Source: Sipunculus nudus (taxonomy: Eukaryota > Annelida > Sipuncula > Golfingiida > Sipunculidae). From it: a stretch of 64,000 bases of DNA. The stretch is taken from the NCBI GenBank assembly GCA_026874595.1, contig CM049307.1, positions 78,964,643 through 79,028,642 of the forward strand, given 5' to 3'. Both the position numbers and the translations under genes were made by a program. Each line of letters starts with the position of its first letter. The stretch's first letter is position 1. The notes below the pieces were generated by a model that worked only from the letters and a program-made list of their open reading frames with translations, did no database searches and was not told where the DNA came from. Shown here one piece after another: positions 1-64,000 of the stretch.

Positions 1-1707
1 ATATAGAATATTGTCAATGACAATATAATCGGAATCATCAGCAGTTTCCGCGTCGTGGAACAAGTGCTGGTATTCAGCGCGCTGCTGCAGACCGACGTTT
101 TGCAATTCTATACCATCAAGAAGCCAGGGGAGTTGCTGAAAAGCAATTGACTCCGGATACGCCGCCGGGTCCACCCAATCGTGGTCTACATCAATGATCC
201 CGATCGGTTCATATGCGGGGGGCGGGACCCTGGACAACATATCCGCGCAGACATTATTCCGGCCCTGATGATATTGGATCCGGGCGTCATACTCCGAAAG
301 GATAATGGCCCAGCGTTGGAGTTTGTTATTCAATTGTTTCTTGCTGAATAAAGAAAGGAGGGGTTTGTGATCTGTGAGGATGGTTACCGAAATACCAAAA
401 AGATAGGGTCGGAGTTTGTTGAGGGAATAAATAATCGCGTACGCTTCCCGTTCGATTGTAGCCAATCTTTTTTGGACGTCGGACAACTGATGGGAAACAT
501 ATTGCACAACACGCTCCTTACCATCTTCATGAAGCTGCGATAGCACAGCGCCAATACAGGTTGCGCTGGCGTCAGTGTACAGCCGATACGGCAGGTCAGT
601 TCTGGGAAAGGCCATGATGGATGGGGATATTAATGCTTGTTTAAGTTTGCCAAAAGCATCTGTATGCTCCTGTGCCCATTGGAATCGTTGGTTCTTTCTG
701 GTAAGTTTGTTGAGGGGTTCTGCGATATGAGCAAAATTTTGGATGCTATTGCGATAGTAGTTAGCCATTCCCATGAATGATCGGACGCCTTTGACAGAAG
801 TAGGAGGCGGGATTTTGAGTATTGCCTCAGTTTTATCCGGGTCTGGCTGGCTACCATTTTGATTTATAACAAACCCCAGGACTTTTACTTCACGGTTAGC
901 AAAGCAGCACTTGTTCGGCTTAAGTTTCAAGTTATCCGCACGGAGACGCTTAAGGACCGCTTCGACGTGAAGTTTGTGGTTCTCGATGTCCTTGCTGTAA
1001 ATGATGATATCATCAATATACACTAATACGCATTCCCCTAGTAGGTCTTTAAGTACAGTTTCTAAAACGCGTTGGAACCCGCTTGGTGCGTTCGCCAAAC
1101 CGAAGGGAGTGGTTATGAACTCGAACTGGCCACGATGGCACGTGAAAGCAGTTTTCTCCGCATCGGCAGGACGTAAGGCAAGCTGATGATATCCACTCCG
1201 TAAGTCTAAGGTGGAAAAGATTGTGCTGCCGCCGAACTGATCGAGGATATCGTCTATTCTAGGCAGTGGATACCGATCCCGTTTTGTAACAGCATTCAAT
1301 CGCCGATAATCTACGCAAAACCGCGTTGAGCCGTCTCGTTTACCGACGAGTGTGATCGGCGCCGCCCAAGGCGAGGAGGAGGGCCGGATGACCCCTTGAG
1401 CGAGCAGTTCGTCGACACATTTGGAAATTTCGATTCTCTTATTGAGAGGTGCCTTGTAAGCCCTTTGATAGATGGGTGGACCGGTTGTTTCAATACGTAT
1501 CGGAAGGAGATCGCAAAATCCGTTAGGATCATTTGGGCCAGAAAAGACATCGGCGTATTTACAGATTACACTATCCATATCTGTATGTTCACAGGAGGGA
1601 TACGTTTGATCTAAACCTGCTATACCGTTGCCACTGTTTGTAGACAACGGCCAATGTTGATTAAACCCAAAGCATCGAATTGTGGTGAAAATCCAATTTT
1701 GCCCGAC
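1..1707 (-). CDS. Ty3/gypsy pol fragment: reverse transcriptase plus RNase H (runs off left edge)
   Basis: One minus-strand frame is open from 1707 to the window edge (569 codons, no stop); I read it codon by codon. It carries the fingers/palm of a Ty3/gypsy reverse transcriptase: a KRDGSTRFCVDYRRLN block near 1290-1350, FSTLDLRSGYHQL near 1170-1220, and the catalytic YIDD box at 1009-1020. RNase H follows: YTDASATCIGAVLSQ near 545-585, TDHKPL near 370-385, and LSRV near 220-235 at the domain end. The integrase would lie beyond the left edge. There is no good ATG; expression would need fusion to gag-protease, which ends in a different frame (1661). The catalytic residues look intact, so decay has hit gag/protease rather than this part. 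The enzyme would copy element RNA to DNA in cytoplasmic particles. Confidence 0.92.
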
Positions 1708-2566
1708 CTAAAAGTAAGTTATCGGTTCCTAAGATCTGACTGATGCGGTCCTCTGTGAGCGGTCGGGTGTTTTCAGAAACAGCTGAAATGTCCATTGGTT
1801 CAGGTACATCTAGGGCTGCTTGGCCAGGGAACAATTGTGAAATTTTATCATACTGACCCGCCAGAGACATGGCTTTAGCCAGTGACTCCGGTTCCTGGTA
1901 AACGACGTTAGCACTTACTTTCCGGTTAGCTAGCGACGCGATGTAATTTTCAACAACAGTGTTTTGTTGGTCGCAGTTTGTAGCGGCAAAGGGGAAAGCT
2001 TCTTCGGCAGCGGCGCGGAAGCGGCGATTGTACGAAATCAGATCTTCATGGGGTGACTGCTTCATTTTAGCTAGTTTCAGTCTGAGTTCTCTGTCCACAT
2101 CAGGGGGAAAGAATGCGCGTCTGATCTATACTTTGATTTCGCACCACGGGCAGTCAAAACGATCTAGAGGCGTGTCCACATTATTTGACTGTGCATCCGT
2201 AATAAAGCGGTTTAGCACGGCTTCAATTTCATAGCGAAGTTCACCTCGCGCTGTCTTTGTTACCACTTCCACGATGATACGGTTATCTGTGGTGTACTGT
2301 ATGGCCGAATCCATTTCCTTTAACCAGGTTTTCAGAAGTTTAGGCGAGGAACCGTCGCAGATGGAGGTTCGTTTAATTAGGTCACTTACTAATTTTGATC
2401 GCCGGCGGTCTACTTGTTCCCGCTGTTTAGCCTCGTTATCAGCAACAAGTAGCCGTTCGAGTGATGAAATACATCTTTCGAATTTGTCCATCTGTTCCGG
2501 GTGTATGACTACCGGGTGTGCTGAAACCACCGCCGGTGGGTCTGCGTTAACCCTTTGTTGCGACAT
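1661..2566 (-). pseudogene. Ty3/gypsy gag with in-frame stop and internal deletion into protease tail
   Basis: A minus-strand gag frame starts at the ATG at 2566 (MSQQRVNADPP) and runs to a TAG at 2126-2128, then continues in the same frame to 1661. The second part contains the retrotransposon gag core (FFPPDVDRELRLKL, SYNRRFRAAAEEAFP, LAKAMSLA). A single C-to-T change (CAG to TAG) would explain the stop. After the PMDISAV linker the frame passes straight into ILGTDNLLLGRAKLDFHH, which resembles the C-terminal end of a retropepsin. The CCHC knuckle and the protease active site, expected between them, are absent, implying an internal deletion near 1740-1780. The frame then ends at 1661 while pol is open in another frame from 1707, so a further frameshift exists. 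Deletion and frameshift are inferred from family layout. Confidence 0.75.
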
Positions 2567-2597
2567 CTTCAGAAGTAACTGATAAAGATTCCAGTCC

Positions 2598-2615
2598 GAA
2601 GTGGCACGCCCGCCA
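2598..2615 (-). other. candidate primer-binding site of the gypsy element
   Basis: Reading the minus strand, TGGCGGGCGTGCC begins at 2615, two bases after a TACA end of the presumed 5' LTR. A TGG start just inside the LTR is the expected layout for a tRNA primer site. The priming tRNA is not identified. Confidence 0.4.
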
Positions 2616-2617
2616 AT

Positions 2618-3486
2618 TGTAGGGATGCACACTCAAGGAACACACACACAGACAACTCCAGTTAGAGTGAAGCCGTGTTTAATTTATTCCAAGTAATGAC
2701 AACTTTATAATACAAGAGTGATAAACCCAAGAGAAATGGCTTGCGCTCAGTTCGGCTCTCGGTCCTACTCTGCCGCCCGGTCGTGATTTTTCGTCTAACT
2801 AGAATCTAACAATATATTTCAACCAATCAAACCTTAGACCAAGGATACATGAATAAACATCAGAACAATTATAATCAATTATCAATCCAACAAGTAATCT
2901 AGGAGGTGCCACCCCTGCGGGCCGTGTCACTTACGTGGTTCAATTAACATCACAAGGAAGTGCCAGGCGGCCCGGCGGGGGGAACTCACACATTTAGGAA
3001 ACTGTCAACGTAATTGCGTAATCCGGATGCCAGTACATGGCAGATTGAATGAATTGCTCATTGAGGCTTATAATTAAACATACACAGAGTCCCGACTAAG
3101 CTTTGGCAGCTGTACATACAATTGTTCAATTACAATACAAATTTAAGCTTTTAGTAATCCATGGCTATATACATTTATACACAATTGGTTTTACATTTTA
3201 GGGAACCGAGCGGCATTCATTGCTTATAGGGGAATACGCAAAATTACTGCCCATATCTATTCTACTTGATATACATACAGGAGATGCTAACATAAATATA
3301 AATGATATCAGAATGTTCATGAATATACGAAATAATGTTATTACAATAATTACTGGATACATAGCAAATACAATCTTCAATGAATATTCTTATTTATGAT
3401 ATTGTGTATATCATTCCAAATTACATACATCGAATACAATTATTAATATATGATACATTTGAATATTCTCCTTAGGGAATATTACA
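2618..3486 (-). repeat. candidate 5' LTR of the gypsy element
   Basis: On the plus strand this block starts TGTAGGGATG directly outside the candidate primer site and can end at TACA (3483-3486), giving TG...CA termini and about 869 bp. It contains no coding frame. The partner LTR lies outside the window, so neither the 3486 boundary nor a target duplication can be checked; the outer end is a guess based on TGTA...TACA symmetry. Confidence 0.45.
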
Positions 3487-5545
3487 ACTTGACACCCCTG
3501 AAGTTGTGGATACCGCTGGTGATGGTGCTGGAGTCGGGCCGACCTGGACCTGTTTCATGTCTGCTCCCTGGTGTCCGCAAAACGTCACCTGGTATGGCGA
3601 CGAGTTGGTAACAGCTGCCTCAGGGCATTCCAGGGTGTTCTTTTTATTTTAACGTTTTATGTATTAAAACTATAATGATTACTATGAGACAGCTGTGATA
3701 AGCCTTTTTTGTTTTAATTCAGCTATCATCCAATCAGCCTTACAATTTTTTTATTATAAAATTTTCACTTTTATGACGTATACACGGGAAGAGTGATAGT
3801 TATTACTTCTATAAAAAAAAATTATCGTGTCAAAACAACATACAGCCTGTACAAGAAGACGCTACATTGAAACAAATATAAAAGACATATTGAATTATAT
3901 TGATTTTTCAAAATATTAAAAGGACTGAACCGCTAACTCCTTTTAAAAAAAATGGAGAGTTTTAATATTGATTTCTTAATAAAGTGGTTGCTTAAATTCT
4001 GTTTTGCTAACTCTTACAATATATAAGTGGAACTCCTTTACATTAGCCGATTTTTTACTGTAAAGAATAATGGTTGATGTACCGAGAAACACTAACGATG
4101 AAAAATTTGAAAAAGCAATAATGCCTGATTTCTGCATTACTATTTATTATAGCCGCAGAAATCTTAGCTCGTAATATTAAGCAAAATCTTAATATTTCAA
4201 GGTATAACCTTACCCAAGGAATTTAAATATAACCACTAATTTCCCTAATTTTAAACATGCGTTAAAGCAAGTAAATAGATTAGGTAAAATATCTGGACTT
4301 TAATTAATTGAATCTTCTTACAAGGAGATACTTATAATACAATATAAGATACATAATGTTTGAAAAATTATAATTTTTAAACAATTTGGCCGAAATAATA
4401 TGATAAACCCGTTGCTTTAAGAACGGTTCTGTTATATACAATAAAATTGTTATACTGGTGTATTGAACAAATGATTAATGAAGTGATTGCAATGATAACG
4501 TCAAATGATGACATCTGTAATACTTGGTGGTCCGCTCCCGAGGCATCGGAAATCTTGCGCTTCAAAAGAAGCAACTGATTTTCTTACGATATAGATACTT
4601 GGCCTCTAGTTAAAGCGCTGTGTAAAGAGCGTAGATTGGTACCGGTCAGAGCACTGGCAGCTGCAAAACCCGGGTGGAGCTCTGCAAAAAGTCCTAACGG
4701 GGTCAAGGCCTCTTATGTCAAAACGATCACCGACACCCTGAACTTTTTCTTTGGATCTCGGTTCTTGGAAACTACCTATTTGGCCTTTTCACAAACCATA
4801 TTTTTCACAAAAATATTGCAATGAGATTTATCTGCTGCTCAAGTCAAATTATAGTATCTGCACAATTAACCATATCATTGGCAAATAAAGTCATTTATTG
4901 CTCAACTTAATAGTATATAAAATGTATAAACAGCATTCCATCCCTTGACAGTGTTGACTCGAGTTTAGTTCATCACATCATGTTAAATAACTCAAAACTA
5001 TACCTCGGTGAGTCCTGCAGTCCAAATTACAGCCATGCTAAAGCAGTCGCATCCTTTTTGGTTTTTCAGACACCTTCACATTTCATATACTGTTTACTAA
5101 CTGGACATGCTTTTGGCAGTTATAAATTACATTACATGAGAACACCTGCATGTATGACAGAGTTTCTTGCTGCGACAGTTACTATTCCAGCAGAGACCGT
5201 AAACTCGTCCATCTCTGAGAACTAATGAATGGGCAATACTGCTGTACTAGTGCCAGAAGAAAGGTACTGATCAAAGAGTGACAGGCCCGTTGCACCTTTA
5301 CAACAATTATCACAGAATGAATGGAAAAGCAATGGATGTGCTTAACCGTAGCTAGTATATCACGTGCCTCAGTATACTGTTGTAAGATGATCAGCTTGAG
5401 TTGCGAGGGGCCTATAAAATATTCTTACCCATTGTAGGTGTAAATCCTAGGAAAAGAGTGTAGAATAAACCTTAATCACGATAATTACTGGTAGGCCTTT
5501 GTACAAGTTCATTTCCGAGGATAGTCCTTTTATGATGATAAAGGT
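3487..5545. other. no gene seen; AT-rich non-coding stretch
   Basis: Only short frames without protein-like composition occur. A GC-richer patch at 3495-3640 and another at 4640-4740 stand out from the AT-rich background, but neither shows a frame, splice pair or structure I can name. Confidence 0.5.
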
Positions 5546-6171
5546 TTTTCCTCTCCTCTGCTCTCTTTCCCATTCGACAAGTAATTGAATGTTTTAGTTT
5601 GCCGAGAGGAAGAGATGCAGATAGACCAGAATTAATAGAACATGTTATTGTACAAGACGCTCGGATTTACACTCTTTTTCTGTGGAGGTTGGGGAACCAA
5701 GCCAATAGACTGCAATGTGGATAAAATGATCCTCCACATGAGTAACCCATTATTAGATTTCTTCAAGTCTTCCTGCATTGAAAGATTTATAAGTTAGGTA
5801 AGTTGTCTGCTTCAGTGTTGACCTGGTAGACACCAAGAGATTTCTCATTTTGTTTTGCCTGACAGGTAAATCAGCCAGACATGAATTTTGGTTTCCCTCT
5901 GCCTGAATGTATTAATCAGGCAAGTCCTCTCCCCTTATCACATCCTCACACACTGTATTTTTTTAGATGTACATAATATACTATCAATTAATTATCCCTT
6001 TAAAAAATGTTTCCGTTTTATAAGAACCTTTGATTAATTATAATTTTTTTATCGAAATAATACTTTTTAACTCGAGAAAGCTATCCAAATACATATTGTA
6101 CTTTAAACTAGCAGGAAGCTAGTTGGTAAGTGTGATCATGTTATGTTATACTGTTGTTATATTCTTCTCAC

Positions 6172-6288
6172 CACTCTACTTTTAATCTCCTTGTCCTTCA
6201 GTTTAATTTCCAGCTCCTCACCCTGGTTCACATCCGTCAGAGGAAACTGAACCTCGTGTGACAATCCAGTTTCTTGTGATCCCTTTCT
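6172..6288 (-). pseudogene. single exon resembling DUF4806-type sequence, left arm copy
   Basis: The minus strand reads from a 3' splice site (gcttgcttgaaag) at 6289-6290 to a GTGAGA donor at 6171-6166. It encodes a peptide containing EVQFPLTDVNQGEELEIKL and ending KDKEIKSRV. The LPL/FPL...EEL pattern followed by a charged helix resembles the start of the DUF4806 domain of invertebrate nuclear proteins. The same exon is kept, with seven or fewer substitutions, in the right arm (25536-25652), which suggests it was coding when duplicated. No neighbouring exons were found in the arm, so I treat it as a captured fragment. Confidence 0.35.
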
Positions 6289-6371
6289 CTTTCAAGCAAG
6301 CAGCTTCAGCAGGAGCTTTCTATTGGCAGCCTGTTAGTAGTACATATAACTTTATTTCACAAATGTGTAAG

Positions 6372-6478
6372 AATTATCTCACAAGGTTATAAGGGTTTAT
6401 CTCACAAATTTGTAAGAATTATCTCACAAGGGTATAATCGTCTTTCTCACAAATCTGTTAGAATTATCTTACAATGGG
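6372..6478. repeat. three-copy tandem repeat, period about 44 bp
   Basis: The phrase tcacaaatttgtaagaatta / tctcacaaggttataa recurs three times with small changes. The reverse complement copy sits at about 25335-25465 in the right arm. Confidence 0.7.
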
Positions 6479-7183
6479 AAAAATGGCCACCAGGGGGCGC
6501 TGCGGGTTCCGAGTCCAACTGGGCCGACATGTGACGTCACTGGACCTTTATTTATTTTTTTTTTTTGTGGGGGGGGGGGGGGTAATACGACTTTTTTTAG
6601 GCTTTAAAAGTGACAGTCAGTTCGTCAAGTCAGAGTCGAAGGAGACGGTTTTGTTTACTTTATTTTTTTTTTTGGGGGGGGGGGGGGTCATTTTTTTTTT
6701 GTTTACTTTTTTTTGGGGGGGGGGGGTCTTTTTTTTCTTCTGTTGGATACACACTTTTTCCTTCACATTTGTTTCTTTCATGCATACATTCTGCGTTTTT
6801 ATACTGTTAACGTGTTGTCTTCATCCACACTCCATTTACTTTCAAAGCCATAAATAAAGATAGAGTAAAGTGTAAAAATGTAAACTACAATAAGAAAAGT
6901 TGGTTTTAAATTTATACAATAGAACATGCAAACATTAATAATTTAAAACAAACTAAATAACAATCAGAAAAACTTGTAATAAATTTGAATATATAAATGG
7001 AACATGAAAACATTACACCGAACAAGAACATATTTACATAATGTACAATATATTTACATTGAGTATTCACAGTATTTACATTTATTTACATTCACAAATA
7101 TATTACTTTATTTTATACATCCAATATATTACTTTCATTCAAAAATAATTTCTTTGATATGTAAATTAAACAACTGAAACAAA

Positions 7184-7366
7184 TCACCGGGACCAGCCCT
7201 CTTCCTCGTACAAATCATCACAATCTGAAATAAACCTTCCCTTCCTTCCCACCCGATCCACCTCAGTAAACAAAACCTGCCTATGATTATGCAATGCCCA
7301 AAGAATCTGAAACAAAACCTGGTACCTGGAAACCGAAAACGAATTCCCTGCCCCATTCCACCGCAC
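7184..7366 (-). CDS. small conserved frame in left arm, unknown product
   Basis: About 60 codons ending FISDCDDLYEEEGWSR before the stop. The other arm keeps the same frame open at 24438-24620 with mostly conservative changes (VGRKGRF/VGRRGRF, DDLYEEEG/DDLYEGEG). A preceding pyrimidine-rich cag near the start could be a 3' splice site. An upstream peptide DVWLDQHLRDFYLEKEEE (about 7450-7512) is also conserved between arms, but the gap to this frame is only about 40 bp, short for an intron. I do not recognise the family. Confidence 0.3.
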   Translation of the reverse strand: MRWNGAGNSFSVSRYQVLFQILWALHNHRQVLFTEVDRVGRKGRFISDCDDLYEEEGWSR

Positions 7367-7925
7367 TGAAAAAAAACATGGTGATGATGTAAATCAAACT
7401 ACGTAAATGATTTTGTGTGAATGAATTGAAACCAAAACGATTGTGTAACCCCTGCTCTCTCTCCTCTTCTTTTTCTAAATAAAAATCTCTTAGATGTTGG
7501 TCCAGCCAAACATCTAGAAAAAAAAACAAAACAAGAAAATCAGTGAAAGAAGACGTCCCCTGAAAACAAGTCAATGAAAATTAAATTCCAACACAATTTT
7601 ATCTTTGTTCTCTAATTTAAACATTTTAAAATCAAATCTTTCCTCGTCCTGTAACTTAAAAAACCATACACAGTTTAAATGAAGTAGATGTATTTACATG
7701 AGAACTGAAAAATAAAGAATCATTTGAACAATTCAATAAATCAACCAACCAATTAGAATTAAACTATTTACAACGGTTCCCCCCTCTCAAACCCCTCTAC
7801 TATTAATGCCCCCAGGCCAGTCCTGACAAGACATCAGATTGATTAATGGGTATAGCTGGCAAGCCAGCCCCGTTGACCTAGCGAAGGGTCACACTATCAG
7901 CTTTGTTTACAGTTAGTCACTCGCT

Positions 7926-7953
7926 CTGACGAAGGCTACAGGGGTAGCTGAAA
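7926..7953 (+). other. CTGACGA-hairpin-GAAA motif (hammerhead-like core)
   Basis: CTGACGA, then a potential stem (GGCTAC / GTAGC), then TGAAA. The order CUGANGA-stem II-GAAA is that of the hammerhead ribozyme core, which occurs in Penelope-like elements. Stems I and III are not convincing here. Confidence 0.35.
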
Positions 7954-8037
7954 ATTTAGCAACAATCTGTACGTTATCCAAATAATATGATTGTTTGAAA
8001 TGTTGGCGTTGATGTCTCTCTTCTTTTTGTGTTCATT

Positions 8038-8039
<2 letters not shown>

Positions 8040-8097
<58 letters not shown>
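8040..8097. repeat. (TA)n microsatellite
   Basis: About 28 uninterrupted TA units abutting the inverted-repeat element at 8103-8330. Confidence 0.95.
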
Positions 8098-8102
8098 TAG
8101 TA

Positions 8103-8330
8103 TAATGCATGTAGCCGTGTTAGCCCCTCAGTATATGGATAACAGGATGAAGACGCCTTAGTGTTGACTAACTGTTTAATTCAACCACGAGCTTTCGAAG
8201 CTTCTTCATCAGGTGTCAAGTGGAAAGGTATAGAAATCGGCTGTATATGTATGTTAGATAAATTTCTAATGACCATAATGACCACAGTTAGTCAACACTA
8301 AGGCGTCTTCATCCTGTTATCTATATACTA
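8103..8330. mobile_element. short inverted-repeat element, Penelope-like tail
   Basis: Arms gataacaggatgaagacgcc...gttgactaactg (about 8130-8172) and their reverse complement (about 8286-8325) enclose 110 bp. On the minus strand it contains CTGATGA, a small GAAGCTTC stem and GAAA (8193-8212). Both sides are bounded by long (TA)n tracts, the typical insertion environment of such tails. Near-identical sequence occurs at 12436-12609. Confidence 0.55.
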
Positions 8331-8332
<2 letters not shown>

Positions 8333-8389
<57 letters not shown>

Positions 8390-8413
8390 GAGAGAGAGAG
8401 AGATAGAGAGGGA
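8333..8413. repeat. (TA)n(GA)n microsatellite
   Basis: About 26 TA units passing into a GA-rich run. It mirrors the tract on the other side of the 8103-8330 element. Confidence 0.9.
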
Positions 8414-9377
8414 ATGTGAATTTTTATCAAAGCAATGTTTTCAAGTAAATAATTGTAAGTAAACACGAGGGTGCCAGTATTCAAGCGACTATGTGTGTTT
8501 GAGCATATAGGATATATCCTAAAGTAAACTTTACTGACTACTCATTCCCGGGACATCCATTATCTTTGCGATTCTTGTCCAAATGTTTGCTACTTTGATA
8601 GCATCCTTGTGGTCAGCCGCTCGAGGGTTGTATAAACACTCGTTCCTACGAACAAGCTCTATTAGCTTCTTTATAGGACAGGAGATGTTCGCCATCTTTC
8701 CATACGTGCACGTGCATGGATTTAAACACATGCACAATTTTATTTTAAATGCACCCGTTGACCTGGCGCGGGGGAACTGTTGGGACATGTAGTCTTTTTG
8801 CCATCCGCAAAACGGATGAATCGCTTACCGATCCGTTTCGATGCTGTCCGTTTTAGCGGATACGCATGCGGAGCACATTAAAACGTATGGAAACAGTTCA
8901 TCTTACAAAGAGGGATCCGATTTTTTGCGTACGAGACGTACGAGATTTACGGATGAATGGAAACACAGCTTTACTTTAAACTGCGACATACCACAATTGA
9001 GGCATTACGGTTTTTTTTATGCAAATGTAATATATAAGTAAATTATTAATGCTTAATACCTGAAACCATATCACAATTCATCTCTTTGTGATAGTCATTT
9101 GTGGATGAGCTGCGGAAGACCAAGTCTGCCCTTCCACCAAAGCCGCTACAATTATCCAGGCCCAACGCCCGCGACTCTTGGTCCGTAACCGCACTAGTAA
9201 ATAAGCTGGATCTTGAATAGGTTTTCTCTGTTCGCACCAGGGGCGTAGCCAGGATTGAGGGAGGGGAGGGGGCCATCATCAGTGGCGGATCAAGAAAATC
9301 GAAAACGGGGGTTGGGGGGGGGGGGTGTAGGGGTGATAATTTCCATGTATGGGCAATAGGAAAACGGTTATATATAC

Positions 9378-9380
9378 AAG

Positions 9381-9437
<57 letters not shown>
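9378..9437. repeat. (TA)n(TTA)n microsatellite in left inverted end
   Basis: A TA run followed by a TTA run, mirrored as (AAT)n...(TA)n at 10266-10357. Confidence 0.9.
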
Positions 9438-9438
<1 letters not shown>

Positions 9439-10265
9439 TTTTTATCAGTGGCGGATATATGCTATCAGTGGGGGATCCAGAGGGGGCGTCTTCGGCGCGC
9501 GGCCCCCGTTGAGCTGCAAGATCTCTCACTTTATCATATTTCCGATTTTAGGGATTAATTTTTCTTATGATTAATAAGGAATTAGACTTTATTTAAGTTA
9601 TCTGCAGTTACAATTACTTTCAAATTTATTAACTGAGTATAAGGATATTTATTAACAGCTGCAGAATAACTGCAGATCTATCGAGCACCGGGCCCTGGTT
9701 GGTGTCGACCGTGAACAATCTTACGGCCCCTCTGGTGATACCGGTACATAAACTCGCAATCTGTGTTGAGCTCTTAGGAGTCCTGTGTGCTGTCGAGATC
9801 ACGGAACCCGGTAAAATGCAAAGTTTAACATAACAATTCAGTTTATCAGTTTTTTTTCACCACGAGAATTACATTTAAAAGATAATATTTTGATAGTTAC
9901 AAACGTGATTGCGCTCTTGCGCCATTGACTCGTTTGAACTTGAAAGTGATTGAAATTTTATACCCTAATTTTGAAGAAATATAAATATTAAATATTAAAC
10001 CTCTCAACAGTTTGACTACATAACGCAATGACATAAGGGAACAGTTTTTCAGGAACAGGAAATCCTTATTTTTGTGTGAACATTGTCTCAAAATGTCCTC
10101 TTCACATTGTATATTCAAAAATTTCCCAATATGTGAGGGGGAAACCCCCTCTCTACCCTCCCCATGTACCTGTAACTATAACCTTAATTACACAATGGTT
10201 CATAATAGAAAATAAAAAAATATATATATATTTTCATACACCAAAATATATGAAGAACAGTAAAA

Positions 10266-10296
<31 letters not shown>

Positions 10297-10303
10297 TGTA
10301 TAA

Positions 10304-10357
<54 letters not shown>
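10266..10357. repeat. (AAT)n ... (TA)n microsatellite in right inverted end
   Basis: Mirror of the 9378-9437 tract. The interruption cacacaca separates the two runs. Confidence 0.9.
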
Positions 10358-10556
10358 TTGTATATATAACCGTTTTCCTATTGCCCATACATGGAAATTA
10401 TCACCCCTACACCCCCCCCCCCCCCCCACCCCCGTTTTCGATTTTCTTGATCCGCCACTGATGACGGCCTCCTCCCCTCCCTCAATCCTGGCTACGCCCC
10501 TGGAGGCCATGGCCCCCTGCCCCCCCCCCCCCCCCCCTGGCTACGCCCCTGCGCAC

Positions 10557-10896
10557 AGTTCGGTTTACTGTAGTATAACCCGGTTAAGATGCGAACCAAG
10601 TGAGGATACGGCCTTGGTTTTATAATTTTGTTGTATTACAGATATTAATGTTGTATTAATGATTTATTAACATGCATGCACTACATGGTATCAAAATGTT
10701 ACACTTTAGACAGAAAATAAAAAAAAATTTAAATTCACTCGTGGCCAAGGGTCCTTGACCGTAACCCCGGTCTCATACCCGGTCGAGACGGGCAAGGACC
10801 TTCCATGATGTAATACAATGCGCTCGTTTCCAGTGTCGGTCATACCGAAAGTTTTGCAGGGATGGCCCGGGCCCTGAGGCGACCCTCCCCGCTGGG
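10557..10896. other. no gene seen; left flank of the TTAA-flanked transposon
   Basis: A GC-richer stretch (gtccttgaccgtaaccccgg, gcccgggccctgaggcgacc) lies immediately outside the transposon. I see no frame or named motif. Confidence 0.5.
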
Positions 10897-10900
10897 TTAA
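10897..10900. other. TTAA target-site duplication, left
   Basis: TTAA immediately precedes the left terminal inverted repeat and is matched by TTAA at 20663-20666. Confidence 0.85.
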
Positions 10901-10913
10901 AGGCCTACTTCCA
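10901..10913 (+). repeat. left terminal inverted repeat
   Basis: AGGCCTACTTCCA, identical to the inverse of 20650-20662. Confidence 0.85.
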
Positions 10914-11086
10914 TGGGAAAAAAATGAAATACCATGATAGGTTATTTTATCAGCACGTGTATGTATTATCTAGGGCAAAATTAAATTCATTCCGTTGACC
11001 GAAACCGCTAAAATCGAAATAAAAAGACCCGTAAACTACCTGGCTGAAGGGCCCTGGGTCAAACGACAGCGTCTCTGGTGACAGCG

Positions 11087-11108
11087 TGTGTGACGTCACA
11101 ACCAGAAC
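11087..11108 (+). promoter_or_regulatory. left subterminal CRE block upstream of transposase
   Basis: TGACGTCA (11091-11098) is the consensus CREB/ATF palindrome. The surrounding 22 bp (TGTG upstream, CAACCAGAAC downstream) are identical to the inverse of 20472-20493. The block lies 55 bp before the transposase ATG and is the likely core promoter; transcription start not determined. Confidence 0.6.
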
Positions 11109-11163
11109 CCTGTGCCAGTAGCCTCTGTATTACTCTGGCATTATCTTTTGGTATATTGAGGAA

Positions 11164-11640
11164 ATGCCAGAGCGTTGTGTCGTAGGACGATGTAACAACA
11201 CCAAGTGTGATGGTGTAAGTCTGCACAGGTTTCCTTCACTGTTGAAACCACATGCCCGAGCTAAATGGACCAATTTTGTCCGTCAGAAGAGGCCGAAATG
11301 GACACCAAGCATGACCTCTGTCATTTGCTCTAGCCATTTTAAACCTGACGATTTTGAGGGGACACAGATGAAGGCAAGAGGTTACAGAAGCCGCCTCACG
11401 TTAAAACAAGCTGCAGTACCAAGTGTCCAGGCAACACCAGGTCTCATCTCTCTGTCAGTAGGACCAAAAAGCCGAAAAAGGTCTGCCCGCTCTCAACTGT
11501 CAGTGGGCACAGAAGGGGAATTCCGTTCAGGGACGTCGCGACATGGCGCCACGCAGGCTGAGACGTCGGGACATGACGCCACTCCGTCTGAAACGTCTAG
11601 GAAGAGACGTCAAGTGGCAAGGAAACTCCTAGTGTCTCGT
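11164..11640 (+). CDS. transposase exon 1: THAP DNA-binding domain
   Basis: MPERCVVGRCNN opens a classic THAP finger, followed by a Ser/Thr/Arg-rich linker with a repeated R-H-x-A/D-T phrase (GTSRHGATQAETSGHDATPS). The donor GTGAGT follows at 11641. The ATG is the first in the frame and the THAP domain begins at residue 1 as usual for the family. Confidence 0.88.
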
Positions 11641-13250
11641 GTGAGTATAAATTCATGTACATTTGTGTAGATAATTGAAATAAAGTACTTGATGAGTGCA
11701 TTGAAAGAATAAAAATTACTTTGCAGGGCTTGATCCCTTGCCGGTCCATGACAGAAGTCACGTGACTGCTCGATGGGCTGTCATTGTCAAAAAAAACCCT
11801 GCAGTTTCTGCATGATAATATTTAAATCCTTTCAATGATAATGCTAATGTCTTGTATTAATTTTGATTATTTTTAATATCTCCATGAAACTAGACACGAA
11901 AGAACATTTTAAATGAAAAACACTGAAGAAGCGATGGATTTAGACTGTGATGCATTTATTCATAACGACTGTACATGTGTCATTGACACATTAGCTTGTA
12001 GACCCTGTTCCGAAGAAGACAACCCCGGAGACGGCGATCCCTCGGGTCTGTACTCACGTTAATTCAACCTCGATGACAGCAAGCCCTCGAGTACGTACTT
12101 ACGTTAGGCCATCTTCAACCAGAGGGACCCAGTGCAGAAGAAAGCCACCAAGTAGGAGTAAAGGTATTAAAAGGATTGTGACCTAATAAAATTTTGAGCT
12201 AATATTCTAATAATTATTTTAGATATATTAGTGAGTGTGAATGAAAGTTATTTATTTCGAATATTATAAAAAATATATTTGTAATAATAATTTTGAGTCA
12301 ATACATTCATATAATTAATCATTTTATATAATTAAGAAAAAAGAGTATATGTAATAATCATATAATTTAATAATAATAAATTATATATATATAAATATCA
12401 TGTAAACTCATGTTTGTATGTGTAATAATAGAATATAGATAACAGAATGAAGACGCCTTAGTGTTGACTAACTGTTTAATTCAACCACGAGCTTTCGAAA
12501 CTTATAGCTTCTTCATCAGGTGTCAAGGTGTGAAGAAGCTATAAGCTTCGAAAGCTCGTGGTTGAATTAAACAGTTAGTCAACACTAAGGCGTCTTCATT
12601 CTGTTATCTATACACTGAGGGACTAACACGGCTATACGCATTCTACATAATAATAGAATATATATACACACATATATATATATATAATAGTATATGGAAT
12701 TGATTTATTTATCAGTTAAAGTGAATAAAAGTTGTTTATTCGACTGTGTGTAATATTAAAAGTAACAATAATAATAATATAATTATTGTGTTATATTTTA
12801 ATATTTATTTTCTATTTATTAGTTAGTGTTATTGAAAGTTATTTATTTCAAATATTATATAAAATATATTTGTAATAATAATTTTGATTGAATACACATA
12901 ATTAATGATTTTATATAATTAAGAAAAAGAATAAATTTAATTATAACATAAATTATAATAATTATATATATATATATATATGTATAAAAAAGCAAAGTTG
13001 TTAAATATAAATAAATATAGAGAATATGTTTTTATATATTTATTAGTTAAAGTGAATGAAAGTTGTTTATTTTGAATGTGTGTGTAATAATAATAATAAT
13101 AAATATATATGCACATTTAATAAAAATTTTTATTTAGTTTTGATATTGTTAACATAGAAAATGAATATAATTATATATAATATAATAATGATTATTTTAT
13201 TAATATTATTAATTATATTTATAATTATGTAGTTATATTGTTAAAACAGA

Positions 13251-13301
<51 letters not shown>

Positions 13302-15054
13302 TATCAATTTATATGGTTTTAGATAGTAAATAGTAAATGGTAACTGAAGCTGTTCATTTTGTTATTTATATTTATTTAAAAATATTAAGTTAACATTATG
13401 TGGTCAGCAGTATCCAAACAAACATTGGTGTATTTAGTATTAATATTCATAAAGATATTTCTTTATTTTAGTGACACAGGTACCACCCATAGTTATGGTG
13501 TCAGTAGGAGTACAGTGTAATCTGACTGCACCAGAACCAGTGCCAGTTGACACATCTACACCTGTCCACAGTCCTGTCTGCATGTCCTGGAGTGATGATT
13601 CAGAGGGTATCCAAGAGGTGTTTGACAGTGATTACATGCCATCAGCAAGCGAGTCAGCCTTTTCAGGCCAATCTGACAATGATGTTACTGTGCAGTAGGT
13701 ATTTTGTAATCTGACCAACAAATTTATAGGTTTATCAATTATTATAATTTTTTTATGAGATATATACAAATATGTACTAAGTTTTATAATTATGAATGCT
13801 TAAGGGTTGGCACATACAATGTTATGGTCTGTGCGTAATAAAGAACCCATGGTTCATGGACCACATGCAAATGTTATACATAATCATTTTAAATGTAAAA
13901 AGCGTCTAATCTGAAATGATTATATGGTTGATATGTAATTTCAAGCCATATGTACCCTATAGCCCCCCCCCCCCCCCCACACACACACATAAACATTAGT
14001 ATGTTTGATATATTTGTTGTTTCAGAACACCAACAGAAATCCCATCTGAGCCCCAAGCTGAACCTAAGTACATGGTGTTCCAGTCATGCTTGCTTGATCT
14101 GTTCAAAACATGCCCATCCTGCTCAGCCACCTCAAAAGCCTGGGTTCACGAAGAAACTGGCACAATGGTCACAATCCAACAGAGCTGTCAAACCTGTGGT
14201 TATGAGAGGAAGTGGAGTAGTCAGCCATACATGAGAGGGTAAGTTGAGTTATATTCATTTTTAAGGGTTGGTGTTATATCCAAGGAAGAGACATTACATT
14301 TTGGAGGAAACCTGAGGCACTATAATAAAGTTTTAACTCAAAGGATTTATTTTATTGCAAAATATAGCCATTTCTTTGTCACAGATCTATTCAATGGTAT
14401 TAGGGGGTGGTTTGTAGCAGAGGTGACCTTGGATGAGCCATGGGGTTCTTTAAACTTGACAGCTGTGTACACAGAAAATCCTGACAAGGTTTGTAGAGCC
14501 TGACTACTTCTTGTGTATATAATGGTTAATTGTCTAGATATGGACACTTGTGAAACATCACCTAGATTCATGAGGTATGCCAACATTTTAAGTATTCACT
14601 TCATATATATTGATAATATGATTGGTATGTTTATCAAAAAGGAAGCAAATGTTCATTTTTAACTTTATTTTTGTTTTACAGGATGCCTGCAGGCAATCTG
14701 ATATTGTCTGCTGCAATACTCTTCTCAGGGTCCCTTGCAGCAAAGGTTATCAGGATGTTCTCAATCATGAAAATGGCCTGCATCAGCTCAGGAACATTCT
14801 ACAGGCATCAGAAAAACTTTCTCCATCCCACTATAAACAACTGCTGGAAGACTGAGCAAACTCAACTACTGCAGTCTCTGGACAAAGAACAAGGTCTAAT
14901 ATTAGCAGGGGATGCAAGATGTGATAGTCCGGGTCACTGTGCAAAGTACGGATCATACACTTTGTTAGAGTCAACCAAGAACAAGATCATTGATGTCCAG
15001 TTGGTGCAGGCAAGGATAACTATTTTACAAAATATATGTACAATATTATTTAAA

Positions 15055-15103
<49 letters not shown>

Positions 15104-16746
15104 TGCAACAGATGTAGTACATTCATTTCCATAATATAAATTAATAACTTTGAGAGGTCGTGGCAAATGATTTGACATTGTTTACATTCAAATGATTTGG
15201 CATAGATTTTAATCTAAACTGATATGGTGACACCAGATATTGGAATAAAAAAAATTCCTGATACTCATGAGAGATTTTTTCCTTTTTCAGAGCAATGAGG
15301 TACCAAACAGCAGCTGGTGTGAGCTTGAGGGACTACAAAGGGGTGTAACAATGCTATCAGAGCAAGGGTTTGTGATTAAAGAACTCATCACTGACAGACA
15401 CAAACAGGTGTCTAGCTGGGTGAAGAAGAACCTGCCCCAGACAAACCACTACTACGATGTATGGCATGTTGCTAAAGGTACTTTATTACTGCTAGTTGTA
15501 TCATATATGTTCATTTAAGATCAATACCATACTCATTTCACTTTAGCTGGTAAGTTACCATGATTTGATCTTGTAGGTTACAGTAGGTATGCAAAACTTT
15601 CTTTTACACTAAAATTCTATACCCAGGGTTCACATTGGTTATTGTTTATATTATACCTAATCAGTAAAGTATTTTTATATATATGAAATCTAAGGAATCC
15701 TTTACACCCTGAAAATATTTATATTGAGCAAATTTACATTTCACATTCTAGTGATCATTAGGTTACTACAAATATACATACATCAAGGCTAACTTGTATT
15801 CTTGATTACAGGTCTTGGTAAGAAACTACATGCCTTGGGACGCGTTAAAGGATGTGAGGATGTTACCCTTTGGACCCCCTCCATTATTAACCATATTTAT
15901 TGGTTTGCACAGTCAGCCCAAGATCCAGATGTCCGGGTGGCTAAATGGGAGTCGTTGGTTAACCACATGCAGAACTGTCATGAAGGCCACAGCAACATAT
16001 ACCCCGCGTGCGAGCATGCACCCCTCACAGAAGAGGAGAGGGACAAACAGTGGTTGGTGCCTGGTAATGAATATGGTTTTTCATAAATATTTAATTAGTT
16101 AAATTTACATGTATCTTATTTCTAAGATCTGATTGAACATTTCCAGGTGCGGATCCAGGGTTTTTTTGCAAGGGGGGGGGGGGGGGGGGGGGGGGAATAG
16201 GTGTCACTGAGTGATTATTCCAGAAATTTACCCGTCATGGTTTAAAATTGGTCAAAAAATAAGTTGGTGGTTGACAGCAGGGAATGATCTTGACCCCCCC
16301 CCCCCCCCCCCTCGATCTGCGCCTGCATTTCTTCTGTGGTCTCATTTCACCATTTAGTGAAACAACAGAAACTTGCATGGATTAGTGCTGCCCCTGTCCT
16401 TCATTTATTCAATATCCATATCAATATCCAACAAAATTATATCTAAGGGGATGTCTAAATTTCTCAGCTGAATTTGTTTTTAAAATTTGATAAATGTAAA
16501 ATATACTTATTTCTCAGAGGAATAGAGTTGCAGTAATCCAATTTTTGCGTTTGGTAGAACTTGGGGACATCTAACTGTATGTTGAATTTTAGATTTGTAG
16601 GTGCAATGGTTTCAAAATGTGCCCTGTTAACAAACGGATGGACAACAAGGGATCATCACTATACTAGTATAGCTCAGATGACTTGAATTCAGCTGAGCTA
16701 AAAAGTGCTGTGCAGATTATCCATGATGTCTGAAAACGCTTAATTG

Positions 16747-16803
<57 letters not shown>

Positions 16804-18116
16804 TTACAATCCATATGTAATTTCTTTTTCAAAGGCACAAAAGCCTTTATATATATATATATATAATTTTTTACAATCCATATGTAATTTCTTTTTCAAA
16901 GGCACAAAAGCCTGTGAGAAACTGTCAGATGTGTTGACAACCCCCTTCTTACTCAAGGACCTTCGAAAATTGTCCTCAAGATACCAGACGGCATCGCTTG
17001 AGGCCTTCCACAGCCTCATTTTGCAGTTTGCCCCAAAGCTTGTAGGATTTTCCTACTTGGGTCAATATTGCAGGTAAATATTTACCTATGAACACAGAAA
17101 AATTTGTTTACTGCCAATGGGAATCCACACCATTACCTTCCCATTGCTGGTCATTTGTTCAATTCCAAATGACACTGAACCAGCTTTTCTGTGGATCCAT
17201 TTTCAATATATATTATATATATATATACATACATATTTATATTCATATATATATATATATATGTGTGTGTGTATATACTATATATATGTTAAAAATTTGG
17301 TTATTTACATATATATCTTTATATTATTAATCTAGCTTGAATGACAAAACATCCCACATATGGGGATCAGTGGCTGGTATAGTTGTTAATCAATAATAGC
17401 TTCGGATGAAAATTATATGACTTTTCTTTGACACATATTTTTTATGATTATTCAAGTAAATATGAGAGGAATTTTGAAAATCTTGAAGCACTTCTTTATG
17501 TTTCAGAACAGTGCTAGCTGTAATGCACTACAATGGCAACAGTGAGAGATCACAGGCTACCACACAAGATGGAACACCAAGATTTGCCATAAGGTTTCCA
17601 AAATTCAAGAAAGGAGGGCATAGTGTTTGTGTGACCAAAGAAAACCCTTCATATGGTAAATAGTCATTGAAATGGTGGTCCTGATAATATTTTGATTACA
17701 ATACATGTATATCAAAGCTGGGGCAAATTTATTGGCTTAATTATTTAACACAACTTTCAAACTTTTTTGTATTTTATGATGATATAATAAAAATGTAGGG
17801 GTTGTATTTTCTTTCTTTCAAATAATATTACAAGGCCTGTTAAAATGCATTGTACAATTGACTTCATACTAGGCTATATAAACATGTACTAGTAGGCTCA
17901 TATTTCTCAACATAAAAATTCTTATACTATTCTACAGACTATGTGGATAAGCTGATGGATGCATTGATCAAGGCCTACAGAGAAGATCCTCACATTCTGA
18001 AGAACAGCATAAGAGAGGAGAGGGCAGCTGTTCCAGACACTCTAGCATCAGCAATGGTCCGTCCCATCAAGGAAGTGGCTGTAGCAGCAGCTCACTTGAG
18101 TCGATTCCGCACTTAA
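11164..18116 (+). CDS. Kolobok-type THAP-DDE transposase, 9 exons, intact
   Basis: Exons 11164-11640, 13480-13694, 14026-14238, 14682-15009, 15291-15477, 15812-16063, 16902-17073, 17507-17655 and 17938-18116 join in phase to 723 codons plus TAA. Residues 1-66 are a THAP C2CH zinc finger (C5, C10, C55, H58; P24, W35, F59), which binds the element ends. Residues near 250-290 have paired CxxC motifs (CPSC, CQTC). The catalytic core holds AGDARCDSPGH (D379/D383), ELITDRH (D446), YYDVWHVAKG (D467) and SLEAFHS (E591), a DDE/D layout for cut-and-paste transposition in the nucleus. Exons 3 to 9 are fixed by the conserved domain and consistent phases. The exon 1/2 junction is less certain: GTGAGT at 11641 paired with cag at 13477-13479 is phase-correct, and an upstream tag is an alternative. 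Intron 4 starts with GC, not GT. Confidence 0.88.
12436..12609. repeat. near-perfect 80-bp palindrome in transposase intron 1
   Basis: The left arm begins agataacagaatgaagacgc and is repeated inverted, with one substitution, after a spacer of about 15 bp (12516-12531). It carries CTGATGA...GAAA on the minus strand (12493-12519). It is the same family as 8103-8330 and looks like a head-to-head pair of Penelope-like tails. Confidence 0.75.
12620..13460. other. transposase intron 1: AT-rich diverged tandem repeats
   Basis: The phrases gtgaatgaaagttatttatt and taataataattttga recur with drift at about 12230, 12720, 12830 and 13050, so the intron has expanded by imperfect tandem duplication of about 600-bp blocks. 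A (TA)n tract lies at 13253-13297. Confidence 0.55.
13253..13297. repeat. (TA)n microsatellite
   Basis: About 20 TA units within transposase intron 1. Confidence 0.9.
15007..15012 (+). other. GC-AG type intron donor (exon 4/intron 4)
   Basis: The exon ends CAG and the intron begins GCAAGG. The 3' site is cctttttcag at 15281-15290. Joining here gives a continuous DVQLVQ-SNEV reading frame in phase 0, matching the family pattern; the nearest upstream GT (15004) would delete residues. Confidence 0.7.
15057..15101. repeat. (TA)n microsatellite in intron 4
   Basis: About 22 TA units, 50 bp into the GC-AG intron. Confidence 0.9.
16144..16325. mobile_element. 182-bp MITE in transposase intron 6
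   Basis: The ends CAGGTGCGGATCCAGGG and the inverse of CAGGCGCAGATCGAGGG form imperfect inverted repeats. The direct repeat CATTTC flanks both sides (16138-16143, 16326-16331). The interior is dominated by G and C homopolymer runs. Confidence 0.6.
16570..16703. mobile_element. right-end fragment of an AGCTCAG element in intron 6
   Basis: gccctgttaacaaacggatg...agctcagatgacttgaattc...agctgagct matches the right end of the tandem-repeat family best seen at 36130-36246. Confidence 0.6.
16752..16799. repeat. (TA)n microsatellite
   Basis: About 24 TA units directly upstream of the 67-bp splice-site duplication. Confidence 0.9.
16795..16913 (+). repeat. 67-bp tandem duplication carrying a decoy 3' splice site
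   Basis: ttttttacaatccatatgta through ggcacaaaagcct occurs twice, offset 67 bp. Both copies contain the polypyrimidine tract and AG; the first AG (16833-16834) is the decoy, the second (16900-16901) opens exon 7 in frame. Use of the decoy would read into TA repeats and hit TAA within about 11 codons. Confidence 0.85.
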
Positions 18117-18297
18117 AGAAGCCCACGAACAATTTAAATGTGTGATTATACAACCTGCATATTAATAACAGAATAGTTTATGTTTATAGTATTCTCAGTG
18201 TATAAAAAAGAGAAAAATTCATTCTCAGTGCTATTTTACTAAATATTTAATTTTGCAAAAAGTGTCCAACTATCCATATGGAGTTCCATTTACAGCA

Positions 18298-18460
18298 CTA
18301 GATGTCTGGCCACCTGAAGCCTTTATATGTGTTATTATCATCGGGGAATGTCGCCCTGATCAAGTTTACTGCACAAGATGGCAATGGGACACGACTGTGC
18401 TTGCCCAGGTACCCCCAACACCACCTTACTAGTTGACGATATGCAGTGTACCGATATTTC
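18298..18460 (-). CDS. ballast gene last exon
   Basis: From acceptor AG at 18461-18462 to TAG at 18298-18300. It holds the AYRQ...WCWGYLG and LPSC motifs. The frame also stays open upstream into the intron, but only the join to the previous exon restores the family's EKYRYTAYR sequence. Confidence 0.75.
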
Positions 18461-20438
18461 CTGCAAAGAACAGACCTGTATGTGAGACCTTTTGTGAAAA
18501 AAATGTTTGTCAAAGGTAAAACATATCCTATTGTTACCCTTTGACTGCAGAACTTTAATTTGTTCTGAGATTGTCAAAGGTCCAGATGCCATATGTCCAT
18601 TATTAAAACACCTGATCTTCAAACTGCTTCAGTGTTATAGATGTTTAATATTTTATGTTACATCACCAGCTAATGCCAGCTATGACAAAAAAATTTTCCA
18701 TGAAATTTGCTATGATAAAACTTGGTTGTGTAGTTTAAGCTTATTTCCGTCATTTTATAATTGGACTTACTCATGAATAGCCATATTAACAGGCCCATAC
18801 TGCTGTCGATATTGGTGGTAAGCCATTGCTAGCACCCATGGGTTTAAACAAACTGCTTCAAACCCAGGGTGCTGAGTGACACATGAAATCTCTGGCATCT
18901 GTAAATCCTGCACAGTGCTCAAGATTTTTTCACACTCTTGGCAGCAACCACTCTGTTCATCTTTGGCCATGACTACACACCTGCCACACTTGCACCTTTC
19001 ATATAATATAATTGTCTCAGATATATTGTGTATAAACAATTTTATTTTTTAATATAAGAATAAACTGCTGAATCAAAACAATTGGAGAGCAAGCTATTTT
19101 TATATTAGGGGAAATAGTTTATAGATAAAAATATATGATCAATTATTATTATGGTTTCCATATTAAATTTGTTGATTGTTACATGGGATTTATATATTAT
19201 CTTGCCTAAGAGAGTTAATGCTTTACAATAATAGAAGTTCTTCTATCACTTAATGGTAATGTAGCTGACAACATTTATTCATGCATACACACTTTATACA
19301 GACAGAATGGAAGTAGTCATTGTAACTTCAATTTGGTGCCGGCACCAATAATAAAGTATGATCAATATGCTCTTCTCTGTATCAAGTACTAGCCCCCTTA
19401 AAAATATTTTTTAAATAATTATATATATATATACATATATATATCCATAATTTTAATGCAGATTTATTTTACCAATGCTTCAATAATAAGACAGGATATC
19501 CATTTTGAACTTTTGTAAAGTGACCCAAATATTACTAACAAAATTTGATATCTCTTTGAGAGCGTATTTAGGATGTTAGATGACATTACTGACACTGTGG
19601 ATCCAAAATAGCTGTCAAAATGGGCCTTCTAGAACTGTTATTAATATAAAATGGGAACTGCGTTTGGGAATTCAACCCCCCCCCCCCTATATTACAGGGG
19701 AATATTTTCCCGGTGTGAGTAAAATTCTACATTTTATTATATATGTAACTAATGAGCAGGCCTTGCATTGTTATTGGTAATGTTGCACTTGTATTAAGTT
19801 GTAACTGTAAGGTCTAAGGACAACAATTCATGTCAGTTCCTTTTGTCTTGACCCTCGCTTCAAATGCAGGCCGGAATCTTAGCATTTATCCTTTTTCATA
19901 AACCTGATAACAAAATAAATCAAACTTTGCAACAACAACAAAAATGTAGGATTATAATGATGTTTAACCCGACGCGTAATCAACCGATTGTATCACAACA
20001 AAACGATATGACGCCCATGACATGAGCGATATTAAGTTCAGCAGACCATGCCAAGAATTCTGAAAGTTCTCAACACATTACCTACGTATTGTATCATTGT
20101 GCATTTTCCAATAAAATATGTTGGGTATGGAACTGTCTAATAGCAATAGCCTAATGCTGTCATAATAATCACCAAAACAACTGGCCAGCTCGAGAAACCG
20201 TGGGAGAAGTTGCTGCCGCTCCATTAGACCCAGTGTCTTCTTGGCTGTCACCATTGCTCGCACTCGCCGTCGTCTTCCGAGCCCGAGGCTCAAAACGATA
20301 GGGAGCTATAACTGCTAAGGGTGGGAAATCTCTAGATTCACCGTCATCGCTATATTCTTCATCATCATATACGATCACGTTCTCCTCGGATCCGGACGAG
20401 AAGCGCTCCTCGCTTGAGCAGCTTCCCTCGTCAGCCAT
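18298..20438 (-). CDS. ballast-domain protein (P2X7 C-terminus-like), second gene of the transposon
   Basis: Minus strand. Exon 1 starts at the ATG 20438-20436 (MADEGSCSSEERFSSGSEE), an acidic Ser/Glu-rich N-terminus leading to APYRFEPRARK; its 3' end (near 20170-20250) is unresolved. A later exon, about 19015-18771, encodes CKCGRC, a CC..C cluster and HPGFEAVCLNPWVLAMAYHQ, ending at a strong GTAAGT donor (18770). The last exon, 18460-18298 (acceptor ttctttgcag), encodes EKYRYTAYRQLVRWCWGYLG, then LPSCAVNLIRATFP and YKGFRWPDI before TAG. The two exons join in phase. The Cys spacing, AYR...W..G, LPSC and IR..FP signatures are those of the Zn/GDP-binding ballast domain at the C-terminus of vertebrate P2X7 and of many stand-alone invertebrate proteins. 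No membrane segments, so a soluble protein, not a receptor. Role in transposition unknown. Confidence 0.75.
18771..19015 (-). CDS. ballast gene internal exon with Cys cluster
   Basis: Encodes ERCKCGRCVVM, GCCQECEKI and CVTQHPGFEAVCLNPWVL. The donor is GTAAGT at 18770-18765. The 5' boundary at a ctgag (19016-19020) is phase-0 but has a weak pyrimidine tract, so an alternative start is possible. Confidence 0.7.
19040..20160. other. ballast gene intron, AT-rich
   Basis: No other exon-like frame with good splice sites was found between the Cys-cluster exon and exon 1, although one small exon may be missed. A short (TA)n run lies at about 19421-19443. Confidence 0.4.
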
Positions 20439-20471
20439 GATAACACCTTGGCTTGAGGGCAAATCCCGGGA

Positions 20472-20493
20472 GTTCTGGTTGTGACGTCACACA
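20472..20493 (-). promoter_or_regulatory. right subterminal CRE block upstream of ballast gene
   Basis: Exact inverse of 11087-11108, again centred on TGACGTCA, 34 bp before the ballast ATG (20438). This implies the two genes share a promoter module. Confidence 0.6.
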
Positions 20494-20649
20494 GCTCCAA
20501 AGGGCTGCCCCAACTTTTTCAGGCGCTCTCCCTGATGCCGTCCACAAATTCGTTCGCTAAACCGATTGGAACGTCCACAGGTAGCAAATTGATACGGGAA
20601 TTTTTTTCATGGACCCACAGCTTACTTTTATTAAAAATCATGTTGTGGG

Positions 20650-20662
20650 TGGAAGTAGGCCT
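20650..20662 (-). repeat. right terminal inverted repeat
   Basis: Inverse of AGGCCTACTTCCA, flush with TTAA. Confidence 0.85.
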
Positions 20663-20666
20663 TTAA
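20663..20666. other. TTAA target-site duplication, right
   Basis: Matches 10897-10900. Confidence 0.85.
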
Positions 20667-20771
20667 GCATAGCCCGGGGGCATGTTCCGTCCCCGAGACC
20701 CAATGGTCCCACCCAGCGTCCGTTATGCGGAACACGGTGATAAACCGGGGAACGCGCCCTAGACCGCACAG

Positions 20772-21290
20772 TTTTTTAGCTCAGCTGACTGAAAGTCATC
20801 TGAGCTATAGCGATCACTCTTTGTCCGTCGTCCGTCTGTCCGTCCATTAACCAGGCACAAATCGTAACCGCTGGACCTAAACCTTGTAACTTGGCATTCT
20901 GAGAGGTCCATGATAATCTCCTTGGAAACCAGAAATTAGGTCTCTGTTACCCATATCCTTCGAGCTATGGGGCCCCAAAGTACCCCCCAGAAAAGTCAAA
21001 AATTTCATTCAAAAACATCAATATCTCATTAACTACATCACTGATGGTCATGATTTTTGGCATACATATTGATCATGAGATGTTCCATCAGTTCCTGCAG
21101 ACTGGTGGCGCCACCTGTATTTTTCGATTTTTTACGAATTTTTTTCTTTAAAAGATGCTGTCATCTGTTAACAGGGCACAAATGGTAGTGACTGAACCTA
21201 GAATCTATTTTGTTGACATGACGGGAGGCCCATGGAAAGTCTCCTTGGAACCCAGAAATTAGGTCTCTGTTACCCATATCCTTCAAGCTA
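20772..21290 (+). mobile_element. AGCTCAG element, left-end fragment (copy A)
   Basis: The left terminus agctcagctgactgaaagtc forms a 13-bp hairpin, followed by the gtccgtcgtccgtctgtccg tract and about 1.4 monomers carrying GGTGGCGCCACC (about 21104-21115) and CTGTTAACAG (about 21166-21175). It stops inside the monomer, so it is truncated. Confidence 0.8.
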
Positions 21291-22186
21291 GTAATGTCAT
21301 TTTTTAATTGAAGAAACAACAATAGACACTGATCATTTTATTAATCATGTTGGATGCCGTTAATGAAAGGCTTAGACGACTAGACGCTGATGCGGCCGAG
21401 TGACGGTACCTCTGCATGCATGGTTTCTGGCAAAAGTACTGTGTGATGTTCGGAACAAACAGACAACTGCACCCTGTAAACAAGGCAACTCAATCATATA
21501 ACTGTATCCCGTTAATGGCGGACCAACCATTAATAGCTTAATCCTGCGACAGAGTTAACCTAGTGAGACATCGGGCGTGGTGATCAGAAACGGTCAGCTG
21601 AGCACGATTTGAGCGGGCACCCAGTTTAACTGTGGCCTCGTTATGGAGATGCACTGGTCCCAGCTGGAGTGGAAACGGGGTTTCTTCTGAACAAACGATA
21701 TACCGATCTCTAGAGCCGGCACTTGTTCTAATAACCTAGTAATGCATGACTTCATTTGATGGACCCAGGTTGAATTATCCCGAAGAAATCTATCGAGATT
21801 TATCTAAATATTTTCTCCCACGATTCAGATAAGGCAAACGATATTTTAGTTGTTGTGTCATTGAGCCAAGACTATTTTTATTCATTGAATGAGTCTTAAG
21901 GGTATTAAATTCCATCGAATGTTTACCGAACAATCTTTGGCTTATTTTCAGATCTGTTCACAAATGAGTTCTGATAAAATGCATAAACAGGAACGATTAA
22001 TCCACGAAAGTTTTAACCCAATGAATAGTGTTTAAGGCCAAAACCACGAAAGGTAAAACCTGAATCCAAAGTATATTTAATAAGACTGCCAAATCTTTAT
22101 ACTGATAGTTATAGTTAAAGTAAAAACTGCAGCACTTAATTGTTATTAGTTAAAAGATTTTATTTTTATATTATTTTTATACCCTC

Positions 22187-22198
22187 TGCGCATGCGCT
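22187..22198 (+). promoter_or_regulatory. NRF-1-type site TGCGCATGCGCT (copy A)
   Basis: A match to the YGCGCAYGCGCR consensus, 88 bp upstream of a short coding exon with a good donor. Confidence 0.5.
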
Positions 22199-22285
22199 AC
22201 TGTGATGACTGCTTATATTTCTCCTCTGCATTTTGCCGATGTTTTTGTTGATTAAACCTAAAACAGCCCAGGTTTTACGCCATAC

Positions 22286-22326
22286 ATGGACTTTACAATA
22301 TCGGGAAAATATACACTTATTACCGG
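22286..22326 (+). CDS. candidate first coding exon (copy A)
   Basis: ATG followed by 13 codons (MDFTISGKYTLIT) and a GTGAGT donor at 22327. Copy B keeps the frame with one K-to-Q change and the same donor. Short, so confidence rests on the promoter-exon-donor arrangement. The next exon is not identified; 22728-23087 is a candidate partner in this copy only. Confidence 0.4.
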
Positions 22327-22727
22327 GTGAGTTTTATTTGATTATTTAAAATCACAGAGATATAGTTCAAGTCAGATCGCACCAAAAACAGAGTAAACCA
22401 AGATGGCTTCCAAGTAAATAAACTGGTCTGTGTATTCTGATATCAAGATATTTATTATCTAGACTTATGATATCAGATACATCAGTTAAAACATCAACCA
22501 AATGATATCCATGAGTGTATAACCCGTGTATTTTAGACTTTAATCAGATATAAGGATATTTGTAGGCTATCAGCATTTGTTATACACATCAAAAAGGAAC
22601 TTTGCGTCGATGATTCAAGCCTGTTGACAACACCTGTGACGCCTAACCCCGCCTATTTACCTCCACGACGTCATTCACGGCGTCAATCACAATACGGGTT
22701 GGCTCGTCAGAGCCTGAACAGGGGATC

Positions 22728-23087
22728 ATGAACGACTCGCTTATTCGCGCTGCAAGACTCAAAAGGGACTCCGTGGAGCCCTCACTATTAAAAGCCCATG
22801 GTGATCTTTGTGAGCAAATCAAAGCTGAGTGGATGACAAAAGTAAAGAAAATGACTTTACATGAAACCAACATATTTACCAAAAACAAATGTTTACGAGA
22901 TATCCGTAGTAAACTTTCAAAATTAAATAATGTTCCAGATGAGATTAAAAATTGCGATAGTTGGTCCATGGCAAACGGAATTGCCAATACCGTGAGTGAA
23001 CGGAAGCAGGCATTTACAAAGCCTAGAGCAAATGATGATTCTTCTGCAGCCAGTCGACGAAAGTCAAAGATACTCGCAGCTCGATAA
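22728..23087 (+). CDS. hypothetical protein, 119 codons, probably retroelement-derived
   Basis: MNDSLIRAARLKRDSVEPSL opens a charged, helical, Lys-rich frame without low complexity. A second overlapping frame (22996-23300, Ser/Thr/Gln-rich) continues the region and is followed, after an inserted element, by a PHD-like tail. The order charged helix, Ser-rich linker, Cys-rich finger resembles ORF1 proteins of some invertebrate LINEs, but I cannot name the family. A frameshift near 23080 would be needed to join the parts. Confidence 0.4.
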   Translation: MNDSLIRAARLKRDSVEPSLLKAHGDLCEQIKAEWMTKVKKMTLHETNIFTKNKCLRDIRSKLSKLNNVPDEIKNCDSWSMANGIANTVSERKQAFTKPRANDDSSAASRRKSKILAAR

Positions 23088-23297
23088 ACGAAAATCCGTA
23101 ACTAGTGTCCTGTCTACGGCTGATCAAGTATTAATCTCCGCTGCCCAGACATCATCATACCCTGTATTATCTAGATCTACAAGTGATTCCAGTACGGCGG
23201 GATCGAACCAAAATACTGCCACTGCTGCTCTGAATACTCAGAGTAAATCTAATGACAATACTTCGACTCAAGAGCAAAGATATGTTAATTGTTCTAA

Positions 23298-23512
23298 CAG
23301 AACGGATCCGGGGGGGGGGGGCGTCCGGACCCCCCCCCCCCTTTTTTTTCAGCCGAAGCAACATTTTTTAAGGGCTTCAGACCAATTTTGCGGCCTGGAC
23401 CCCCCCCCCCCCCCTCTCTCCTTTTTCGAACCTGAAAACCTTTTTTTTTTAAGTTTATCATTGTCCTTCCGGGTTGGACCCCCTCTTTTAAAAAATTCTG
23501 GATCCGCCCCTG
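23298..23512. mobile_element. 215-bp MITE with CAG...CTG ends
   Basis: The left end is CAGAACGGATCCGG and the right end is the inverse of CAGGGGCGGATCCAGAA. The 5-bp direct repeat TCTAA flanks it (23293-23297, 23513-23517). The interior has G and C runs. It interrupts the 22996-23650 coding remnant. Confidence 0.65.
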
Positions 23513-23656
23513 TCTAATAAGTTTATCTACAGCAATAAACATAGGCGACCTAGAAAGTGAATATCCTACCGTGTGGACTTGCCCCACTTGTCGTGTTCTG
23601 CCAGAAACGGTAAACGCAATAAACATTAAACTTAAAAAGCTCCTGGTATTGCATTA
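23513..23656 (+). pseudogene. PHD-like finger remnant (LINE ORF1-type tail)
   Basis: The frame reads NIGDLESEYPTVWTCPTCR then VLPETVNAINIKLKKL. W-x-C-x-x-C after an acidic stretch is the last metal-ligand pair of a PHD finger, common at the end of invertebrate retroelement ORF1 proteins. It is separated from the preceding frame by the MITE. Confidence 0.4.
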
Positions 23657-23779
23657 ACATCTACATTAAGGTATTATCATATAAAACTCGTGAATGTGAC
23701 AAAGGAAAACTCCCAGCCGGTGCCCATCACCATGAATCATCAAACTCCTGTCAATCGTATATCACCATTGATCGTACAC

Positions 23780-23985
23780 TCGTACCCGGTTGGAGATGGA
23801 ATTATATGGGAGAGAGAGAAGAGTGCAGGAGGAGGAGGAGGGTGAGAGAGACCAGAGAGGAGGAGGTGAGAAATATTTTTTTGAAGGGAAGGAGGAAGAG
23901 GGAATGGCCGAAGATAAAAGCGTGTATGAAAAAAAAAATGAAACGAATGAACCTGACGGAAGAAGAGAAATATATCATTTTGAGG
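23780..23985. repeat. purine-rich (GA/GGA) tract
   Basis: Nearly 200 bp of G/A on the plus strand, just outside the inner edge of the right inverted arm. Frames in it are compositional artefacts. Confidence 0.7.
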
Positions 23986-24437
23986 GGGGGGGGGGGCATT
24001 AATAGTAGAGGGGTTGGAGAGGGGGGAAACGTTGTAAATAGTTTAATTCTGATTGGTTGGTTGATTTATTGAATTGTTCAAATGATTCTTTATATTTCAG
24101 TTCTCATGTAAATACATCTACTTCATTTTAACTGTGTATGGTTTTTAAGTTACAGGACGAGGAAAGATTTGATTTTAAAATGTTTAAATTATAGAACACT
24201 GATAAAATTGTGTTGGAATTTAATTTTCATTGACTTGGTTTTCAGGGGACGTCTTCTTTCACTGATTTTCTTGGGTTTTTTTTTAGATGTTTGGCTGGAC
24301 CAACATCTCAGAGATTTTTATTTAGAAAAAGAAGAGGAGGAGAGAGAGCAGGAGTTACACAATCGTTTTGGTTTCAATTCATTCACACAAAATCATTTAC
24401 GTAGTTTTGATTTACATCATCACCATGTTTTTTTTCA

Positions 24438-24620
24438 GTGCGGGGGAATGGGGCAGGAAATTCGTTTTCGGTTTCCAGGTACCAGGTTTTGTTTCAGATT
24501 CTTTGGGCATTGCATAATCATAGAGAGGTTTTGTTTACTGAGGTGGATCGGGTGGGAAGGAGGGGGAGGTTTATTTCAGATTTTGATGATTTGTACGAGG
24601 GAGAGGGCTGGTCCCGGTGA
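24438..24620 (+). CDS. small conserved frame in right arm, unknown product
   Basis: Partner of 7184-7366 on the other strand. Ends FISDFDDLYEGEGWSR. Preceded by gttttttttcag (24427-24438), a plausible 3' splice site. Retention of the frame in both arms argues for past coding function. Confidence 0.3.
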   Translation: MRGNGAGNSFSVSRYQVLFQILWALHNHREVLFTEVDRVGRRGRFISDFDDLYEGEGWSR

Positions 24621-25535
24621 TTTGTTTCAGTTGTTTAATTTACATATCAAAGAAATTATTTTTGTATGAAAGTAATATATTTGCGTATATTCTAAAATAA
24701 AGTAATATATTTGTGAATGTAAACTTGTAAATAAATGTATATACTGTGAATACTCAATGTAAATATATAAGTACATTATGTAAATATGTTCTTGTTCGGT
24801 GTAATGTTTTCATGTTCCATTTATATATTTAAATTTATTACAAGTTTTTCTGATTGTTATTTAGTTTGTTTTAAATTATTAATGTTTGCATGTTCTATTG
24901 TATAAATTTAAACCAGTTTTTCTTATTGTTGTTTACATTTTTACACTTTACTCTGTCTTTATTTATGGCTTTGAAAGTAAATGGAGTGTAGATGAAGACA
25001 ACACGTTAACAGTATAAAAACGCAGAATGTATGCATGAAAGAAACAAATGTGAAAGAAAAAGTGTGTGTCCAACAGAAGAAAAAAAAGACCCCCTCCCCC
25101 CCCCCCCCCCCAAAAAAAAAAGTAAACAAAAAAAGATGACCTCCCCCCCCCTCAAAAAAAAGTAACAAAACCGTCTCCGTCGACCCTGACTTGACGAACT
25201 GACTGTCACTTCTAAAGCCTTAAAAAAGTCGTATTACCCCCCCCCCCCAAAAAGAAAAAAATAAATAAATAAATAAAGGTCCAGTGACGTCACATGTCGG
25301 CCCAGTTGGACTCGGAACACGCAGCGCCTCCTGGTGGCCGTTTTTCCCACTGTGAGATAATTCTAACAGATTTGTGAGAAAGACGATTATACCCTTGTGA
25401 GATAATTCCTACAAATTTGTGACATAAACCCTTATAACCTTGTGAGATAATTCTTACACATTTGTGAAATAAAGAAATATGTACTACTAACAGGCTGCCA
25501 ATAGAAAGCTCCTGCTGAAGCTGCTTGCTTGAAAG

Positions 25536-25652
25536 AGAAAGGGATCACAAGAAACTGGATTGTCAGACGAGGTTCAGTTTCCTCTGACGGATGTGAACCA
25601 GGTTGAGGAGCTGGATATTTCACTGAAGGACAAGGCGATTAAAAGTAGAGTG
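25536..25652 (+). pseudogene. single exon resembling DUF4806-type sequence, right arm copy
   Basis: From acceptor gaaag (25531-25535) to donor GTGAGA (25653). Encodes SDEVQFPLTDVNQVEELDIS and ends LKDKAIKSRV. Partner of 6172-6288. A complete gene of similar type may lie at 42149-50371. Confidence 0.35.
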
Positions 25653-26488
25653 GTGAGAAGAATATAACAACAGTATAACATAACATTATCACACTAACCA
25701 ACTAGCTTCCTGCTAGTTTAAAGTACAATATGTATATGGATAGCTTTCTTATCACAAAAAGTGAAAAATTAACACAACATATTTGAGCCATTTACAATAT
25801 GGGTCGGTTTTTACAATATTGGTCATAACAAAAGCACTTCTTTCTTATCATGAAAGCCGATGTTGGGTGTGGATGGAGGGATGTCAGCCCCCTTTGCAGG
25901 GAACCTGCTTTTCTTAACCTGGAGTGTAATATTATATGTGGCTCAGTAAATTTGACCCCTATAACAGAACCTAAGGACCTTTTCTCTCAGCTCAGGATGT
26001 GATAATGGGAGTGGACGTGCCTATTCAATACATTCAGTCAGAGGGAAACCAAAATTCATGCCTGGCTGATTTACCTGTCAGGCAAAACAAAATGAGAAAT
26101 CTCTTGGTCTCTGCCAGGTCAACACTGAAGCAGACAACTGACCTCACTTATAAATCTTTCAATGCAGGAAGACTTGAAGAAATCTAATAATGGGTTACTC
26201 ATGTGGAGGATCATTTTATCCACATTGCAGTCTATTGGCTTGGTTCCCCAACCTCCACAGAAAAAGAGTGTAAATCCGAGCGTCTTGTACATGTTCTATT
26301 AATTCTGGTCTATCTGCATCTCTTCCTCTCAGCAAACTAAAACATTCATTTACTGGTCGAATTAGAAGAGAGCAGAGGAGAGGAAAAACCCGGGGGACAT
26401 GTTCCGTCCCCGAGACCCAATGGTCCCACCCAGCGTCCGTTATGCGGAACACGGTGATAAACCGGGGAACGCGCCCTAGACCGCACAG

Positions 26489-27002
26489 TTTTTTAGCTCA
26501 GCTGATTGAAAGTCATCTGAGATATAGCGATCACTCTTTGTCCGTCGTCCGTCTGTCCGTCCATTAACCAGGCACAAATCGTAACCGCTGGACCTAAACC
26601 TTGTAACTTGGCATTCTGAGAGGTCCATGATAATCTCCTTGGAAACCAGAAATTAGGTCTCTGTTACCCATATCCTTCGAGCTATGGGGCCCCAAAGTAC
26701 CCCCCAGAAAAGTCAAAAATTTCATTCAAAAACATCAATATCTCATTAACTACATCACTGATGGTCATGATTTTTGGCATACATATTGATCATGAGATGT
26801 TCCATCAGTTCCTGCAGACTGGTGGCGCCACCTGTATTTTTCGATTTTTTACGAATTTTTTTCTTTAAAAGATGCTGTCATCTGTTAACAGGGCACAAAT
26901 GGTAGTGACTGAACCTAGAATCTATTTTGTTGACATGACGGGAGGCCCATGGAAAGTCTCCTTGGAACCCAGAAATTAGGTCTCTGTTACCCATATCCTT
27001 CA
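26489..27002 (+). mobile_element. AGCTCAG element, left-end fragment (copy B)
   Basis: Duplicate of 20772-21290; the left hairpin has one change (gctgattgaaag). Confidence 0.8.
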
Positions 27003-27913
27003 AGCTAGTAATGTCATTTTTTAATTGAAGAAACAACAATAGACACTGATCATTTTATTAATCATGTTGGATGCCGTTAATGAAAGGCTTAGACGACTAG
27101 ACGCTGATGCGGCTGAGTGACGGTACCTCTGCATGCATGGTTTCTGGCAAAAGTACTGTGTGATGTTCGGAACAAACAGACAACTGCACAATGTAAACAA
27201 GGCAACTCAATCATATAACTGTATCCCGTTAATGGCGGACCAACCATTAATAGCTTAACCCTGCGACAGAGTTAACCTAGTGAGACATCGGGCATGGTGA
27301 TCAGAAACGGTCAGCTGAGCACAATTTGAACGGGCACCCAGTTTAACTGTGGCCTCGTTTGATATGGAGATGCACTGGTCCCAGCTGGAGTGGAAACGGG
27401 GTTTCTTCTGAACAAACGATATACCGATCTCTAGAGCCGGCACTTGCTCTAATAATCTAGTAATGCATGACTTCATTTGATGGACCCAGGTTGAATTATC
27501 CCGAATAAATCTATCGAGATTTATCTAAATATTTTCTCCCACGATTCAGATAAGGCAAACGATATTTTAGTTGTTGTGTCATTGAGCCAAGACTATTTTT
27601 TTATTGAATGAGTCTTAAGGATATTAAATTCCATCGATTGTTTACCGAACAATCTTTGGCTTATTTTCAGATCTGTTCACAAATGAGTTCTGATAAAATG
27701 CATAAAAAGGAACGATTAATCCACGAAAGTTTTAATCCAATGAATAGTGTTTAAGGCCAAAACCACGAAAGGTAAAACCGGAATCCAAAGTATATTTAAT
27801 AAGACTGCCAAATCTTTATACTGATAGTAATAGTTATAGTAAAAACTGCAGCACTTAATTGTTATTAGTTAAAAGTTATTATTTTTATATTATTTTATTA
27901 TTTTTATACCCTC

Positions 27914-27925
27914 TGCGCATGCGCT
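27914..27925 (+). promoter_or_regulatory. NRF-1-type site (copy B)
   Basis: TGCGCATGCGCT, same position relative to the first exon as in copy A. Confidence 0.5.
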
Positions 27926-28013
27926 ACTGTGATGACTGCTTTTTATTTCTCCTCTGCATTTTGCCGATGTTTTAGTTGATTAAACCTAAAACAGCCCAGG
28001 TTTTACGCCATAC

Positions 28014-28054
28014 ATGGACTTTACAATATCGGGACAATATACACTTATTACCGG
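28014..28054 (+). CDS. candidate first coding exon (copy B)
   Basis: MDFTISGQYTLIT then GTGAGT at 28055. No downstream partner seen; the following sequence is a nest of GTCG-rich and Harbinger repeats. Confidence 0.35.
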
Positions 28055-28285
28055 GTGAGTTTTATTTGATTATTTAAAATCACAGAGATATAGTTCAAGT
28101 CAGATCGCACCAAAAACAGAGTAAACCAAGATGGCTTCCAAGTAAATAAACTGGTCTGTGTATTCTGATATCAAGATATTTATTATCTAGACTTATGATA
28201 TCAGATACATCAGTTAAAACATCAACCAAATGATATCCATGAGTGTATAACCCGTGTATTTTAGACTTTAATCAGATATAAGGAT

Positions 28286-28505
28286 GGGATTAGGTTTGCG
28301 GTTACACATAGGGACACTTCACGAGCGGTCGTAATCAGTCGGTGGAAGTTGTGGGGTTCGGTCTAACTGCTTTTTACACGAGCATACGACTAGTCGTAAG
28401 ATTACTATCCAGCAATCGTTGAATAAGACGATATGTCGTGCGATAACTACAGAGTGGTCGTACGATAACTACCGACTTGTCGTGGCTACGAACGAGTCCT
28501 CGGCC
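28286..28505. repeat. CGAC/GTCG-rich repeat, left part of an element split by Harbinger
   Basis: Recurrent cgactagtcg, gagcggtcgt and ggtcgtacga phrases; similar phrases (aagcggtcgcgcgacc, gtacgactggtcgtaat) resume at 29520-29615, so the Harbinger derivative sits inside an older GTCG-rich element. Confidence 0.45.
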
Positions 28506-28508
28506 TAA

Positions 28509-29516
28509 AGCCGGGGTTACACTACACGACAATCGCGGGTCGCACGGTCCAACCGATTATCGTAGCTGGACGCGCGACAAAGTTCGGCGACAAAACCCTG
28601 TTTACACTACACGACTTTGCTGCTTACCGCGACAAAGTTCTGCGACAAAATCCTGTTTACGCTTAACGACCTTGCTCGACCTTCCCCGTTTTGGAAATGG
28701 CGCCAGTTGTAAGCAGACAGCAGAAAAAAACAAAAGAAAAAAAGCTGGTTATTCTGGCAGGTGCGTATTTAATTTGCTCAAGGAGGAGGGAGAGGACCGT
28801 TTGGACTCGGTCCTGGCTTCAGAAGAGAGAAACGCATGGAGCATTCGATATCCTGATGAGCGAATTGAGAGAGGATGATGGAGGTGGATTTCTAAACTTC
28901 ATGAGAATGTCCCCCGGAATCTTTGATGACTTGATGGAGAAGGTGGCACCACTCATTTCTAAACAAGACACCAAGATGCGAGCTCCCATTCCTCCAGGAG
29001 TCAAGTTGGCGATAACGCTAAGATTCTTAGCAACGGGTAAGATGATAGGCCTACCAATTACAATTTATTAGCATCATATTTGTACATATCTTATAACTTC
29101 AAAATATGAAAAAATCAAATAAAATTATAATATATATATACATTTCTATATTCTATTAATTTTTTTATATACAAATATATATATATATATCTTTATTAAT
29201 ATACAATATATATATTTCACACAACCCTCTGGCTCTGCCATTTTGATTGAAACCAGTGCCACATGACCTGAAAGCCTTTGTCCTATTGGATGAACGACAT
29301 GACCCGCCCTTGCGATTGTCGTAATACTGTTTACACTACACGACCCAACGATAATCGTAAGGAAAAAGTTTGACATGTCAAACTTTTTTTGTCGGCCGAT
29401 AATCTGTTGCGACACGCGATTATCGCTGAAAAATGCTGTTTACACTACACGACAATCGCAGAGAAATGCTGAAAATTGTGAGCGACCTGCGATTGTCGTG
29501 TAGTGTAACCCCGGCT
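28509..29516 (+). mobile_element. Harbinger (PIF) derivative, 1008 bp, internally deleted
   Basis: The terminal inverted repeats start AGCCGGGGTTACACTACACG at both ends (28509 and inverse ending 29516). The 3-bp TAA duplication lies at 28506-28508 and 29517-29519, as expected for PIF/Harbinger. Copies of GTTTACACTACACGAC recur subterminally (about 28599, 29326, 29429; variant 28657) and are likely transposase-binding sites. Only the first transposase exon remains. Confidence 0.85.
28697..29036 (+). pseudogene. Harbinger transposase N-terminal exon
   Basis: ATG at 28697 (MAPVVSRQQKK). The frame carries the N-terminal helical signature of PIF/Harbinger transposases: a Trp-rich start (TVWTRSWLQKR), ELREDDGGGFLNFMRMSP, LISKQDTKMRAPIPPG and the conserved LAITLRFLATG, after which a GTAAGA donor follows (29037). 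Everything downstream, including all catalytic DDE residues, has been deleted; AT-rich filler and the right end follow. The product could at most be a truncated, non-catalytic protein. Confidence 0.8.
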
Positions 29517-29621
29517 TAACTGTGCAAGCGGTCGCGCGACCACATGGGACAACTTACGAGTACTTAACATGAGGTGCGATTGCACGTACGACTGGTCGTA
29601 ATAGGAATTATGTTGCGAATA

Positions 29622-31009
29622 TATATATATATATATATATCGGAACCAGGGTTTTTTTTAGGGTGCACCCCTTTTTATTTTTGGAACCAGGTGGTGTATC
29701 GGACCCTAAAATAGTTGCAGTTCTGTAATCTACACTGGTTATATTTTGTATACAACTGAAATATTATTATAACATCGTACAAATAGCGTATACTGCTCAA
29801 ATTAGATCGAAATTCGTTAAAAATCCTCATAGATATTTCGAAATTCAGAAGTAGCTAGTTTCTAGCAATTTCAGGTGTAGAATCCCTTAAATATGGAGCA
29901 ATATTATGGAACTATGAAAAATGTTCTTTTTTTTCAAAATTTCCACTATTTTGAGAGGATATACCCCTCCCATCCACTCAGTCATGCGCATGAAAGTTCA
30001 GTTCACCATTTATTGATGTTCTGCTATGGATCATACAAATTTAAATTTACCTGGCCCTTTGTATGTATGTCTCTATGTGCCAGCACGTGTTCACGACTTT
30101 ACTATATCGGTTGATTTTGAATTAATTATTGATCAGTATTGGATTATCGGCCATTTCTTTATTACGTTATCGGTTGGTATTACATTATGAGATGACCATT
30201 ACATTATCCGTTGTAACAGGGACACTGGCTAGACATGCTACCCTCTATGAAGGAGACGGTCCAGGTATGGTTTCGTTCAGGAAAATAGACTTCCCGGAAT
30301 TCTTTGAGAGGAGGCACTGCAAGTACCTGTGTGGTAAGGAATTTGAATGTATTAATAACCATCGGGCCTGCACTCTATCCTCTGGGACGGACGGTCCATG
30401 TAACGGAGTTACATTTGAGAACCGAATGTTTTTTTTATTTCTTAAGCTTAATTAGTAACCCACAGTATACCCTAAGACGCCGCGCTATTTAGGGCAACGG
30501 ACACTTTTTGTCCCTCAAAAAGTAAAATTCAGCCCCCACCCCCCCGTAACATAAAGCTTAAGGCCGGCTTGGCCAGTGTCTGTAGAAATACGTTATTGTG
30601 CTTTTGCCGTCTTGTCACTCTCAGTCAATTAATGTTTGAAAATGTCGTGAATTCTGCAAATATAGACGTTAAGAGCCCAAATAACTTTCATCAAACAGAG
30701 TCCTGAATAAAAATATTGAAAAAAAGGTTATAAAATGTATTCATATACAAGGAGGACAATGAACCATGGGATACTGGAAAAATTCATGTTTCATGGATGT
30801 CTGTGTTTTGCACCTGGGTACAGCAGATAACAAGACCGCGGGGTAAATGATCGTCAACTATATAGAGAGATTCCATTATTTGGCAACAGAATCAGACTTT
30901 GGCTTCTAGGTCCAAAGGCAAAAGGACCAAGGAACAAGTGACCCAGGGGTCATGACGCTCAGCTGACCAGGAAGACATTGAAAAAAGTAATTTTATCATC
31001 TGAATGTCA
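29622..31009. other. no clear gene; one possible Cys-rich exon
   Basis: Around 30240-30425 a plus frame reads ATLYEGDGPGMVSFRKIDFP followed by a Cys-rich stretch (CKYLCGKEFECINNHRAC). The Cys spacing looks non-random but has no convincing splice sites or recognised family. The rest is AT-rich. Confidence 0.35.
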
Positions 31010-34000
31010 AATTTGAATGAAATACTTTTTCCAAACTTGACCTTTTGTATAAAATCATCCAATATTCATTGGGGTACTATGGAGCTCTGTAGCATGAAGG
31101 ATATGGGTAACAGACACCTATTTTCAAGGTTTACAAGATGACTTTTCAGGGGTCTCCCAGCATGTCAAAAAATAAAATTCTAGGTCCAGTTATTATGATT
31201 TGTGCCCTGTTAACAAATCAAAATGTTTATTCTGGGGGGTATTTCAAAGCCGCGTAGGATGAAGGATATGGGTAACAGAGATGTAATTTCAGGTGCACAA
31301 GGAGACTTTTCAGGGGCCTCCCAGCATATCAAGAAAGGAGATTCTAGGTCAAGTCATTATAATTTGTGCTCTGTTAACAGATGACCAAATCTTTATTCTG
31401 GGGAGTACTTCGGAGCCCCAGAGCATGAAGGATATGGGTAACAGGGACCTTATTTCGGGTTTCCATGTAGACCTTTTATGGGCTTCCCTGGAGGTGAGGA
31501 CAGAAGATTCTAGGTCCAGTCATTATGATTTGTGCCCTGTTAATATATGACCAAATCTTTATTTTGGGGGGTACTTCAGAGCCCCATAGCTCACAGAATA
31601 TGGGTAACAGGGACCTCATTTCGGGTTTCCATGTAGACCTTTTATGGGCTTCCCCGGAGGTGAGGACAGAAGATTCTAGGTCCAGTCATTATGATTTGTG
31701 CCCTGTTTACAGATGACCAAATGTTTAAAGATCACAAAAGTAGAGAAAAAAAATCGTAAAAAATAAAAAAAAAAATATAGGTGGCACCACCAATCTCCAG
31801 AAATTGATGAAACACTCCATGATCAATATCCATGCAAAGAATCATGGTGATTAATGCATTAGTTGTTCAGATACTTGAGCTTTTGTATTAAATTTTGCAT
31901 TATTCTGGGGGGTACTTCAGAACCCCATAGCTCAAAGAATATAGGTCACAGTGACCTAATTTCAGGTTTACAAGGAGAATTTCCATAGACCTCCCAGGAT
32001 TTCAAGTGAGAAGATTCCCGGTCTAGCGGTTACGATTTGTGCCCTGTTAACAGACAGACGCCTGGATGGCCGGACGGACGACGGACAAAAGGTGATCCCT
32101 AAAGCTCAGATGACTTTCAGTCAGCTGAGCTAAAAATTGAAAAAAATACAGGTGGCGCCACCAGAATGCAGAAACTGATGAAACATTTCATGATCAATAT
32201 CCATGCAAAGAATCATGGTGATCAATATAATAATTGTCCAGATACTTGAGCTTTTGTATCAAATTTCCCATTATTCTGGGGGGTACTTCGGAGCCCCGTA
32301 GCTCAGGGTTATGGGTAACAGAGACCTAATTTCAAGTTTTTAAGGAGACCTTTCATGGGCCTCTCAGCATGTCAAGAGAGAAGATTATAAGTCCAGTTGT
32401 CACGATTTGTGCCATGTTAACAGATGACCGCATCTTATGAGGTCTCAAAAAAAGAGAAAAAAATTCGTAAAAATAAAAAAAAAAATACAGGTGGCGCCAC
32501 CATACTGCAGAAACTGATGACACATTCCATGATCAATATCCATGCAAAGAATCATGGTGATCACTGCAATAGTTGTTTAGATACTTGAGCTTTTGTATCA
32601 AATTGTCCATTATTCTGAGGGATACTATAGCTTGAAGGATATGGGTAACAGAGACCTAATTTCAAGTTTCCACAGGCACTCTTCATGGGCCTCCTTGCAT
32701 GACAAGAATGAAGTTTCTAGGTCCAGTTGTTGCAATTTGTACCCTCTTGATAGATAACCACATCTTCAAAGGTCTCGTAAAAAAAATTCGTAAAAATTTG
32801 AAAAAAAAATAGAGGTGGCGCACCCTCTCTACAGAAACTGATGGAACAGCTCATGATCAATATGTATGCCAAAAATCATGACCATCAGTGTTGTAGTTAT
32901 TGAGATACTGCACTTTTTGTATCAAATTTTCCATTATTCTGGGGGGGTATTTTGGAGCCATACAGCCTAAAGAATATGGGTAACAGAGACCTAATTTCAG
33001 GTTTCCATGGAGAATTTTCATGGGTCTCCCTGTGTGTCAAGAATGAAGATTCTAGGTCCAGTCGTTACGATTTGTGCCATGCTAACAGATGACAGCATCC
33101 TTAAAGGTCTCAAAAATAGAGGAAGAAAACGTAAATAAATCAAACAATATAGTCGGCGCCACCAGTCTGCAGGAACTGATGGAACACCTCTTGATCAATA
33201 GTTATGCCACAAATCATGACCATCAGTGATGTAGTTATTGAGATATTGAAGTTTTTGTATGAAATTTTTGACTACTCTGGGGGGTACTTTGGGGCCCCAT
33301 AGCTTGAAGGATATGGGTAACAGAGACCTAATTTCAAGTTTCCATGGAGACTTTTCATAGGTCTCTCAGTGTATTGAGAATGAAGATTCTAGGTCCAGTC
33401 GTTACGATTTGTGCCATGGTAACAGATGACAGCATCCTTAAAGGTCTCAAAAATAGAGGAAGAAATCGTAAAAAAATCAAACAATATAGGTGGCGCCACC
33501 AGTCTGCAGGAACTGATCGAACATCTCATAATCAATATGTATGCCAAAAATCATGACCATCAGTGATGTAGTTATTGAGATATTGAAGTTTTTGTATGAA
33601 ATTTTTGACTACTCTGGGGGGGGGGGGGGTACTTTGGGGCCCCATAGCTCAAAGGATATGGGTAACAGAGACCTAATTTCTGGTTTCCATGGAGACTTTT
33701 CATAGGTCTCTCAGTGTATTGAGAATGATGATTCTAGGTCCAGTCGTTACGATTTGGGCCATGCTAACAGATGTTCACATTTTTAAAGGTCTCAAAAAAA
33801 AGAGAAAACAATTCGTAAAAAATAATAAAAAAAAAAAAAAAATAGAGGTGGCGCACCCAGGCTGCAGAAACTGATAACACACTCCATGATCAAAATCCAT
33901 GCAAACAATTATGGTGATCCCTGCATTCGTTGTTCAGATACTTCAGCTTTTATATCAAATTTTCCATTAATCTGAGCTGTACTTTGGAGTGCCACAGCTT

Positions 34001-36246
34001 AAAGGATATGGGTAACAGAGACCTAATTTCATATTTCCATGGAGACTTTTCATGGGTCTCCCTGTGTGTCAAGAATGAAGATTCTAGGTCCAGTTGTTAC
34101 TATTTGTTCCATGCTAGCAGATGACAGCATCCTTAAAGGTCTCAAAAATAGAGGAAAAATCATAAAAAATTGAACGATACAGGTGGCGCCACCAGTCTGC
34201 AGGAACAGATGACACATCTCATGATCAATAGTTATGCCACAAATCATGACCATCATTCAAGTAGTTAATGAGATACTGAAGTTTTTGTATGAAATTTTTT
34301 ACTTTTCTTGGGGGTACATTGGGGCTCCATAGCTCGAAGAATATGGGTAACAGAGACCTAATTTCTGGTTTCCATGGAGACTTTTCATAGGTCTCTCAGT
34401 GTGTCAAGAATGAAGATTCTAGGTCCAGTCTTTACGATTTGTGCCTTGTTAACAGATGTTTACATTTTGAAAGGTCTCAAAAATAGAGAAAAAAATTCGT
34501 AAAAAATTGAACGATACAGGTGGCGCCACCAGTCTGCAGGAAGTGATGGAACATCTCATGATCAATATGTATGACAAAAATCATGACCATCAGTCAAGTA
34601 TTTAATGAGATATTGAAGTTTTTGTATGAAATTTTTGACTACTCTGGGGGGGGGGGGGGGTACTTTGGGGCCCCATAGCTCAAAGGATATGGGTAACAGA
34701 GACCTAATTTCTGGTTTCCATGGAGACTTTTCATAGGTCTCTCAGTGTATTGAGAATGATGATTCTAGGTCCAGTCGTTACGATTTGGGCCATGCTAACA
34801 GATGTTCACATTTTTAAAGGTCTCAAAAAAAAGAGAAAACAATTCGTAAAAAATAATAAAAAAAAAAAAAAAATAGAGGTGGCGCACCCAGGCTGCAGAA
34901 ACTGATAACACACTCCATGATCAAAATCCATGCAAACAATTATGGTGATCCCTGCATTCGTTGTTCAGATACTTCAGCTTTTATATCAAATTTTCCATTA
35001 ATCTGAGCTGTACTTTGGAGTGCCACAGCTTAAAGGATATGGGTAACAGAGACCTAATTTCATATTTCCATGGAGACTTTTCATGGGTCTCCCTGTGTGT
35101 CAAGAATGAAGATTCTAGGTCCAGTTGTTACTATTTGTTCCATGCTAGCAGATGACAGCATCCTTAAAGGTCTCAAAAATAGAGGAAAAATCATAAAAAA
35201 TTGAACGATACAGGTGGCGCCACCAGTCTGCAGGAACAGATGACACATCTCATGATCAATAGTTATGCCACAAATCATGACCATCATTCAAGTAGTTAAT
35301 GAGATACTGAAGTTTTTGTATGAAATTTTTTACTTTTCTTGGGGGTACATTGGGGCTCCATAGCTCGAAGAATATGGGTAACAGAGACCTAATTTCTGGT
35401 TTCCATGGAGACTTTTCATAGGTCTCTCAGTGTGTCAAGAATGAAGATTCTAGGTCCAGTCTTTACGATTTGTGCCTTGTTAACAGATGTTTACATTTTG
35501 AAAGGTCTCAAAAATAGAGAAAAAAATTCGTAAAAAATTGAACGATACAGGTGGCGCCACCAGTCTGCAGGAAGTGATGGAACATCTCATGATCAATATG
35601 TATGACAAAAATCATGACCATCAGTCAAGTATTTAATGAGATATTGAAGTTTTTGTATGAAATTTTTTACTATTCTGGGGGGTAGTTTGGGGCCCCATAG
35701 CTGGAAGGATATGGGTAACAGAGATCTAATTTCTGGTTTCCATGGAGACTTTTCATAGGTCTCTCAGTGTGTCGAGAATGAAGATTCTAAGTCCAGTCAT
35801 TACGATTTGTGCCTTGTTAACAGATGTTCACTTTTTTTAAGGTCTCAAAAATAGAGAAAAAAATTCGTAAAAAATCGAAAAATACAGGTGGCGCCACCAG
35901 TCTTCAGGAACTGATGAAACCTCTCATGATCAATATGTATGCCAAAAATCATGACCATCAGTCAAGTAGTTAATGAGATATTGAAGTTTTTGTATGAAAT
36001 TTTGGACTTTTCTGGGGGGTACTTTGGGGCCCCATAGCTTGAAGGATATGGGTTACAGAGACCTAATTTCTGGTTTCCAAGGAGATTTTTCATGGACCTC
36101 CCAGGATGTCAAGTAAGAAGATTCCAGTTCAAGCGGTTACGATTTGTGCCCTGTTAACGGACAGACGCCCGGACGGCCGGACGGACGACGGACAAAAGGT
36201 GATCCCTATAGCTCAGATGACTTTCAGTCAGCTGAGCTAAAAAAAA
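31010..36246 (-). mobile_element. AGCTCAG element: long tandem array with one terminal hairpin
   Basis: About 16 head-to-tail monomers. At the right end gtgatccctatagctcagat through gctgagct forms a hairpin and is the inverse of the left end seen at 20772, so the family has about 60-bp terminal inverted repeats. A second right-end copy is embedded at 32036-32134, showing one element inside another. Monomers from about 31780 are near 340 bp; those at 31075-31720 are near 168 bp. No left end is present, so the array is 5'-truncated on the element strand. No protein is encoded, so it is non-autonomous. Confidence 0.85.
33590..35660. repeat. 1031-bp tandem duplication (three-monomer higher-order unit)
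   Basis: The segment at about 33590-34620 recurs, identical as far as I compared it apart from a G-run length, at about 34621-35651. Each unit is three 340-bp monomers that differ from each other, so the duplication is recent. Confidence 0.9.
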
Positions 36247-36656
36247 CACGTGTATAGTTAGGCTACAATACATCGATTTATATAACTGATTATTCATTAT
36301 ATAGCTGTTTTTGGTAATGTGCATGGCTGTTTCACGAAGTTGTGGTACAGGCTTAAACTTTAGGTGTACAGATATTTACCTAGATGTTGTATACATCACG
36401 TTGTATAAATCATAATTAATTTCATGTTTAAATTATATAGTTTTAATGCATACCTCCATCATTACTAATGTTTCAACATGAATATATCAGTTGCAGATCT
36501 AACAGATGCTTTTTATAAGTAAACTTCCGTCCGTCGCAGTAGTTTACCGTGTTATGTAACTTTTCATTTTAATCCCCATTTATGGAACGTGTGTACTATC
36601 AATAGTTAAAGAAACATACCCAGAAATGTGCAGTACAGTACAAATTACTATGTCAG

Positions 36657-37286
36657 AATGAATTGTGTCTATTTTCCGATATCAATGGCTTTGCGCCCGA
36701 AAGAGTGAGAATGAACCTCCTAAGGAACAGGACTGGAGCTGGCCACAACCTGGAGCTGGAAATTGTGAATGAGTTTTTAAACCGAGGGTATAAAGGTTAT
36801 TATTATTGAGTTTCTCGCTTTCTCTATTTCTCCCCCCCCCCCCCCCCCCCCCTTATTAGTGTTCCCCGCTTCTAACTTCAGTCAGGTTTGATTGTCCGTC
36901 TTTTTCTCTGCTTGAAAGTCTGTCTGTCCAGGATTCCTTTTCGGACAATAACTTCCTGAATACTGTTAAATTCTGTGCAGTGGCTCACATCAGGAGTACC
37001 GTCTTCAAAGATAATCCGCACACCCAATCGGGCCCACACTTTTGATCGTATAAAAACAGTAACTCTGCACACCGTTTCTGCCTAAAATCCTTATCTTGCA
37101 GATGGATTGTTCCACGCTGGGTCAAACGTCACTGATGCCGTTGTGAGCAGGTATGACCAACTAGCTGGGTCCTTTGGGCGAGATCTTGACAGGCTCTTTG
37201 AGATACATGCGAGTGAGCACGGGCACTATTATTCCAACGGGGAAGAGAGATTGGTCAAACGACATCTGGGAGTTGCACACTTAAAG
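36657..37286 (+). CDS. two exons of a DUF6589-like transposon-derived protein
   Basis: Exon 36657-36795 (acceptor tatgtcag, donor GTTATT) reads NGFAPERVRMNLLRNRTGAG, HNLELEIVNEFLNRGYK. Exon 37102-37286 (acceptor tatcttgcag, donor GTGAAA) continues in phase with DGLFHAGSNVTDAVVSRYDQ and ends in KRHLGVAHLK. The NRT.G.G.N...I..E..NR..K......SNVT pattern resembles the C-terminal half of DUF6589 proteins, abundant in cnidarians and molluscs and probably derived from a mobile element. Upstream exons were not found; the tandem array ends 410 bp upstream. The polyC run at 36834-36852 lies in the intron. Confidence 0.5.
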
Positions 37287-40200
37287 GTGAAAAACACTGT
37301 TCACATGTACCTGGACGTGTTTCCCTACTTTTAGGAAACTCACGGAGTTATCCAAAAAGTTGGACCGCTGTAGAAAGCCATAAATGTTTGATGCGAGATG
37401 TACAGAGATGAACTGTAATATATATATGTCAATGAGATGACCTGTTATATATGTAAGTTGTTGGACACGCCCCCAATGCTGTTGTATAGAACGGTACAAG
37501 ACAAATCATACGAGGACGTGCAGTAAGCTCATAATTTCGACATGCGACCCAAGGAGCGTTTTCGAGAAACTGTGATTTAGACCTATCAGGGTTCGATAAA
37601 AGTTAGGGGATGATACCAACAGTACTCCGAAGATACGGCGTCCAGGCGACGATCTGTCTGCAGAGATAGTGTTGTGTATCGCCAAATTAAAGAATGCATT
37701 ACGCTTTTTAAGAACCACGCACGAACCTTCAAATTATTGTAAGATTCTATAGAAGAGAGGTAACCCTCACTGGGACGGTCCTGATATTTCAACAGGACAA
37801 AAACCATGCTGGAATATTGAAAACTGGCTACCGGCGTACCTATAATAGTTTTGGAGTAGCATACATCCATGTGCATGCCACAAGAGTGGACTGATGTATC
37901 AGTCTAAAAGGCTTTACGTCCATAGGTTTTGGATAGTATTATTTCAAAGAGAAGAACTATATTCATGATAGCGTGTCCTCCACCCGTGTACTATTTGGAG
38001 TGAAAATTATCACATTATCTGCTGAACATGAGGATCGACTCAACAAATATACCTAATATATAGATAAAGAATTACCAAGTTTATCGCATTGCGCGGTTAC
38101 CTCTGCAAAGTGCACCAACTAGTTCTTAACCAAGTCATTATTGGTACACCTACACAAATCCCATACATCATACAATACATGTATATAAGACTCACCACCT
38201 ATTATTGGAAGAGAAAATTTGATAAAATGTCATATATTAATGAAATTTAAAATGGTTTCACATGTTTGTGTACCGGTTTCAGCTAACAGATACAAGGTAA
38301 TGATCATTTAGAAGAAGGCCCGTGCAAATTTAATGAGAACGATCTTTCAGAATATTCATAGTTTGGATGTCCCCTATATTTCTGTTTAGTAGTTAAACAT
38401 GTATACACAGATATATTTGCGGAACTCAAACATTTACTATTTGAGGTTTCACAATTGTCTTCGACCAATGATTAATTTTTCCTCGTTATTAAAAATTACC
38501 TAAGGACATTTTATAATAACATTTAGCTGAGAGGATAACCATTCACAACTATACATTAAGTTTGTGTCAGAATTCGAAAAAAATATCTGCTGCACAGTTT
38601 TTTTTCTGGTTTTTTTTTTTTTTTTTGGTCATGGCATCAGGGTGCAGGAAACTAACACTTAATGTCCCCAAGGCATATAAACACATGTTTAAATTATGTA
38701 TATCTTGAAAGTATAAAGAAAACACCTCTTGTACAACATACTCTCACATTTAACTGAAAAAATACTGCATTAGTAGTAATTTGTCTCAAAGGAGCAAAAC
38801 TGCGACCAGTCTGGCTTTAGGTACCTTAATGTTTTATGATAGTGACCATCTGATAAGTGTGTTCAATTTTGGTCTTGTCCAAGGCTCATGGATATCGGAT
38901 CAGACAAATATCACGGCGGTGAGCAACTGATGCTTCTTTTTTGAGTTTTCCAAGGCCTTTGACTTTTTCCATCTTATTTAACTGTTTGTTTCCGTGAACG
39001 CGTGAACATTGCATCAGAAACTTGAATATAACTGTTCTTTAAAATAGTTTTCACAAAGTCTGATGTATATTTAAAATGTTTAATTTAAGACCAAATTCAT
39101 GGCTTGAATCAACAATGTTTTAAATGAGAATATGTATTTTAACCAGTTGTGTCAATAAATCTCTATTGATCATTGCTCGTTTTACTTTTTTATTATAATT
39201 TCGACTATAGTAGTAAGTACGCTCCTGTATGGCGTCATCCCTGTGACAGGCCTGCGGTAGGTTAAGTGTCATATAATTCAACTTTCGGAACTAACATACC
39301 ATATTTATGTTGCCAACCGTCTGAGGAAATCAGGGATTACACGAAGCAGGATCTATATCGGTGATAATTGTATGAGCGGTGTCTAGAAGTACGTCTCCTG
39401 AGGTTTTACTCGACTTATTGGCAAGATATTTGATAAAAAAAAAATATTCCTCTACTTTATTGGTACATAACTAAGTATTGATTAATTACTTGCCAGTAGA
39501 GAGACAGGGTATACTTCCACACAAAGGTTATTGGTTTGATGACCACTGGGTCATGGTTTTTGTGGTATAGCCTATAATGATAATCTGTTGAAGGTTATTT
39601 TTCATGCTGTTCTTGGGACGTTGTCAGGGTTTTTCGCAAGAGAAGAAAAAAGTGAATGTATGTTTCGAAGTTTATGGTAGCTTGATTTTTTATATGCACC
39701 TGTACCTTTGACAAAGAACCAGTCCACTGCTATACGTACACAACTGCACGGGACGTCGTTTCCCGCGTTGAAACTGACAGATTCCTAGCACAAAACTGGA
39801 TACTGCAAGGGACGGGAAGCCCCTTTGAAGTTGAAAGCCATCCATCAAAAAATAAAGTATGGCAGATTGCCAACCAAGATATACAAAATTGGCCATTTTT
39901 ATTTCACATAGACACTTTGACATAATGGCCGATATGATCAATAATCTGGTTTCCCGGCAAAGCTTTTTTAATTTTCCCCTGATCCAGTCTATTGTCCCTG
40001 ATGAAGAGGTATTTCTTTTAATTATTGAATGAATATTTGTATGAATGCTTGGGTTTAGTCCACTTGGTATGAGTGTAGTATATTTGCCTTTTATATTATG
40101 TGTATCATTATAGTATATGTGTATTTTTATATCATATGTGTATACAACTGAAATGTTCATTGGACCCAGGACCCTATTAAAAATCAGCATACTGTGCTGA

Positions 40201-40448
40201 ATGGACATCCTGGTAAAATATCTTTGTAATAAATAATAAAATAATAAAACAACAACAAACCTCTTTCCCCTATTATGTTCCTGCATCGCACGTGTACCCC
40301 GACTAATCCTATTGTGCCCCCGAGGACAATAGGATCATTGTCAGTTATTTACTTGCTCCCCCGATAAACGCACAAAGCATAATCTCGTAATCTCGTTAAA
40401 TCTCAGCTTTTCAAACCATGCCGTAAGCTTCATTCTAACAATATTCAC

Positions 40449-40475
40449 CTGAGGATCGGGTCGCATCCCGTGAAA
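40449..40475 (+). other. CTGAGGA-hairpin-GAAA motif, best hammerhead-like candidate
   Basis: CTGAGGA (CUGANGA with N=G), stem II CGGG/CCCG around a TCGCAT loop, then TGAAA and a short stem III ACA...TGT. The flanks attcac (40443-40448) and gtaaat (40486-40491) can pair as stem I with one mismatch. The 10.1/11.1 pair would be U-U, which weakens it. It is followed within 40 bp by a (TA)n tract, as in Penelope-like tails. Confidence 0.4.
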
Positions 40476-40515
40476 CAGTCTGTTGTAAATTTACAGAGTT
40501 GGTTTTTCTCCGTCA

Positions 40516-40517
<2 letters not shown>

Positions 40518-40589
<72 letters not shown>
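40518..40589. repeat. (TA)n microsatellite, about 35 units
   Basis: The longest uninterrupted TA tract in the window. Confidence 0.95.
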
Positions 40590-40590
<1 letters not shown>

Positions 40591-42148
40591 AAAATGTACG
40601 GCCACTTCATTGTTACCAAAGATATAAAAAAGGTAACCTGGTCTGATCATATGATCTACATTCACTTTAACTTTGAAATCAGTAATAGGCCCCAGGTCTG
40701 GCTATGTGCGTATATGGACGGATGTAATGGTGATAAGAATTAATGTAATTAACAAGTAAGAGGCAGTTGAAAGTAAGTGACGAAATTGTGACAGAAGAAG
40801 ATGGTTATAAAAACATTTTCTGTTCATGCTAAAAAGTGTCGTGCCTCCGTGAGTTATTCAACATTCGTGCCATTTAGGGTTCTCTGGGTCAAGGTTAGAT
40901 AAAGAATATCGACGTGCTTTGTGCGACCCCCCTACAACATTCGATTTAACATACCATAGGGATTTCCCGGAAATATCCTCCTTGGATTATTGGGCTTCGT
41001 GTGACCCTCGCACAAGTGATCACGTGAGATCGTGTTATACTTGTCAGCTACAAAGTTAGTGGTCAAGTTTTTTATTTATTTATTTTTTTTTTTTTTCTAA
41101 GCTTTCATTTTGTAACTTGGACCCAACTATGGGTCTTTGAGTCGTGTCTATCAATATCAGGGGAGGCATCTTGGATGATAACTTGGATGATAATTTTGTT
41201 ATTCATTTAGAAATGAGTAGACTAACGTATGTGTACCATCCACGATGCGAATTTGGTTAACATTTTCTTTACATCTGTCACAAACTGTGGTTGCCTTTTT
41301 ATTCGCGAGGGTTTTAATTTCACGAAAGTATTTGTATATTTATTTTAAATATATTGATTTATTATACTTATTACATAGAATGTTTAATATATATTTATAT
41401 TAGATGGTAAATTTGAACCAAGTCCTCCCCAGACTCAGGAACTTGTCCAAAAATAAAATTGGTAGAATGAGGAAGGAGAAGGTACCAGTTACAAGTGACC
41501 TCTTAACAGGAAAGAAACAGACCAAATTCAGAAGACTGTGAACTCACATATCAAGACACTGTTGCTAGGGTGAGTCAAGGAATATCCTATACCCAGTTAT
41601 ACAACAGTACTTGTCTTTGCTCAGAAGTCTGCTGTATAAAATGCTGATCAGCACCTTATATAACATATATAAGCTCTGTCCATTGTTTAAGTGCAGGATA
41701 CCCTTGAAGTATGATAAGAAAAACTATACAATTGTATATCTGCGCGAAGGTAAATTCAGGATTTGAGGACCATTTTCAGTGGATGGAGCTTATCAGTGGC
41801 ACCCATATAACCATATTATAAAAAAACGTCATACTTCATATACCTAAGCATAATAAAGCATCCTGACAAAGCATGCAAGGCAGATGAACTTGGCATACTG
41901 ATATATAAGACACTATATGATTGAAATGCACCATAACGTGAAAGTGCATGTATACAAGGTTCCTGTAAATTACAATTATTATAATTTTCCGTTAATTTCA
42001 TTGACCCATCCAGGTGTGTAGGCATGAACAAGCAAGCTGAAAACCACTGATTGAAAATACAGTTTTACCACTATTACAAGTTATTAACTGTTTTCACTGA
42101 CCTGTGGGGACCCCATGAAAACAAGTTCAGATGAAACAACAAACTTAC

Positions 42149-42308
42149 TGACGATGACTGGCACCAGCGGTGTTGATTTAAAGCCGGACTTCTCCTTGAG
42201 ACCAGCCCAGTTGTGAGATTTAGCCATTTCATGAGTCATCACTTTGGGTAAGATATTCCAAATGCAGTCTTTTATCGTTCTGCCACCACTTAATCCAAGC
42301 TCAAGGGA
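42149..42308 (-). CDS. DUF4806-like exon
   Basis: The best-supported exon of the region: a strong acceptor and a consensus GTAAGT donor bracket 160 nt open in one frame. Key residues are G-G-R near the start, W in CIWNILP, and the NW.G motif followed by K..F. Confidence 0.5.
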
Positions 42309-45300
42309 CTGCAAAAAATATGAAATTAAATACATTCAGTACCATAATACATTTTGTAAACAGTTAACTTATAATGTATTTATTAGCTCAGCTGACTCTT
42401 AGTCATCTAAGCTATAGTCGTGGTCCTTTAATGTCCATAAGCAGGGGACATTTTGAAACTGTTGGACCTAAAGAATCTGATATGTGACATACAGTAAATT
42501 GTCCCTTAGTTCTTCTACCAAACTGAAAACTAGGTCACCGTGATTTGGTTACTTTGAGAAATAAAGCGCAAACCTCCATTTTGCATAGAAAACCTATAGT
42601 AACACATAAAGACTGCTTATCATGAAATATCATCTGCCTCAGCAGAGCAGGGGATATTGTGATCAGCTCCATCCATGTGTCCATCTGTATGACCGTCATT
42701 TAACAACTTTATGCAATGCAATATCTCTAAGTTTTACTAGGATGGACTTCAAATTGTGGTAGCAGGTGCATCTTATTGGTCTCAAGAGCTGATTAGGTTT
42801 TGGTTTCACTTTAAAGATTTTTGGATTTTTTATGAATTTTTAGCTCAGCTAACTAACTATAAGTTATCTTGGCTATAGTCGTGACCCATTGTCCGTCGTC
42901 ATCCGTCCGTGTGTAGATGTGGCACGTTTTTAAACTGTAAGACCCAGGAATCCAAAATTCGGCATATTGTTAAATGTCCCAAGATCTCCTACCAAGCTGA
43001 AAACTGGGTCTTTGCGACTTTGTTCTTTTTAGAAATTCAGGAAAAACCTCAATTTTTTATTAAAAACCTATTTTCAAACTTCAGGACTTCCTAATATTAA
43101 AACCACTCATCTGTTTTTCAATTGATTCAATTGTTTACCCAAAATTAGATCTGAATTTTGTAAATTTCTAGATCAGCTGACTATAATTCATCTGAGCTAT
43201 AGTCGTGGTCCATTGTCCGTCGTCCGTCTGTCCGTAGATGTGGCACGTTTTGAAACCGTAAGACCTAGGAATCCAAAATTCAGCATAATGTTAGATGTCC
43301 CCAAGATCTCCTACTAAGCCGAAAACTGGGTCTTTGCGACTTCGTTCCTTTGAGAAATTAAGGAAAAACCTTATTTTTTATTAAAAAACATATTTTCACA
43401 CTTCAGGACTGCCTAATTTCAAAACTTAGCTGTTTTTCCTCATATTTACCATAAATATTCCTCTATACAGTTCCTACGTACATGCATGAAATTAAGTGTG
43501 TTAAGTTTAAATTCTTTAAGTTATGGGCCTGAACATAATGGACTTTGTAAAAAATCAGGAAAAATATTTACTCGTTTAACATGAAAAATTTTGAAACTAG
43601 AGTCAATTTTCCCAAGTATATAACTATGTTTAATTAAGATTCAATTGTTTACCCAAAATTAGATCTGAATTTTGTAATTTTTAGCTCAGCTGACTGAAAG
43701 TCATCTGAGCTATAGCGATCACTCTTTGTCCGTCTGTCTGTCTGTCCGTCTGTCTGTCCGTCTGTCTGTCCGTTAACCAGGCACAAATCGTAACCACTGG
43801 ACCTGGAATCTTCTAACTTGACATCCAGGGAGTACCATGAAAAATCTCCTTGGAAACCTGAAATTAGGTCTCTGTTACCCATAACCTCTGAGCTATGGGA
43901 CTCCGAAGTACCCCCCAGAAAAATGGAAAATTTGATAAAAGCTCAAGTATCTGAACAACTATTGCATTGATCACCATGATTCTGTGCATGGATATTGATC
44001 ATGGAATGTTTCATCAGTTTCTGCAGTCTGGTGGCGCGACCTATATTTTTTCGATTTTTACGATTTTTTTTTCTTTATTTTTGAGACCTCTTGAGATGTG
44101 GTCATCTGTTAACAGGGCACAAATTGTAATGACTGGACCTAGAATCTTCTCTCTTGAAATTCCGGGAGGCCCATAAAAAGTCCCTTTGGAAACCTGAAAT
44201 TAATTCTCTGTTACCCATAACCTCTGAGCTATGGGGCTCCGAAATACCCCCCAGAATAATGGAAAATTTGATTCAAAAGCTCCAGTATCTGAACAACTAT
44301 TGCATTGATCACCATGATTCTTTGCATGGATATTGATCATGGAATGTTTCATCAGTTTGGCGCCACCTGTATTTTTTTTATTTTTACGAATTTTTTTCTC
44401 TATTTTTGAGATCTCATAAGATGTGGTCATCTGTTAACATGGCACAAATCGTAACAACTGGACCTAAAAATCTTCTCTCTTGACATGCTAAGAGGCTCAT
44501 GAAAAGTCTCCTTAAACACTTGAAATTAGGTCTCTGTCACCCATAACCTCTGAGCTATGGGGCTCCGAAGTACCCCCTGGAATAATGGAAAATTTGATAC
44601 AAAAGCTCAAGTATCTGAACAATTATTATATTGATCACCATGATTCTTTGCATGGATATTGATCATGAAATGTTTCATAAGTTTCTGCATTGTGGTGATA
44701 AAAAAAGGAGGAGTTAATACAAACATTTGTTCATTGTTTTCCTGCCTCAGCAGAATTGGAGATCAGGTTTTGTCCTGTTTTATGTTGTTAATTAGTTGTA
44801 TTTCAACTGTATACATTTCATAAAAAATACATATATATTTAATAATATACATTATACAAAAAATAGATTCAATTGAACAAATGTGTAAACTACTGAAATG
44901 TCAACAGTTAATGAAAAATGAAAAAGCCAACTAATGACCATGGTAATAGTACAGATCATTTGTTCACAAACTGCTCACATGCTTCAGTTTCAACATTAGG
45001 AAACACATGGTCAGGTCACAAAATATTATTTGCAACAATTTCTTGCTCATCAATACAAACCAATCATAAAAACCAACCATGGCCTTTATTACCTCTTCCT
45101 CTTACACTTTATCTCCATTTGATATTATTTTAGATTTTTACCTTCAAGGTCAACTTCAGCTGAGCACAGTGACCCATGGGTGCCTTGTTTAAGTTATTAA
45201 CATAAAAATAAAATCAGTACCTTACTTTATGCCCAAACTTTGACCATGGCACTTTTTTTTCTGTAAGTACCATTGATTTCATTTTCACATCATGTAAACA

Positions 45301-48300
45301 TAAGTATTTTATTTGTTTAAATCTGAAATTTGAAAGTAAAAGCTTGAAAATTAGGCTAGTTATTGATTTTTTTCTTGAGGCTCTATTGTAGTCATTTGCT
45401 TTGATTACAGATGCAGGGTCCCACTCCAGGTCATTGGAAGTCAGCTATGCCAGGGTTTCTGAATTGTTACAGTCACTGGGGGAGATCCTCTGCCGTGACT
45501 GGTGTACAATTATTGTCATATCACCACTCAAATCCCCCCTCCCCCACAAACCCAACCCACCAAGTGTTATGCAGTGATTGTTATCATTACTTTCAGTCAG
45601 CTGAGCTATAGCGATCTCTCTTGGTCTGTCGTCTGTCTGTCCGTCCGTCCGTTAACAGGGCACAAATCGTAACCGCTGGGCCTGGTATCTTCTAAATTGA
45701 CATCCTGGGAGGTCCATGAAAAATCTCCTGGGAACCTTGAAATTAGGTCTCTCTGAGCTATGGGTCTCGTAAGTACCCCCCAGAATAATAAAAAAATTTG
45801 AAACAAAAATTTCAGTACCTGAATAACTACTGCCTTGACCACCATGATGCACTGTCTGGACAACTGATGCATTGATCACCATGATTTTTTGCATTGGTAT
45901 TCATCATGGAGTGTTTCATTCATTCCTGCAAACTGGTGGTGCCACATGGATTTTGTCGAACTTTTACGTGTTTTTTTTTCTATTTTTGAGACCTCCAAAG
46001 TAGTGCTCTTCTATTAACATGGCAGGAATTGTAACTATTCCACTTTGAATCTACTAACTTGATATCCAGAGAGATCCCTGAAAAATCTCTTTGGAAACCT
46101 ATAATTAAGTCTAGGTTACTCATATCCTCTGAGCTATAGGGCTCATAAGTACCCCCCAGAATAATTAAAAATTTGATACAAAAGCTGAACTATCTTGACA
46201 ACTAATGCATTGATCACCATGATTCTTTGCATGAATATTGATCATGGAGTGTTCCGTCAGTTGCTGCAAACTGGTGGTGCCACCTGTTTTTTTTTCTAAT
46301 TTTTACGAATTTTTTTCTCTAGTTCTGATACTTTTAAAGAAGCTGTCATCTGTTAACAGGGCACAAATCGATACTGCTAGACCTTGAATCTTCTTACTTG
46401 ACAACAAGGGAGGTCGATTAAAAGTCTCTCTGGAAATCTGAAATACAGTCTTTGTTACCCATATCCTCTGAGCTACGGGGCTCTTAAATACCCCCAAGAA
46501 TAATTAAAAATGAGATATAAAAACTCTGCACTAGTTTCCTTTGAGACTCTTTGACCAATCTCTCTGAAACCGAGCATAGTTGTTCCTTCACCTATGTTGT
46601 TGTGCCTAACAAAGACAGGTGGCACCACCAGCAGTCCTTTCTGTGCAGTAAAAATATGGGTGTCTTTTAGATAACAGCCCATATCTCAGGAAAAGCTCAA
46701 TGTATTGTGCTGAATGTTTGCATGTCCATAGATCTTGGATCTCTCTATCCCATATTTGCGACTGATGGGGCCATCTACAATACTTTTTGCATAGGGTCCA
46801 TCTGTGCATTTGCCATCTGTTTGTTTTAGTGGTTCTTCAATGTATTTGGGTAAAATTGTGCATGTTCTTAGATCCTCAACACCTACATCTTGTAAACAAG
46901 AATTGTGGTGCAGTCTGCAGTTGTTTTCGTGTGGCGTCCATCAGTACATTTGCTTTTGGTGAAAATTGCTCATATCTCAGGAATGGTTCAAGATATTAGT
47001 CTGAAATTTTGCATGTCCATCCATCTTGGAAAGTTTTCTCGTAAACCAGACAGGTGGTGCCACATACTTTCGCGGTTTGTAGAATAAATTAATGCCCTTT
47101 TCACAGGAGTGATTTGCTGTATTGGCCTGAATTGGTGCATACCCATAGATCTTCGACTCCTTCATCTTGTACTTAAGACTGGTGGTGCCATCTGCATGCC
47201 TACAATTGCTTTGGGTGAAAATTGCTCATATCTTAGGAGTGGTTCAAGATATCGGTCTCAAATTTTGCATGTCAATCTGTCTTGGAGAGTTTTCTCATAA
47301 ACCTGACAGTTCTAAAGACTTCACAAAATTCATGATTTTTTGGCACTCTGGCAGTCATTTTGCTCATTGTTCAACATTCCATGAATTCAGCTGAGCGCAT
47401 GGCCCATAGGCCACTAGTTTTCTCTATTTTTGAGACCTCTTTAAGATTTGGTCATCTGTTAACAGGGCACAAATCCTAAGGACTGGACCTAGAATCTTCT
47501 CTCTTGAAATTCCGGGAGACCCATGAAATGTCTCTTTGGAAACCTGGAATAAGGTCTCTGTTACTCATATTCTTTGAGCTATGGGGCTCTGAAGTACCCC
47601 CGGAATAATGGAAAATTTGATACAAAAGCTGAAGTATCTGAACAACTATTGCATTGATCACCATGATTCTTTGCATGGGTATTGATCATGGAGTGATTCA
47701 TAAGTTTTTGCAGACAGTTTTTTTTTTAGAATCTTCCATCATGACATGCAGGGAGGCCCATGAAAAGTCATCTTGGAAACCTGAAATTTCTAAACCACCA
47801 AATATGTAACAGATACATTTAAACTAATATTCGCTTTTGATTACATTAATCTCTATATGATAACATCTATTATTTATGACTTTTATGATCAATTTCAGCT
47901 GAGCACTGTGACTCATAATGCAGTATTTTATAAATATCTAAATAAGAAATATGTTGCTGCATACCATTGCTTCAGCCACTGCTGGGGTTATCTTTTGCTC
48001 CAACTGCACCCTCCCTTGAAGAGAGGCAAACGCATTAGGTCCAGAATCGCTGGGTCGAGTGATACTTCAGTATGGCTGCCAGCTGCAGACATCATTTGTC
48101 GCAGCAGACGATTATTTTCTTTAACATAGGTTTTTATTTCAACCAACTTCTCAAGTAATTGAGTAACAGAGCCTACAAATACATAGACACATCCATCTTT
48201 ATAAAAATTGTTCACTTTTTCAGCTCAGCTTTCTGCAAGTCATCTTAGGTGTAGTCATCTTCTTTCGGTCTGTCCATATCATTTGTCTGTTGAAAGGATG

Positions 48301-50371
48301 CCAATCAAAATTTTTTCAGAGAAAAAGATGTTAAAGAAGTTTCTTTTAGTGCTACTTTACATTGAGTACCTACAGTTATCATGAATGTACTTTAAAGACT
48401 AACAATTTTCCAACATTCCACTTGACAAGGGAAATTCTGTGCAGCACTACCAATTCAGTGATTGCCTCTTTTTTCTGCGATCACAGAAAATCAGTGCCAC
48501 CATTCGGTTCCCACAATAATTGAAAAAGTGTAGATATATAGAAATACACAGAGAGAAAGCAACAGGTTCTGTGAGGAATTAAGTCCAAGAAAGGATTTTA
48601 AATTTTCTTGAAGATTTAATTGTCATTTTCTGACACTCGAATGCAAATTTATCAACAACATACTGAATAAACTCCTGTTTTAGGAAGTTTCTGGTACCTC
48701 TATTCCTGCTTTCAAGGTCCGTACCGCAGCATCAAAGTCCTGTCGGACCCTATCAACAGTGGACTTTGACACTTTCACACCCAGGCAGTGACCCAAGTGG
48801 TTAAAACACTGCTCTGTCTGGCAATGTACGTGCAATGATCATTTTATCTTCTTCTTATTTCTTAATGCATCAGTTAATATTTATTCAAATTAACAACTGG
48901 CATACACGTTTGTGAAATTAAACATTGCAGACTTTCATACTAATTTAACCATGAAGTATATATTTTTGTAATATAAACTACATATTAACCTTAATATTGC
49001 AATCAAATCTGATATGACTAGAATTCATTTTATAAATCCTTTTGAATTGCGTTTCATTTACAATAAACCATACTATGAAGTATTTCTGTTCATACTTTTT
49101 TCTGTTACAATGAAAACAAATTATCTAAATTGAGAAAGACTTCCAAAATACGGTCAAAAGGTATTAGAGATATTAAGGTTTGACCCTTGACCTCCAAGTT
49201 TATCACCCAGGAAACAATGGCCAGGCGGTCAACAATTATAATGAATTCTCCTTTCACCTTCTCATCACTGGGCATGAAGCAATTACCTCTACAATTGTCA
49301 CAATGTAAAAGATATTGGCAGAAAGAACAACTTTCATAGCACATAGACATTTGATTTAAGTACAGCTTTATAGTCCACATATCAGAACCAGTGTGAATCA
49401 AGGATGGAAATTACTCTTTTCAACTTATCTAGTGTGCAGACATTTGAATAAACAACATAATATGTTGCCTTTCATGAATATTCTTTTATTTCCATCTTCC
49501 ATATAGTGGGGATTGGGTCCAATCAAGTTTATGGATTTCTTGGAAACACGATGATTATTGTAATATCATAGAGGGTTCACAATGTGTACCGACTCTGTAA
49601 GTGGAAAATCATGTGCTTTTAATATTACAGGTCATGTATGTAGACTATGATTGGGTTCTGGTTAAAACAAATAAGGATTATTTCACTGGATTATAAGCAT
49701 TACCATATGTGAGTTTCAGCATTGCTCAGTTCATACTCTGTAACGTAAATATCTGTTGGTTGTGAAGATAGAATAATGTCACAGCAACCTCTCAAATTCC
49801 AGGAATCAACGGGCTTATAGGTGTGTCGGAGCTGAAAGAGTAATTTAATTCTTTTCATGAAACGTGGAATACATTTTTAATGTAGACATGAAAGAATTAT
49901 TTTTTTCTAAATTATAGTATAAATTGAATATCATTTGCTGCCTTATATGTGCACATGTCATAAAGATATGACAATGAAAAGATTTTAAGTATATGCATTC
50001 CACTTAATTATAAACATTTTCCTAGCAAAAGAAAGCTCCATTAAATTGATCATTATTCTATATCACACACATGTATTGATATTAATGTTAAAACAGACAA
50101 GGTGACATTGCCGTAATGAACTAATGATTTAAGTTTGAATGCACAGAGATGCATAAAGGCACCATATACATAATTGTTTAGTTCAGAAATTCTTACAGCA
50201 TTATATAATCACACCTGAAAGAATAATAACAAAAATATCTTAAATGTGTCTGAAACCTTTCATGGATACTTAATAGCCACAGCTACCACTTACTGCTCCT
50301 CCACGTGCTGAGGTAACAGCTGCCTTCAAGACAACCATTAGCGTTGGTGCCGGTTCGGAAAGTTCAGACAT
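42149..50371 (-). CDS. candidate multi-exon host gene with DUF4806-like region (incomplete)
   Basis: Minus-strand exon candidates: 50371-50294 (ATG, MSELSEPAPTLMVVLKAAVT, donor GTAAGT); 49831-49704 (acceptor ctctttcag, in phase, VDSWNLRGCCDIILSSQPTD, donor GTAATG); 48817-48698 (LGVKVSKSTVDRVRQDFDAA, weak sites); 48172 to about 48018 (acceptor tatttgtag; coiled-coil-like VTQLLEKLVEIKTYVKENNR, then LMRLPLF); 42308-42149 (acceptor tttttgcag, LSGGRTIKDCIWNILPKVMT, AKSHNWAGLKEKSGF, donor GTAAGT). The last two match the order coiled coil, LPL, then W/NW.G...K..F of DUF4806 proteins. Exons 1 and 2 join in phase; later joins do not, so exons are missing or more than one gene is involved. A downstream exon below 42 kb was not found. 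Introns are filled with AGCTCAG elements. Confidence 0.4.
42384..43674 (+). mobile_element. three AGCTCAG-type left ends in series (second subfamily)
   Basis: Hairpin left ends at about 42384, 42841 and 43171 each lead into ctatagtcgtggtcc and gatgtggcacgtttt, a different internal sequence from the 340-bp family. They share the terminal hairpin but not the monomer, so they define a second subfamily or the parent element. Confidence 0.65.
43679..44700 (+). mobile_element. AGCTCAG element, left end plus about three monomers
   Basis: The left hairpin at 43682 is followed by a (gtccgtctgtct)n tract and then 340-bp monomers with ggtggcgcgacc (degenerate palindrome) and CTGTTAACAG. Confidence 0.75.
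44701..45585. other. no gene seen (possible intron sequence)
   Basis: AT-rich. Polypyrimidine-rich patches at 45090-45130 and 45530-45565; no frame with domain character. Confidence 0.4.
45590..47790 (+). mobile_element. AGCTCAG element, diverged monomers
   Basis: The left end is partly lost (cagtcagctgagctatagcg at 45593). Monomers with accumulating changes run to about 46520, then a more diverged block (46520-47400, different phrases such as gtggtgccac and aaaattgctcatatct) and a last normal monomer to about 47790. Confidence 0.65.
48222..48300 (+). mobile_element. AGCTCAG-type left end, degenerate
   Basis: agctcagctttctgcaagtc then atcttaggtgtagtcatct and ggtctgtcc: a short diverged left end just upstream (in gene sense) of the coiled-coil exon. 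Confidence 0.5.
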
Positions 50372-51558
50372 GTCTCGTGCAAACTAAATGAGAAGACATT
50401 CGCTGTGGTCACGCTGCCTTTACACTGGACAGCCTCCTTCCTCGCCATACGGGTTTCCTTCCGGATTTTCTTTGCGAGCTTTTCCTTGGTAAAAAGAAAC
50501 ATATGAATCTGCCTGGTTATAAAATGCACAAGCACTATCTCTTATATTCCGCATGTAAGTATATTGGTCAAGTTTATAACAAGTTCACGTATATGAAGGT
50601 TTATAGTGGTCACAGCTTCAAATGTTCACAGTCACGCAGTAAACAACCTCTAACGGGTGTCAGGGATATCATAACCGTGACTAACTAAATTTCTCATTTA
50701 TCGGGCTTTTCCCAAGGCCTTTGACTTTGTCCATATTATTTTTCTCTTCGTGTCCCTGGACATCACTTTCATTTTAAATTGTTTAAGTTATCACAAAGGG
50801 TGATATATATGTTACAGGCAAAATTCAAAGGTTTATTTTTCATATTAATAAATACTTATATTTAACAGTTGTGTAAATATATCATTACTGATTGCTTGTT
50901 TTTAATGCTTAATATAATTAACGTGGTTTTGTATATAATGTACTTTAAGTCAGTGAGCACACCATTGGTTTCCGTGTTTTTTAAAAGATGCAATAAAATC
51001 AACAAACGGTCCTAAAATCTGACTCTAAAATAGAAATGTCACTTTTTATTCTCTATTCTTTATTCTCGTGGAGGGGGGGGGGGGGTATTTAGATAATAAA
51101 ATATCCGCGTAACTGATGGTACATCACTAAATATTGTTTATATACTTGGCAGTATATTTCTACTGCCTATACTTCAAGATAATTATTATAGGTTTGGTGA
51201 TCACTGGGTCACGTTTGTTGTATTATTAGTGAGGATTTACTCGTAGCCTATACTGATTGTTTGATTGACGGTTATTTTATTTTCATGCACTTTTTGGGAG
51301 GTTATCAATAGGTCATTGAGCCTTTCAGTGAACTGCGTGTTATTTTGGTGACTTCTCCTCTTCCTCTATCCTTATTTCCTTCTTTTTTCATTTTTTTTAC
51401 TGCTGCCAAACCAAGGGTTGAAATAGTTTTGTCTTAATTGGCTGTTTCTCTTATTCGGTCTAACATGAAATGCAGGTATCACGTAATACCTTCAATGATC
51501 AAGTTACCGCAGCAAGTTTGGAGCTTTTATATAATATTTTTGATAACACACACACAAA

Positions 51559-51559
51559 G

Positions 51560-51626
<67 letters not shown>

Positions 51627-51646
51627 CAGAGAGAGAGAGAGAGATG
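51559..51646. repeat. (TA)n(GA)n microsatellite
   Basis: A TA run joined to a GA run with two CAGA interruptions. Confidence 0.95.
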
Positions 51647-52490
51647 ATGAAGTAGAAGAAGAAGAAAGAGAGAAGGGGGGGGGGGGGTAAATATGAAACA
51701 ATTAAGAAGTCCATTATATTTTCTTGAGTGCGTGTAAGTTCATTATATTTTTCTTGAGTGCGTAAAGGAGATACCACCTCCATAAATCCTTTATATTCAA
51801 CATCCAAGTAAACCTGGAAAGCAGGATGGAGTAAACAAGACCAGCTGTGACACTGAAATGTACAAGCCGGGTCAGGTGAGTGTTGTTAATTTCAGTGCCC
51901 TGGAGGGAAAGTACACCCGTACTAGTGTGTGATCGTTCCAATAAACCACGTGACACTAAATCTACACCACACTTGGGCATGCACACATATTTAGCTTAAA
52001 CATATCTCACTTGATGTGTCCTATACCTGGCATAGACCTCACATTAATCTAGGCAAGAAGAAGTTTAAACTTACTATTTTTACATTCAACTTTTTCAATA
52101 TTGGTTATAAACAGATTCCATGTACTTGTAATCAATAGAAAATATTCTGAATCCACGAAAAAATAAACTTTAAACACTTCTTTGGTTCTGACCCATTGGT
52201 GATATGTTTTATTTTGATTTTTACTCTGACACTAAAAACATTCCTGTTTGTCCTTACTTGTTCCTTGGCCTGCATTGACTACCTGTAAGATGTATAAATT
52301 TTCATGTTAACTTATGAAGTATTGCATGAACAAGTGCCTGCATACTTCACAGAACTAACTTCAATTATCAAAACTTCAAAATGTGGTCATCCGTTTTTCT
52401 GTCATTTAAGGTAAACCCTCAAGGAGAAAATCAGGGACACTTGACCTTGAAATTCCTCTTTAAATAATAATAATGAAAAAAAATTCACAG

Positions 52491-52496
<6 letters not shown>

Positions 52497-52541
<45 letters not shown>
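52497..52541. repeat. (TA)n microsatellite
   Basis: About 22 TA units. Confidence 0.95.
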
Positions 52542-52543
<2 letters not shown>

Positions 52544-53109
52544 ATTATGCATGGATCTTTTATATTCCGTTCCCTCAACCCTGTCCATCTGATTTTTCGT
52601 GATAACTTTTATACAAAGTTTACCTTTTTACCCCATAAGAAAATCACAGAAATGGCGATTACTAACAGCAACATTATACTTTCCTGTGTGTGGATTCCAT
52701 ATAATAAATTCAGAAAGAAATATGACTGAACACATGTACGGTCTTGCGGCATATCAGTGACGACCTAAGATAACTTGCTAAAACTAAATCAAATTGACGG
52801 TTAGTCAGTTTGTAGTGATGACGTCACACTGGTATTCGTAATAAGTATGGTACTCCGGCACCGCATGCGTCAATTTTAACCCCCCCCCCCCCCCCCCCCC
52901 CCATCAATAATTTTTTTTTTCAATAGAAACTTACCAATTTTGAGGTCCAGCCGCTCGGACATTTGGTTCAAGAAGATAAAATAATACAAATTTGATAAGA
53001 TTTCCTTTGTTATGTAGTGCCTTTACATATTTAGCAAAACAGTTCATTCTGTTATTTTTATGCTTTTCCCTGATCATATGACATTTTTAGCGAACCACAC
53101 AAAAACAAC

Positions 53110-53379
53110 TTAAAAACAATCGCCCTCGCGCCCGGAATTTTTAATTTTCTCTTCTCTATGGCGATAGTAGAGTTGACCTGTTCGCGCCACATAATATTTA
53201 AAGAGCCTGCGTAGGTTTGCTTTTTCATTTTTTGATATCCCACGGGTATATTTATTGTTAAGAACATAATCAAAGATAAGATCAGCGATTTCAGGTTTGT
53301 CTTGTGAAGCTGCACTTGAAATGCTTTGTATCAATTTATTGTCTCTCACAAGAATCCAAGTTAATCTCATATTATACAT
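53110..53379 (-). CDS. fragment resembling the pre-integrase region of KRBA2/GIN1-type proteins
   Basis: A minus frame ending at 53110 reads ADLIFDYVLNNKYTRGISKN then EKANLRRLFKYYVARTGQLY, YRHREE. The pattern Y.....K.EK.NLRR....Y....GQLYYR is typical of the N-terminal segment just before the zinc-binding integrase domain in KRBA2-like and GIN1-like, retroelement-derived proteins. The following HHCC domain is not found on this strand nearby. The open frame starts upstream of a Met at 53379, so the true start or splice site is uncertain. Probably a detached exon or remnant. Confidence 0.4.
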   Translation of the reverse strand: MYNMRLTWILVRDNKLIQSISSAASQDKPEIADLIFDYVLNNKYTRGISKNEKANLRRLFKYYVARTGQLYYRHREEKIKNSGREGDCF

Positions 53380-54089
53380 ATTTATTATATTTAATATACT
53401 TATTACTGCTTTATTTTTAATTGTGACTATTAGGAAACATCAAGCTCAGCTGCTGCATGCTGTCAATGTGGTATTCCACTCTCATATCCTGCCTGAAATA
53501 GAAGTATGGAACCACCAACAGCGACAGCTACCGATAATGACCGTTGTGATTTGCCTTCAGCGAACAGGGTGTGCAAATCCACCCCCAGGGAAGAAAAGAA
53601 GAACTGTAAGGAGGAAACACAAATGTTAAACATCAGCGCCTATATACCTTTGTAGGGTTTGTCAAACAGTGTGCGAAGACAGTGATCCCAATGCTGATAA
53701 CAGTGTTTGATGTTTTACCAATGTTTAACCAGTGGTTCCCCTGGGGATGTGTTGGGTTAGAGCATGATGTTTACGGTAATAACAACTGGTCCTGTAGTCA
53801 ATGTTCAAATAACCATTAGATTTTATAATAATTATATATACTTCTCATGTATCTTCATAAGGTACGAAACCGTCTGTGTAGTTTTTTATTTTGTCATCAT
53901 GTCATCCAGGATTGGAATCAGGTTCAGTTGGATGGTGTTCCTCGATATTGCAAACCACTGTATACGTTGTCAAAACATATGATAAATGTAAAATAAGTGG
54001 TGCTTTATGCTTTGTTAAAGACCTTTATAACACTTCATGAAATTGATTATAAACACAACCAAGTTTATGTTGAGTAAAAGATTACACAG

Positions 54090-54143
<54 letters not shown>

Positions 54144-54334
54144 TCAGCCTGCAATTGTATGTGCCTGTTGTTTATATATAAAAATGCACCTTTAACTGTT
54201 TAGGTAATAAATATAATATTGTAGTCTGCAGGTTGTTTCATTAGGCTTCCAGTGATCACTAGCACTATGAGCTTTTACTTTTTTTTGTTTTAGGTTAAAT
54301 ATTTTATGAGATGGATATTTTAAATAATGATCCG
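53380..54334. other. no gene seen
   Basis: AT-rich with a (TA)n tract at 54091-54140. A plus frame at 53297-53629 overlaps the KRBA2-like frame on the other strand and looks like its shadow. Confidence 0.45.
54091..54140. repeat. (TA)n microsatellite
   Basis: About 25 TA units. Confidence 0.95.
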
Positions 54335-54810
54335 CTATGTTACCATACCTATTGCTCTTTCTAAATGTATGCGGGCATTGGTAATGTGCTTTATTAAAGA
54401 AACAGCATATTTGTTTTGCTGATCCCAGCCTGAACTTGGAGTTGGTATATTCAGGTGGGCATGGCGCTGAAGCAAATCGCCTGCTATTGTAAAGCATCTG
54501 TCAGCTAGAATGACATCAGCTGCGTCAATTGTTTTCTGGAAGCCCGGGTCATGGACGACACCTGTGTCGCTTGATCTGCCTCCATACCCTGAAGACAGGA
54601 ATGGTAAGGATTCATTTGGAGATATACCAATCAAGTATTTAATGGTATTATGTTTCTTATAATCACTCCAGGTGAGTTGCTGCAGCTCCAGGTGGCGAGA
54701 CTTCTCTATGAAAACCTCAGTCCAGTCTACTGTGTACCTAAGATTTGGTTACTCCTGGTAAAGCTGATTTGGCAAGTGCTGCTTAATTGCCTCTTTGCAT
54801 GGCCAAAACA
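54335..54810 (-). pseudogene. DDE_4-type transposase (THAP/IS4EU-Harbinger group), broken by a stop
   Basis: The minus frame runs from about 54810 (WPCKEAIKQHLP) to 54335 with one in-frame TAA at 54749-54751. Motifs in order: RYTVDWTEVFIEK (first catalytic Asp, 54725-54727), TWSDYKKHNTIKYLIGISPN, FLSSGYGGRSSDTG, ILADRCF (second Asp, 54500-54502) and HLERAIGMV (Glu, 54359-54361). This is the DDE superfamily-endonuclease layout (DDE_Tnp_4) seen in THAP-linked animal transposases. All three acidic residues are kept, but the stop removes the upstream part. A possible THAP start lies at 55150-55226. Confidence 0.75.
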
Positions 54811-55149
54811 CCAGGGTTTTCAACTTCTTGTACAATAAACGGATCCAAGTGATGATTATCTTTGAGCAGAGACCTTGAGAAATACGAAACATGTGGCACA
54901 AAAGGCCGTTGGTTACACCTAACCGTAGCTTCAGAAGTACTTGGATAAGCTGTTTTTCTATTTAATTCATGAACGTATATGGCATTAAGAATAAATTAGC
55001 TTTAAATATATAAATTCTCATTTAATTAATTAATAGACATAAACCCCAGGGCCATACACACGTTTGTGTACAGTATAATACAAAATATAATGTAGCAATA
55101 TTACTATTAATACTATATAGTAAATAATAGTAGTGTGTTATACCTTCTT

Positions 55150-55226
55150 GAACAAATGAAGCCTCAACCTCCCAGTCAGCAATGAGTCGCCTATCATTAC
55201 TGCAGTTAAACGCGTTGCAGTGACCC
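55150..55226 (-). pseudogene. possible THAP-finger start exon of the same transposase
   Basis: The minus frame reads GHCNAFNCSNDRRLIADW between an AG at 55227-55228 and a GTATAA donor near 55145. C-x4-C followed by S/N resembles the first half of a THAP C2CH finger. The second C-x2-H pair was not located. Confidence 0.3.
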
Positions 55227-55399
55227 CACAAACTGTCACTATTAGGACAACTGAACGACCAATGTTCAAGCCGGCGCCGGGTTTGACAGCTGTTGGTTGA
55301 CATTAACCACCAAGCCATGTGCCAATGACCTCTGCGGTCAGACATGCGCACACCAAGCATGGAGAGGCCTATTATCATCAATAATTATAACTTACCTGT

Positions 55400-56833
55400 G
55401 GATATTGTTCATGTAAGGGGGGGGGGGGGGGGGCTGGGGAGTCACAACACAACCTCCATACTGCATGATGACTGTTTTTTTTAAAACGCATCTTAGTTAG
55501 GGCGGACGAACCCAGGTGCAACACCATAAATACAGGTGAAACAAAAAGGTGGTTGGCACCTGTATAAGACAAAAACACAATAAAGACATTGGTTACAATT
55601 AGTTACAGATAAAGGTCTATAGGTAAATACCATACAATGTTGATTAAGCTATCCTGTATTTGCTTAAGTGAAGTGACAATAACCATACAACCTTATAAAG
55701 CTACTAAATTAAATGTATATACTCATAGGATAATTATAAAGGGTAAACATACATCAAAACACAGTTCAGTTCTCAATAGTATGTTAAGTGCAATGTTCAG
55801 TTCAAATACACATAGGTTCATTACACTTAGTATGTCAGCAATACCATTAACACACCATGTCTACAATAATCATGGTTTATTAACTATGAGCATAATGCAT
55901 ACCATCCCTCCATGGGAACCTCATAGGACATAACTGCCTGGCAAATGTATGCTGCCGACTGACCATATGTTGACCAGACACCTACAGCCGTAACCCCATA
56001 TTCATGTGTGAATGTTAGTGAAACATGTAGCTATCATTTCAGAGACATATTAAAATAAAGTAAGATCAGCACTTCTGTCTCCTGATAACAACATCATATA
56101 ACATGTACATACATCAGTTGTAGTTAACACACTAGAATATTCCTTTAGGTCCATACAATCAATAGAAAGTTACAACTGGTGTTTATGCCTCCAAACTATT
56201 ATTTATTAATAAAGGACATGAAATGTCACCAAAGACTCTTACTATTTAAATACAGATATCCACAAAACTAGCTGGCAAAACAAGGATTTACATATCTATA
56301 ACATAACTGCTGTCCACGTCATAGACTAAAGTGTATCATTCAAAACTCTCACTAGTGTCGGCCTACTGGCTCTGTAGTCCAACCTCAGATCAGTCAAGGT
56401 CACGGCCGTACTCTACAGCTTGATACACTACAAACCAACAGAGTCGCAAAATCCTAATAAACTGACAAATTTACATCGACAAATAAAAGCAGCATGAAAT
56501 AACCTTTGCAGAACTCTATAACTGCGTTCATGAGTACTTTCACAAGCAGTTTACGTATAACAGGCATAAACAGTACTATATAATCAAAAGTCTGAGATGA
56601 AATTACTCTTTATTTACCCTCATCTGCCCTCAAAAACTGATATAATATCATAAAAAACCGCCATTAGTAGGTTAAACATGGGCCTATATTTGTGAGATTT
56701 AGCGACGCTAGCTTTACCTTCAAACATGGACAAAACAATACATGACAGCAAACTAGACCCTTATCAAACGTTTACGACAAAAGTCGGTCTTCGTTTAGCA
56801 TAGTTGACATGCAGTTACAATTCTTAGTAACTC
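55400..56833. other. no gene seen; probable intron of a minus-strand gene
   Basis: Lies between the first exon at 56836 and possible exons below 55400 (a GTAAGT donor on the minus strand at about 55396). No recognised coding sequence. G-run at 55418-55433. Confidence 0.4.
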
Positions 56834-56910
56834 ACCAATTTCAGAAATAATCACTCGGGCGAAAACTGCGCACCAAAATCATGGCGAAACGTTTCCGGAA
56901 AAACACCTAA
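56834..56910 (-). other. candidate first exon (5' UTR) with GTGAGT donor
   Basis: Minus strand: after the NRF-1-type site, sequence with CpGs (gcgcagttttcgcccgag) runs to a consensus donor GTGAGT at 56835-56830. The ATG at about 56882 meets a stop after 13 codons, so the exon is probably non-coding. The downstream gene is unidentified; the THAP/DDE_4 remnant at 54.3-55.2 kb is on the same strand. Confidence 0.4.
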
Positions 56911-56922
56911 TGCGCATGCGCA
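56911..56922. promoter_or_regulatory. NRF-1-type palindrome TGCGCATGCGCA
   Basis: A perfect 12-bp palindrome matching the NRF-1 consensus, in a locally CpG-rich stretch (56840-56990). Typical of housekeeping-type animal promoters. Confidence 0.5.
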
Positions 56923-56999
56923 AACTAAAGTTTAACTTCAGCTGACTGCGTCTCTCGGCAAACCCCGGCCGAAGGCGACATCTGCTGACAAGACTATTA

Positions 57000-59331
57000 A
57001 CTATACTGACTATATAAGAAAGTTAATATCTTGGTCACATTCACTTAGTTTTACCCCTCCACATGTAAAATAGAGATTATTTATCATCATCATTCCTTCT
57101 TATAAATATTTTATTTTTATTTATAATATGTACTATTCTACTCATTACCCAACTTACATGATTACTTCTCAATCGAAAGTATCAAAGACGACGTCAGGAC
57201 AGGGCACATATATATGGACAGTAGATCCACAGGGCCACTCTGCAGACACCTCTGCAATATTTTGTTTTTCACATATATACCCAGCATCGCACATGTCCTG
57301 TCCCTCACACGTCTGAGGGATACAGTCAAGTACCCTCTCTGTGCCTGAGGCAGTACTTGAACATATTGCGGATGAAAGAACCCATAACTGAAGAACCGAT
57401 TAATCAAGATGAAACGCCCCCTCGGGTTTAAAACACATTTGTATACACTCGCCATGTGCACGTGCCCACTGTTTACCGTGAGACGTCACAACATGCATAC
57501 ATAATTACCCCTCTACAAACACGGCCACCCACCACAAACGAAAGGAATGTCGGGTAAAGTGCAGTATAGGTGACCTGCCTTATTTTAATGTGAATCTTAT
57601 AAAATAAAATGTTTTGATGAAATAATCAAATTTTAGTAAGTTGGGTATGGGAGCAAGAAAATAAGGACAGTCCATTAGTAATGAAGACAGTAATGAAACC
57701 CTTGTTGCCAAAACAAATTAGGCCGCATTTGACTTCCCAAAAATTATCGTGAAAAAGAGATGGACAGGGGTATTGGAACGGGATATAATCAACAAATAAA
57801 AAATATACACTCTTTCCATTAGAAAGAGCATTAAAAATATAACAAATATTAGCTATATATGATGTAAACAGTTAACTAGGATAAAATTAGTTAAGACCCC
57901 AAAGACAGGATGAAATAGCTGTAATAGTAGTCTGTAAAATTAAAAGAAACGCTCATTGATGAGCGTATTCTAACTTAAAGATCCGGGCATGATGATATAA
58001 TGAAGTATGCATGTGTGTCAAGGTTTACATCCTAAGATCCCCTGATCTTAAGCACCTTGCCCCAGGTTCTTTTAATAATAAGAAAACGTTCGCACATACA
58101 AATTAATATCTACTGAAAGATGTACAATAACTTTAATGAATATAAGTGCATAAAAGTGCAATATGACATCAAGGGATATATCAAGTATTAGCACCTCACT
58201 GAGCTGGCAAGTACAGCACAGCTTAGACACTATACTTTATAAAATAAACACAAGTTGAATAATATCAATCCTTAGAAATCCGGGTAACAACAGTTTGTCA
58301 CAAGAAGTAGATAGGGAGTCCGGTGAAACTTCTCAAGGAAGCAACCCATCAGTGGAGGTATACCAAATACCATAAGGCTGCTTCTGAAAAATAACGTAGG
58401 ACCATTTCAGCTCAAAGAAAAAAAGATAACTCCAACATTTAGGGGAAACAGAGCCAGTATTTCGATAGAGATAAAGGTATTAGAGAATGGTCATTACATT
58501 GGGTCCCAAATGGAATAATGTGTCTCCTCCTACATATCTTAGGATTTCTATTTCAAGTATAACAGTATTTCAGCAGATAATAATGATAGTACTGTTTCAT
58601 ATATGTATATAAAGGAGCTACCATAAAGTCAGTTCTGCTTCCGGGTACCATGAATAACTGTACAATGGCTCACCTTTCATGTAAGAAGTATCATAGAGTC
58701 ACAGTCTGAAGTCCACCATTCTCGGTACTTCTAGGTGGTTTTCGTGCCCTGCCGGTACCCTTCGGTCTCCACAAAACCTCTACCCACTGGAAACAGTCTT
58801 TTAATGCAAGATATCAGCATTCTGAGTGAGGCACAGTTCATACCATGGTTTGGTGTGCATTTAAAAGTCTTAAGTTGACCATACCAGAAAAAATAAAAAA
58901 AAAAAACACAGCTCTTGGTCTTGATTCAGTGTAGCATGTTGTGTCGCCCTCAGGCCTCTTAAAGTTCAAGTAGAGAGAGGTTCATGTTTCCTCTAGCAGA
59001 GCTGCTGGCCAACTGCCCTATTCTTGTTTAAAAGAGCCTTGACAACAATTCTTAGCACACTTGAGCAGAACCAGTGAAATTATGGCCGCCCTATTCTTGT
59101 TTCAGGGGTATTGTTATAGGCCTTGGACGCAAGGACTACCTAGGGGTTTTGTAACACCTCACTAGACACAGGTCATTGTTACCAGTGTGGTCATAGTGGG
59201 TACAAAACAACTACATGGGACCCAAAACAACTGGTTGTGTCTCCCACTGTACATTGCCACACATAAAATAAATGGATGACTATTATATATACACACAAAA
59301 TCATATCTTAGGGGATCTGTGTGACATCACT
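57000..59331 (-). repeat. no gene; upper part is probably the 3' LTR of gypsy copy 2
   Basis: On the minus strand the sequence just after a polypurine tract begins TGATGTCACACAG at 59331, as an LTR would. The other LTR boundary is not resolved. The remainder contains no frame with domain character. Confidence 0.4.
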
Positions 59332-59340
59332 CCCCCCTAC
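59332..59340 (-). other. polypurine tract AGGGGGGAG of gypsy copy 2
   Basis: A purine run immediately before a TG-starting block, the expected plus-strand primer for retrotransposon replication. Confidence 0.5.
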
Positions 59341-59586
59341 AAAGGAAAATGCGGGCATTTTCATTTTGGATCTGTTTATCCCCAGAATGGGAGTTGGTGC
59401 GATCAAAAACTCTTGTTCAAACAAAAAACAAAATAAATGTTCAAACAGTCTTATATGTAACCCATAACAAAAGGAGCGTAGTGGTATACTGGTGCACTCT
59501 CCTGATTTTATACAGTGATCTCCCATGCAACAAAAACAACTTGGCTATGGAATAAAAAATGCTCGGCTTATCTTACCAGCTGCAAC

Positions 59587-60215
59587 TTAAATCATGTGGA
59601 CTCTGCTTAAAAAGTCGGGTCCATGATTTTCTTTACCCGGTATAGCTTCTACCCTGAATTTGTATTCCTGGAGCATCATAGCCCAACGCATGATGCGCTT
59701 GTTGATACACTTGGATTGATTGATGTAGGTTAATGGTTTATGATCTGTTTGAATACAGAACTCCTTCCCAAACAGATACACATCAAACCTGGCTATTGCC
59801 CATATGATAGACAAAGCTTCTCTGTCTATTACAGAGTAGTTGCGTTCTCGTTATGTCAATTTCCGGCTTGCATACGCAATCGGACACATGATGCCATCGG
59901 ATTCCTGCTACAGGATGCTTCCAATACCTTTGTCTGAGGCATCGGTTCGTAGGAAAAAAGGTTTTGACATGTCTGGAAGCTATAAAATAGGTGGTTTTAC
60001 TAGCATGGATTTCAATGTGCGGAATGATCGTTCCTGGGCCCCACCCCTTGTGACCTTATTGCTTTGACCTTTTCGGGTCAGGTCGGTTAAAGGAACCGCG
60101 ATTTCCCCATAATGAGGAATGAATTTCCTGTAGTATCCAGTGAGACCTAGAAAGGCTCTCACTTCTTTCTTGGTGGTAGGTCGCTCACTTTTGCTCACTT
60201 TGTCTAATAGTGTGT
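59587..60215 (-). pseudogene. Ty3/gypsy pol remnant: RT C-terminus and RNase H
   Basis: Minus strand. 60198-59980 encodes VRAFLGLTGYYRKFIPHYGE (RT thumb/connection). Then, through at least two stops and a frame disturbance, PIAYASRKL and a clean frame 59814-59587: YLFGKEFCIQTDHKPLTYIN, RWAMMLQEYKFRVE and PGKENHGPDFLSRV (end of RNase H). The first RT half is missing, cut by the AGCTCAG element at 60250. Integrase is also missing: only about 250 bp separate RNase H from the polypurine tract. It belongs to a lineage distinct from the 1-2600 copy, judging by sequence differences in the RNase H motifs. Confidence 0.8.
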
Positions 60216-60249
60216 CATCAGTAGCAAGCTGACCTATCGTATAATTGTT

Positions 60250-60769
60250 TAAATTATTCTTGGGGGTACTTCTGAGCCCTATAGCTCAGAGGATATGGAA
60301 AACACAGACCTAATTTCAGATTTCCATTTAGATTTTTATGGACCTCCCTGGATGTCAAGTTAGAAGTTTCTAGGTCTAATGGTTACGATGTGTGCCCTGT
60401 TAACACATGACCATAACCTTACAAATCTAAAAAAATGCGTAAAAATTCGAAAAAAAGTACAGGTGGCGCCACCAGTTTGCATGAACTGGTAAAACAATCC
60501 ATGAAAAATATGCATGCAAATAATCATGGTGATCAATGCATTAGTTGTTCAGATACTTGAGATACGGAGCCCCATAGCTCGAATGATATGGGTAACAGAG
60601 ACCTACCTTCAGGTTTCCAAAGAGATTTTTTATGGACCTCCCAGGATGCTAAGTTATAAGATTCCAGGTCTAGCGGTTACGATTTGTGCTCTGTTAACGG
60701 ACGGCCGGACGGACGACGGACAAAGAGTGATCGCTATAGCTCAGATGATTTTAGTCAGCTGAGCTAAAA
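60250..60769 (-). mobile_element. AGCTCAG element, right end plus about 1.5 monomers
   Basis: Begins mid-monomer (ttcttgggggtacttctgag), carries GGTGGCGCCACC (about 60463-60474), and ends with acggacgacggacaaagagt and the terminal hairpin agctcagatgattttagtca. Confidence 0.8.
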
Positions 60770-63700
60770 TGGCTTTGGTGGTAACTATCGGCTGTACGAA
60801 GCTTGACAATTAATCAGAAACTGCAGTTACCACGCTAACTGCAGGAGAAGGGGGCATCAACAGAAATGAAATACCTAAGGACCTTAAGTTATTTAGTCTA
60901 CTTTTCTCGAGCGAGCCTCTCAGCAATCAAACTGAGACACAGAATAGGATATGAAAATTTTGATTTTTAACTTCCAGGTTCAACGAACGAAAAGGGTGAC
61001 GCAGTATGAATGGTGACCTGCTACCAAAGGCCGAATCCTAGATCGTCAGTAATGACCAAAATGTTTACCCGCTATGGCGTTGAAACAGGTCAGCTTGAAT
61101 TCGGTTGGGCTTGTCCGGGAGGGGTTTCGATGAGCCTGACTGATATGGGCCCCAGTTCACTGGCGAAGATTTTGATATATCGCACTTAGAAAGATCGTAT
61201 TATAATATCATATGTCTCAGGATTTATGGGAGAAAATTGAGAATGACCCCCCCCCCTTAGGGCACACTTTACATCATTCGAAACACTTCGAAACTCGAGG
61301 CATGACCGCAGAATAGATGTATCAGAATGAAAAAGTGCCATCATCGTTGGATATAATACATAGATTTTTAATAAAAATAATTAAGATAAAGATCGAATTA
61401 TCAGTCCAATGCTTCTGTGGACTTACTCAGCAGGACCTTCTGCAGGTGATCATATTTACGCCTGTAGGGGGGGGGGTTGGTATGGTGGTTTAATTCCCCC
61501 ACATCTCGCAGCACACTATTTACCTGTTATATTGGTTGAGAAATGTTTATTTGCTAGCAAAACCTATTATAATGTAAATTGCTCGAATAGAGAACTAACG
61601 GTAAACTGTGACTAAGGTCAACCCATCCGTTTCCCGGATGGGTATGTTATATTACTTAGTGCCACACGTTTACAAATTTGGTCTGCTTGCCAGGCTTAGC
61701 CAGTCTACAGGTGTGTTAGGATAAAACTATAAGATATAACTTGAGTTTCGGGATCGTGAAAGTCCTTAACATGGGCCTCACGAATACCAGTTCCCCAAAA
61801 TTGCACCCCTGGGTGCCATTAAGTGTCAGATTGGCCTGAACTGTATTACCATAAATAATCTTAAGCTTATAGGGCTATTTTTTTTAAATCGCAGAATTAT
61901 CATAAAAAATATTGAGAAAAAATTTTGAAATATTTGCCCGGCAGTTCTTTGGGATTTTACAGGAGTCTGAAATTTGAAATCCCTGAACCCCTCATGTATG
62001 TCTGTAGTCTGTTAAATATCCATAAAAGAAACATAATACTGGATATTAGGCAGGTTTGTCAGTGAATACAACTGTACCTATAGTCTAATAGGTGTAGATA
62101 AGACACTACTTATACATTATGAACTAGCACAAGGTATGTGGTCATCAGCCTAGAAAATTGTAAAAAATCTAATTTCTAAGCTGTTCAATTCATAATTTAC
62201 CCCACAGCTTTTAGAATATTGGTTTCAATGCTCTAACGGTGACGTTTTGTACCCAGTAAACAGCCATTTAGGCAGCTATAATATCCGACGACCAGACTAC
62301 CGGACAACTGGACCAGACGACGGACAAAGGCCCCGCGCTATACCTCAGATGACCTTCAGCCGGCAGAGCAAAAGTCAAGCAAGGCGATAGCGCAAACGTC
62401 CTTCCTTCCCACAGTTCTTGTAAGCTATCCGAATCTCACAGTGGATAAATTAATTCTTATCAACTCATACCAGCAAACAACCTTACCCTTCAAAAAGTCA
62501 ATATAAAGTTCTAGATTTTTTTTTTGGAAAAATGAAATTTCTTTTCACTTGGCCAGAATCTATCTTCTTATTCCTACCCGTGACTAGTTCAGTGTAACGT
62601 GCATAAAGTATAAACTGAGTACTCAGCTTGAAGTCTTCATATTAAACCGCTTTATGATGAATATCACGTGATCAGGTTACATTAAGTTTAAGTTTGATGA
62701 CTCTTAAAAAGAAAGATAATCGAGCATTATTTTATTATTGCTTGTTCCTGCCCTAGGTATTACTTTTTTTCTCAAAATAAGAAGCGTCCGTCGCTACTTT
62801 GATAGCATTTACGTTTCCATTGGTAATATGGTGGATTCTTGCACATTTAAAGACAAAGTAATTGTCGCCTGTGACTTCCATGCGTTTCAGATTGAATTAA
62901 ATACGACCTAAATGTGCATACTTCATCGCGTGTGATCGAAAATGCCAAAACATGAAAACATGAAAAGTATTACAGGCTATGATGAAAGCCACAAAATAGC
63001 AATGTATTCGAATAATCGGAATAACAGCAGAAGTAACAGGAGTGATTTTGTGAAGAGCTCCCTTATTCTTTAATTAACCTTTCCCCAGAAAGGTGACTTG
63101 GAATCTTCGGTATAACAGACAATATTCATCTTAACCCGAACATCAAAACTTTTTTTTTTCAATTCTATCAGTTTATCTTGGATAATGTATACTCATGCAA
63201 TATAAATCACTTTAAATTTATAAATTAACTAGAAAATGTCCAGGGGACTGTATTCCCCGCAAAACGGGAATGTGAGAAATGTATACACAAACCATCACCC
63301 ACACATACCCTCACAGTCACGGAACAGACCGGAAACACTTTGTGCAGGCTTAATCAGATAACCTTATCTACTGCCAATACGGAAAGTGTTGCATAGGATG
63401 TAGCTGCTATTATATTTAGAGCTAGAACCACCCAGTAAAACCTGTTGGGGTATAGTGTCGCTTGTGAAATACAAAAAAGTTTTTTTTTAAATAATTCATA
63501 AGAAAAACACCGCAAACAGGGATAATACGCCAATTGTGTATCTGGCGACCTCTGACCTCATTAAATATGCGTGAATTTTGATGAGAATAAAATTCAGGTG
63601 AGAAACTCGTTTGTTAAATATGTTTATTGAGTTTCATGAAAACCCATCGTATTCCTCGTAAGTTATAGCGGCGACTCCACAAAGTAGCCTTGTGACCTCT

Positions 63701-64000
63701 GACCTTATAAAATAAGCGGGGATTTTGCTTATAATCGACCTTTGGTGAGATAATTTATTGGTAAGAATTCATGATGATTTCGTGAAAATAAATTCTAAAG
63801 CCCTGGTCAGTTACGACACTAAAAGTTAACAGACGGAGACGGACAAACATTTTGATGAAATTCAATAAAAAATTAAAAAAAAAAATCATACAAGTGTGAC
63901 CTAATCCTAACAAGATCCAAAAGATGCACCTACAATCAGGTGTATATCTGAGTAAAACTTTCCGATATATCGCGTTGCAAACGTAATGTTAAAATTTGCA
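60770..64000. other. no gene seen; unique-looking sequence
   Basis: Contains a perfect 9-bp hairpin (61621-61643, ACCCATCCG/CGGATGGGT), a degenerate AGCTCAG right end (about 62310-62372: cgacggacaaaggccccgcg, cctcagatgaccttcagccg) and short homopolymers. No frame shows domain character or paired splice sites. Confidence 0.5.

Follow-up and report, generated by a model that had tools for sequence, protein, structure and literature searches.

Structure of the element and its transposase gene

The window, a stretch of 64,000 nucleotides from Sipunculus nudus, contains a whole Kolobok transposon of 9,762 bp (10901..20662) with ends 5'-AG ... CT-3'. Two convergent genes with stop codons 181 bp apart occupy this element, one for a THAP-DDE transposase and the other, KolX, for a small protein with a predicted P2X7 ballast-type domain. 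The element is flanked by TTAA target site duplications at 10897..10900, recognized by repeat search, a second copy and empty sites, and at 20663..20666, recognized by repeat search and empty sites; the second copy stops at the same bases. Perfect 13-bp terminal inverted repeats lie at 10901..10913 (AGGCCTACTTCCA, plus strand) and 20650..20662 (minus strand). A 22-bp subterminal inverted repeat containing TGACGTCA is found upstream of the transposase ATG (11087..11108, plus strand) and of the KolX ATG (20472..20493, minus strand), at a distance of 55 and 33 bases, respectively. This repeat had two perfect matches in the window and no others with three mismatches allowed (0 of 100 shuffles). 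The terminal repeat was weaker as a lone control, with two matches in 3 of 100 shuffles at three mismatches allowed, the real matches both being perfect. The TGACGTCA motif we take to be CRE-like, and the 22-bp repeat may serve as a promoter element common to both genes or as a binding site for the transposase. TTAA duplications and 5'-RR/YY-3' termini (AG ... CT), which are criteria of the Kolobok superfamily, were present in both copies. The preliminary description had placed a ballast-type gene inside transposon boundaries, and the TTAA and 13-bp terminal repeats, the subterminal repeat, the second copy and the empty sites all confirm this placement.

The transposase gene (11164..18116, plus strand) has an open reading frame of 763 aa in 11 exons (11164-11640, 12002-12057, 12108-12163, 13472-13694, 14026-14238, 14682-15009, 15291-15477, 15812-16063, 16902-17073, 17507-17655, and 17938-18116), with one GC-AG intron and otherwise GT-AG introns. 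Its product contains a THAP domain (Pfam, 2.2e-14), the catalytic-type residues D419, D486, DVWH (507-510), and E631, and, between DxxH and E as is characteristic of Kolobok, a predicted zinc-finger stretch NCHEGHSNIYPACEH starting at residue 568. The H, H, C, and H of this stretch are invariant across 30 aligned transposase relatives. Comparison of the transposase profile with PDB sequences gave no match at E <= 1, and the absence of the P element transposase among the structure matches listed excludes nothing. Identity as piggyBac was rejected, because the Pfam scan of the window element gave no match to DDE_Tnp_1_7. At window positions 12434-12612, inside a transposase intron, two 82-bp arms with 99% complementarity form a fold-back. 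Since the alignment with the second copy breaks at 12444-12648, this fold-back probably represents a nested insertion of ~200 bp that came in later.

The KolX gene and its ballast-type domain

KolX is encoded on the minus strand by three exons, 217 aa being predicted, and both exon joins are in phase 2. Exon 1 (20173..20438) encodes an acidic N-terminal part, whose last residue is the W preceding CKCGRC, exon 2 (18771..18995) zinc cysteines 1-6, and exon 3 (18298..18460) the C-terminal part of the ballast domain. The motifs CKCGRC, CC..C, HPGFEAVCLNPW, AYRQ..W.WG, LPSC, and IR..FP...Y.GF were found on this strand in the order originally reported, and the two phase-matched exons reported with them, 18995-18771 and 18460-18298, are joined by a phase-2 GT-AG intron; to these we add the upstream exon 20438-20173, whose ATG at 20438 coincides with the right edge of the interval first marked. 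The exon 1 donor is predicted at 20173 and preferred over 20182, because W then precedes the first CxC, as it does in 32 of 38 relatives with enough upstream sequence. The Pfam scan and relatives search of KolX were run with the 214-aa form (donor 20182).

Residues 46-51 of KolX form a PYRFEP motif (20286..20303, minus strand). Of the relatives, 38 begin with M and offer 35 or more residues ahead of the first CxC, and 32 of these carry a PYxFEP-like sequence upstream of the zinc domain; among 120 transposases, the pattern occurs in one. In the structure model, PYxFEP falls in a low-confidence, presumably flexible N-terminal part, and the P2X7 match of the KolX profile begins downstream of it. 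We found no description of the motif in the available text of Kojima & Bao 2022 (PMC9587614) or Rump 2020 (PMC7016195).

In the 214-aa form, KolX matched Pfam P2RX7_C at E = 8.6e-12 among 24,736 families, with 45.8 bits against PF20478 and thus above the Pfam gathering score of 23.5. This was its sole Pfam match at E up to 1, and no P2X channel domain was found. The profile comparison upholds the ballast-type assignment. Nor was the different fold that would have counted against it seen, as structure comparison of a KolX relative found a fold match to the P2X7 ballast domain; among the structure matches there was no nuclease or other catalytic fold. Seven cysteines are predicted to bind zinc (C90, C92, C95, C106, C107, C127, and C193). 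Compared with the P2X7 C-terminal ballast domain (PDB 6u9v, 8tr6, 9e3m), KolX stands without a P2X channel domain and adds the N-terminal PYxFEP outside the P2X7-aligned part. In the alignment, the P2X7 GDP contacts R546, H547, R574, R578, and K583 correspond to R, Y, V, R, and D, so that R546 and R578 are kept, H547 is changed to Y, and R574 and K583 are replaced. That KolX has the same fold as the P2X7 tail, and would be a small protein of zinc-binding type encoded beside a transposase, is a well-supported prediction.

A second copy and empty sites

The genome was searched as 1.43 Gb in 153 contigs. A second near-full copy of 9,514 bp, on contig C3, aligns from window position 10897 to 20666 and no further, and has identical ends and its own TTAA pair. 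Between the two copies, 36 of 2,943 aligned bases differ in coding exons (1.22%; 9 gap columns) and 93 of 6,471 in noncoding sequence (1.44%; 439 gap columns). Each of the three gaps in coding sequence measures 3 nt, and splice dinucleotides are kept in all 12 introns. KolX differs by 8 nonsynonymous and 4 synonymous changes, so that selection on KolX is not apparent from the two copies. For the transposase, the counts are 10 nonsynonymous and 14 synonymous, and the copy pair hints that selection may act on the transposase only.

Empty sites were sought with the window flanks joined at one TTAA, and 40 matches of 478 candidates were scored. Six other places match across the flank junction of the window element; TTAA occurs once in three of them, and the other three have a variant of it that differs by one base. 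The genome search found no empty site for the second copy. The Kolobok element is recently mobile.

Linkage of KolX and transposase loci in the genome

Locus counts are lower bounds, taken from the matches listed. The KolX protein gave at least 93 exon matches, grouped into 77 loci, and the catalytic part of the transposase at least 105 matches, grouped into 60 loci. For at least 21 of the 77 KolX loci, a transposase locus was found no more than 12 kb away; the distances range from 485 to 5,296 bp, and the arrangement is tail to tail in all 21. When the genome was approximated by 17 equal contigs of 84 Mb and the transposase loci were scattered over them at random, 500 trials gave on average 0.096 linked loci and never more than 2. 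A scallop transposase query (at least 98 matches) added one tail-to-tail pair, 402 bp apart, raising the total to at least 22 of 77. Loci with both cysteine and C-terminal parts numbered 20; the first query alone linked 17 of these, and the two queries together 18.

Among the matches listed, 55 of the 77 KolX loci are unlinked, comprising 2 complete loci, 44 with the C-terminal part only, and 9 otherwise incomplete. Inspection of ~20 kb on each side of five partial loci revealed none with its own transposase; a transposase in the 79.98-Mb stretch near one of them belongs to another, linked KolX. The four C-terminal-only loci that were read all belong to a single dispersed repeat, in which the last exon of KolX has decayed. 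This repeat (L033-L036, on contigs C9, C17, C12, and C3) spans at least 2.2 kb, with aligned pieces 85-98% alike, and possibly represents non-autonomous Kolobok derivatives. piggyBac, also a TTAA transposon, was used as a control (at least 101 matches, 72 loci) and rejected as carrier of the unlinked C-terminal-only copies, none of the 77 KolX loci having a listed piggyBac match within 12 kb. Another, divergent Kolobok/KolX pair, again tail to tail, lies ~1 Mb away from the window element (L017-L018, contig C2 79964847-79970923).

These counts suggest that most complete ballast-protein loci in this genome are transposon genes. The earlier supposition that stand-alone ballast genes are largely transposon genes fits 18 of 20 complete loci in this genome, but 55 of all 77 loci have no transposase within 12 kb among the matches listed. 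Linkage of ballast genes with Kolobok transposases, whose genome-wide absence would have spoken against it, was present in at least 22 of 77 loci, in each case tail to tail.

Relatives in other animals and sequence collections

Searching 5.8 billion proteins with the 214-aa form of KolX yielded 152 candidates, of which 73 were relatives at E <= 1e-3. All those with an organism name are animal, and they include corals, molluscs, annelids, hemichordates, echinoderms, and others. For the transposase, the best 120 of 393 relatives were used. NCBI gene numbers could be compared in eight species represented in both lists, Crassostrea virginica included. They differed by no more than 10 between KolX and transposase in two of the eight, namely Ylistrum (1) and a Branchiostoma hybrid (9), and by 180 to 24,344 in the other six. 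If gene numbers are assumed to span 30,000, such closeness would arise by chance with a probability of ~3e-5; as a test of linkage, the comparison is weak. In Pecten (difference of 180) and the Branchiostoma hybrid, KolX and transposase entries are on contigs of equal size. By gene numbers, linkage outside this genome is suggested for Ylistrum and the Branchiostoma hybrid.

An oyster gene model of 398 aa (P0194) combines THAP and P2RX7_C domains and has no DDE domain; over residues 11-199 it is 34% identical to an oyster Kolobok-type transposase. A search for longer proteins returned one protein from 14 candidates and missed P2X7 itself, and is therefore a weak test for fusions. In viral_contigs, pattern-based scans confirmed no KolX or transposase relative, and the exact element end sequence likewise confirmed none. 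The pattern-based KolX scan of genome_contigs confirmed no prokaryote relative, and viral structure models gave no fold match at E <= 0.001.

Discussion

Elements of this kind, and their link to P2X7, have been in print since 2022, and the present element adds a well-supported member. According to the available text of Kojima & Bao 2022 (PMC9587614), KolX of the Kol0 lineage of Kolobok is similar to P2X7 region 476-595, P2X7 is proposed to have arisen when a P2X4-like gene and KolX fused, and Nanor is interpreted as a domesticated KolX. Our element shares with Kol0 a DDE transposase (containing DxxH and, ahead of the final E, a C/H cluster), the TTAA duplication, 5'-RR/YY-3' ends, and a second protein of ballast fold. 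KolX as second protein being present, it is of Kol0 type by its content rather than by a tree against reference families. It differs from the published families in being found in another animal genome. In the accessible portions of Rump 2020 (PMC7016195), P2X7 is traced from bony fish onward and stand-alone domains from sponges onward, and we found no mention of transposons in connection with the latter. That study also describes two Ixodes proteins in which the zinc domain is preceded by another domain, 'TolA' in one and 'TAHP' (which we read as THAP) in the other; its 'two markers' in linkage with ballast genes might correspond to the transposase itself. Like KolX, Nanor and the stand-alone ZCD proteins of that study consist of a short, variable N-terminal part and a zinc domain, whereas KolX here sits inside a mobile element and Nanor, as cited above, is domesticated. 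Among the matches listed for the open-access literature, no other work joining Kolobok and P2X7 was found, PMC9319628 naming each once in the text available.

Taken jointly, it is probable that KolX is a gene of a recently mobile Kolobok transposon and has an accessory role in transposition. In the portions seen of PMC9587614, several non-Kol0 Kolobok lineages encode nucleases or a helicase as second protein and others lack any, but no nuclease fold appeared among the structure matches of KolX; an accessory, non-catalytic role is therefore the most likely one, a step that we hold tentatively when it is taken by itself. KolX would serve the transposition of the element that encodes it, with the zinc-clamped helical domain as the presumed working part, and PYxFEP in the probably flexible acidic tail might be its docking site for the transposase or for some other partner. 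The ballast domain of vertebrate P2X7 would have come from fusion with a KolX-type gene, as proposed by Kojima & Bao 2022 (PMC9587614).

It is tempting to draw a comparison with the P element transposase, which, as far as the available text of PMC7776569 goes, likewise has a THAP domain and DDE-type catalysis; it differs in its 8 bp target duplication, as opposed to TTAA, and from our element with its separate second protein. P element end pairing and strand transfer need GTP, bound by an insertion domain (PMC7776569), and the P2X7 ballast domain contains two zinc ions together with GTP or GDP (PMC9859053), as far as the text seen of both sources goes. By analogy, KolX might bring a guanine nucleotide into the Kolobok transposition complex in trans, as the insertion domain does in cis. 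We regard this as doubtful; if true, the GTP/GDP pocket of P2X7 would be a relic of a transposition switch.

KolX might instead limit transposition, as an element-made repressor or as a counter to host silencing. Its conservation in a two-gene element and the lack of a detected catalytic fold would fit such a function, and a protein like the THAP-KolX gene model without DDE domain could compete for transposon ends, but such a protein is represented by one gene model in a single species. No direct counter-evidence was found, and we consider this reading unlikely, though the strongest of the alternatives to an accessory role. That KolX is a host gene captured by chance by one element, and carried as a passenger, is very improbable: the copy pair shows no purifying selection on KolX, as a passenger might, but the 22 of 22 tail-to-tail pairs in this genome span loci of differing sequence, and KolX relatives are named from many animal groups. 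Even less credible is a reverse flow, in which elements took the domain from P2X7. The shared fold alone would agree with it, but stand-alone domains reach back to sponges and P2X7 only to bony fish in the text seen of Rump 2020 (PMC7016195), and relatives are named from corals to echinoderms. A chance cysteine-rich frame beside a transposon, for which no supporting point was found, is ruled out by the Pfam match, the 73 relatives, the relative's fold, and the second copy.

The finding links a mobile element with a domain of a widely studied receptor, the genomic evidence from one animal being strong, and bears on annotation and on claimed invertebrate 'P2X purinoceptor 7-like' gene families. 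With its open genes, the element offers a system for testing the function of the ballast fold outside the channel.

Elsewhere in the window, on the minus strand, we observed a retrotransposon frame with reverse transcriptase and RNase H (1-1707; Pfam RVT_1, 5e-35), a MADF domain fragment (8534-8824; 1.8e-07), and a DDE_Tnp_4 transposase fragment (54338-54748; 3.5e-24).
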